Shown here: one piece after another, positions 1 to 31,267 of the stretch
How the letters are laid out: the number at the start of each line of letters is the position of its first letter
How positions within the stretch are numbered: the stretch's first letter is position 1
From: a virus
Length of the DNA stretch: 31,267 bases
Reading direction: 5' to 3' (one strand)
IMG/VR virus record: IMGVR_UViG_3300048814_000064
Coordinates: 1 to 31,267 of that record
Notes under the pieces: generated by a model
The model's database searches: none
What the model was told of the DNA's origin: nothing
The model's input: the letters and a program-made list of their open reading frames with translations, nothing else
Translations under genes and position numbers: made by a program

Positions 1-262
1 TTCTGGATACCAATTTAGGCTCCTGGCCCATGGGTACATTGTTATCCCACATCGACCATTTCCGAGCATGCTTCTTGACTTCATCGAAGTTCTTTTCCCC
101 GTGCTCATGGTGCCGTTCAACGCGGTCTCTTCCCTGCCTCACAACGGCAGATGCCTGGTTTCGGCCAGACCGCATTTCACGACCCTCGTTCCCGCAAACG
201 GGCAAGGGCACGTCCTCGCCGGGGTTGTGGTCCCCGTTACAACTCACAGCCTTGAGCACCAT
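1..262 (-). CDS. Partial phage protein running off the left edge
   Basis: An open frame on the minus strand runs from an ATG at 262 to the window edge (87 codons seen). The N-terminal half holds two cysteines (SCNG and PVCGNEG) followed by an Arg/His-rich stretch ending RHHEHG. It then becomes Lys-rich (EKNFDEVKKHARKW). I do not recognise the family. It follows the KOW-like gene ending at 309 and is probably the next late gene. The frame stays open upstream of 262 without an obvious Shine-Dalgarno, so the start is uncertain. Nearly the whole first half (98-261) is duplicated in inverted orientation at 21157-21320. That makes it uncertain whether this half is ancestral to the gene or was acquired. 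Confidence 0.4.
   Translation of the reverse strand, partial: MVLKAVSCNGDHNPGEDVPLPVCGNEGREMRSGRNQASAVVRQGRDRVERHHEHGEKNFDEVKKHARKWSMWDNNVPMGQEPKLVSR
98..261. repeat. 164-bp inverted repeat, left copy
   Basis: By eye, 98-261 is the reverse complement of 21157-21320 with one substitution in 164 positions (at 132 by my count; G on the minus strand here, A in the other copy). Similarity stops sharply at both ends. Here the repeat covers codons 1 to about 55 of the partial minus-strand gene. The other copy sits inside an unrelated gene near the lysis cassette. Confidence 0.9.
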
Positions 263-308
263 GAGCGTCTTCAAATTATGCCGCAGTTCGCGTGCATGCG
301 CAACGCTC

Positions 309-1220
309 TCAGCGGGGCGCGCCGTCCTGGCGCTTGATAGTCTCTTCAATGGATTGTAATCGCTGTTGCGTTTCACCGATCGCCTTTGCCACGTCTGGCG
401 AGAACTGCGCCATGATGTCCGCCTCCGTTACATTCGGATCATCATATTGTTTCGCATAATCTCCGGCAGAGAAACTTTCATGGTCTGGATGTATCGGCTT
501 GACTGCAGAATCGGACTTCTTTTCTGGCAATTGGCTTTTTTTCTGCGCTCCGCCCTTGCCGGTAACTTCAGCCCATTTGACGCGATGGGTGCGGCCAGAC
601 GCATCCTTGACGTGCGCGCCGTCGCGGCCCGGCTGACCAACGATTGTCCCCTCTCCTGCGAAGTCCCCGGCCTTGAATGAAATACGATCACCTGGATTGA
701 AGCGTTGAGTGCCGAAACCATGCTTTGCCCCGGCCTCGGGCGGCGCGGCGCCATCACGCTCCTTGGGTTGGTCAGGATTCGCGCGCACCCACTTTTTCTG
801 ATGGCGACCGGTTTTATCCGTTATTTCTTTTTGCGTGAGCCCGGGTCGTCCGGCAACCTTTTCGCCCGGCGGCAGCGCTTTGGCCACCATGGGATCCTCG
901 CGCGCCTCATTGGGTACCATGACGAAGCGGCGGCCGCCGTTGGCGTCCTCGACGATGTGCCCGTCTTCACCGGTTTCGACGATGTTGTAATTTTGGGTCA
1001 CCCGTTTCTTGATGCCGACGACATGCCGCCAATAGATGCGATGCGCGGTCTTGCCAGCCTGGATCGTGGCGCCGTGCTTGCCGGCTGCCGTGACCTTGCC
1101 AGACATGGGGCCCTGCGGATGGTTGAAGAAGACGATGTCACCCACGCAAGCGCTGTGGACATTCAGGCTCTTTTCGGTCTGATCTATGCCCTCGGCAACT
1201 GAGTCTTTGGCCGGCGTCAT
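309..1220 (-). CDS. Phage protein with two KOW/SH3-like segments
   Basis: A 303-residue hypothetical protein. Two segments look like KOW/SH3-like small beta-barrels: one near residues 26-60 (GDIVFFNHPQ...GKVTAAGKHGATIQ) and one near residues 175-215 (GDRISFKAGDFAGEGTIVGQ, then VKDASGRTHRVKWAEV). A Lys/Pro/Gln-rich linker joins them and the C-terminus is helical and charged. No enzymatic motif is visible. It is the fifth gene of the leftward late block, after the S74 fibre gene. I prefer the ATG at 1220, preceded by AGGTGA; a GTG two codons upstream is also possible. A structural or assembly role is likely only from position. The same KOW-like fold is suggested for the gene at 27930-28196. Confidence 0.65.
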   Translation of the reverse strand: MTPAKDSVAEGIDQTEKSLNVHSACVGDIVFFNHPQGPMSGKVTAAGKHGATIQAGKTAHRIYWRHVVGIKKRVTQNYNIVETGEDGHIVEDANGGRRFVMVPNEAREDPMVAKALPPGEKVAGRPGLTQKEITDKTGRHQKKWVRANPDQPKERDGAAPPEAGAKHGFGTQRFNPGDRISFKAGDFAGEGTIVGQPGRDGAHVKDASGRTHRVKWAEVTGKGGAQKKSQLPEKKSDSAVKPIHPDHESFSAGDYAKQYDDPNVTEADIMAQFSPDVAKAIGETQQRLQSIEETIKRQDGAPR

Positions 1221-1248
1221 GCTCACCTGCGTTTGCAGAGGGTGAGCA

Positions 1249-3156
1249 TTAGTGCGTCAACTGCTTGACTTGGGCTTTAAGATCATTGATCTCGTGCTGC
1301 TGTTCCTGCATTCCCTTCACCAACAACGCCACCATCTGTTCATAGCGCACGCCGCTTGGGGTTCCTTCGTTCGGGCCGCTCTGATAGGTCGCCGCGAGAC
1401 GCGGATCTACGGCCATTACGTCCTGAGCAATGAGACCTACTTGGCGGCCTAAATGACTCGGGTTTACTTTCGGCTTGAGGTCGTAACTCACTGGCTTGAG
1501 CTGCATGATTTCATCAAGGCCCACGTCGAGCGGGTCAATGTTCTCTTTCATCCTGCCGTCTGAGAGCAGACACGTTGTCGTGGTGTCGTACGTTAAATTA
1601 CCACTAACCCCAAGACAGACGGTGCCGGTTTGGACGGCACTGCTTGATGCAAGATTTGGCATCGCAACCGTGTTATCCCCTAATAGGATCTGAGTATTCG
1701 CGGTTTGCTGAGTCGTGCCTGATGCCGCGACATGCGCGCTCTGAAGCGCCAATGTTGCTGCGGTGCCGGTGCCGGTCCCTAGACCCGGTTGAATCGTCAG
1801 CGTGGCGCCAGCAACGTTGTTGTCCGTACCGCCGCGTGAGCCTTGCGCTCCCAGGGTTTGATTGACCGGTGTGGCCGAGGGGGTGTTGCCAAGCTGAATG
1901 TTGCCGGATGATTGGCTCGTGATGTAATCGCGGGAGCCCCAGGATACTGAAGCATTAGAGGCCAGTGAGAGTCCTGCACCCGCGGCGATAGTGCCTGCAC
2001 TTGTGACGACGCCCGCCGTACTGACTTTGAATTGGCTCGACCCTCCAACCTGCCAATCGACCAAATAGCTTGTGGCAGTACATACCGTGCATGTGATGTT
2101 GGCGAAGTCAATGATGCCATCGACCGCCGAGGCATCGTTGACGGTACCGGTGATGTTGCGGCCGAATCCAGTGGTGCCTGATGTCAGCGACAAACCTGTG
2201 CTGGTTTGCGTGTAGGCGTTAGCGGCGCTTGTCAGGGTGGGCGACGTCAGAGTCTTGTTGGCGAGCGTTTGCGCGCCTGCGAGATCCACCAACGTGTCGT
2301 TGGCTGCGGGCACGTGTAGGGTGTAATTGGTCGCGCTGGCGTTGTCGCTGGTAAAGGTCGTCGCGCCGCTGGATGAACCCAGCAACAACAGATCTGAATT
2401 GGTGAAGGTCTTGGCGGCCGTGAAGGTCTGGGCGTTATTGAGCACATCGACCGTACCGGTCGTGGTCGGAAACGTCATCGTCGTGGAATCAGTGCCAGCG
2501 AAGGTGAGGGAATTCGTGAAGTTGAGAGTTTTGCCAGCCGTTCCCGTCAGCGTGTAAGTGCTGGCCGGGAATGCATTGCCGTTGATGCTGGCGGCGGTCG
2601 CGGCACCCAAGTTGGGCGTCACCAACGTCTTATTCGTTAGCGTTTGCGTGTCTGTCGTGCCGACGGGAGCGCTGCCGCCCGCTGTAGTGGTAGCGCTACA
2701 AAGCGCGGTGTTTGCGGCTGGTGCCGCACTCCCGACCGTGCAGTTGCTCAACATCGTGCCAGGAGGCGAAGTCCCTGCTGCCGCATCCGCCGTCCATGTG
2801 CCGGGTGTTCCGGCCGTCGAGCAATATTCCCAGGCGGGAACAGTCGTGTTGTAACGCCACTGACCAATGGTGCAGGAGGCGGGGCGTTGTGCGGTGGTAC
2901 CGGATTGGAGTTGATCGGCGCCAGTGCCCGTGTCGGCAATGCCGATCGGTGTCAGCGTGAGCGCGGACAACGTAGAGGCAACGTATGCCGCAACCTGCGC
3001 CTCGGTACATGCGCGCGTCACTCCTGACTGATCGCAGATCGTCAAGTCAGTCGAGTTGGTGCCGCTCGCCGACGGCAAGTTCTCGACCTTGACCTGGGCC
3101 TGCGCGCCAGCCGAGACCAGTGTCAGCAGTAGAAGATATCGCACAAAGTTTTTCAT
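1249..3156 (-). CDS. Tail-fibre-type protein with Sec signal and C-terminal peptidase S74 chaperone
   Basis: A 635-residue protein. The first 20 residues (MKNFVRYLLLLTLVSAGAQA) look like a cleavable Sec signal peptide. Residues 25-500 are Thr/Ser/Ala/Gly-rich and repetitive, with recurring TLTNKTL and TLANKTLTSPTL motifs typical of fibre shafts. The last ~104 residues are an intramolecular chaperone domain of the peptidase S74 family, with the Ser-Lys dyad in SDGRMKENI (about S532 and K537), a QVGLIAQDV motif and a final coiled coil. In this family the domain trimerises the fibre and then cuts itself off. A signal peptide on a virion fibre is unusual, so a surface-displayed, host-modifying role cannot be excluded. 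Start at 3156 chosen because the signal peptide begins there and it lies 5 bp after the upstream stop. Confidence 0.85.
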   Translation of the reverse strand: MKNFVRYLLLLTLVSAGAQAQVKVENLPSASGTNSTDLTICDQSGVTRACTEAQVAAYVASTLSALTLTPIGIADTGTGADQLQSGTTAQRPASCTIGQWRYNTTVPAWEYCSTAGTPGTWTADAAAGTSPPGTMLSNCTVGSAAPAANTALCSATTTAGGSAPVGTTDTQTLTNKTLVTPNLGAATAASINGNAFPASTYTLTGTAGKTLNFTNSLTFAGTDSTTMTFPTTTGTVDVLNNAQTFTAAKTFTNSDLLLLGSSSGATTFTSDNASATNYTLHVPAANDTLVDLAGAQTLANKTLTSPTLTSAANAYTQTSTGLSLTSGTTGFGRNITGTVNDASAVDGIIDFANITCTVCTATSYLVDWQVGGSSQFKVSTAGVVTSAGTIAAGAGLSLASNASVSWGSRDYITSQSSGNIQLGNTPSATPVNQTLGAQGSRGGTDNNVAGATLTIQPGLGTGTGTAATLALQSAHVAASGTTQQTANTQILLGDNTVAMPNLASSSAVQTGTVCLGVSGNLTYDTTTTCLLSDGRMKENIDPLDVGLDEIMQLKPVSYDLKPKVNPSHLGRQVGLIAQDVMAVDPRLAATYQSGPNEGTPSGVRYEQMVALLVKGMQEQQHEINDLKAQVKQLTH

Positions 3157-3161
3157 AAGTC

Positions 3162-3308
3162 TCAACCCGTAGTAATCGGCTTGCCCGCATCGGTCGTAAT
3201 TTGCTGACCGGCGTCCGTCGTAATGCCGGTTGGCGGCAACTCGGCTTCGACGACAACCGTATATGTGAAGGCCGGTGATCCTATGTCGCCCACGTGAAGA
3301 CCAAACAT
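3162..3308 (-). CDS. Small phage protein, 48 aa, with ITTDAG repeats
   Basis: A 48-residue protein. Its start is well supported: AAGGAG lies 7 bp upstream of the ATG at 3308 and overlaps the stop of the previous gene. The C-terminal part repeats the motif ITTDAG twice (ITTDAGQQ, ITTDAGKP), followed by ITTG. No membrane segment or known motif is seen. It sits between the small beta-rich protein (3320-3637) and the S74 fibre gene (start 3156), so it probably belongs to the same virion operon. Function unknown. Confidence 0.6.
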   Translation of the reverse strand: MFGLHVGDIGSPAFTYTVVVEAELPPTGITTDAGQQITTDAGKPITTG

Positions 3309-3319
3309 GAAAGATCTCC

Positions 3320-3637
3320 TTATGTGTTCGCGATGACGGAAACGATGGAACCCGGAGCGACGCTAAAGTATTCGGTCTGATTTGCGGGCAGCCGAGCATT
3401 GGCTGTGGTGGCGACCGCCGCGGGATTATTCGGTCCAGAAATAGCGATCGAGCACGTCGTATCCGTGTTGACGCGGATTAAATTCGTGCCGCCGCTGACG
3501 GGTTTCGAAGGGTTGGCGGTGCCACTGATGGCCACCACTTGTTCCTCGATCGGCGGCATCGCGACGACAGGAACAACTCCGGCGCCGCGACCAATTCCTT
3601 GGGCGACGGACGGGAATTCGGCGATGTAGAGTGGCAT
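3320..3637 (-). CDS. Small beta-rich phage protein, possibly structural
   Basis: A 105-residue protein rich in Val, Ala, Thr and Pro, of the type often found near portal and capsid genes: an N-terminal VVAISGTANPSKP stretch, then FVR-like strands (NLIRVNTDTTCSIAISG) and a C-terminal RLPANQTEYFSVAPGS. These features suggest a small beta-sandwich, but I cannot name a family. An overlapping frame at 3426-3698 is Arg-rich and looks like a shadow. The gene follows the portal by 63 bp and its stop codon overlaps the Shine-Dalgarno of the next small gene. Confidence 0.65.
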   Translation of the reverse strand: MPLYIAEFPSVAQGIGRGAGVVPVVAMPPIEEQVVAISGTANPSKPVSGGTNLIRVNTDTTCSIAISGPNNPAAVATTANARLPANQTEYFSVAPGSIVSVIANT

Positions 3638-3700
3638 GACGCGCCTTTCGTGGTGATCGATAGAGTCTTAACTCTAACGTCACGACAAACGACGGCACCG

Positions 3701-5461
3701 CTAGAACTCCTCCGACGAAAAGACGGGAAGCCCGAACGCTTTACTCATCACCTTGTTGGCGGCAGCCGGCGGGACGCCACCCGGTTGGCCGGGCTGGTCG
3801 CCATCGTCGGTATCCTGGCCGTCGCCAGGCGGTGCGCCCGGATCTTGCGCAGAGCCAAAGTCATCGCCATCGCCAGGCTCACCCATGCCGGGCTGCGCCT
3901 CGCCAGGCTGGCCGAAGTCGGCATTCTCGGCCTGTTGCTCCGCCTGCCACACGCTGAGTAGTGACGCGTTGAGCGGCGCATCGCCCCACGCGCCTTCCGC
4001 TTTGTCTTCGCCGCGCGCCGCGCGCAGTTCGTTGACGGTATTGCATAACTTGACTTCTTCGAAAGACTGCTTCTTGTCTTCGTCATCGAGGCCTTCCCAG
4101 ACGAAGCAAAACTTGTCGGAAAACGTGCCGACGACAAAATCGGTGAAGATGTTCGAGAAATAGGTGAGCAGCGGACGCAGGCCCTTGTCCTTGGAATTGG
4201 TCAACTTCTCTTCCGTGTCATTGCCGGACAGGCTCGACGTCGTACCGGCGCTGAAGCTCTCGAAGTTGATTTCGTCTGGCGCAATACAATAGAGCGCGCA
4301 GATGATCGAGGTCAGGAGCGTCATCCATTTTGCGAACATGACTTCATTCGCGGCGGCGCCGAGTTCCTGATACGCGGCCTTCGATTCCTGATCCTTCGAG
4401 ATCATGACCGGCAGGTTCCACGCGTTGTTGACGCCCTTGACCATGGCGGCCCAGTAGCGCTTGAACTGTCCGATGTCGGCTTCGGTGTAGTTTCCCGACA
4501 GATGGAGGAGTCCCTTGGGGATGCTGTTGCTGTCGAAATACTTGGTGTTGTAGGTGAAGGCATTCAGGAACCCCGTCACCACGCGGATCAGCAGTTCGGT
4601 TTCCGATAGGCCATAGCCGCCGGCAATGACGTCGGTGCGCGGGTTGCGCGGCACATAGATCAAATCATTGTAGGTGTAAGCCGATCGGATGCGCCCCTGG
4701 ATGACTTGGAGCGCGAAGACCTCGTCATCGCCCTCATAGCCTTCCTCCGAACAGAGCCGGATCGTCGAGCCGTCGACGGCATACATGCCGTCAAGGCCAA
4801 GACTGCGATCGCGCTTGAATTCCGTCTCGATGGGCGCCGAGTCCATGGTGAGCGTGTCACGCACCGCCTTGGCCATGAAGTTCGAGAAACTGTCGCGCTT
4901 CAGGCGTTGCCGGCGTCGCGGATCGGTCTCCCAGCCACAATGGGTGAAAAACTGTTCCAGCAAAACGATCGACTGCTTTTCGTCGCCTTTCGGCTGCCGG
5001 TCGTCATCCTTGAACCGAATATTGAAACCCGGGTCGTCGCTCTTGCCCACCTGGCAAAACCGGGAACACTGGCGGACACGCGTCATGATGACGGCATTCA
5101 AGATCGGCGTCTGCTCGACCATGCTGCGCATGCCGTCGAACGAGAGGTTGCCGGGTCTCTCGAAATAGTCGCCGTTGACGTTGATCTGCATGTCGTCGAT
5201 CCAAACCGACTGCATGCCGCGCTTGTGGCCTTCCGTTCTCTTGGACGGGAAAGGGATGATGTTGTTTTTCTGCAGCGCCTTATTTAAGACCTGCTCCTCG
5301 AGGTCGGCATTGATGTAGTCGATGATCGGCTGAATGTCGGAAGCCGGCAGCAAATCCGACATGGCGCGCGGCATGAGCGCCCGCTGGGCAACCGAAGTCG
5401 CGTCGATGCGTTCGTCGCGAGGCGCGTCGCCGTTCAGGGCAACCGAAAGAGGGGTATCCAT
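3701..5461 (-). CDS. Phage portal protein, HK97-like
   Basis: A 586-residue protein. The central region has features of HK97-family portals: a YVPRNPRTD stretch, then GGYGLSETELLIRVV, a long helix (TGFLNAFTYNTKYFDSN) and SIPKGLLHLSGN. Portals form the dodecameric DNA channel at one capsid vertex and dock terminase and tail. The C-terminal ~70 residues are a Gly/Asp/Pro/Gln-rich tail, often disordered. I use the ATG at 5461 (MDTPLSV), 8 bp after the upstream stop; a longer frame to 5527 would overlap that gene. It is about 20 kb from terminase in this window with no capsid gene alongside, which is not the usual order. Confidence 0.85.
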   Translation of the reverse strand: MDTPLSVALNGDAPRDERIDATSVAQRALMPRAMSDLLPASDIQPIIDYINADLEEQVLNKALQKNNIIPFPSKRTEGHKRGMQSVWIDDMQINVNGDYFERPGNLSFDGMRSMVEQTPILNAVIMTRVRQCSRFCQVGKSDDPGFNIRFKDDDRQPKGDEKQSIVLLEQFFTHCGWETDPRRRQRLKRDSFSNFMAKAVRDTLTMDSAPIETEFKRDRSLGLDGMYAVDGSTIRLCSEEGYEGDDEVFALQVIQGRIRSAYTYNDLIYVPRNPRTDVIAGGYGLSETELLIRVVTGFLNAFTYNTKYFDSNSIPKGLLHLSGNYTEADIGQFKRYWAAMVKGVNNAWNLPVMISKDQESKAAYQELGAAANEVMFAKWMTLLTSIICALYCIAPDEINFESFSAGTTSSLSGNDTEEKLTNSKDKGLRPLLTYFSNIFTDFVVGTFSDKFCFVWEGLDDEDKKQSFEEVKLCNTVNELRAARGEDKAEGAWGDAPLNASLLSVWQAEQQAENADFGQPGEAQPGMGEPGDGDDFGSAQDPGAPPGDGQDTDDGDQPGQPGGVPPAAANKVMSKAFGLPVFSSEEF

Positions 5462-5469
5462 AATTGGAA

Positions 5470-5694
5470 CTATAGAGTCACGACTCCCGCCGCTATTTCC
5501 AGAACCTTGGCGTGATGGGCGATACAAAGACCGATGGCGTCATCCTCGGTTTTGGCAAAGCCTACGTTGACCCAAAAATTCCCCGGTTTAACCCATGCGG
5601 CCCACGGATAGCGATCGCAGACGCCCGCGTACCCGGGCCGCAGTGGCTGCATTTTTTTGACGGCGTAGCCGGCGGGAAGATCAAGATTGCTCAT
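5470..5694 (-). CDS. Small phage protein upstream of the portal
   Basis: A 74-residue protein with several aromatics (YPWAAWVKPGNFWVNVGF) and an AKTEDDAIGLCIAHHAKVLEIA helix. It is the first gene of the leftward late block and lies 8 bp before the portal start, so the two are probably co-transcribed. No recognised domain. The start at 5694 has only a weak ribosome-binding site. Confidence 0.55.
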   Translation of the reverse strand: MSNLDLPAGYAVKKMQPLRPGYAGVCDRYPWAAWVKPGNFWVNVGFAKTEDDAIGLCIAHHAKVLEIAAGVVTL

Positions 5695-5797
5695 TTTTCA
5701 ACCTACTCAAAAAAGGGAAACAGGTCTCTTGATCCAAGGTTCCGATTAGCGTAGGGTAACACCCTCTCGTGTGGGGGTAAATTAAAAGGAGATTGCC
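5695..5797. promoter_or_regulatory. Divergent intergenic region between late and early blocks
   Basis: This 103-bp spacer separates genes read leftward (from 5694) and rightward (from 5798), so it should hold promoters for both. I see a short inverted repeat AGGGT-AAC-ACCCT near 5753 that could be an operator half-site pair. A strong Shine-Dalgarno (AAAAGGAG) serves the TTG start at 5798. No good sigma-70 pair is visible on either strand. Confidence 0.35.
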
Positions 5798-6001
5798 TTG
5801 AGTTTACGTGCAGCCATGTTGCCGGTATTGAAGGAGTGGGTTCAGATGGAAGCCAAGTTGGCTGTCGCCAGCGATCAAAAAACCGCGGATCGCGCGGCGG
5901 TTCTGCATACCCAATTGCGCGATGCTTTGGAGGCGGATGAGAAACGCGAGGAACTTCTTGACGAAATCGCACGCGGCCGTGGTGTCTTCTCTTCGCGATG
6001 A
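5798..6001 (+). CDS. Small helical phage protein, TTG start
   Basis: A 67-residue, highly charged, probably all-helical protein (KEWVQMEAKLAVASDQKTAD..., EADEKREELLDEIARG). The TTG start is credible because AAGGAG precedes it at good spacing. It overlaps the next gene by ATGA, so the two are translationally coupled. First gene of the rightward block. Function unknown. Confidence 0.6.
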   Translation: MSLRAAMLPVLKEWVQMEAKLAVASDQKTADRAAVLHTQLRDALEADEKREELLDEIARGRGVFSSR

Positions 6002-6354
6002 ACGAGATCCTTATCGGCGCCGGTAACGAACCAGATCTCAATCAGCAACTCAAAGACGCCAAGAACGCCTATCAGGAGGTGATCATGGGCGGCGGGCTAG
6101 ATATCGCCGAACTCGCCCTGCAGGGATTCTTGCTGGCGTCATTCGCTAAAGCAGAACTGAATGCGTTGCGGACTACATTGCTGCGCGTCGCCGACAACGA
6201 CAATCCGTTCAACGACGTGACGGCGCTGACAGAAGACGCCATCACGCGCGCCAGCATCGAAGCCATCAAAACGGCCACCGCCACCATTCTCGGCCAGGTT
6301 TCTACTCCGGTGCTGGCCAATGCCGCCGAGATTGCCGCCGTGAAGCGCCGATGA
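5998..6354 (+). CDS. Hypothetical phage protein, 118 aa
   Basis: A 118-residue protein, mostly helical, with a mildly hydrophobic stretch (LDIAELALQGFLLASFAKAEL) and an Ala/Thr-rich C-terminus. Coupled to the preceding gene by an ATGA overlap. Its stop lies in the sequence CCGATGA, exactly where the tnpB-only IS begins. The same seven bases recur at the far side of the IS as the start of the next gene. Before insertion the two genes probably overlapped by ATGA. Confidence 0.55.
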   Translation: MNEILIGAGNEPDLNQQLKDAKNAYQEVIMGGGLDIAELALQGFLLASFAKAELNALRTTLLRVADNDNPFNDVTALTEDAITRASIEAIKTATATILGQVSTPVLANAAEIAAVKRR

Positions 6355-6355
6355 T

Positions 6356-6560
6356 TTGACTGCTCCCCGCCCTAAAGGACGGGGATTCTTGCTTCCCAGA
6401 GAACTGCCTTTGCACATCTATATGCACACCGGACTGACATTCTCTCCACAAGCTGACACCGCAAGTCCTGCGGCCAATACATTGCGTGCGGCATTCACAT
6501 CCCGGTCATGGGTCACGCCGCATTCGGGACACGTCCACTCGCGGACGTTGAGCGGCAACG
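6356..6560 (-). ncRNA. Predicted omega-RNA (reRNA) of tnpB, extent inferred
   Basis: In characterised IS200/IS605 elements the guide RNA of TnpB overlaps the 3' end of tnpB and the right end, and its guide is the flanking DNA. The corresponding region here is the last ~140 bp of tnpB plus the right end on the minus strand, with the hairpin at 6365-6384. The guide would then come from the phage sequence just left of 6356. The coordinates are an inference from architecture; only the hairpin is directly visible. Confidence 0.35.
6365..6384. repeat. Right-end hairpin of the tnpB-only IS
   Basis: CCCCG and CGGGG arms flank a CCTAAAGG inner part, with one mismatch. This GC-rich stem-loop lies just inside the proposed element end and 3' of tnpB. 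It is the kind of single-stranded structure that TnpA recognises and that also forms part of the omega-RNA scaffold. Confidence 0.75.
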
Positions 6561-7551
6561 AGACCAACACGTACCCACAGTCGTTGCAGCGCTTGCTCGA
6601 CGGATACCATTTGTCGATACCGATCAGTTCACGCCCGTACCACTGCGACTTGTACTCCAACTGCCGCACAAACTCCGACCAGCCCGCATCGCTGATGGAT
6701 TTGGCGAGACAGGAATTCTTCTGCATGTTGCTGACGGCCAGCGTCTCCACGGCGATCACTTGGTTTTCGTTGACCAACCGGGTTGAGAGCTTATGCAGAA
6801 AATCCTTGCGCGCATCGGCGATATGCGCATTCAGTCGGGCGACTTTCAACTTCGCCTTCGCTCGATTCTTCGAGCCTTTGACCTTCTTGGCCGCCCGCCG
6901 CTGCAACAGGCCAAGCCTAGATTCATGTTCCCTGAACGTATTCGGAGCGGCGATCTTCTCGCCGGTCGAGAGAATCGCGAAGTGCGTCAAGCCTAAGTCG
7001 ATGCCCACTTTTCCTGTGGCTTTGCGCTTTTTCGATACCGTATCGTCGCATAGCAAGGAGACGAAGTACCGCGAGGCGGTATCTTTGGTCACGGTCACGG
7101 TCGTCAGCACCGCAGCTTTAGGCAGTGTGCGTGACCAGCGGATTGCTAATGGCGCATCCATCTTGGCGAGTTTCAGTGCCTTGCCATCCCATTTGAAGGC
7201 GCTCGTGGTGTATTCAGCCGCTTGCTTGTCATGCCGCGACTTGAAGGTTGGGTACTTTGCCCGCTTGGCAAAGAAGTTAGCGAATGCAGTCTGCAAATGG
7301 CGTAGCGATTGCTGCACCGGAACGGAGCTGACTTCGTTCAGCCACAGATGCTCAGGGTCTTTCTTGAGCTTCGTCAATGCGGCGGAGGTTGCGTGATAAC
7401 CCATCCGTTCCTGCCGCTCGAACCAGGCATCGGTACGCTCGCGCAGCATCCGATTGTAGACAAAGCGCGCACAGCCGAAAGTCTGCGCCAAGATCGTCTC
7501 TTGGGTCTGCGTAGGGTAGAAGCGAAAGCGGTAAGCACGCTTGATTTCCAT
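6418..7551 (-). CDS. tnpB: TnpB, RNA-guided nuclease of IS200/IS605 type
   Basis: A full-length 377-residue TnpB. RuvC-I Asp is in GIDLGLTHFA (about D185), RuvC-II Glu in VIAVETL (about E269) and RuvC-III Asp in HDRDVNAARN (about D351). A zinc-ribbon with two CxxC pairs (RCNDC and TCPEC) lies between them, and the N-terminus (MEIKRAYRFRFYPT) is the standard helix-turn-helix entry. All catalytic and zinc residues are present, so it is predicted active. TnpB uses an omega-RNA from the element's 3' end to cut DNA next to a short TAM, which favours element retention. It is inserted against the direction of the early operon. Confidence 0.93.
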   Translation of the reverse strand: MEIKRAYRFRFYPTQTQETILAQTFGCARFVYNRMLRERTDAWFERQERMGYHATSAALTKLKKDPEHLWLNEVSSVPVQQSLRHLQTAFANFFAKRAKYPTFKSRHDKQAAEYTTSAFKWDGKALKLAKMDAPLAIRWSRTLPKAAVLTTVTVTKDTASRYFVSLLCDDTVSKKRKATGKVGIDLGLTHFAILSTGEKIAAPNTFREHESRLGLLQRRAAKKVKGSKNRAKAKLKVARLNAHIADARKDFLHKLSTRLVNENQVIAVETLAVSNMQKNSCLAKSISDAGWSEFVRQLEYKSQWYGRELIGIDKWYPSSKRCNDCGYVLVSLPLNVREWTCPECGVTHDRDVNAARNVLAAGLAVSACGENVSPVCI

Positions 7552-7597
7552 GCCTCACACTTTACCACATTTTCGTGTAAACAACACAAGGAGCAGC

Positions 7598-7621
7598 CCT
7601 TCCTCCCCGGCCTGAAGGCCG
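7598..7621 (-). repeat. Left-end core of the tnpB-only IS, shared with the second IS
   Basis: On the minus strand this contains GGCCTTCAGGCC followed by GGGGAGGAAGG. The 24 bases are identical to 29982-30005 on the plus strand, the left end of the IS605-type element with tnpA. The flanking bases differ. This indicates that the two elements share a TnpA recognition hairpin. Confidence 0.85.
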
Positions 7622-7643
7622 AGGTTTCCGCGCTGAATATCCG

Positions 7644-7829
7644 ATGAAATGGCACGAAGATGTCGCTCGCGCCGACACGCACGCGAAGACGCACCCGCAG
7701 CAACGCGGCGCCCCGCCGCATTGGAATCGCTGCAACTTCGTAGGTGACGACGGCGAGCGCTGCCGGAAATTCGAGGGTCACGACGGCGAGCATGAGCCGT
7801 ATGTACCGAAGGAACGCCATGGGGATTGA
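7644..7829 (+). CDS. Small Cys/His protein with GHDGEHE motif
   Basis: A 61-residue protein whose C-terminal half has the pattern C-x8-C-x5-H-x3-H (RCNFVGDDGERCRKFEGHDGEHE). This matches the small zinc-knuckle-like motif often seen in phage and actinobacterial small proteins ending GHDGxH. Zinc binding is inferred. The ATG at 7644 lies within the CCGATGA flank of the IS, so the IS inserted just upstream. Any original translational coupling to the 5998-6354 gene is lost. Confidence 0.55.
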   Translation: MKWHEDVARADTHAKTHPQQRGAPPHWNRCNFVGDDGERCRKFEGHDGEHEPYVPKERHGD

Positions 7830-8097
7830 TTCGCGAGACTGGCTAAAAGAAGGGATGGACGTTCTTGAGGCGCTCAATCTTACTGCTGCCCCAGTTTTTC
7901 AAAATCTTAAGCGGATTGAGGAAGAACTGAAGGCTGCCGATCAATTGGCGGATGCCCTATTCCATGTCGATCTGACGGCTTCTGCGAAGCAATCCCTTCA
8001 TCATTACCGCAAAACCGGTATTTGGAACTCTACCGGTGGCGTCGCCACGTGGGCGCCAAAAACGCGGCAATCACATGGCATGACTGGGATTTGCTAA
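7819..8097 (+). CDS. Hypothetical phage protein, 92 aa
   Basis: A 92-residue protein beginning MGIDSRDWLKEGMDVLEAL, helical and charged in the middle (NLKRIEEELKAADQLADALF). The start overlaps the preceding gene by 11 bp and is preceded by AAGGAA. The stop codon lies inside the 20-bp palindrome at 8093-8112. No recognised family. Confidence 0.5.
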   Translation: MGIDSRDWLKEGMDVLEALNLTAAPVFQNLKRIEEELKAADQLADALFHVDLTASAKQSLHHYRKTGIWNSTGGVATWAPKTRQSHGMTGIC

Positions 8098-8112
8098 TCA
8101 AATTTGATTAGC
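8093..8112. promoter_or_regulatory. Perfect 20-bp palindrome, candidate operator
   Basis: GCTAATCAAATTTGATTAGC is a perfect palindrome with no loop. It overlaps the preceding stop codon and is about 45 bp upstream of the ATG at 8155. It is AT-rich and has no following T-run, so it looks more like a binding site for a dimeric regulator than a terminator. A weak TTGATT box overlaps its right arm. Confidence 0.5.
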
Positions 8113-8154
8113 GCATAATTTGAGTTATTGAATCCTAGATATAGGAGCGAATTA

Positions 8155-8439
8155 ATGCCAGGCGTAAACCGTCACCGTCCACCGACTACCGAACAGCTTT
8201 TCAATCGTGTCTATCGTCAACAGGTCAAAACGGAGAAGACCGTCCGCGATCTGCAGGCAGAAGTCGCGAGACTTACGGCGCGCACGCAAATTACGGCGGT
8301 TGTGGCAGATCATTGCCGGCGGCTGCTGCGCGAGAAGGCGACGCTGATGAAATTGGTGGAGGCGAATCAGTTCATGGCGTTGCCGATACTGCACGACGCC
8401 GTGTGCCCCGCTGCTGCAAAGGGAGTAGCCAGTGAGTAG
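8155..8439 (+). CDS. Small coiled-coil phage protein
   Basis: A 94-residue protein with a long heptad-like region (FNRVYRQQVKTEKTVRDLQAEVARLT) and an Arg/Lys-rich helix after it. The ATG at 8155 has TAGGAG at good spacing, so I prefer it to the upstream TTG at 8128. It overlaps the next gene's GTG start by 8 bp. Function unknown. Confidence 0.55.
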   Translation: MPGVNRHRPPTTEQLFNRVYRQQVKTEKTVRDLQAEVARLTARTQITAVVADHCRRLLREKATLMKLVEANQFMALPILHDAVCPAAAKGVASE

Positions 8440-9166
8440 GGCCATAGGCTGGTTTTCATGTGGTGACGCGTCTGCGGTGGCCTGCGCCCTCGCTCAGAAA
8501 GACTATCGCAACATGGAGTTCATCGTGGCTCGCATGGTGCTCGGCAGCGAGCATCCCGACAACGAGCGGTTCGCGGCTGAGTGTGCCCGCTGGTACAACC
8601 TGACTATCACGGAACTGCGCAGCGACAAATACGCCGACTCCTGGGCGGTCTGGGAGGACCGCAAGTACATTGCTGGCATCAAGGGCGCACCCTGCACCAC
8701 GGAGCTTAAAAAGGCCGTGCGATTCAAATTCCAGCGGCCCGACGACATCCACATCATGGGATATACGGCCGAAGAGACGAAGCGTGTCGCCCGATTCCGC
8801 AAAGAGAATCCCGAGATTGAGTGCCGCTTCCCGCTGCTCGAATACAACCTGAGCAAGGCGGACTGCCACGCCATCGTGCGCGCCAGGGGCATCGAATTGC
8901 CGATGATGTATCGGCTGGGCTTCCACAACAATAATTGCATCGGCTGCCCCAAGGGCGGCGCTGGCTACTGGAATCAAATCCGCATCCATTTCCCCATGCA
9001 GTTCGAGCGCATGTGCGAGCTGTCGCGGCGGCTGGGCGCGCGGATTGTCAAGCGCGGCGATGAGCGGATATTCCTCGACGAACTTGACCCGAAAGCCGGT
9101 CGGCATAAGGAGGTCGAAATCAGTTGTTCGGCCTTCTGTGAGAGCGCCGAAGAGGAATTAGCGTGA
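8432..9166 (+). CDS. PAPS-reductase-like N-type ATP pyrophosphatase, phage family
   Basis: A 244-residue protein of the phosphoadenosine-phosphosulfate reductase-like superfamily. The N-terminal GWFSCGDASAVA matches the modified PP-loop of phage members (general pattern S-G-G-x-D-S). A downstream KGAPCTTELKKAVRF region and a C-terminal NNNCIGCPKGG cysteine motif also fit. Enzymes of this fold adenylate or reduce sulfur substrates, and DndC-type relatives act in DNA phosphorothioation. No dnd partner is visible here, so the role is open. GTG start with GGGAG upstream, overlapping the previous gene. Confidence 0.8.
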   Translation: MSRAIGWFSCGDASAVACALAQKDYRNMEFIVARMVLGSEHPDNERFAAECARWYNLTITELRSDKYADSWAVWEDRKYIAGIKGAPCTTELKKAVRFKFQRPDDIHIMGYTAEETKRVARFRKENPEIECRFPLLEYNLSKADCHAIVRARGIELPMMYRLGFHNNNCIGCPKGGAGYWNQIRIHFPMQFERMCELSRRLGARIVKRGDERIFLDELDPKAGRHKEVEISCSAFCESAEEELA

Positions 9167-9197
9167 TCTGTTCTACCTCCATCAAGGAAGGATAACT

Positions 9198-10241
9198 ATG
9201 AGTCATTTTACAGTTTTGGTCATTGGTGATGAGCCGGAAGCACAGCTTCAGCCATACCACGAATACGAGTGCACTGGCATCAGCGATCAGTACGTTGTGC
9301 CGGTCAACAAGACCGAAGAGGCTCGCGCGGAATACGAAAAGTCCGTCGAGCGCCTTGTGCGGTTCCCGGATGGCCGCGAGGTATCGAAGTACGACAAGCA
9401 GTTCTACACGAAGAAGGCTGCCGAGAAGTGGGGCAATGACGAATTCGAGTTGCCCGCCGGTTGCACCCTCGTAGACAAGCCCACGAAGGACGTTGAGCCG
9501 TTCTCCAAGTGGGCAGCGGATTACTATGGCGTCCAAATCATCGCCGTCCACGAAACGCCCGATATCGGCGACAAGGGCGAGAACAACGGCGGCTGGGTTC
9601 GCGTCAACGCCACGGGCGATGTGATTGAGGTCATTGACCGCACCAACCCCAACAAGCGATGGGATTGGCACTCGCTGGGAGGCCGATGGACCGGCTATTT
9701 CCCGCTCAAGGCCAATGGCAATGGGTCCGCCGGAAAGCCGGGGCTGATGACCTCCAAGGCCAAGCCCGGCTACGTTGACCAGGCGCGCAAAGATGCCATC
9801 GATTTCGAGCGGCTGCGCAATGAGAAAGGGGAAGAAGCGCGCGCCGAGTATCGAAAGATGATGGCCGTTGTCGGAGATGCGCCGGCGCCAGAATCATGGG
9901 AGAGCGTCCGCGAACGGTTTGGGCAAGACCATGCTGGTGCACGCGAGTTCTACAACAGCCAGCCGTGGATCGTGCGCAAGAACGCGGATCGCGATCTGTC
10001 GTGGTCGGACGCCGAGGACTTCCAATGCACTGAGGCGGAGTTCGTCCAAACCGCGCGTGATCGGGCTGGCGTCGCGTTCGCGCTGGTCAAGGATTCCCAG
10101 TGGTTCGAGAAGGGCCGCATGGGTTGGTGGGGCTGCGTACACGACGAGAAGGATCAAGGCGAGTGGAACCGCAAGGTCAGTCAGATGATTGACGACTTGC
10201 CGAGCGACACGCTGATGTCGGTCTATGACTGCCACATCTAG
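9198..10241 (+). CDS. Conserved phage hypothetical protein (MSHFTVLVIG type)
   Basis: A 347-residue protein. It begins MSHFTVLVIGDEPEAQLQPYHEYECTG and has a central WDWHSLGGRWTGYF motif. From memory, proteins with this start and a W-D-x-x-x-x-GGRW motif are common in phages of Gram-negative bacteria, but no function is known to me. There is no signal peptide or membrane segment; the middle is acidic and helical, the C-terminus has several tryptophans (GWWGCVHDEKDQGEW). AAGGA precedes the ATG. It follows the PAPS-reductase-like gene by 31 bp. Confidence 0.75.
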   Translation: MSHFTVLVIGDEPEAQLQPYHEYECTGISDQYVVPVNKTEEARAEYEKSVERLVRFPDGREVSKYDKQFYTKKAAEKWGNDEFELPAGCTLVDKPTKDVEPFSKWAADYYGVQIIAVHETPDIGDKGENNGGWVRVNATGDVIEVIDRTNPNKRWDWHSLGGRWTGYFPLKANGNGSAGKPGLMTSKAKPGYVDQARKDAIDFERLRNEKGEEARAEYRKMMAVVGDAPAPESWESVRERFGQDHAGAREFYNSQPWIVRKNADRDLSWSDAEDFQCTEAEFVQTARDRAGVAFALVKDSQWFEKGRMGWWGCVHDEKDQGEWNRKVSQMIDDLPSDTLMSVYDCHI

Positions 10242-10261
10242 CTTTACTGCGCAAAGACGAG

Positions 10262-10357
10262 ATGAACATGGTTAAGCGATACGAAGGTTGGTGGATGCCG
10301 AATCCGCACGGAGAATGCGTTGCTCTACCAACTGAGCTATTGCGGCAATCAAGTTAA
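10262..10357 (+). CDS. Small ORF, 31 aa, overlapping a tRNA-like fragment
   Basis: This 31-codon frame starts MNMVKRYEGWWMPN, which looks like a genuine protein N-terminus (KRYEGWWMP). Its second half (CVALPTELLRQSS) is encoded by the antisense strand of a tRNA 5' half. This is best read as a gene truncated by a junction near 10304-10310 and ended by foreign sequence. Whether it is translated is uncertain; there is only a weak upstream purine box. Confidence 0.3.
   Translation: MNMVKRYEGWWMPNPHGECVALPTELLRQSS
10304..10346 (-). pseudogene. tRNA 5'-half remnant
   Basis: On the minus strand, GCCGCAA is followed by TA, a canonical D-arm (GCTC-AGTTGGTA-GAGC) and an anticodon-arm-like ACGCA-TTCTCCG-TGCG. 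This matches positions 1 to about 43 of a tRNA. Beyond that there is no T-arm, and no TTGCGGC to pair with the acceptor strand occurs in the next ~60 bases, so it is not a complete tRNA. The anticodon loop is atypical, so identity cannot be assigned. Confidence 0.65.
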
Positions 10358-10365
10358 GTGACGGA

Positions 10366-10395
10366 TTACTAAAGCTTTGCTGATCCTAATATAAT
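10366..10395 (+). promoter_or_regulatory. Candidate sigma-70 promoter, perfect -10 and weak -35
   Basis: A perfect TATAAT lies at 10390-10395 in an AT-rich stretch. TTACTA, 18 bp upstream, is a poor -35. It would drive the next rightward genes from 10478 with a leader of about 75 bases. The region 10358-10477 otherwise holds nothing I can identify. Confidence 0.4.
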
Positions 10396-10477
10396 TGATT
10401 TCTACCTTGAATTCTAGATCCTGAAACTTTACAACGACTTGCGTCTAACACAATTTCCTCACACCCGAGATACACAC

Positions 10478-10748
10478 ATGCCTGATACAACTGAGAAGCC
10501 GAAGAAGACACCGAGCCGCCCCGGCAGCCAATGGGCTACCGGCAAGCGCCGAGCCGGATCCCGTCTTCTACTGGTCCGCGTTGCGCAATCCGGTGAACAA
10601 TCTGCGCTTCGTCCCTGGAGTGTCGGCCGTAGGCCGTCCGCTTTATTACCGGACGTGGATATTAAAGGGGAAGCCTTTTTACTTTAAATGCGGATGGCTT
10701 TCTAACGGCTACCCTTGCCTGTCTATGGGGGCAGGTCGTGGCTACTAA
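10478..10748 (+). pseudogene. Small phage gene with coding sense changing frame (+1)
   Basis: Starting at ATG 10478 the frame reads MPDTTEKPKKTPSRPGSQWATGK and then deteriorates. From about 10551 the frame one base ahead becomes convincingly protein-like (EPDPVFYWSALRNPVNNL...VGRPLYYRTWILKGKPFYFKCGW) to a stop at 10746-10748. That second frame has no start codon of its own and is closed upstream by TAA at 10446. A single +1 shift between 10500 and 10551 would give a ~90-residue protein. Either an indel (error or decay) or recoding. Function unknown. Confidence 0.5.
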
Positions 10749-10768
10749 GGAACAACCTAGGAGTACAT

Positions 10769-11380
10769 ATGAACGTTGTTAGAGGATATCACTTTGTTGG
10801 CGCAACTCTGCGCGACGGGAGGCCGGTACCGGAGGACGGCGAATGGATCACAGAGTCGCCACCCATCAAAATCTGCGAGAAAGGCTTGCGCGCCAGCAGG
10901 CACGTAGCGGATGCTCTGCGCCATGCGCCCGGCACCATACTGTGTCTGGTAGAGCTGCGGCATATAGTCGATGAGCAAGCGGATAAGGTGGTAGCCCAGG
11001 ACCGAAAAATCATTGCGCGCTTTGACGCAGCCGATCTTCTGCGAGCCGATGCGCGTGCAAGCGCCAGGAATGTCCTTCATCTATGGAGGGCACCGGACGT
11101 TGTCAAGCGCTACCTAGAGAGTGGGGATGAGACCCTTCGAGTAGAGGCGCGTCTCGCGGCCGACGCAGCCGCCGACGCAGCCTACGCAGCCGCCGACGCA
11201 GCCTACGTAGCCGCCGACGCAGCCTACGCAGCCCCCTACGCAGCCGACGCAGCAGCTGCCGCAGCAACCAACGCAGCTGCCGCAGCAGCCTACGCCGTTC
11301 CCAGTACTTCCCGTGAAGTCTATAGAGCACGGCTACAAACAGCTGTGACAGCAAAATTCGCAGAGATGGGAATCAAATGA
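10769..11380 (+). CDS. DUF7666-like phage protein with alanine-rich repeat tail
   Basis: A 203-residue protein. Residues 1-125 contain YHFVGATLRDGRPVPEDGEW, KICEKGLRASRH, DALRHAPGTILCLVEL and NVLHLWRAPDVVKRYLESGDE, which together fit the DUF7666-type family common in phages. Residues ~128-175 are a run of AADAAY units encoded by tandem DNA repeats. The last 25 residues are helical. The ATG at 10769 has TAGGAG at good spacing. Function unknown; the degenerate Ala tail is common and length-variable in this family. Coupled by ATGA to the next gene. Confidence 0.75.
   Translation: MNVVRGYHFVGATLRDGRPVPEDGEWITESPPIKICEKGLRASRHVADALRHAPGTILCLVELRHIVDEQADKVVAQDRKIIARFDAADLLRADARASARNVLHLWRAPDVVKRYLESGDETLRVEARLAADAAADAAYAAADAAYVAADAAYAAPYAADAAAAAATNAAAAAAYAVPSTSREVYRARLQTAVTAKFAEMGIK
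11155..11300 (+). repeat. Short tandem repeats encoding AADAAY units
   Basis: Units of 12 bases (GCCGACGCAGCC) and 9 bases (TACGCAGCC and variants) alternate over about 145 bp. They are in frame with the DUF7666-like gene and encode Ala/Asp/Tyr repeats. Such arrays vary in copy number by slippage. Confidence 0.75.
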
Positions 11381-11679
11381 ACATTACCTTGACCGCAGAG
11401 CAGCTAGCCGCAATTAGGAGCCGGGCAGCCGGCGGCGTACACACAAACATTTACCAGACTGCACTCGACCGCACCGCCTTGCTTGAGGAGCTTGACGCAA
11501 TGGCAGCGGCCCCGGCCGCGCCGAGTGCTGCAGGGCTCAAGGCGCTAGCCCGTTTACGGGCGCAGAACGTCGCGCTCCAGGCGGAGGTCGCGGCCCTGAC
11601 GGCCGCGCTCGCGGCTTGCAGCCTACAAGGATCCCAAGAACGATTTCGCCGTCATGACGCATCAGGCGTTCCGCGATGA
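11377..11679 (+). CDS. Ala-rich coiled-coil phage protein
   Basis: A 100-residue protein: TAEQLAAIRSRAAGG near the N-terminus, then a leucine/alanine heptad region (LARLRAQNVALQAEVAALTAALAA). Overlaps the previous gene by ATGA and the next by 26 bp. Likely a small coiled-coil phage protein of unknown role. Confidence 0.5.
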   Translation: MNITLTAEQLAAIRSRAAGGVHTNIYQTALDRTALLEELDAMAAAPAAPSAAGLKALARLRAQNVALQAEVAALTAALAACSLQGSQERFRRHDASGVPR

Positions 11680-11998
11680 CATGAATCTACTTGGCTGCGC
11701 AGCATGCCGGCGTCAGCGATGCCGATCCTACGCCGGTCACAACCAGCTCGAGCATTGCGCACAAGCGATGTACGACATAGCCGAGGCTGCGATCAAGGAG
11801 GCGGAAATGATTACCAACAAACGTTTGGAATGGCTCTCGGGCCGCGATTACGCTGCGAGCGAGGCCGGCCAAGTAGCGGCTGAACTGCTAACCGCCCGCG
11901 CCCGCATAGCCGCGCTGGAGTCGGAGAACGCCATACTGCGCGTCGCAGCCGGCCCGCTGGTGGTGGCTGCTTTGGAAACGAAAGGAGAGGCTACTTGA
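11654..11998 (+). CDS. Hypothetical protein with N-terminal cysteine cluster and coiled coil
   Basis: A 114-residue protein. The N-terminal ~40 residues carry GCAACRRQRC and a later HC, so zinc binding is possible. The C-terminal half is a coiled coil (AAELLTARARIAALESENAILRVAA). An ATG at 11681 is an alternative start that would avoid overlap. Its stop forms a TTGA overlap with the TTG start of the Walker A stub, preceded by AAAGGAG. Confidence 0.45.
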   Translation: MTHQAFRDDMNLLGCAACRRQRCRSYAGHNQLEHCAQAMYDIAEAAIKEAEMITNKRLEWLSGRDYAASEAGQVAAELLTARARIAALESENAILRVAAGPLVVAALETKGEAT

Positions 11999-12111
11999 AT
12001 CAGTTTCCCGCCGCCGCCCTAGCGCAACACATTGCAGTGCTCGGCAAGACCGGCAGCGGTAAGAGCTACGCGGTGCGCGGCGTCGTGCGCGCATCGGATG
12101 ATCTGTTTTGA
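11995..12111 (+). pseudogene. 38-aa stub with Walker A motif, truncated HerA/DUF87-type ATPase
   Basis: A TTG-started frame, coupled by TTGA overlap and preceded by AAAGGAG, reads FPAAALAQHIAVLGKTGSGK and then SYAVRGVV before ending after RASDDLF. The segment H-x-A-V-L-G-K-T-G-S-G-K-S is the Walker A entry of HerA/VirB4-like (DUF87) ATPases, normally followed by several hundred residues with Walker B. None of these follow. It is a remnant of a deleted gene; its good ribosome-binding site means the stub may still be made. Confidence 0.6.
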
Positions 12112-12130
12112 AAACCAAAGGAGAACAGAC

Positions 12131-12454
12131 GTGAGCGAGAAATTCGAGCAATGGGCGAACGTCGAGTTGATGGGACACCAACGCGTGGTTGGCCGCTGCA
12201 CTGAGGAACTGATTGCCGGTCACCCGATGCTGCGCGTGGATATCCCTGACGGCGAGACGTTCACGACGCGCTATTACGGCTCCAGCGCGATCTACTGCTT
12301 GACGGTCATCTCTGAGCAGGTTGGCCGCAAACTCTGTGCAGGGCTCTCGCAGGCTCCCAGTTTCATGTGGGATTTGCGCGAGCATCCGAAGGCTGCCGCC
12401 GTGACCTATGCGCAGACCGAGGACGAGGAAGAAGACGATGAAGTCCGCTTCTGA
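12131..12454 (+). CDS. Conserved small phage protein (EQWANVELMGHQRVVGR type)
   Basis: A 107-residue protein. The N-terminal motif FEQWANVELMGHQRVVGRCT, followed by LRVDIPDGETFTTRYYG and SAIYCLTVISEQVG, is typical of a small family found repeatedly in proteobacterial phages; I do not know its function. The C-terminus is strongly acidic (TEDEEEDDEVRF). GTG start at 12131 with AAGGAG upstream. It follows the Walker A stub by 19 bp. Confidence 0.65.
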   Translation: MSEKFEQWANVELMGHQRVVGRCTEELIAGHPMLRVDIPDGETFTTRYYGSSAIYCLTVISEQVGRKLCAGLSQAPSFMWDLREHPKAAAVTYAQTEDEEEDDEVRF

Positions 12455-12470
12455 CCGGGGAGGTGAGCAT
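12451..12470 (+). promoter_or_regulatory. Repeated translation-coupling motif, copy 1
   Basis: CTGACCGGGGAGGTGAGCAT combines a stop codon (TGA), a strong Shine-Dalgarno (GGGGAGG) and a start (GTGAGCATG). The same 20 bases recur at 16020-16039, and a shorter version (TGACCGGGGAG) near 16582. Confidence 0.7.
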
Positions 12471-12654
12471 GGAAAGTAACGCCGACCGATTTCGTTTCGC
12501 AGGCTGGCCCGAGCCGCCACGTCGCGGAAGCGCTGAAAACCCCTACCGCGTCTACTGTAAGCGCGTCGGGCCGGACGGTGCGCTGCCTCCGTGTCATTGC
12601 AAGGGCGACTTCTGCGTGGCAAACACGCCGAAGGACCAGGGAGAGAAGCGATGA
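12469..12654 (+). CDS. Small cysteine-containing protein, 61 aa
   Basis: A 61-residue protein, FAGWPEPPRRG near the start, then four cysteines arranged CKRVGPDGALPPCHCKGDFC, which could bind a metal. ATG at 12469 chosen because GGGGAGG precedes it at proper spacing; a GTG two codons earlier also exists. Overlaps the next gene by ATGA. Unknown function. Confidence 0.5.
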   Translation: MESNADRFRFAGWPEPPRRGSAENPYRVYCKRVGPDGALPPCHCKGDFCVANTPKDQGEKR

Positions 12655-12902
12655 GGTCTCCTAGGCTATGGACGGCTGTTGTGGCTGCGTTGGCCATCGC
12701 GCTGACTGCGTGCGGAAAAACAGAGACGCCATTTTCCCAAGCCGCCACTGTCGTTACCGGGGGTCGCACTTTCAATGGTGTTGGTCATCCATGACTTACC
12801 GGCAGCGAAGAAGATACCGACTCGCGCGCCGAGGTCTTATTGCAAATCGGCAGGATCGCGCGCTACGAAGTCAATCTGTGCGTTGAGTTGAAAAAACCGT
12901 GA
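12651..12902 (+). pseudogene. Small lipoprotein gene interrupted by a 51-bp duplicated fragment
   Basis: The frame begins MRSPRLWTAVVAALAIALTA followed by Cys, a signal peptide with lipobox LTAC. It reads 47 residues to a stop at 12792-12794. The last part is encoded by the 51-bp segment 12754-12804, an exact copy of 13635-13685. After the stop the same frame stays open and protein-like (GSEEDTDSRAEVLLQIGRIA, then RYEVNLCVELKKP) to 12902. Because 51 is divisible by three, removing the insert restores one frame of 66 codons. The original was probably a small lipoprotein; as it stands only a truncated 47-residue form is made. Confidence 0.55.
12754..12804 (+). repeat. 51-bp direct repeat, recipient copy
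   Basis: Exactly identical to 13635-13685, 881 bp away in the same orientation. At this site it breaks an otherwise continuous lipoprotein frame. At the other site it is an integral part of a coherent protein, so this copy is probably the derived one. Confidence 0.85.
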
Positions 12903-13108
12903 CTGTCGAACCGCTCATCGCCCGCATGTATCGCGCGCTCAAAACGCGCCAGTGCACATGCTCCTTCGAAAGAAACGCTGCAGGCGTCCCGATCTGGTAT
13001 CCGTCGGCCGGCGGTGCGAGCAAACGCAAACTGATTCAACAGTGCCCGCGGTGTGCGCTGTGCGCGGAATACGAGGCGAAGTTGCAGGAGGGAAAACGCA
13101 ATGAATAG
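12899..13108 (+). CDS. Small zinc-ribbon-like protein, 69 aa
   Basis: A 69-residue protein with CTCSFERN and then CPRCALC, a pattern compatible with a small zinc ribbon. GTG start at 12899 overlaps the stop at 12902; an ATG at 12926 is an alternative. Its C-terminus overlaps the next gene (8 bp). Unknown role. Confidence 0.5.
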   Translation: MTVEPLIARMYRALKTRQCTCSFERNAAGVPIWYPSAGGASKRKLIQQCPRCALCAEYEAKLQEGKRNE

Positions 13109-13289
13109 CTATGTCACAACTCAACGCACAAGCAAGACGATCAAGATAGCGCAAGTCATCGGCTGGCTCGCCTTCTTCGTGTCCATTTTCATGGTCTTCG
13201 GCGATGATGCTGGCGGTGGTACGCTGTTTTTCGCGAGCATCCTGTGGCTGTTAGTGACGCGGTGCGCAAAATGGTGGACCAATGGGTAA
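13101..13289 (+). CDS. Small two-helix membrane protein
   Basis: A 62-residue protein with two predicted transmembrane helices (IAQVIGWLAFFVSIFMVF and GTLFFASILWLLVT), joined by a short DDAGGG loop. GGAGGG lies upstream of the ATG. It has a holin-like shape but sits in the early block away from the lysis genes, so I do not call it a holin. Confidence 0.55.
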   Translation: MNSYVTTQRTSKTIKIAQVIGWLAFFVSIFMVFGDDAGGGTLFFASILWLLVTRCAKWWTNG

Positions 13290-13325
13290 CGACATCCTGC
13301 CAACCTATATCGGTGGGCACTCGGC

Positions 13326-14141
13326 GTGATCGCTGCGCTAGTTGGAAATTTTTCTGGACGTTTACCTCCGAAGGCCCAGGACGCCGTGTTAGCGGCATGT
13401 TTCCTAGTATTTATTTTGCTGATTTATTCGCATTGGTCATATCAGAGACGAAAGGCTGCTCCGAAGACTCCATTGTTATTCCATGGTGGGCATCTGGCCG
13501 TGTTTGGATTATCCATCGCGTTTACTTGGTATTGCGTCGCTTATCGATTGGAGAATCCTGATAACCCTGCGCAAATATCGATAACAACCGATCAAGCAGC
13601 TACGCGACCTCTCCATGCCGCCGATGATGAAATATTACCGGGGGTCGCACTTTCAATGGTGTTGGTCATCCATGACTTACCGGCAACGCGCAGAAGATAC
13701 TTTTTTGATTTGGTGACACCGGAGAAATCGCGGGCAGCTTTTTATCTGTCCGCAAGCGATGTATTTGTCTTTGAAATTACCGATATTAACGGTGAGTCTT
13801 ACCAGTTAGAGACGCCATTAGGCAGTACTGGTGTTCCACTGGGAGAGACGATTTTCATCTTTTGCGAGACTGGAAGTGCTAGTAATTATTCTGTTATGCG
13901 CATATTTGTAAACGGCAAAGAGATGCAAAAGAGAGATTTCGGTTTCCGAATCGGTCTCGGAAGCCGTCAGTGGAAAGAAACCCTAGGTACCGACATCCAT
14001 GGCGAGAATGGCGGAGCATTTCTTTTCGCCGAAGATATGGTTCTGACGACAACGGTGAGCCGAAATACCATAGAAAAGTTGGCGCAGAATATTCGCGATT
14101 ATTATGGCCAAACTACTGGCGGGAAAAATGTCGCGCGGTAA
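13326..14141 (+). CDS. Membrane-anchored protein of unknown function, lower GC
   Basis: A 271-residue protein with two hydrophobic helices near the N-terminus (DAVLAACFLVFILLIYSHWS and HLAVFGLSIAFTWYCVAY), then a ~190-residue beta-rich soluble domain (VFVFEITDINGESYQLETP and GGAFLFAEDMVLTTTVS). Codon use is visibly more AT-rich than neighbours, suggesting separate acquisition. I do not recognise the domain. The GTG start at 13326 has a weak ribosome-binding site. Contains the donor copy of the 51-bp repeat (PGVALSMVLVIHDLP). Possible accessory (moron) gene. Confidence 0.55.
   Translation: MIAALVGNFSGRLPPKAQDAVLAACFLVFILLIYSHWSYQRRKAAPKTPLLFHGGHLAVFGLSIAFTWYCVAYRLENPDNPAQISITTDQAATRPLHAADDEILPGVALSMVLVIHDLPATRRRYFFDLVTPEKSRAAFYLSASDVFVFEITDINGESYQLETPLGSTGVPLGETIFIFCETGSASNYSVMRIFVNGKEMQKRDFGFRIGLGSRQWKETLGTDIHGENGGAFLFAEDMVLTTTVSRNTIEKLAQNIRDYYGQTTGGKNVAR
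13635..13685 (+). repeat. 51-bp direct repeat, probable donor copy
   Basis: Identical to 12754-12804. It encodes part of a continuous protein here, reading PGVALSMVLVIHDLP in frame. Confidence 0.85.
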
Positions 14142-14415
14142 ATACCTAAGCCTTCCAGAGTCGCGCAAGAAAAGGCAGTGGCATGTATCCCGTAGTCTAA
14201 CGGTGAAGGATCAGCAGCGGGGCATTGAACTGTGGTCGAATCCTGGCGATACGATTTTATCTCCGTTTGCTGGCATCGGGAGCGAGGGATTTGTTGCGAT
14301 TCAAAACGGCCGAAAGTTTATCGGTGCAGAACTTAAGAGAACGTATTTCAATCAGGCTGTAGAAAATCTTCGGCAAGCTCGGCGGTCAATGGGAGATATG
14401 TTCGATGTCGCCTAG
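14104..14415 (+). pseudogene. C-terminal fragment of a DNA adenine/cytosine N-methyltransferase
   Basis: A 103-residue frame in which residues ~36-95 (QQRGIELWSNPGDTILSPFA, then GIGSEGFVAIQNGRKFIGAE) match the C-terminal part of N6/N4 DNA methyltransferases of the beta class. The SPFAGIGSEG segment is the S-adenosylmethionine-binding motif I. In that class the catalytic motif IV (D/N/S-P-P-Y/F/W) lies N-terminal and is absent here, so this fragment cannot methylate by itself. The first ~30 residues overlap the end of the previous gene and do not look native. A truncated remnant. Confidence 0.7.
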
Positions 14416-14655
14416 CTTCCCCTACCGCCGCGGCTACATCGCCGCCAAGCACGGCATCCACACGTGCCCCTACGCCGGCCGCACCGCCGGCAGTCGCCGC
14501 CTGCGCGCCCAAATGGCTCGCCGGGCACTTCGATCGCAGCTTTGCGCGGCTTCCTCGGCACCGTGGACCACGTGGCGGCGTGGCGTATCGCAAGCGGACG
14601 CGCGTCAGGTGGCCGAGGTCTGTGTATGCGCGGCGAAGATTACAAGAGGCGCTGA
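14405..14655 (+). pseudogene. Small phage protein, probably frameshifted
   Basis: The ATG at 14405 opens MSPSFPYRRGYIAAKHGI, resembling small phage proteins with a ribosome-modulation-factor-like YRRGY-x-AA start. Coding character then moves: from ~14515 the +1 frame reads WLAGHFDRSFA, and from ~14545 a further +1 frame reads RGFLGTVDHVAAW...CMRGEDYKRR and stops at 14655. Read literally, the first frame instead runs on into the membrane-protein gene at 14660. The mixture suggests one or two small indels. Confidence 0.35.
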
Positions 14656-14659
14656 GAGC

Positions 14660-14821
14660 GTGAATCTACTAACCGATCCACGCTTGTTTAATTTCGTGAT
14701 TATGGCGCTTTACAGCATCAATGCTGGACGTTGGGCCATTTCGGGAAAATGGGCAGACATGTGCTACTGGCTGTCGGCGCTCGCGATCACGGCAACCGTA
14801 ACGTGGGGATATAAACATTAA
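14660..14821 (+). CDS. Small phage membrane protein, 53 aa
   Basis: A 53-residue protein read from GTG 14660: NLLTDPRLFNFVIMALYSIN, a GRWAISGKW middle, then LSALAITATVTWGYKH. Both halves are hydrophobic and could span the membrane. I recall very similar small phage proteins with the LTDPRxFNxxIMALY start. AGAGG lies upstream. The frame upstream of the GTG is also open, but the residues there belong to the previous gene. Unknown role. Confidence 0.6.
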   Translation: MNLLTDPRLFNFVIMALYSINAGRWAISGKWADMCYWLSALAITATVTWGYKH

Positions 14822-14834
14822 TCCCCCAGGGGAC

Positions 14835-14864
14835 TTGACGCGGTAAGGCATTCGGGAGTACGGT
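14835..14864 (+). promoter_or_regulatory. Candidate sigma-70 promoter for the RHH gene
   Basis: TTGACG (14835-14840), 18 bp, then TACGGT (14859-14864). The predicted transcription start falls at about 14871, at the ATG at 14872, and there is no Shine-Dalgarno, so the transcript would be leaderless. Confidence 0.5.
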
Positions 14865-14871
14865 ACATCAC

Positions 14872-15030
14872 ATGGCAACCGAGAAGATACAAGCAACCAC
14901 GTATTTAGACGCTCCACTCTACGATGCGATCAAACGCAAAGCGGATGCGGAGCAACGCACGCTTTCACAAGCTATGGCCATTTTGTTAGCCGAGGCCATC
15001 GCACGATCCACCAAACCCAACCGGAGATGA
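14872..15030 (+). CDS. Ribbon-helix-helix DNA-binding protein, 52 aa
   Basis: A 52-residue protein with the ribbon-helix-helix layout: a short strand (KIQATTYLDAPL), helix 1 (YDAIKRKADAEQ), a turn (RTLS) and helix 2 (QAMAILLAEAIAR). Arc/CopG-type proteins of this size dimerise and repress nearby promoters, often their own. It has its own candidate promoter and appears leaderless. It precedes the ERF-Dam fusion gene by a few bases, so it may regulate the recombination segment. The target operator is not identified. Confidence 0.7.
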   Translation: MATEKIQATTYLDAPLYDAIKRKADAEQRTLSQAMAILLAEAIARSTKPNRR

Positions 15031-15032
15031 CT

Positions 15033-15059
15033 ATGGCAAAATCGAGCACGCAGCCGTGA
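15033..15059 (+). CDS. Eight-codon leader frame overlapping the ERF-Dam start
   Basis: ATG 15033 with GGAG upstream reads MAKSSTQP and stops at 15057-15059, forming a GTGA overlap with the GTG at 15056. MAKSSTQP resembles the normal start of ERF proteins, so the ERF gene may really start here with a one-base indel. It could also be a coupling peptide. Confidence 0.3.
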   Translation: MAKSSTQP

Positions 15060-15628
15060 GTGTCGAGAAGTCCGAGCTGATTATCCCCGAATCCCGCGTC
15101 GATCGAGTGTCGGCATACCATGCGCCCGTCATTCCGGTAGCTGACCCGATTATGGCGATCATCGAGCGCATGACGCGGGAGCCCTCCTTCGATATTGAGC
15201 GCATTAAAGAAATGCTCGCCATGAAGGAGCGCTTCGAGGCGCTGGAGGCGAAGAAATCCTTCGTGGCGGACATGGCGGAATTCAAGAAGAACCCGCCGCA
15301 GATTTACAAAAATAAGCACGTGGGGTTCGATTCAAAACGAACCGGCGAACGAACTGCTTACGATCATGCAACGCACTCTGAGGTCACGATGAAGATCATC
15401 GCCGAGTGGATGCGCAAGGCGTATGGGGCCGCTCAGGAGGGCGCGACAGTAGTTTGCCTGGTGCCAGCCCGTACCGATACGGTTTGGTGGCACGAGTACG
15501 CCATGAAGTCAGAGATTCTGCTTATCAAGGGCCGGCTCAAGTTTGGCGATGCCGACAACAGCGCACCATTTCCCAGTGCCATTGTCGTGTTCCGGCCGCG
15601 TGAATTTAGGCTGGTGTCGTATGGATAG
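15056..15628 (+). CDS. Chimeric protein: ERF annealing protein N-terminus fused to Dam methylase C-terminus
   Basis: A 190-residue frame made of two unrelated pieces. Residues ~20-118 (ADPIMAIIERM, ERFEALEAKKSFVADMAEFK, NPPQIYKNKHVGFD, YDHATHSEVTMKI) are the N-terminal part of an ERF-family single-strand annealing protein. Residues ~119-185 (EWMRKAYGAAQEGATVVCLV, PARTDTVWWHEYAMKSEI, IKGRLKFGDADNSAPFPSAI) are the C-terminal part of a phage Dam-type N6-adenine methyltransferase. The ERF core and the methylase's NPPY catalytic motif are both missing. A clean deletion of the DNA between the two genes explains this; neither activity is expected. The frame is continuous across the junction near 15405. 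Confidence 0.75.
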   Translation: MSVEKSELIIPESRVDRVSAYHAPVIPVADPIMAIIERMTREPSFDIERIKEMLAMKERFEALEAKKSFVADMAEFKKNPPQIYKNKHVGFDSKRTGERTAYDHATHSEVTMKIIAEWMRKAYGAAQEGATVVCLVPARTDTVWWHEYAMKSEILLIKGRLKFGDADNSAPFPSAIVVFRPREFRLVSYG

Positions 15629-15791
15629 CAAGAAACTGCCGCTTATCGAATGGGTGATGGAGCGTTTTGAGAACTGTTGCCGTATTGCGAGTGAGAAAGA
15701 AGATCCCGCCGACAGGGATGCATGGATGGAAGATGCCGAATACTTTAGACAGGTGCTTGTCGTTTTGTACTACGAGGCAAAGAAGTCATGA
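15621..15791 (+). CDS. Small acidic phage protein, 56 aa
   Basis: A 56-residue helical protein (KKLPLIEWVMERFENCCRIA, EKEDPADRDAWMEDAEYFRQ). ATG at 15621 overlaps the previous stop by 8 bp; ATGA overlap with the next gene. Function unknown. Confidence 0.5.
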   Translation: MDSKKLPLIEWVMERFENCCRIASEKEDPADRDAWMEDAEYFRQVLVVLYYEAKKS

Positions 15792-15916
15792 GCACGCAGG
15801 TGTGCGATGAAGAGGCGTTTGACGACTACGAGGAAGACGGCCCAATGGATTTAGAGGATCAATTGGAGAACGCTTTGAACAAAGCCTTTCCTGTGAAAAC
15901 CGGAGATGTCAAATGA
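15788..15916 (+). CDS. Small acidic protein, 42 aa
   Basis: A 42-residue, strongly acidic protein (DEEAFDDYEEDGPMDLEDQL) ending ALNKAFPVKTGDVK. It is joined to its neighbours by ATGA overlaps on both sides, which supports translation. Function unknown. Confidence 0.45.
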   Translation: MSTQVCDEEAFDDYEEDGPMDLEDQLENALNKAFPVKTGDVK

Positions 15917-16023
15917 ACGATTATCCAGTAGCGACGTGGTTGCAGGTTTGGTGCATGTGGCTTGCCGGGGTCATTTGTGGGTTCGGTATCCACGGTGTTT
16001 TACAGCATTTCCACATCATCTGA
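15913..16023 (+). CDS. Tiny membrane protein, 36 aa
   Basis: A 36-residue protein with one hydrophobic helix (VWCMWLAGVICGFGIHGVL). ATGA overlap with the previous gene. Its stop forms part of the second copy of the 20-bp coupling motif. Function unknown. Confidence 0.45.
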   Translation: MNDYPVATWLQVWCMWLAGVICGFGIHGVLQHFHII

Positions 16024-16039
16024 CCGGGGAGGTGAGCAT
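16020..16039 (+). promoter_or_regulatory. Repeated translation-coupling motif, copy 2, start decayed
   Basis: Identical to 12451-12470, but the following base makes ATT rather than ATG. The GTG in the motif opens only MSIKGFP before a stop, so it no longer serves a gene. The 16024-16165 gap contains nothing else I recognise except AAGGAG before the ATG at 16166. Confidence 0.6.
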
Positions 16040-16165
16040 TAAGGGTTTCCCCTAACGTGTTTTCAGGTCGCGAGATTACGGAACTGAGCGCATTATTTCT
16101 CTTACAGACCGACTCGCCAACCAGGTCTTAAAATAGGTCGGCGATGCTTATTAAGGAGCTACGAC

Positions 16166-16369
16166 ATGCAGACCATTGTTAAATTCACAGATTCCGAAAT
16201 TGCCGCTGGCTGGCGAATTGAAAATGGGAAATTCGTGCGCCCCATTAGCGACGCTACCAAGAAAGCTATCGCCGAATTTAACAAGATAATGAAGGAAGCC
16301 GCTAACCAGCACATTAGGGAAATGACTCGCTCTGAATGGGAAAGGTCGAATGAAGAGATGATCCCATGA
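16166..16369 (+). CDS. Small charged phage protein, 67 aa
   Basis: A 67-residue protein (TIVKFTDSEIAAGWRIENGK, FVRPISDATKKAIAEFNKIM), then a Lys/Glu-rich helix. AAGGAG lies upstream of the ATG; ATGA overlap with the next gene. Function unknown. Confidence 0.5.
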   Translation: MQTIVKFTDSEIAAGWRIENGKFVRPISDATKKAIAEFNKIMKEAANQHIREMTRSEWERSNEEMIP

Positions 16370-16584
16370 GCGAATTAGCTGATGCGCTGCGAGCGGCGGA
16401 CCCGAGAGACAATCCAACTGGCGCGGAATATCTAATGGATGACGCAGCCAATCGAATCGAAGATTCGGAAAAAGTGCTCAAGCTACTAGTCAGTCAATGG
16501 AATGCTTGTGGGCCAAACAGTGACTTTGGTAGGTACTTTCAAAATATCAAAGATGCTGCTGACGCAGTACTCCGAGCCGAGTGA
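16366..16584 (+). CDS. Small helical phage protein, 72 aa
   Basis: A 72-residue protein (MSELADALRAADPRD, MDDAANRIEDSEKVLKLLV). Helical. Coupled by ATGA to the previous gene; its stop sits in a shortened version of the TGACCGGGGAG motif. Function unknown. Confidence 0.5.
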   Translation: MSELADALRAADPRDNPTGAEYLMDDAANRIEDSEKVLKLLVSQWNACGPNSDFGRYFQNIKDAADAVLRAE

Positions 16585-16602
16585 CCGGGGAGTACAGCCG
16601 AA

Positions 16603-16797
16603 GTGAAAATGCAATGCGAGGTTTTGGAGGTCAAGGCAGCGGGCCTAAATCTGCGCCTCACCCTACAGGGACGACAGAAGGGCTGCGCGCCGTGGCGGGA
16701 ATGGTGTTCGATGACCCTTGAGATACCCGCGACCGAAAAAGCCAAGAAGGCGTTTCACATCGGCCGGCTGCTAACTCTCGAACTTCGGACCGAGTGA
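16603..16797 (+). CDS. Small beta-barrel-like phage protein, 64 aa
   Basis: A 64-residue protein with alternating strands: CEVLEVKAAGLNLRLTLQGR, then PWREWCSMTLEIPAT and GRLLTLELRTE. The shape suggests a small beta-barrel, and similar short proteins occur in other phage early operons. The start is GTG 16603 or ATG 16609. Function unknown. Confidence 0.5.
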   Translation: MKMQCEVLEVKAAGLNLRLTLQGRQKGCAPWREWCSMTLEIPATEKAKKAFHIGRLLTLELRTE

Positions 16798-16808
16798 CGG
16801 AGAGAAGC

Positions 16809-17066
16809 ATGGATAAAGTCATACCTGCGCTAACCAGCGCCGACGCGATCGAGTACGCCGCGATCCTATCGCAATCAGACAAGGGGCATGAGGTGGACCC
16901 AACTGACCTGATAAACGCTCTTACTTGGCGATGCGCTAACCAGCGCCGCGAGATTCACAAGCTACACCTGCGCATCGCGTGCCTCGAACGGAACGCCGTG
17001 TCTACGGGAGCAAATCATGGCGCCACGGAGAACCCTAACGCAGACAGCCGAACCGTCCGAGGGTAG
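16809..17066 (+). CDS. Small phage protein, 85 aa
   Basis: An 85-residue protein (MDKVIPALTSADAIEYAAIL, WRCANQRREIHKLHLRIACL) with a coiled-coil-like middle and a polar C-terminus. The ATG at 16809 has GGAGAG upstream. Function unknown. Confidence 0.45.
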   Translation: MDKVIPALTSADAIEYAAILSQSDKGHEVDPTDLINALTWRCANQRREIHKLHLRIACLERNAVSTGANHGATENPNADSRTVRG

Positions 17067-17164
17067 CCAGCGATGGAGCCTAACGGGGATTACGCTTGCG
17101 GGTTGTCGTGCAAGGCAGATTGACGTGGCGCCATGTTTATTTTAATAAATATCTCAAATAGGGC

Positions 17165-17195
17165 TTGACACCCTTAGGGCAGTATGGCCTAATAG
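17165..17195 (+). promoter_or_regulatory. Candidate promoter with consensus -35
   Basis: TTGACA (17165-17170) is a perfect -35. A -10 of CTAATA or TAATAG follows at 18-19 bp spacing. It precedes a short gene with AAGGAG and a Cro-like HTH gene. The AT-rich stretch 17130-17160 just upstream could act as an UP element or operator. Bases 17067-17164 otherwise hold nothing I recognise. Confidence 0.5.
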
Positions 17196-17218
17196 CCTCA
17201 TTAGCCAAGGAGATGAAG

Positions 17219-17389
17219 ATGAAAACCACCAAAATGTACGAAGTTCGCAAAGTAGAGTCCGGCAACGTATTCAGCGCAATGACCAATGGCAAACTGTACA
17301 ACTACCAGAAAGCCCGCAAACTTGCCGCTCGCGCCAAGCGCCTTTGGAAGCTGGATGTCATAACCGCCCCCGTAATGGTGGCGGCATGA
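17219..17389 (+). CDS. Small basic phage protein, 56 aa
   Basis: A 56-residue basic protein (MKTTKMYEVRKVESGNVFSA, YNYQKARKLAARAKRLWKLD). I chose ATG 17219 because AAGGAG (17207-17212) lies 6 bp before it; the ATG at 17213 directly abuts the Shine-Dalgarno. First gene after the candidate promoter and coupled by ATGA to the HTH gene. Function unknown. Confidence 0.5.
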   Translation: MKTTKMYEVRKVESGNVFSAMTNGKLYNYQKARKLAARAKRLWKLDVITAPVMVAA

Positions 17390-17562
17390 CCGCGAAGAAG
17401 CTCCAAGACTTGCTCGACCGCGCTGGCATCTCGCAGCGCGGAGCCGCCGCAAAATTGCAAATTAACGAACGCACGATGCGCCGGTACGTTTCGGGTGATG
17501 CGCCGATCCCATTCATTGTATGGCTGGCGTGCAAATACCTTTGGGAGAAAGTCGATGGCTAA
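17386..17562 (+). CDS. Cro-like helix-turn-helix protein, 58 aa
   Basis: A 58-residue protein with a XRE/Cro-type helix-turn-helix: LLDRAGISQRGAAAKLQINE followed by RTMRRYVSGDAPIP and a final aromatic helix (FIVWLACKYLW). The pattern SQRGAAAKLxINERTMRRYVSG matches lambda-type regulators that read a Q-x-x-x-A-x-x-L core. It overlaps the previous gene by ATGA and lies behind a promoter, so autoregulation is plausible. It could be a Cro-type or an operon-local repressor; no partner CI is in the window. Confidence 0.7.
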   Translation: MTAKKLQDLLDRAGISQRGAAAKLQINERTMRRYVSGDAPIPFIVWLACKYLWEKVDG

Positions 17563-17734
17563 TAAATTCCCGAAAATTATCGAATTGACAGAACCGACAG
17601 AGATCGCGGCTATCCGCGAGGATTGCACGCTTGCAGTCCCATTTCTCATGGAGAGCAATGGTCATGTGTATTGCGACGCAGACGATTTGCACGCGTGGCG
17701 GAAGTCAATTCGCGAGACGGAGCCATGGCGATGA
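17555..17734 (+). CDS. Small phage protein, 59 aa
   Basis: A 59-residue protein (MANKFPKIIELTEPTEIAAI, DCTLAVPFLMESNGHVYC, DDLHAWRKSI). Overlaps the HTH gene by 8 bp. Unknown function. Confidence 0.45.
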   Translation: MANKFPKIIELTEPTEIAAIREDCTLAVPFLMESNGHVYCDADDLHAWRKSIRETEPWR

Positions 17735-17922
17735 CTGAACGGCACATCAAGCATGTAGTGACTAACGAAGATTTGGAGACAGCGCGATTGTACGCTGGCC
17801 TTCATCCTGAGAGGTGCCCGGAACTTGGTCGCAGTCACGACTCTCGGCCATGCATCTTATGCGGAAAAACCATTTTCAATGATGTGCTGAGTCCTGCCCG
17901 TTCGTCCAATGAGATTAAGTAA
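17725..17922 (+). CDS. Small cysteine-containing protein, 65 aa
   Basis: A 65-residue protein (HIKHVVTNEDLETARLYAGL) with ERCPELGRSHDSRPCILCGK, which contains CxxC and one more Cys, possibly metal binding. The start is ATG 17725 or ATG 17731. Overlaps the previous gene by 10 bp. Unknown function. Confidence 0.45.
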   Translation: MAMTERHIKHVVTNEDLETARLYAGLHPERCPELGRSHDSRPCILCGKTIFNDVLSPARSSNEIK

Positions 17923-17943
17923 ATAATTAAGAGGCACAATTCT

Positions 17944-18171
17944 ATGTTTGACAAACAACCAGACGACGACTCGCACGGCGAGTGTGCCGCAGCAATCGCG
18001 AAGCTAACGAGTGCCTGCGCTCGCATGCAATGGGGACTCGAATGCGCGCAGAAGTTCGTCGCTCTGTGGGAGAGCGGCCAAATATCTGCGGAAGGCGTGA
18101 TACCTCAAATCAAACTCGACATTGAGCGTGGGCTCGCAGGCTCTCAATCTACTTCACGTTCGGAGGATTAA
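17944..18171 (+). CDS. Small phage protein, 75 aa
   Basis: A 75-residue helical protein (ECAAAIAKLTSACARMQWGL, AQKFVALWESGQISAEGVIP). Separate start about 20 bp after the previous stop. Function unknown. Confidence 0.45.
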   Translation: MFDKQPDDDSHGECAAAIAKLTSACARMQWGLECAQKFVALWESGQISAEGVIPQIKLDIERGLAGSQSTSRSED

Positions 18172-18173
18172 TC

Positions 18174-18557
18174 GTGTATCCAAGAACTGAATACGAAATG
18201 ACCGAGGCGGACCGGAGCAAACTCAAGGAAGCGTTCAAGCCGGTCCCGTACATGGTGATTGGCGGTCATGAACCGCGGTCCCAGCAAGAGAACGCCAATG
18301 CTGCATGGGCCGAACTGGGGAAGCGCATGGGCTTCGATCACATGACGGTGAGGCCGATTCAAGGGAAGGGAATTCGGTTCTTCTCGGCCGTCCCCAGGGA
18401 GAACGAGACACAGCGGGCCGAACGCGTGGCGCGCGAGCAGGAAGTGGCCAAGCAACGCGAGATCACGCAGCTACAGAGCGAAATAGGCGAGCGGCAAGCG
18501 CGATTGCGTGCGCTAGGTGATACCTCTACATCCGCAGGAGATCCCAATGACCGATGA
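18174..18557 (+). CDS. Phage protein with C-terminal coiled coil, 127 aa
   Basis: A 127-residue protein. The N-terminal half includes FKPVPYMVIGGHEPRSQQEN, WAELGKRMGFDHMTVRPIQG and KGIRFFSAVP. The C-terminal half is a coiled coil with many Glu, Gln and Arg (RAERVAREQEVAKQREITQL). GTG start at 18174 has GGAGG at good spacing. Function unknown. Confidence 0.55.
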   Translation: MYPRTEYEMTEADRSKLKEAFKPVPYMVIGGHEPRSQQENANAAWAELGKRMGFDHMTVRPIQGKGIRFFSAVPRENETQRAERVAREQEVAKQREITQLQSEIGERQARLRALGDTSTSAGDPNDR

Positions 18558-18804
18558 GCAAATCAAATACATGGTGAATCGCTTCCTAGGCTGGCGTTTG
18601 CCTGAGCATTTCCACCCAGACGCGGGCATCAGTTTTAACCCCGAGTACAACGTTGAATACAACGCTGCTCGCGGCAAACCGCCAGCCCGGCATCAACCCA
18701 GCGGCACGAACCTATTTGGCGCCGAGCAAGCGGAGGCGATGGTGCTCTACATGCTCGAAGGCTTGCCTGGTACAAAGGTGAACGATTCAACCCAAGGAGA
18801 GTGA
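18547..18804 (+). CDS. Conserved small phage protein (MTDEQIKYMVNRFLGW type)
   Basis: An 85-residue protein. The start MTDEQIKYMVNRFLGWRLPE, with later HPDAGISFNP and GTNLFGAEQAEAMVLYMLEG, is typical of a small family I have seen often in proteobacterial phages. Function unknown to me. AGGAG lies before the ATG; it overlaps the previous gene by 11 bp. Confidence 0.6.
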   Translation: MTDEQIKYMVNRFLGWRLPEHFHPDAGISFNPEYNVEYNAARGKPPARHQPSGTNLFGAEQAEAMVLYMLEGLPGTKVNDSTQGE

Positions 18805-18805
18805 A

Positions 18806-18994
18806 ATGACCAAGCGAAAATCCAAACCTCAGCCGAAGACCTTCAACCCGCACCACCAGGAACTGGTATCGTTGTTTCACCACCCAGGCATCAATATCTT
18901 CCCGACACCGAATATCGGCTTAGCGTTGGCACATCTGCCGTGCTGCTGGGCTGAAACAGAGAAGTATCTTTGGGATAGACCTTATGGAAAGTAA
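18806..18994 (+). CDS. Small basic phage protein, 62 aa
   Basis: A 62-residue protein with a basic N-terminus (MTKRKSKPQPKTFNPHHQEL) and HLPCCWAETEKYLWDRPYG at the end. One base after the previous stop, with GGAGAG upstream. Function unknown. Confidence 0.45.
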   Translation: MTKRKSKPQPKTFNPHHQELVSLFHHPGINIFPTPNIGLALAHLPCCWAETEKYLWDRPYGK

Positions 18995-19196
18995 ACCCCG
19001 CTTGGTCGATAAATTCACGGTTTGCGAGGTCTTCGGTCCCCAAGGGCAACCCGTGGCCCAACGTCACTACAGTGAGCCCGTGGACCCGGCGACGTTCCCG
19101 GCACCAGGGAATTGGACGCACACGTGGTCGAACGACCTTGATCGCCTATGGAAGCCATGGGGCCAGGAGACGTTGTGGAGCCGATTCTTTGGCTAA
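18984..19196 (+). CDS. Small phage protein, 70 aa
   Basis: A 70-residue protein (KFTVCEVFGPQGQPVAQRHY, SNDLDRLWKPWGQETLWSRF) with several Trp. Overlaps the previous gene by 11 bp. Its stop is followed, in the same frame, by the open but start-less sequence of the next truncated gene. Function unknown. Confidence 0.45.
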   Translation: MESKPRLVDKFTVCEVFGPQGQPVAQRHYSEPVDPATFPAPGNWTHTWSNDLDRLWKPWGQETLWSRFFG

Positions 19197-19901
19197 CGAA
19201 AGGCGCAATACGCGAAACAGCTTCAGGCGCTTGACATAAAGGTTTATATTGAGGAGCCGAAGGCGAACTGTTTCAGTGTTGCCGCTGTCTTAGCTTTTGC
19301 GAGGCACTATGAGTTGTTTGCTGGCGGTGCTGGCGCGATTCTCACAGTTTTGGTTTCTTGGATTATTGCCAAGACAAGTAATAACCGGGAAGAAATGAAA
19401 GCACTCAAGGATTCTTTGGATAAGGCAATAGATCACCTTGCCAACAAAGACAGCACCCTAGTGCCTAGGCTTCTGGATACGGTAGATCGAATGGCGACTT
19501 CGCTACGACCATCGGTAATTAAGGCGGTCGCGCCCGTTGGAAAATCGTGCAATGAGATGCGAATAGGAGACTCCTTGCCAATTGACCGAGCAGCGGCAGA
19601 TGCAATTAGAGCAGTTGCGGCCGACGCAGTTACCGAAGAACGGACATGGCTGATTCGCATTACTGAACTAGATTTAGAGAGTTTCTCCGCGAAAGTTCGA
19701 TTTGAAGATGAATCCGAACAAGATGATGCGCGCTTTAGGGCGGCTATCACGGACCCTGCAATCGCCGTTTTGAATAACGCCTATACCAGAGCGTTTGCAA
19801 ACCATACCGTTCTGCGGGTGCGCGGAAAAGCAACACTCAAGGAAGGCGAAATTCAAACGCTTTATATCAGTAACACCGATGACCAAGAAGCCAGCCAATA
19901 A
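19197..19901 (+). pseudogene. 5'-truncated membrane protein, possibly DUF7946-like
   Basis: From 19314 (TTG) a 195-residue protein has a membrane segment (GGAGAILTVLVSWIIA), a charged helical region (NNREEMKALKDSLDKAIDHL, LLDTVDRMATSLRP) and a C-terminal beta domain (WLIRITELDLESFSAKVRFE ... ATLKEGEIQTLYISN). The same frame is open and protein-like further upstream (KAQYAKQLQALDIKVYIEEP, KANCFSVAAVLAFARHYELF) down to the stop of the previous gene at 19196, with no start codon. From memory, DUF7946-type proteins have this layout with ~100 more N-terminal residues. I read it as a longer gene that lost its 5' end. Codon use is more AT-rich than neighbours. Confidence 0.5.
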
Positions 19902-19993
19902 AACTGACACTGCGAAAGAACGCTACTGCCAATCCAAGTTCGGAGACGAGAAGCATGGATAGGTGAACATGGCGGAATTATACACGCGGTTTG
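19902..19993. other. Convergent intergenic region, early versus late blocks
   Basis: A 92-bp spacer between the end of the rightward block and the end of the leftward lysis block. I looked for a bidirectional terminator and do not see a stem-loop with T-runs. It contains an abortive GGAGACGAGAAGCATGG start-like sequence without a following frame. Confidence 0.4.
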
Positions 19994-20521
19994 TTACCGA
20001 ATCTTGATGATCTTAAATCCGATGCTTGCCACGATCCACAGGAGCGAGTTCGGCGTGCATTCACGAACGGCGAATGGCATGTCTTGCGGCAGTTCAAGGA
20101 CGCTCTGGAGCGATCCTAGGCCGAGCGCCGAACACACCCAGAACCCTTCGCCATTGGTCAGCGGAATGCCGGTGATGAAGGAGAAAATATCGGCCTCGTC
20201 GTAGCCATCATTCAGATGCTGGACGAGCCAGCTTGTCCAGGCTTGATACTGCGTCAGGGAAACCGGTTTCGTCGCGCGGATGTGCTTGACGGAGTTATCG
20301 AGATAACCCGCTGGCCGATGCTGCACCCCTGATGGGATACGGACTCCCCCAACCGTCATAGCGTTGTTGCGCGCGTCGATGTAGGAGCCGTCTCGCAGTC
20401 TTGGGGCCACGTGGGCGCACCCATCGTAACCATTGCCATACCATGCGATAAATCGCGAGATCCAATCCGGACTTCGCACGAAATCAAAGGTAATGGCTGG
20501 TGGATCGAGAACTGCGCTCAC
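19994..20521 (-). CDS. Putative papain-like (permuted NlpC/P60-type) cysteine peptidase
   Basis: A 175-residue protein. A histidine-containing strand comes first (YDGCAHVAPRLRDGSYIDAR, His near 37), and a cysteine comes later (GEGFWVCSALGLGSLQS, Cys near 130), followed by a C-terminal SLLWIVAS. The order His...Cys is the signature of circularly permuted NlpC/P60-like enzymes, which cleave peptide or amide bonds, often in cell wall. Near the lysis genes it may act on peptidoglycan or on a capsid or tail precursor. GTG start overlaps the upstream stop by GTGA. The third catalytic residue is not obvious, so moderate confidence. Confidence 0.5.
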   Translation of the reverse strand: MSAVLDPPAITFDFVRSPDWISRFIAWYGNGYDGCAHVAPRLRDGSYIDARNNAMTVGGVRIPSGVQHRPAGYLDNSVKHIRATKPVSLTQYQAWTSWLVQHLNDGYDEADIFSFITGIPLTNGEGFWVCSALGLGSLQSVLELPQDMPFAVRECTPNSLLWIVASIGFKIIKIR

Positions 20522-20779
20522 AGCGGTGCGCCCTGTGATCGGCTCTCCATGAAATTTCCCGGCACCGCCGCCGCCACCCGATCAGCGGCGTCATGCATCG
20601 CATTGGCCACGGTCGGCCAGATGTTCGACTGGAACCGGCGCACTCGACGCAACGCCCTGGCCGTGGATCCTCGCCACGATGTCCTCGATCGCCTTGGCCG
20701 CCGCTGGCGACACGTTGATGAGGGCCACGCCGATACTCACGAGCTCGGCCACGGTGAGCATTCCTAGGACCGCTGCCAT
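20518..20779 (-). pseudogene. Small phage protein with a +1 frame change
   Basis: ATG 20779 opens MAAVLGMLTVAELVSIGVAL, then SPAAAKAIEDIVARIHGQGV; this frame ends at 20591. The frame one base ahead then reads QSNIWPTVANAMHDAADRVA followed by AAVPGNFMES and ends at TGA 20520-20518, which gives a GTGA overlap with the peptidase gene. That overlap is the rule in this operon, so the second frame is probably the true C-terminus and one indel lies near 20640. Function unknown; mildly hydrophobic N-terminus. Confidence 0.4.
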
Positions 20780-20780
20780 G

Positions 20781-21059
20781 TCAGGCTGCCGGCGCTGCGG
20801 TCTTGGTCGCCAAGTAACCCTGCAACTTGGTGATTGCGAGACCCACCAATTGCTGCTGAATTTCCAGCAAGAATGAAATGCCTGCGGCGGGACCGGCTGC
20901 CTCGAGCTGGAGCAGTGCGGCTGCTTCGAGACCAAGATTGCCTTTCGCGGCCTGGATTGATTCCAAGAATGTGATGAGCGGTGCGCCGCCCGTGGTGGCG
21001 AGATCGCTTGTAATTAGGGCCAGGAAGGCTTGGCCGGCAGTGGGTGCAGTGGAACTCAT
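20781..21059 (-). CDS. Ala/Leu-rich phage protein, 92 aa
   Basis: A 92-residue Ala/Leu-rich, helical protein (AGQAFLALITSDLATTGGAP, LEAAALLQLEAAGPAAGISF, EIQQQLVGLAITKLQGYLAT). It starts in an ATGA overlap with the end of the composite gene upstream and stops 1 bp before the next start. Function unknown; location in the lysis operon suggests a late role. Confidence 0.55.
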   Translation of the reverse strand: MSSTAPTAGQAFLALITSDLATTGGAPLITFLESIQAAKGNLGLEAAALLQLEAAGPAAGISFLLEIQQQLVGLAITKLQGYLATKTAAPAA

Positions 21060-21496
21060 GATTTCGATACTCCGGGTTGTGGTTGAACTAAAGGGTCGGC
21101 CACCACTGGAGGTGAGCCGTCGGAAGGCGTCTTGGTGGATTGCGTGTTAACCGTTGTGGTGCTCAAGGCTGTGAGTTGTAACGGGGACCACAACCCCGGC
21201 GAGGACGTGCCCTTGCCCGTTTGCGGGAACGAGGGTCGTGAAATGCGGTCTGGCCGAAACCAGGCATCTGCCGTTGTGAGGCAGGAAAGAGACCGCGTTG
21301 AACGGCACCATGAGCACGGGCTAGCCGCATGTTCCTGGCAGTGCAGTTTCGCCTGTTCCACGGTATCGAAGCCGCGCGCCAGTAGGCCGTAGGTGTCAGC
21401 GAGTTTCAGCCAGATCGAGCAGTCGCGCTCGCCGGTATAGATCGTGTAGCCGCCCGAGATCCACGCGTTGCTGTTGCGGCTGTGTGTCCAGTTCAA
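21056..21496 (-). CDS. Composite gene: small phage protein interrupted by the 164-bp repeat
   Basis: The TTG start overlaps the endolysin stop (TTGA). The first ~58 residues (NAWISGGYTIYTGERDCSIW, FDTVEQAKLHCQEHAA) belong to a small phage/bacterial protein type that normally ends soon after this EHA. The frame instead runs through the antisense of the 164-bp repeat (21157-21320), which looks random, and then into TQSTKTPSDGSPPVV and a stop. The native gene was probably about 60 residues, or longer with this Pro/Thr tail. Confidence 0.45.
   Translation of the reverse strand: MNWTHSRNSNAWISGGYTIYTGERDCSIWLKLADTYGLLARGFDTVEQAKLHCQEHAASPCSWCRSTRSLSCLTTADAWFRPDRISRPSFPQTGKGTSSPGLWSPLQLTALSTTTVNTQSTKTPSDGSPPVVADPLVQPQPGVSKS
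21157..21320. repeat. 164-bp inverted repeat, right copy
   Basis: Reverse complement of 98-261 with one difference. The plus strand here carries the coding sense of the left-end gene (AVSCNGDHNPGEDVPLPVCG) but is embedded in a minus-strand gene, so it is out of place. Sharp edges; 20,895 bp separate the two copies. Confidence 0.9.
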
Positions 21497-22005
21497 GCGA
21501 AACCTCCGCCCGCATCGGTATAGGCCGCCATGAGTGAAGCAAGGGTCTTGATCGGCTGGCCTGCAGTGCTGCCGGGCAGTGATGCCCATATGCCATGGCA
21601 TAGAGCAATCGCATCCTGTGCCCGTCCCGCGTTCACGAGATCGAGAGCGCCCTTCTCACGGATGAGTTCGACCGCTGCGGCGTCCTGCGATGGCGCCGTG
21701 AAGTCGGGCAAGCGCAGCATGCGTTTCAGGTTGAGCCACACGGGTTTATTGATTTGGTAGCGCCCCGCTGCGGTCGACACGCACGGCCACGTGAGCCCTG
21801 CGGCGATGCACATCGCTGGCCGCAGCGGCTCGCCGTGCCATTCCCCGGTCACGGCAGGATGGTCGGACAGATTTACGATCACATGGTACTTGCCAAAGCA
21901 CACTCGATAGGGGTCAATCAATACGCCGTTGACATTGAGTACGCGCGATGTATCTTCGCTCACCGAAAGCATTGTCAAAAACGCAGCCAAATTTGCGCTT
22001 ATCAT
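21493..22005 (-). CDS. Endolysin, lambda gpR-like lytic transglycosylase
   Basis: A 170-residue soluble protein strongly resembling lambda R endolysin: FLTMLSVSEDT at the N-terminus (the Glu at about 17 corresponds to the catalytic Glu19 in lambda R), YHVIVNLSDHPAV, AAGRYQINKPVW, LPDFTAPSQDAAAVELIREK and CHGIWASLPG near the C-terminus. Lambda R cleaves the MurNAc-GlcNAc bond and forms the 1,6-anhydro product. There is no signal peptide, so export would need the holin. ATGA overlap with the holin-like gene upstream. Confidence 0.92.
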   Translation of the reverse strand: MISANLAAFLTMLSVSEDTSRVLNVNGVLIDPYRVCFGKYHVIVNLSDHPAVTGEWHGEPLRPAMCIAAGLTWPCVSTAAGRYQINKPVWLNLKRMLRLPDFTAPSQDAAAVELIREKGALDLVNAGRAQDAIALCHGIWASLPGSTAGQPIKTLASLMAAYTDAGGGFA

Positions 22006-22337
22006 CGTTTCAGCAACTCATCGACGCGCTGATTCAGCGCACGTAGTTCGTGGCCCTGCTCTTTTCGCATGTCCCGGAGTTCTGCTCGTGTCGCGAAAGC
22101 CTGGTCCCTGTTCTCACCGTGCATGCGTAAACGTTCCTCGTGCAAAATCCTCATTTGCTCCGCCAATTCTTCACGTGAGGCCATTCGCGCAATCTTAATT
22201 TCCGCGGAATCAACTCGATCAGCGAAGCGCTGGAAAATCCACGCACTGATACCCACGATCACGCTCAGTAATCCGCCAATAACGGCAATGATCCAGTTGA
22301 AGGCAACCTGCCAAGTCGGAGGACCCATATCGGTCAT
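22002..22337 (-). CDS. Putative holin, one membrane helix plus coiled coil
   Basis: A 111-residue protein from ATG 22337 (a GTG at 22343 is also possible). One hydrophobic helix (WQVAFNWIIAVIGGLLSVIV, extending to about residue 35) is followed by a charged amphipathic coiled coil (SREELAEQMRILHEERLRMH, RAELRDMRKEQGHELRALNQ). It precedes the endolysin with an ATGA overlap, which is the normal holin position. This resembles XhlA/haemolysin-type holins or spanin partners. No separate Rz/Rz1 pair is seen, so a spanin role cannot be excluded. Confidence 0.6.
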   Translation of the reverse strand: MTDMGPPTWQVAFNWIIAVIGGLLSVIVGISAWIFQRFADRVDSAEIKIARMASREELAEQMRILHEERLRMHGENRDQAFATRAELRDMRKEQGHELRALNQRVDELLKR

Positions 22338-22363
22338 CGGCACGATCCTCTGGGTTTATCGAA

Positions 22364-23224
22364 TTAAGTCGATTCGGATGAATAGGTAACGGTCACGGTT
22401 GCCGGCGGATTCGGCGTGACGATAGCACTCGGAGCCGGCGCAGGCACACTGGCGCCCACGCTTTGCGAATTGGTCGCGATGGCAATGATGCCAAAATTGT
22501 TCGGTGCCGCCGACACGCTGACAGTAATGGTCGGGATGACCATGACCGAGCCAGTCAATGGTGAACTTTGGCTATTCGCGGCAACCGCCACCACGCTGAA
22601 GTAGTAGGTGCCCGCCGGAACGCTCGAGACCGCATAGGCTAGCGTTCCCGCGGCAACCGGGCTGGGATTGAGCGGCGTTCCCAGAGTGATCGGGACGCCG
22701 GTGTTCTCGTACACGTTGTAGCCCGTAATCTCGCCGGCAGCGATGGCCGTGCCATCGACATTGGTCAGCGGAGGCGTCCAGTTGATCGTGATGGTGCCGG
22801 AACTCAAGGTGAACGTCGTCACACCCGATACAGGCGGCGGCGATGGCGGGGGTGATGGGGGCGGCGCAGGCGGAGGCGGCGGAACTACGGGCGTGATGGC
22901 AAGCGTGTTGCCGGCAACCCATGCCCCCTTGGGGACGGCAGCCGTTTCTACCCAGACTTGGTCTGTGGGCAAAACCGCGGAAGCCTGTTGCCACGTAAAA
23001 ACGCACGCGGCGCCGGCCCGACATCGCATGTCATTGACGACGGCCGTCGGCGCTACCGGCTCAGCGATATAAGCAATGGCTGCCGAGCATGGCAACCAAG
23101 AGCCGGTAGGCCAGACAGCGCCCGGACTCGCCGTCGGGCAACTGGCGACCGTTGTTCCCGCCACGGCAATCGCGCTTGCCAAGAGCAATGGGATCGCCAT
23201 CAAGAATTTTTTGGACACGTGCAT
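22364..23224 (-). CDS. Secreted fibronectin-type III protein
   Basis: A 286-residue protein. Signal peptide: MHVSKKFLMAIPLLLASAIA, cleavage probably near VAG. The next ~110 residues contain cysteine pairs, then a proline-rich linker (PVVPPPPPAPPPSPPPSPPP). A fibronectin type III domain spans about 135-225 (GTITINWTPPL, ITGYNVYENT, SVPAGTYYFSVVAVAANS). The C-terminal region is another Pro/Val-rich beta stretch. Fn3 modules in phages usually help tail proteins bind the cell surface; the export signal is unusual. It lies before the holin gene. Confidence 0.7.
   Translation of the reverse strand: MHVSKKFLMAIPLLLASAIAVAGTTVASCPTASPGAVWPTGSWLPCSAAIAYIAEPVAPTAVVNDMRCRAGAACVFTWQQASAVLPTDQVWVETAAVPKGAWVAGNTLAITPVVPPPPPAPPPSPPPSPPPVSGVTTFTLSSGTITINWTPPLTNVDGTAIAAGEITGYNVYENTGVPITLGTPLNPSPVAAGTLAYAVSSVPAGTYYFSVVAVAANSQSSPLTGSVMVIPTITVSVSAAPNNFGIIAIATNSQSVGASVPAPAPSAIVTPNPPATVTVTYSSEST
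22771..22794. repeat. 24-bp repeat inside the FN3 gene
   Basis: Identical (same orientation) to 24378-24401. Here it encodes the TINWTP strand of the Fn3 domain on the minus strand. Confidence 0.75.
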
Positions 23225-23255
23225 CGCGGCCCCCTGGATAAAATCAGTGAATGAA

Positions 23256-23396
23256 TCATGGCGTCACGACAACAGGTCCGTCGATGTCGAGTTCGAACGG
23301 AAAATCTGACTTCCGCAGCCGCTCACGCAATGCCGCGCAAAGCGGGCAGTTTGGGATTCGGCAAACGGGCCATTCACAGTGTGGGTGGGGGGCCAT
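23256..23396 (-). CDS. Small Cys/His protein, 46 aa
   Basis: A 46-residue protein: MAPHPHCEWPVCRIPNCPLC, then ALRERLRKSDFPFELDIDGP. Four cysteines in 14 residues (C-x4-C-x4-C-x2-C) suggest a small zinc ribbon. It overlaps the HTH gene by 23 bp. Function unknown. Confidence 0.5.
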   Translation of the reverse strand: MAPHPHCEWPVCRIPNCPLCAALRERLRKSDFPFELDIDGPVVVTP

Positions 23397-23784
23397 ACAA
23401 AAACTGCCGCGCTATGGGGCTCACGTAGTCCTCACAATTCACTCGCGACCGGCTAGTCCGTATATCCAACTTCCCATGATTGCTGGCGGCATAGATGTAC
23501 TGAGCGCGCTGCAAACTTACACCAAAGGCGAGTCCCACCAGCCGCCAACTCACGCCGGTATTGCGCATAGCAATGAGATTGGTATTGCGCTCTGTAAGCT
23601 CTCCGGTGGGGCAGCGCTTTCGATCGGTTTTCACCGGATTCTTGGCGCGATGCACAATGCGATACGCTTGGTAACGGCTAAATCCCGTCTCTACGCAGAT
23701 TCTCGCATAGGAGAATCGTTGCTTGCGCAAGGCGATAACCTTAGCACGTCGCTCGGCGTGCGTTACTTGCGCTCGAACAACCAT
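23374..23784 (-). CDS. Helix-turn-helix protein, possible terminase-small or regulator type
   Basis: A 136-residue protein from ATG 23784. Two helix-turn-helix-like stretches are visible: RFSYARICVETGFSRYQAYR near the N-terminus (homeodomain-like) and VSWRLVGLAFGVSLQRAQYI later. The end is basic and polar (NHGKLDIRTSRSRVNCEDYV). Such proteins bind DNA, either as terminase small subunits or as regulators; context does not decide. A longer frame upstream to 23817 exists but lacks a good start. Confidence 0.55.
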   Translation of the reverse strand: MVVRAQVTHAERRAKVIALRKQRFSYARICVETGFSRYQAYRIVHRAKNPVKTDRKRCPTGELTERNTNLIAMRNTGVSWRLVGLAFGVSLQRAQYIYAASNHGKLDIRTSRSRVNCEDYVSPIARQFLYGPPPTL

Positions 23785-23944
23785 GCGATCCCGAACCCGA
23801 CGAGAATCAGCAAGCAAGCCCCGAAGAGAATCAAATCCGTCCAGCGCTGCAATAGATCATCCGGCGTTTCCCAACTCTCGACTTCGTGCTCGCGCAGAGG
23901 CTCGATCTTCCTGTCGCGTCAAGCGGGTCGTCAGGCAAATTCAC
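23763..23944 (-). pseudogene. Small membrane protein with frame changes
   Basis: GTG 23944 overlaps the previous stop (GTGA) and opens MNLPDDPL. A different frame then reads LTRQEDRAS, and a third reads EHEVESWETPDDLLQRWTDL followed by ILFGACLLILVGFGIAWLFE to TAA 23765-23763. The last part is a convincing acidic segment plus one membrane helix. The true gene probably begins at 23944 and has suffered one or two small indels near 23900-23930. Confidence 0.4.
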
Positions 23945-24270
23945 GGGCAGCCCACCATGACGCCATCGCGTATCCAGCCGTGCCAGTCAGGCTCCGAGTG
24001 GTGCCAAACGCTCTCCGTCAGTGTCGGCTTTTCAATATTGCCGTCCCATTCCCAGGCCGACCCGATTGCGCCTTCAGCCAATGGTCGCACGCGAATGCAA
24101 CACGACGAGCCTTCGTCATCGCTGGGAAGCCGCATCCACAGATAGCGCTGGCCATTGACCGGGCCGCATTCACCTACTTTCCAGTAAAAATGGCCGGGCG
24201 GCCAATTCCAGGGTTTGGCATCGGCGTCCGCTTCCGGATGGTAGACCATGGGACACGATCGGTAGCTCAT
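23941..24270 (-). CDS. DUF6527-like protein, 109 aa
   Basis: A 109-residue protein. The C-terminal half, SAWEWDGNIEKPTLTESVWH followed by WHGWIRDGVMVGC, has the DUF6527-like pattern: W-x-(F/W)-(N/D)-G-N-x-x-KPT-x-x-(P/S)-S, then (W)H-G-(W/F)-(I/V)-x-(N/D)-G. Other Cys (SCCIRV, VGECG) may bind metal. There is a second, more diverged member at 27614-27964 in the same strand block. Function unknown; paralogs are often found in phage genomes. ATG 24270 lies next to a terminator-like hairpin. Confidence 0.65.
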   Translation of the reverse strand: MSYRSCPMVYHPEADADAKPWNWPPGHFYWKVGECGPVNGQRYLWMRLPSDDEGSSCCIRVRPLAEGAIGSAWEWDGNIEKPTLTESVWHHSEPDWHGWIRDGVMVGCP

Positions 24271-24296
24271 AAAAGAAAAGCCCGTCGGTCACCGGC
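24271..24296 (-). terminator. Rho-independent terminator candidate
   Basis: On the minus strand, GCCGGT-GACCG-ACGGGC (5 of 6 pairs) is followed by TTTTCTTTT. It lies 113 bp after the stop of the structural gene and directly before the ATG at 24270. The stem has one mismatch. Confidence 0.5.
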
Positions 24297-24377
24297 CGGC
24301 CGTGCCACCGGTATCTGCATCGTGGTGGGGGCCACGGAGTGGGACGCACGGCAAGACGGCGATCGACGGAGACGGGA

Positions 24378-24401
24378 GAGGCGTCCAGTTGATCGTGATG
24401 G
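24378..24401. repeat. Orphan FN3-gene fragment, 24-bp repeat
   Basis: Identical to 22771-22794. On the minus strand it reads TINWTP just after the stop of the structural gene, then becomes low-complexity. A small displaced fragment of the Fn3 gene or of a similar one. Bases 24297-24408 hold no gene I can support. Confidence 0.7.
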
Positions 24402-24408
24402 GCACCGC

Positions 24409-25158
24409 TTAGTTCTGGCCGAGTATTTCGGCGAAGTTCAGCACGACATCGTTGGCCGCGCTCGACGTCGCCGAAGAACCGGTGACGACGATATTCATGG
24501 CCGCGTTCTCGGCTTGCGCCGCAAAGACCGGCACCGTGATACCGCCATGCGTGGTACCGAAGATGATCGAGCCTTGGCTGAACTGCGTGTTGGAGGCCGC
24601 GGCGCCATACTTGATGAGTGCAAGCGTCAGTTCCCAGCCGACCGCATTGCCGGTCTGGACGCCCGAGTCGAGAAGGAGTACACCGCTCCCAAGGGTCGCC
24701 TGGCCGCCGGAGATCACGCCAGCCGCGCTCACCGTGTCAGCCGCCAGGGTCGGATTCAGCCAGACCTTGATGCGCTTGTTGTTGCCGTTCGCGGCGAGCT
24801 TTCCGGCGAACGTCATATTCAGGCAGCGGCCCGCGATATCGAAGGCACCCGCCGGCAGCACAATGCCTGTCAGCACGTCGTCAGTCGCATCGGCACCGTT
24901 GCCGGCGATCGGATTGCCGATCAGCGAAAACAACTTGCCCGACTCGAAGAAAGCCGCGAAATTGCCGGGCGTCGCCGCGCTTCCCAACTGGGTGCAGGCG
25001 CCGCTAGTCACCGGTCCATTGGCACCATTGGCACCGTAGAGATCACTGTTCATCGCGGCTTGCTTGACGAGGAACGTTTGCCGGGTCTCGCCGCTCATGC
25101 CATCGGGTACATCGCCCATGCGATTGGCGAACGGCAGCTGAAGGGGTGTTTGGCTCAT
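24409..25158 (-). CDS. Virion structural protein, beta-rich (jelly-roll-like)
   Basis: A 249-residue protein from ATG 25158 (MSQTPLQLPFANRMG). It has segments LIGNPIAGNGADATDDVLTG, LNMTFAGKLAANGNNKRIKV, WELTLALIKYG and a C-terminal FGTTHGGITVPVFAAQAENA with GSSATSSAANDVVLNFAEIL. These alternating Gly/Asn/Ala strands match a class of phage structural proteins with a jelly-roll domain. Decoration, head-fibre or base-plate attachment are all possible. Next gene downstream of TerL, gap 127 bp. The frame open upstream of 25158 is not protein-like. Confidence 0.65.
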   Translation of the reverse strand: MSQTPLQLPFANRMGDVPDGMSGETRQTFLVKQAAMNSDLYGANGANGPVTSGACTQLGSAATPGNFAAFFESGKLFSLIGNPIAGNGADATDDVLTGIVLPAGAFDIAGRCLNMTFAGKLAANGNNKRIKVWLNPTLAADTVSAAGVISGGQATLGSGVLLLDSGVQTGNAVGWELTLALIKYGAAASNTQFSQGSIIFGTTHGGITVPVFAAQAENAAMNIVVTGSSATSSAANDVVLNFAEILGQN

Positions 25159-25285
25159 GGGCGCGGTACCTTTGGACGAATTGTGGTTAAACCCAACATG
25201 TGCCGACAGTATGGCGTCACGATTCGTGGCCCAGTTCGGTACGGCAACGCACAGACACGAGCCAAGCCTCGTTTGACTTACGCGA

Positions 25286-27313
25286 TTATTCCTTTTGGAC
25301 AAACACCGGGCAGCCAGGATCGCTGGCGCCAACTCCGAAATGGCGTTCCATGCATTGGCCGTCCGAATAGGCCGTGCAGTTTCCGCAGACTTCGCCCGCC
25401 ACAACAGCGGCGCGCTTGTCGGCGCCAGCAAGAATCAGATTGGTGACGCCGGTCGGAAGACCCGGCATGCCCCGAGCCGCAGACTCCGCCTTTTTCTCAT
25501 CGCGCTCGCTGCCGCTACCGGCGGGGAGAATGAATTGACCAGTTCCAAACGCTCGAGCCATAGCGACACATCCCAAATAGTAGGCATAGGCGGTATGTGG
25601 ATCAATGCCGACCTTGACGACCTTACGAATAAATTTCTTCTGTTCCTCATCCTGCTCGGCGATCAGCGCGACTTTCGTGAAGTGCAAAAATGCCAGTTCC
25701 TTGCAGACCGCCGACATGCGGTGCACGCCTTTATCAATGATTTCCTGGATTAATGCCGCTGGATCTGGGAATAGAACCATCCTCTTGACCATCTTTGCGA
25801 GCGCCCACGACATGACCTTGTATTGATCCAGTGTCACAGTGTATCGATCGCGGGCGTCGGCATCAGTTCGGCGATCAGAAGAATCTAGCCTAGGCGCGTC
25901 TCCCCACCGCAGCATCTCGTCGTTCATCTGCGCATAGCCAGCCAAGAACACTTTACCGTGATGGCGACGCGCAAAGGATTTGGCCGAATCGTAATTCGGG
26001 AGTGTTTCTATTACTAAAATTTGCACGCCGTATTGAAGCATTATTTCATCTAGTCGGTCCCACGGCGATATATTCGGGTGCTCTGGCGTCGGAGTCGTGT
26101 AGATATATTCAAGATGGACGACGGCAATATGACCGCTCTCTAGCCGCTCAAGAATAATGCAGACCAGAAAACCGCCCATCTGATCGGCGCCACCAAATAA
26201 ATTCTTGCCGCGCTTTTTCCATTCAAGTCCGGCTTCCATGCCGAGCCTCGCGCAGTCGTTCAATACTTCTAGGGTGATCGGCTGTTGACTCGGATCGTTG
26301 TAAGGCTTACCCAATTTTCGGTTAAAAAAGTTTTTGGTATCATCCATGTTGTTATAGGCTTCGATGATCTCCCTTGGGCTGATGGTCGGCGACAGCAACT
26401 GGGGGAAATGCACGCTGGTCATTCTGGCCTCTGGATTCTTGGCAATCCACTGGCCGCGCTGCGAATCAACGATCCATCCCTTGCATTCCTTGCAGGAATA
26501 GAAATACTCGCGTCGCTCCTCGTCATAGCGAATGCAGTTCGGAAAGTTCTCGTCCAATATTTGCATGAACCCGCACGTCGGACATTCGGTATGAAACTGA
26601 TGCTGTGTCCCGCGCTTGTACCAAAAATGAATGTCTTGGCCGTCCACGTTCGCCGTCGATCCCATGACGGTGAAGCGGATGCGCGAAGCCGACAGACGCT
26701 CGCGAGTCTTTTCCATGTCGCCGATGCTCATATTTTGAACTTCGTCGAACGAGATCGTGTCGAGCGGAAAAGATTCCGTCATGGAATCGCTAGACGTCCA
26801 TAAAAAATGAAATCTAGAGTCACCCGCACTGCGGATCATCACATTGCCTTCGCCGCGCTTGCGTCCATCCGCGTCCATCGTCATTTGCTTATAGATCGAT
26901 GGAATGGTGCGGATGATCGGCAAAAATCGCTCGGTTGATTTTGCCGCCGCCAATTTCATATCCGGCAAATACATGCCAACCTTGCAGGGAGAAAACTTGG
27001 TCGCCATATAAATAGCCGACAACATTTCAAAGAGTGTGAACCCCACCTGGGAACACTTCATGACGATGACCACCTTCCCGAAGGCATCATCAATCGTCGT
27101 CGGAATCAATCCGTAGATAAATTTCATGGCAGGCCGATCTTTCAACGAGAACGGGAATCCATCAACCTTCAGTCCGTTCGCCGCCAAATCCTCGCACCAC
27201 TCGAGGAACGTCTGGCCTTCCTGAATGCCGCGCCACCCCTCCGTCCGCCGGGCGAGCTCGGCCATGGCCCAGGACAGGCCGGCGCGATGGTCGACGCCTT
27301 GGCCGAAACTCAC
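25286..27313 (-). CDS. Terminase large subunit, GpA-like
   Basis: A 675-residue protein of the lambda GpA / PF05876-type large terminase. KVVIVMKCSQVGFTLFEML carries the variant Walker A, DTISFDEVQNMS the Walker B (DE). A zinc-like CPTCGF...CKEC pair follows, and the C-terminal nuclease domain includes ILVIETLPNYDS and later conserved acidic residues. TerL packages concatemeric DNA and cuts it. I prefer the GTG at 27313 (MSFGQGVDHR), which forms a GTGA overlap with a 13-codon frame; an upstream TTG at 27391 would overlap the small membrane gene. Confidence 0.92.
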   Translation of the reverse strand: MSFGQGVDHRAGLSWAMAELARRTEGWRGIQEGQTFLEWCEDLAANGLKVDGFPFSLKDRPAMKFIYGLIPTTIDDAFGKVVIVMKCSQVGFTLFEMLSAIYMATKFSPCKVGMYLPDMKLAAAKSTERFLPIIRTIPSIYKQMTMDADGRKRGEGNVMIRSAGDSRFHFLWTSSDSMTESFPLDTISFDEVQNMSIGDMEKTRERLSASRIRFTVMGSTANVDGQDIHFWYKRGTQHQFHTECPTCGFMQILDENFPNCIRYDEERREYFYSCKECKGWIVDSQRGQWIAKNPEARMTSVHFPQLLSPTISPREIIEAYNNMDDTKNFFNRKLGKPYNDPSQQPITLEVLNDCARLGMEAGLEWKKRGKNLFGGADQMGGFLVCIILERLESGHIAVVHLEYIYTTPTPEHPNISPWDRLDEIMLQYGVQILVIETLPNYDSAKSFARRHHGKVFLAGYAQMNDEMLRWGDAPRLDSSDRRTDADARDRYTVTLDQYKVMSWALAKMVKRMVLFPDPAALIQEIIDKGVHRMSAVCKELAFLHFTKVALIAEQDEEQKKFIRKVVKVGIDPHTAYAYYLGCVAMARAFGTGQFILPAGSGSERDEKKAESAARGMPGLPTGVTNLILAGADKRAAVVAGEVCGNCTAYSDGQCMERHFGVGASDPGCPVFVQKE

Positions 27314-27347
27314 GGTGCTGTTCTGTCCGCCAGGGCGGCAAGCGCGA

Positions 27348-27443
27348 TCATTGGAAGAGCACCCACAACGCTGACCCCACAATTCCGACAACGAGAATCG
27401 TCGTAACTAGGTCCATAAACCACTGAGGGCTTTTCATCTGCAT
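27348..27443 (-). CDS. Tiny membrane protein, 31 aa
   Basis: A 31-residue protein: MQMKSPQWFMDLVTTILVVG then IVGSALWVLFQ, a single membrane helix. AGGAG lies 5 bp before the ATG. Its stop overlaps an ATG that opens only 13 codons before the TerL GTG, suggesting reinitiation. Function unknown. Confidence 0.5.
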   Translation of the reverse strand: MQMKSPQWFMDLVTTILVVGIVGSALWVLFQ

Positions 27444-27550
27444 CGCGCTCCTAGAATGGCGTTTTTGGTTTGGAGAGACAACCAGACGTGCATCGCATCG
27501 TTCATGGAAGGGTCGAGAACTTTGCACAGGCCGATCGCCGTCTCGATCAC
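27434..27550 (-). CDS. Small helical protein, 38 aa, start uncertain
   Basis: From GTG 27550: MIETAIGLCKVLDPSMNDAM followed by HVWLSLQTKNAILGARCR. Protein-like and helical, but the frame is closed 40-50 bases upstream, and the sense may continue in another frame (MSEALVVGSSLGAD). Low confidence; another possible indel site. Confidence 0.3.
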   Translation of the reverse strand: MIETAIGLCKVLDPSMNDAMHVWLSLQTKNAILGARCR

Positions 27551-27613
27551 GGTTTGCAATCGGCGCCGAGCGATGATCCGACAACCAAGGCTTCACTCAT
27601 GGCGCGTCAGTCC

Positions 27614-27964
27614 TCAAAACGGCTCCAGCGCCACGGTAGTGCCCTTAAGCGCATGCCAGCAGTCGCCGAGAAATTGAATATTTCCATCGGTGATAAACGA
27701 ATGACAGACGCCTCTGGTTTCGGTGAACTTCAAACTTGGGCTGACGGTCGGCTTGTACAAATTTCCATTGAATTGCCAACCAGCCGTCCAGCCGTGGCCA
27801 CATTCACAACCGGGACAAAAAATGACGTGCGTAAATTGAGGATTCCCTTGATAAGCGGTAACCGGATGCGCGACCCAATGAGATTTAGGGTCTTCCGCGT
27901 ATTCAATCGATTTCCGCTTATCCATCATTTCATCTACTGCCCCACTCGACGATTTTTCGCTCAT
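27614..27964 (-). CDS. DUF6527-like protein, 116 aa
   Basis: A 116-residue protein from ATG 27964. IFCPGCECGHGWTAGWQFNG, then YKPTVSPSLKF, CHSFITDGNIQFLGDCWHAL match the DUF6527 pattern better than the paralog at 23941-24270. FCPGCxCGHG looks like a zinc ribbon and FITDGxIxFLxDCxH a second metal or structural motif. Function unknown. Overlaps the upstream KOW-like gene by 35 bp. Confidence 0.7.
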   Translation of the reverse strand: MSEKSSSGAVDEMMDKRKSIEYAEDPKSHWVAHPVTAYQGNPQFTHVIFCPGCECGHGWTAGWQFNGNLYKPTVSPSLKFTETRGVCHSFITDGNIQFLGDCWHALKGTTVALEPF

Positions 27965-28196
27965 CGCCAGGGATTTTACGCAACGCCGATTGCCCCGCGC
28001 AACATTCCTGCCCGTTGAGAATACAGCGATACCAGTGGCCCTTAAGGTGATATTCACAATTGCCACGCCATCGAAAGGTGTCCTGTCCCAGATACTCTAC
28101 GATACCGCCGCGAGCACCGATCCCGATGTCGCCCGATAACTCGACACTTTCGTTGTGGATCACCTCGATGAGGTCGCCTACGGAAAATTTAATCAT
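27930..28196 (-). CDS. Small KOW/SH3-like protein, 88 aa
   Basis: An 88-residue protein. FSVGDLIEVIHNESVELSGD then RGGIVEYLGQDTFRWRG is a KOW/SH3-like barrel; YRCILNGQECCAGQSALRKI follows with CxxxxxxxCC. The C-terminal region is typical of small proteins near phage terminases, but no function is established. Overlaps the gene at 28189 by 8 bp. Confidence 0.6.
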   Translation of the reverse strand: MIKFSVGDLIEVIHNESVELSGDIGIGARGGIVEYLGQDTFRWRGNCEYHLKGHWYRCILNGQECCAGQSALRKIPGDERKIVEWGSR

Positions 28197-28731
28197 GCTG
28201 CTTTACCTCCAGCGGTCCGGTGCTCATGCCGTCGATCGTCACCGGCCAGCGGCGCGCCGACTCGGCGACCGGCGCGTTCAATTCCTGGAGACGGTCCATC
28301 ATGCGGCGGCGCACGGCAGGACTCTCGCACGACACGGCGTCGACCAGCGCGCGGTAAAAATCCTCGCTGGATTTTTGGTCCCAAATCTCGCGCACCAGCC
28401 GTACCGCTGTCGCCACGATCGCCGTGCGACGAGCCATCGCCTTCTCGAACATGACGGGGTTGTAGATCTCCTCGGCGCCGCTAGTCCGGTTCTTGCGGAC
28501 CGAGTAGGCGCGCAGCAGCTTGGCGTCGTCCATGAGTGAGCGGATCTCGGCGATGTAGTGGACGTCCTCGATGCTCGCAAGGTTAGGTGCCGTCGTGCTG
28601 ATCTGATCGGCGAGGGCCTGGGCGCGCGAGATCTCGGCTTCCGTCAGCTCGTCTTTATGGCCGGGCAGCCGCGCCGGCCGCGGCCGGAACACGCCGGGTT
28701 TGTCAGGGATGGGTGCGTCGTCGTCGAACAT
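28189..28731 (-). CDS. Possible terminase small subunit
   Basis: A 180-residue protein from ATG 28731 (MFDDDAPIPDKPG). After a Pro-rich start it is almost entirely helical (LTEAEISRAQALADQISTTA, EIRSLMDDAKLLRAYSVRKN, RTAIVATAVRLVREIWDQKS), with many Arg/Lys. TerS proteins have this size and helical character and sit upstream of TerL. Four small genes lie between, and no clear DNA-binding helix is seen, so the assignment is by position. Confidence 0.4.
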   Translation of the reverse strand: MFDDDAPIPDKPGVFRPRPARLPGHKDELTEAEISRAQALADQISTTAPNLASIEDVHYIAEIRSLMDDAKLLRAYSVRKNRTSGAEEIYNPVMFEKAMARRTAIVATAVRLVREIWDQKSSEDFYRALVDAVSCESPAVRRRMMDRLQELNAPVAESARRWPVTIDGMSTGPLEVKQHD

Positions 28732-28738
28732 GCCCGCA

Positions 28739-29320
28739 TTATGGGCTACCGACCGGCTGGACGCCAAAACCGGCGTCATAATGCTCGGTCGACGCCAAGA
28801 TGAACTCCTGAATCGCCTGCGTATGGGCGCCGTAGCGACGCACGACAGCGTTGAACTCCTCGACGTCATGCGGCGTTAAGGCCCAGACCGGCAAGCCAGT
28901 CGTACGGCTGAACTTCGGCGCGCCATAGGCGTCGACGGCGACGACGCAATGGCAGATCTCGTGGTAGATCAAGATCTCCCGCGCGCGGGCGTCAGCCTTC
29001 GCCCAATGACCGCCGTCTAGCACGATCAAGAAATCCGGCACGCGGCCAAGCAACCGTTCGAGCATCCAGTCGAACAGCGACGACAGTTCGCCGTTGACGC
29101 GCGGCATGTAGGCGGTTCCCAAGATCGTATGCAAGTGCTTGGTCTTTGGCGTGTGGCGGAACAGGAAATCGATCGTGGCATGCTCGAGATGCGCGTGTTC
29201 GTCGAGTTTCAAGACTTCGGCCGCAATCATGTAGGGCCCCAATAGGTCGGCGCTGAGCCCTAGGCTGAATTCGCTCGGCTCGAGACTCTCGGTCTTAACT
29301 TGGAAGGATTGGCCGTCCAT
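28739..29320 (-). CDS. Putative phage metallopeptidase, HExxH
   Basis: A 193-residue protein with YHEICHC (H120-E121-x-x-H124), the zincin HExxH motif, near LVDGGHWAKAD-type context (LIVLDGGHWAKADARAREIL), and a downstream HDVEEF that may supply the third ligand. This fits the phage putative metallopeptidase type (PF18894). N-terminal ~60 residues contain LGPYMIAAEVLKLDEHAHLE. Such proteins probably process host or virion proteins or serve as zinc-dependent enzymes; substrate unknown. Ends 8 bp before the possible TerS start. Confidence 0.7.
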   Translation of the reverse strand: MDGQSFQVKTESLEPSEFSLGLSADLLGPYMIAAEVLKLDEHAHLEHATIDFLFRHTPKTKHLHTILGTAYMPRVNGELSSLFDWMLERLLGRVPDFLIVLDGGHWAKADARAREILIYHEICHCVVAVDAYGAPKFSRTTGLPVWALTPHDVEEFNAVVRRYGAHTQAIQEFILASTEHYDAGFGVQPVGSP

Positions 29321-29326
29321 AGACGC

Positions 29327-29956
29327 CTAGTCTCCAGTCACGAGCCCGATGTTGGTCCAAACAAACTCGTAGGGTTGCGGCCCAAACAACTCGTAGGGCG
29401 GCGACTTCGCCTCTCCCCATTCAGACCTGCCCTCGGGACGCAGTGTCACCGTCATGACCGTGACGGGTACCTGAGTCGTCGTGTCATGCTCGATGCGCAC
29501 GTGGACCGGCGACGTGCCCGAGTACAGGCTTTGCGCGAGCCGCGTCAGCCAGTGGGCGATCGCCCAGTCGGTCGTGGTATCGCGCGGCACCGGATCGGCG
29601 CTGGTGTCGCAAATGATGTCTGGCGGTCGCACGCCGTCCTGGCCGGCGAGGAACTCCATGGTGCCCGGCTCGGTGTCGTCGGTAGCGAAGAGGCCTTCGC
29701 CTTTGACGCTCTCGTGTTCGGGCTGCAGCGCGCCCAAGACGGGATGGGGTTCTGGTAGGCCCCGGAAGGGCTCGCCATGCTTGAGCGGCGAATCAGCCAG
29801 AAGGATGTCGACTGCGCTGGCATAAGTTTGAGCAACAGATAGATTCTCGGGTCCACCGACCGTTCGATAGTTATCCGGACTATCCGACCCACGCGCCGCC
29901 AACTCGTCCTTGAGTTGTTTGGTGGTAGCCAAACCGAGATTTTCATTCTGATTCAT
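29327..29956 (-). CDS. Hypothetical phage protein, 209 aa, next to the IS
   Basis: A 209-residue protein (NLGLATTKQLKDELAAR at the start). It is acidic, with ESVKGEGLFATDDTEP, DWAIAHWLTRLAQSLYSGTS and VTVMTVTLRPEGR in the C-terminal half. I do not recognise it. The ATG at 29956 is preceded by GGGAG, which lies at the edge of the IS605-type element, so the IS may have supplied or preserved the ribosome-binding site. Function unknown. Confidence 0.5.
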   Translation of the reverse strand: MNQNENLGLATTKQLKDELAARGSDSPDNYRTVGGPENLSVAQTYASAVDILLADSPLKHGEPFRGLPEPHPVLGALQPEHESVKGEGLFATDDTEPGTMEFLAGQDGVRPPDIICDTSADPVPRDTTTDWAIAHWLTRLAQSLYSGTSPVHVRIEHDTTTQVPVTVMTVTLRPEGRSEWGEAKSPPYELFGPQPYEFVWTNIGLVTGD

Positions 29957-29981
29957 CAAAAATCTCCCAGCCCGGAGACCC

Positions 29982-30005
29982 CGGCCTTCAGGCCGGGGAG
30001 GAAGG
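29982..30005 (+). repeat. Left-end hairpin core shared with the tnpB-only IS
   Basis: CCCCGGCCTTCAGGCCGGGG at 29980-29999 is a near-perfect stem-loop in the TnpA left end. Bases 29982-30005 equal the reverse complement of 7598-7621. Confidence 0.85.
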
Positions 30006-30407
30006 ACTGTCTGGTGCTCTTTGCGATTCGATGTACTTGCGCAGTACCGTGATGGGTGCGCCGCCGACAGATGCTACGAAATAACTCGCCGACCATAGAC
30101 CGCTTCTCCAATACTTGCGCGTGATGTCCGGCCGCGTTGCCCGCAATCTGCGGGCCGAGACACCCTTCAGCGAATTGACCAATCCTGACAATGCAATTTT
30201 GGGAGGATAGTTCACGAGCAAATGCACGTGATCCGCTTCGCCGTTGAATTCGGTCAGCGTCGTCTCGAAGTCTGCGCACACTGCCGCGAAAGATTGCTGC
30301 AACACCTGTAGCGCATCCCGATCGAAGATCCTCTTCCGATAACGCGGCACGAATACGATGTGGGCATGCAGTTCGAACACCACGTGCCGTCCTTTGCGAA
30401 GTTCCAT
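29988..30407 (-). CDS. tnpA: TnpA, Y1 HUH transposase of IS200/IS605 type
   Basis: A 139-residue single-domain HUH enzyme. HUH motif HVH at residues 60-62 (EADHVHLLVNYPPK), catalytic tyrosine at about 125 (TVLRKYIESQ). Size and layout match TnpA of IS200/IS605, which excises and inserts the element as single-stranded circles. The gene reads toward the left end and overlaps the end hairpin at its stop. It is the only TnpA in the window, so it may also move the tnpB-only IS. ATG 30407. Confidence 0.95.
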   Translation of the reverse strand: MELRKGRHVVFELHAHIVFVPRYRKRIFDRDALQVLQQSFAAVCADFETTLTEFNGEADHVHLLVNYPPKIALSGLVNSLKGVSARRLRATRPDITRKYWRSGLWSASYFVASVGGAPITVLRKYIESQRAPDSPSSPA

Positions 30408-30409
30408 AT

Positions 30410-30438
30410 TTGACGCCCGCTGTAGACCAATCTATAAT
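30410..30438 (+). promoter_or_regulatory. Strong sigma-70 promoter for tnpB, with an 8-bp inverted repeat
   Basis: TTGACG (30410-30415), exactly 17 bp, TATAAT (30433-30438). Transcription should start near 30445, at the ATG of tnpB, so the mRNA would be leaderless. TAGACCAA (30423-30430) and TTGGTCTA (30438-30445) form an inverted repeat around the -10, a likely operator or cruciform. Confidence 0.7.
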
Positions 30439-30444
30439 TGGTCT

Positions 30445-31267
30445 ATGGTGCTCGTCTATCGCTACCGCGTCAAATCGCTCAATGGCCTGCTGAATCGCCA
30501 ATCTCGCGCGGTGAACTACGTTTGGAATTACTGCAACGACACACAGAAATCCGCGCTGAAGTGGAATAAGAGATGGCCGTCCGGCTTTGATCTGAATAAG
30601 TTGACGACTGGCAGCAGCAAAGAATTGGGGCTGCATAGCGGAACCGTCAATGCGGTGTGCGAGCAATACGCCAAATCCAGAAGCCAGAAGAAGCGCCCTT
30701 ATCTTCGTTACCGCGGCCGAAAGTCCTTGGGGTGGGTGCCACTCAAGGGCCGCGAGTTGAAGCGCGAAGGCTCCGCTTTCCGCTTTGCCGGAAATACGTT
30801 TCGCGTCTTCCATTCGCGTCCATTGCCGGAAGGCAAGATAAAGGATGGCACTAACTTTTCGTGCGACTCTCGCGGCAATTGGTATCTGAATATCGTTATA
30901 GAAGTGGCCGACACCGCCGCAAGATCGGTAACCGCCGCAGTCGGTATCGATCTCGGACTGAAAGACTTCGCAGCTCTTTCGACTGGCGAGACCATCGGCA
31001 ATCCAAGGCATCTGCACAAACTGGCGGATCAATTGGCCGTGGCGCAGCGCGCAGGAAAGAAGCGACAGGCTCGCAATATCCACGCGCGCATCACGAATGG
31101 GCGCTCTGATTTTCACCACAAGCTCTCGGCCCGCATCGTCCGAGAGTTCGATTACATCGCTGTCGGCAATGTGAATGCCGCAGGACTTGCCCGAACCAGC
31201 ATGGCAAAGTCCGTCCTCGATGCAGGCTGGTCGTCCTTCCGAAATATGCTCCACTACAAAGCTATTA
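30445..31267 (+). CDS. tnpB: TnpB-family protein, partial, RuvC-II glutamate replaced by glycine
   Basis: The frame runs 274 codons to the window edge. N-terminus MVLVYRYRVKSLNGLLNRQS; RuvC-I Asp at about 169 in GIDLGLKDFAAL. At the RuvC-II position, where most TnpBs have E in (V/I)-x-x-E-x-L, this one reads YIAVGNVNAAGLARTSMAKS with Gly at 241. The sequence ends before the zinc ribbon and RuvC-III. From memory, such IAVGNV variants form their own TnpB group and may carry a relocated Glu, so inactivity cannot be assumed. It differs from the first TnpB throughout. Confidence 0.85.
   Translation, partial: MVLVYRYRVKSLNGLLNRQSRAVNYVWNYCNDTQKSALKWNKRWPSGFDLNKLTTGSSKELGLHSGTVNAVCEQYAKSRSQKKRPYLRYRGRKSLGWVPLKGRELKREGSAFRFAGNTFRVFHSRPLPEGKIKDGTNFSCDSRGNWYLNIVIEVADTAARSVTAAVGIDLGLKDFAALSTGETIGNPRHLHKLADQLAVAQRAGKKRQARNIHARITNGRSDFHHKLSARIVREFDYIAVGNVNAAGLARTSMAKSVLDAGWSSFRNMLHYKAI

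Follow-up and report, generated by a model that had tools for sequence, protein, structure and literature searches.

The open reading frame (ORF) at 15056-15628 joins, in frame, the N-terminal part of an ERF annealing protein to the C-terminal half of a Dam-type methylase. We consider it likely, short of firm confidence, that this ORF is a recent, non-catalytic gene remnant produced by illegitimate joining of an ERF gene and a Dam gene. The source is a 31,267-base record of an uncultivated virus, listed as linear or without a class, and the window analysed here is that entire record. The ORF, its parts and its neighbours are as follows:

14212-14415, plus strand: second methylase stub, C-terminal part of N6_N4_Mtase (Pfam PF01555, profile positions 172-221 of 221)
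14872-15030, plus strand: small ribbon-helix-helix protein just upstream of the chimeric ORF (Pfam RHH_5, E 8e-5, under the gathering score)
15027-15059, plus strand: 10-codon leader, MTMAKSSTQP and a stop, behind GGAG; overlaps the chimeric GTG start as GTGA
15056-15628, plus strand: chimeric ORF, 190 aa, GTG start, TAG stop, no internal stops
15056-15400, plus strand: N part of an ERF annealing protein, codons 1-115, with homology from codon 23; about one-third of the ERF core
15398-15404, plus strand: junction, ATC GCC, sharing the phase of the ERF relative and consistent with the Dam relatives
15401-15628, plus strand: C half of a Dam (PF05869) methylase, without the N-terminal half and NPPY
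15621-15791, plus strand: small ORF from the ORF calls, its first 8 nt shared with the end of the chimeric ORF

Two phage gene families meet in one reading frame

We aligned the ERF and Dam halves separately (a joint MAFFT alignment misplaced the ERF rows), and comparison with intact genes confirmed that the N part is ERF-like and the C part Dam-like. On the ERF side, residues 23-115 are 60% identical to the intact 271-aa ERF protein of locus L031 (E 2e-40), PHROG 155 Erf matches residues 27-90 (E 3e-9), and the N-terminal segment with the EARKAFVADMAEFKKNPP-like motif of ERF annealing proteins (PF04404) is present. The first-pass annotation had described the ERF core as missing. The core is indeed broken, but it is truncated rather than wholly absent: the Pfam ERF domain of L031 covers residues 70-211, and residue 115 of L031 marks the join. 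A complete core is absent from the ORF, for which a Pfam search returned no PF04404 match.

On the Dam side, Pfam PF05869 aligns to residues 116-170 (profile positions 73-130 of 169, E 4e-5, under the Pfam gathering score) and PHROG 111 DNA methyltransferase to residues 116-182 (E 1e-21), while residues 116-190 share 59-72% identity with ten intact Dam proteins. The C-terminal half of PF05869 (WWHEYAMK...GRLKF...APFPSA) is present. Intact Dam proteins have about 75 extra residues in front, ending in NPPY, a motif found in 95 of the 98 Dam ORFs searched; among the three others, one has NQPY, and in two the motif lies a little before the stretch that was searched. NPPY is absent from the chimeric ORF, as had been claimed, and from the rest of the window. 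In a separate locus (L102, near 9998), a Dam gene has a stop codon immediately after NPPYG, with the remainder intact.

The specificity of these assignments was controlled by searching the halves apart, and neither the N part against Dam nor the C part against ERF gave a match above chance. The ERF half keeps 22 of 24 residues invariant among its relatives and the Dam half keeps 30 of 30 (52/54 overall). Differences from relatives are in excess at third codon positions on both sides, with counts by codon position of 24/20/52 for ERF and 14/13/35 for Dam. Together with the preserved residues, this is as expected for a young join. The same sequence features would also suit a non-biological join or a product under selection, and from sequence alone the three look alike.

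The proposal that two unrelated families are fused in frame near 15405 is borne out, with the join placed at 15398-15404: DNA homology to the L031 ERF gene ends at 15402, and homology to the Dam gene of locus L016 begins at 15403. The join comprises codons 115-116 (ATC GCC, 15398-15403), and the codon for I stands in the same phase in both parents. Read in phase, L031 has AAG ATC ATC GCT and the window AAG ATC ATC GCC GAG TGG ATG; most Dam relatives place their I codon at the second ATC and finish with TGG ATG. ATC or ATC GCC was thus possibly common to both genes in the same codon phase, giving an in-frame product. No exact parent sequences were found, and comparison with the relatives suggests a microhomology of 3-6 nt at the join.

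No good ribosome site precedes the GTG start of the chimeric ORF itself, and the short leader that overlaps this start may be a sign of translational coupling or, alternatively, of a frameshift where ERF once started. The 8-nt overlap at 15621 is the usual early-gene packing, retained on the Dam side.

The missing halves and a search for a fusion family

The idea that the missing ERF C half and Dam N half had been relocated within the window was rejected, as a search of the window found neither. There was also no Rfam match to an intron, either here or in the truncated ERF gene described below. Without most of the ERF core and without the NPPY-bearing N-terminal half of Dam, the product is probably inactive; from what is established for both families, neither annealing nor methylation would be expected of it.

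A natural family of full-length proteins with the same architecture would speak against the chimeric origin put forward in the first-pass annotation. We looked for one in viral contigs, phages and plasmids and found none. Among 254 viral loci (155 ERF and 99 Dam, up to 10 kb per side, 3.2 Mb), no ORF has both ERF and Dam parts, and the exact 26-mer across the junction was found in no other viral contig. Phage and plasmid records, at the sensitivity used, gave no protein matching both halves with high identity. Whole-query alignments in some of these records were taken as chance extensions because, in the study loci, separate searches tie the N part to ERF alone and the C part to Dam alone. A natural ERF-Dam family was therefore rejected, no second member having appeared at this sensitivity. 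Two scans of genome contigs returned no relative of any kind and hence carry little weight on the family question.

A second ERF stub

Among the distinct ERF genes, 105 of 106 are whole. The exception lies in another viral contig:

6935-7486 of IMGVR_UViG_3300044470_000095 (L160): truncated ERF stub

This gene breaks off, independently, no more than a few codons away from where the ERF part of the window does, and continues in frame for about 58 residues, a tail that matches no known family. An intact RecT-type annealing gene (PHROG 2449, E 2.5e-93) follows about 1 kb downstream, and the simplest reading is that the ERF gene was displaced, its front end staying in place. The stub makes natural ERF stubs plausible, thinly so as a single case. 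The long ORF after the RecT-type gene resembles, by eye, a YqaJ-type exonuclease.

Gene order around ERF and Dam

The chimera had been attributed to deletion of a replication and recombination interval that normally lies between the two genes, and gene order in the study loci leaves this unsupported. Both genes occur together in only one of about 250 loci (L263), where a more distant Dam gene (883-1341) lies upstream of ERF (3001-3705), the reverse of the order proposed. ERF-Dam adjacency as a normal gene order was therefore rejected. The nearest flanking genes of the window were not found near ERF or Dam in any of these loci.

The window terminase and portal are related to those of phages of 86-95 kb, namely Aeromonas ST4, Pseudomonas Dolphis and Touem01, and Bordetella PHB04; no match to the chimeric ORF was found in four phages of the ST4 group. 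As the 31-kb linear record is only a piece of a genome type of about 90 kb, its absent replication and capsid genes are not evidence of deletion. They were rejected as proof for the further reason that PHB04, too, has accessory genes between terminase and portal. With the patterns used, no close relatives of the window terminase were found in viral contigs. The 'recombinase' annotations in phages ST4 and Dolphis (L037:18476-19420 and L038:3052-3963) belong to the RdgC family by Pfam.

Stubs and repeats elsewhere in the window

The second methylase stub (14212-14415), about 1 kb upstream of the chimeric ORF, is 63% identical to EBPR podovirus 1 gp50 over gp50 residues 140-202 only and lacks the N-terminal ~139 residues of that protein; no close relatives of it were found in viral contigs with the patterns used. 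Three repeats were also found in the window. A 164-nt inverted repeat with 99% identity and sharp ends (98-261/21157-21320) has its copies 21 kb apart in different gene contexts. A 54-nt direct repeat with one mismatch (12754-12807/13635-13688), in which similarity continues with an indel, has its second copy inside ORF 13326-14141. An exact 24-nt direct repeat (22771-22794/24378-24401) does not share its flanks. The methylase stub and the nearby duplications suggest a patchwork region, which would fit real shuffling and would fit a chimeric contig also.

Several other features of the window were recorded. In ORF 14104-14415, homology to intact N6_N4 methylases starts abruptly near 14212. A 38-codon ORF at 11996-12112 has a Walker-A-like motif (AVLGKTGSGKS), weak family matches and no match in phage records; it is possibly the stub of an ATPase gene. 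The ORF at 19206-19901 lies directly behind a stop codon and matches PHROG 5147 from profile position 52 on, so that N-terminal truncation is possible. By eye, the ORFs at 6418-7551 and 29988-30407 resemble an IS200/IS605 TnpB and TnpA, and that at 30358-31266 a second TnpB, interrupted by the end of the contig.

Weighing the explanations

The join could be an artefact of amplification or misassembly, with the ORF present in no phage. We regard this as rather unlikely, yet a serious alternative. The join is known from one uncultivated-virus contig, its 26-mer recurs in no other, the same contig carries the inverted copy, the 54-nt and 24-nt repeats and the second methylase stub, and the conserved residues are undamaged on both sides, which would follow from an assembly or amplification chimera as readily as from a recent event. 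However, the 3-6 nt shared at the join are too little to mislead a k-mer assembler, and the gene upstream and the 8-nt overlap on the 3' side are both normal. The 54-nt repeat is slightly diverged, so that this rearrangement is not artefact-like, and L160 indicates that natural ERF stubs exist. Quite unlikely, in our estimate, is the possibility that an ancestor carried ERF with Dam downstream and that one deletion removed the interval, a sub-case of the remnant reading whose probability overlaps with it. A single event would be the simplest path from that ancestral order, and the two parts share a strand and a frame, between packed genes; the reversed order in L263, the flanking genes, which were not found near ERF or Dam, and the ST4-group phages all speak against it. 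The deletion account is thus possible, and unsupported.

We hold it very improbable that the fusion is a retained working protein, such as a dominant-negative partner in an ERF ring or a DNA-binding fragment, in line with the dominant-negative or DNA-binding role suggested in the first-pass annotation. The frame is open, the conserved residues are intact, ERF stubs occur in two unrelated contigs, and the Dam half, folded alone with its relatives, is predicted at pLDDT 84 as a helix plus strands. Yet this model matches no solved structure in the PDB at E <= 0.001, and single-sequence folding of the whole ORF gave pLDDT 35, a value of little weight for a fold predicted from no alignment. Essential parts of the fold are missing from each half and neither holds a complete active site, leaving the dominant-negative idea unsupported; the architecture has no second member found, and the poor ribosome site of the GTG start also counts against a working product. 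Barely plausible is a broader version, in which ERF N-terminal stubs with unrelated tails, as in the window and L160, are kept for a role of their own, for example modulating the annealing ring.

We therefore return to the remnant reading as the likely one. Its setting would be the early or accessory region in a relative of the ST4/Dolphis/PHB04 group of phages, where illegitimate recombination would have joined the gene of an ERF annealing protein to that of a Dam-type adenine methylase through a few bases common to both (ATC GCC), preserving the frame by chance. The second methylase stub 1 kb upstream suggests that the region was hit by more than one such event. What the analysis shows directly is the pair of gene parts and their join, the loss of the other halves, the retention of conserved residues and the lack of a family built in this way. 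The route, the recency and the lack of function are what we infer, and some points weigh against them: the open frame and intact residues are equally expected of a functional protein or an artefact, and the join is seen in one contig alone. Phage mosaicism, and the debate on whether homologous or illegitimate recombination causes it, have been discussed previously (PMC3945230); that paper argues that homologous recombination is by far the more common of the two in the evolution of phages, which counts against an illegitimate join.

Alone, the ORF matters little, since mosaic phage genomes are expected to contain chimeric remnants. It calls for caution in that it could be annotated as a Dam methylase despite the absent catalytic half. 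Taken with L160, it gives a slight indication that, in nature, genes for annealing proteins get broken and displaced while their fronts stay behind.

Comparison with known systems

Up to the join, the chimeric ORF resembles ERF-type single-strand annealing proteins (PF04404, PHROG 155; nearest L031) along codons 23-115, whereas L031 goes on to everything past residue 115, including two-thirds of the ERF core. Beyond the join, it resembles the last ~75 residues of phage Dam N6-adenine methyltransferases (PF05869, PHROG 111; nearest L002, L010 and L016), whereas the intact enzymes also have the first ~75 residues with NPPY. The L160 stub is alike in consisting of an ERF N part with a break at nearly the same place and an unrelated in-frame tail; it differs in that its tail is not Dam and an intact RecT-type gene lies close downstream. 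Like mosaic temperate phages and defective prophages (PMC3945230), the window appears as a patchwork of gene segments swapped between phages, but here the join lies inside two unrelated genes and not at a stretch of homology.
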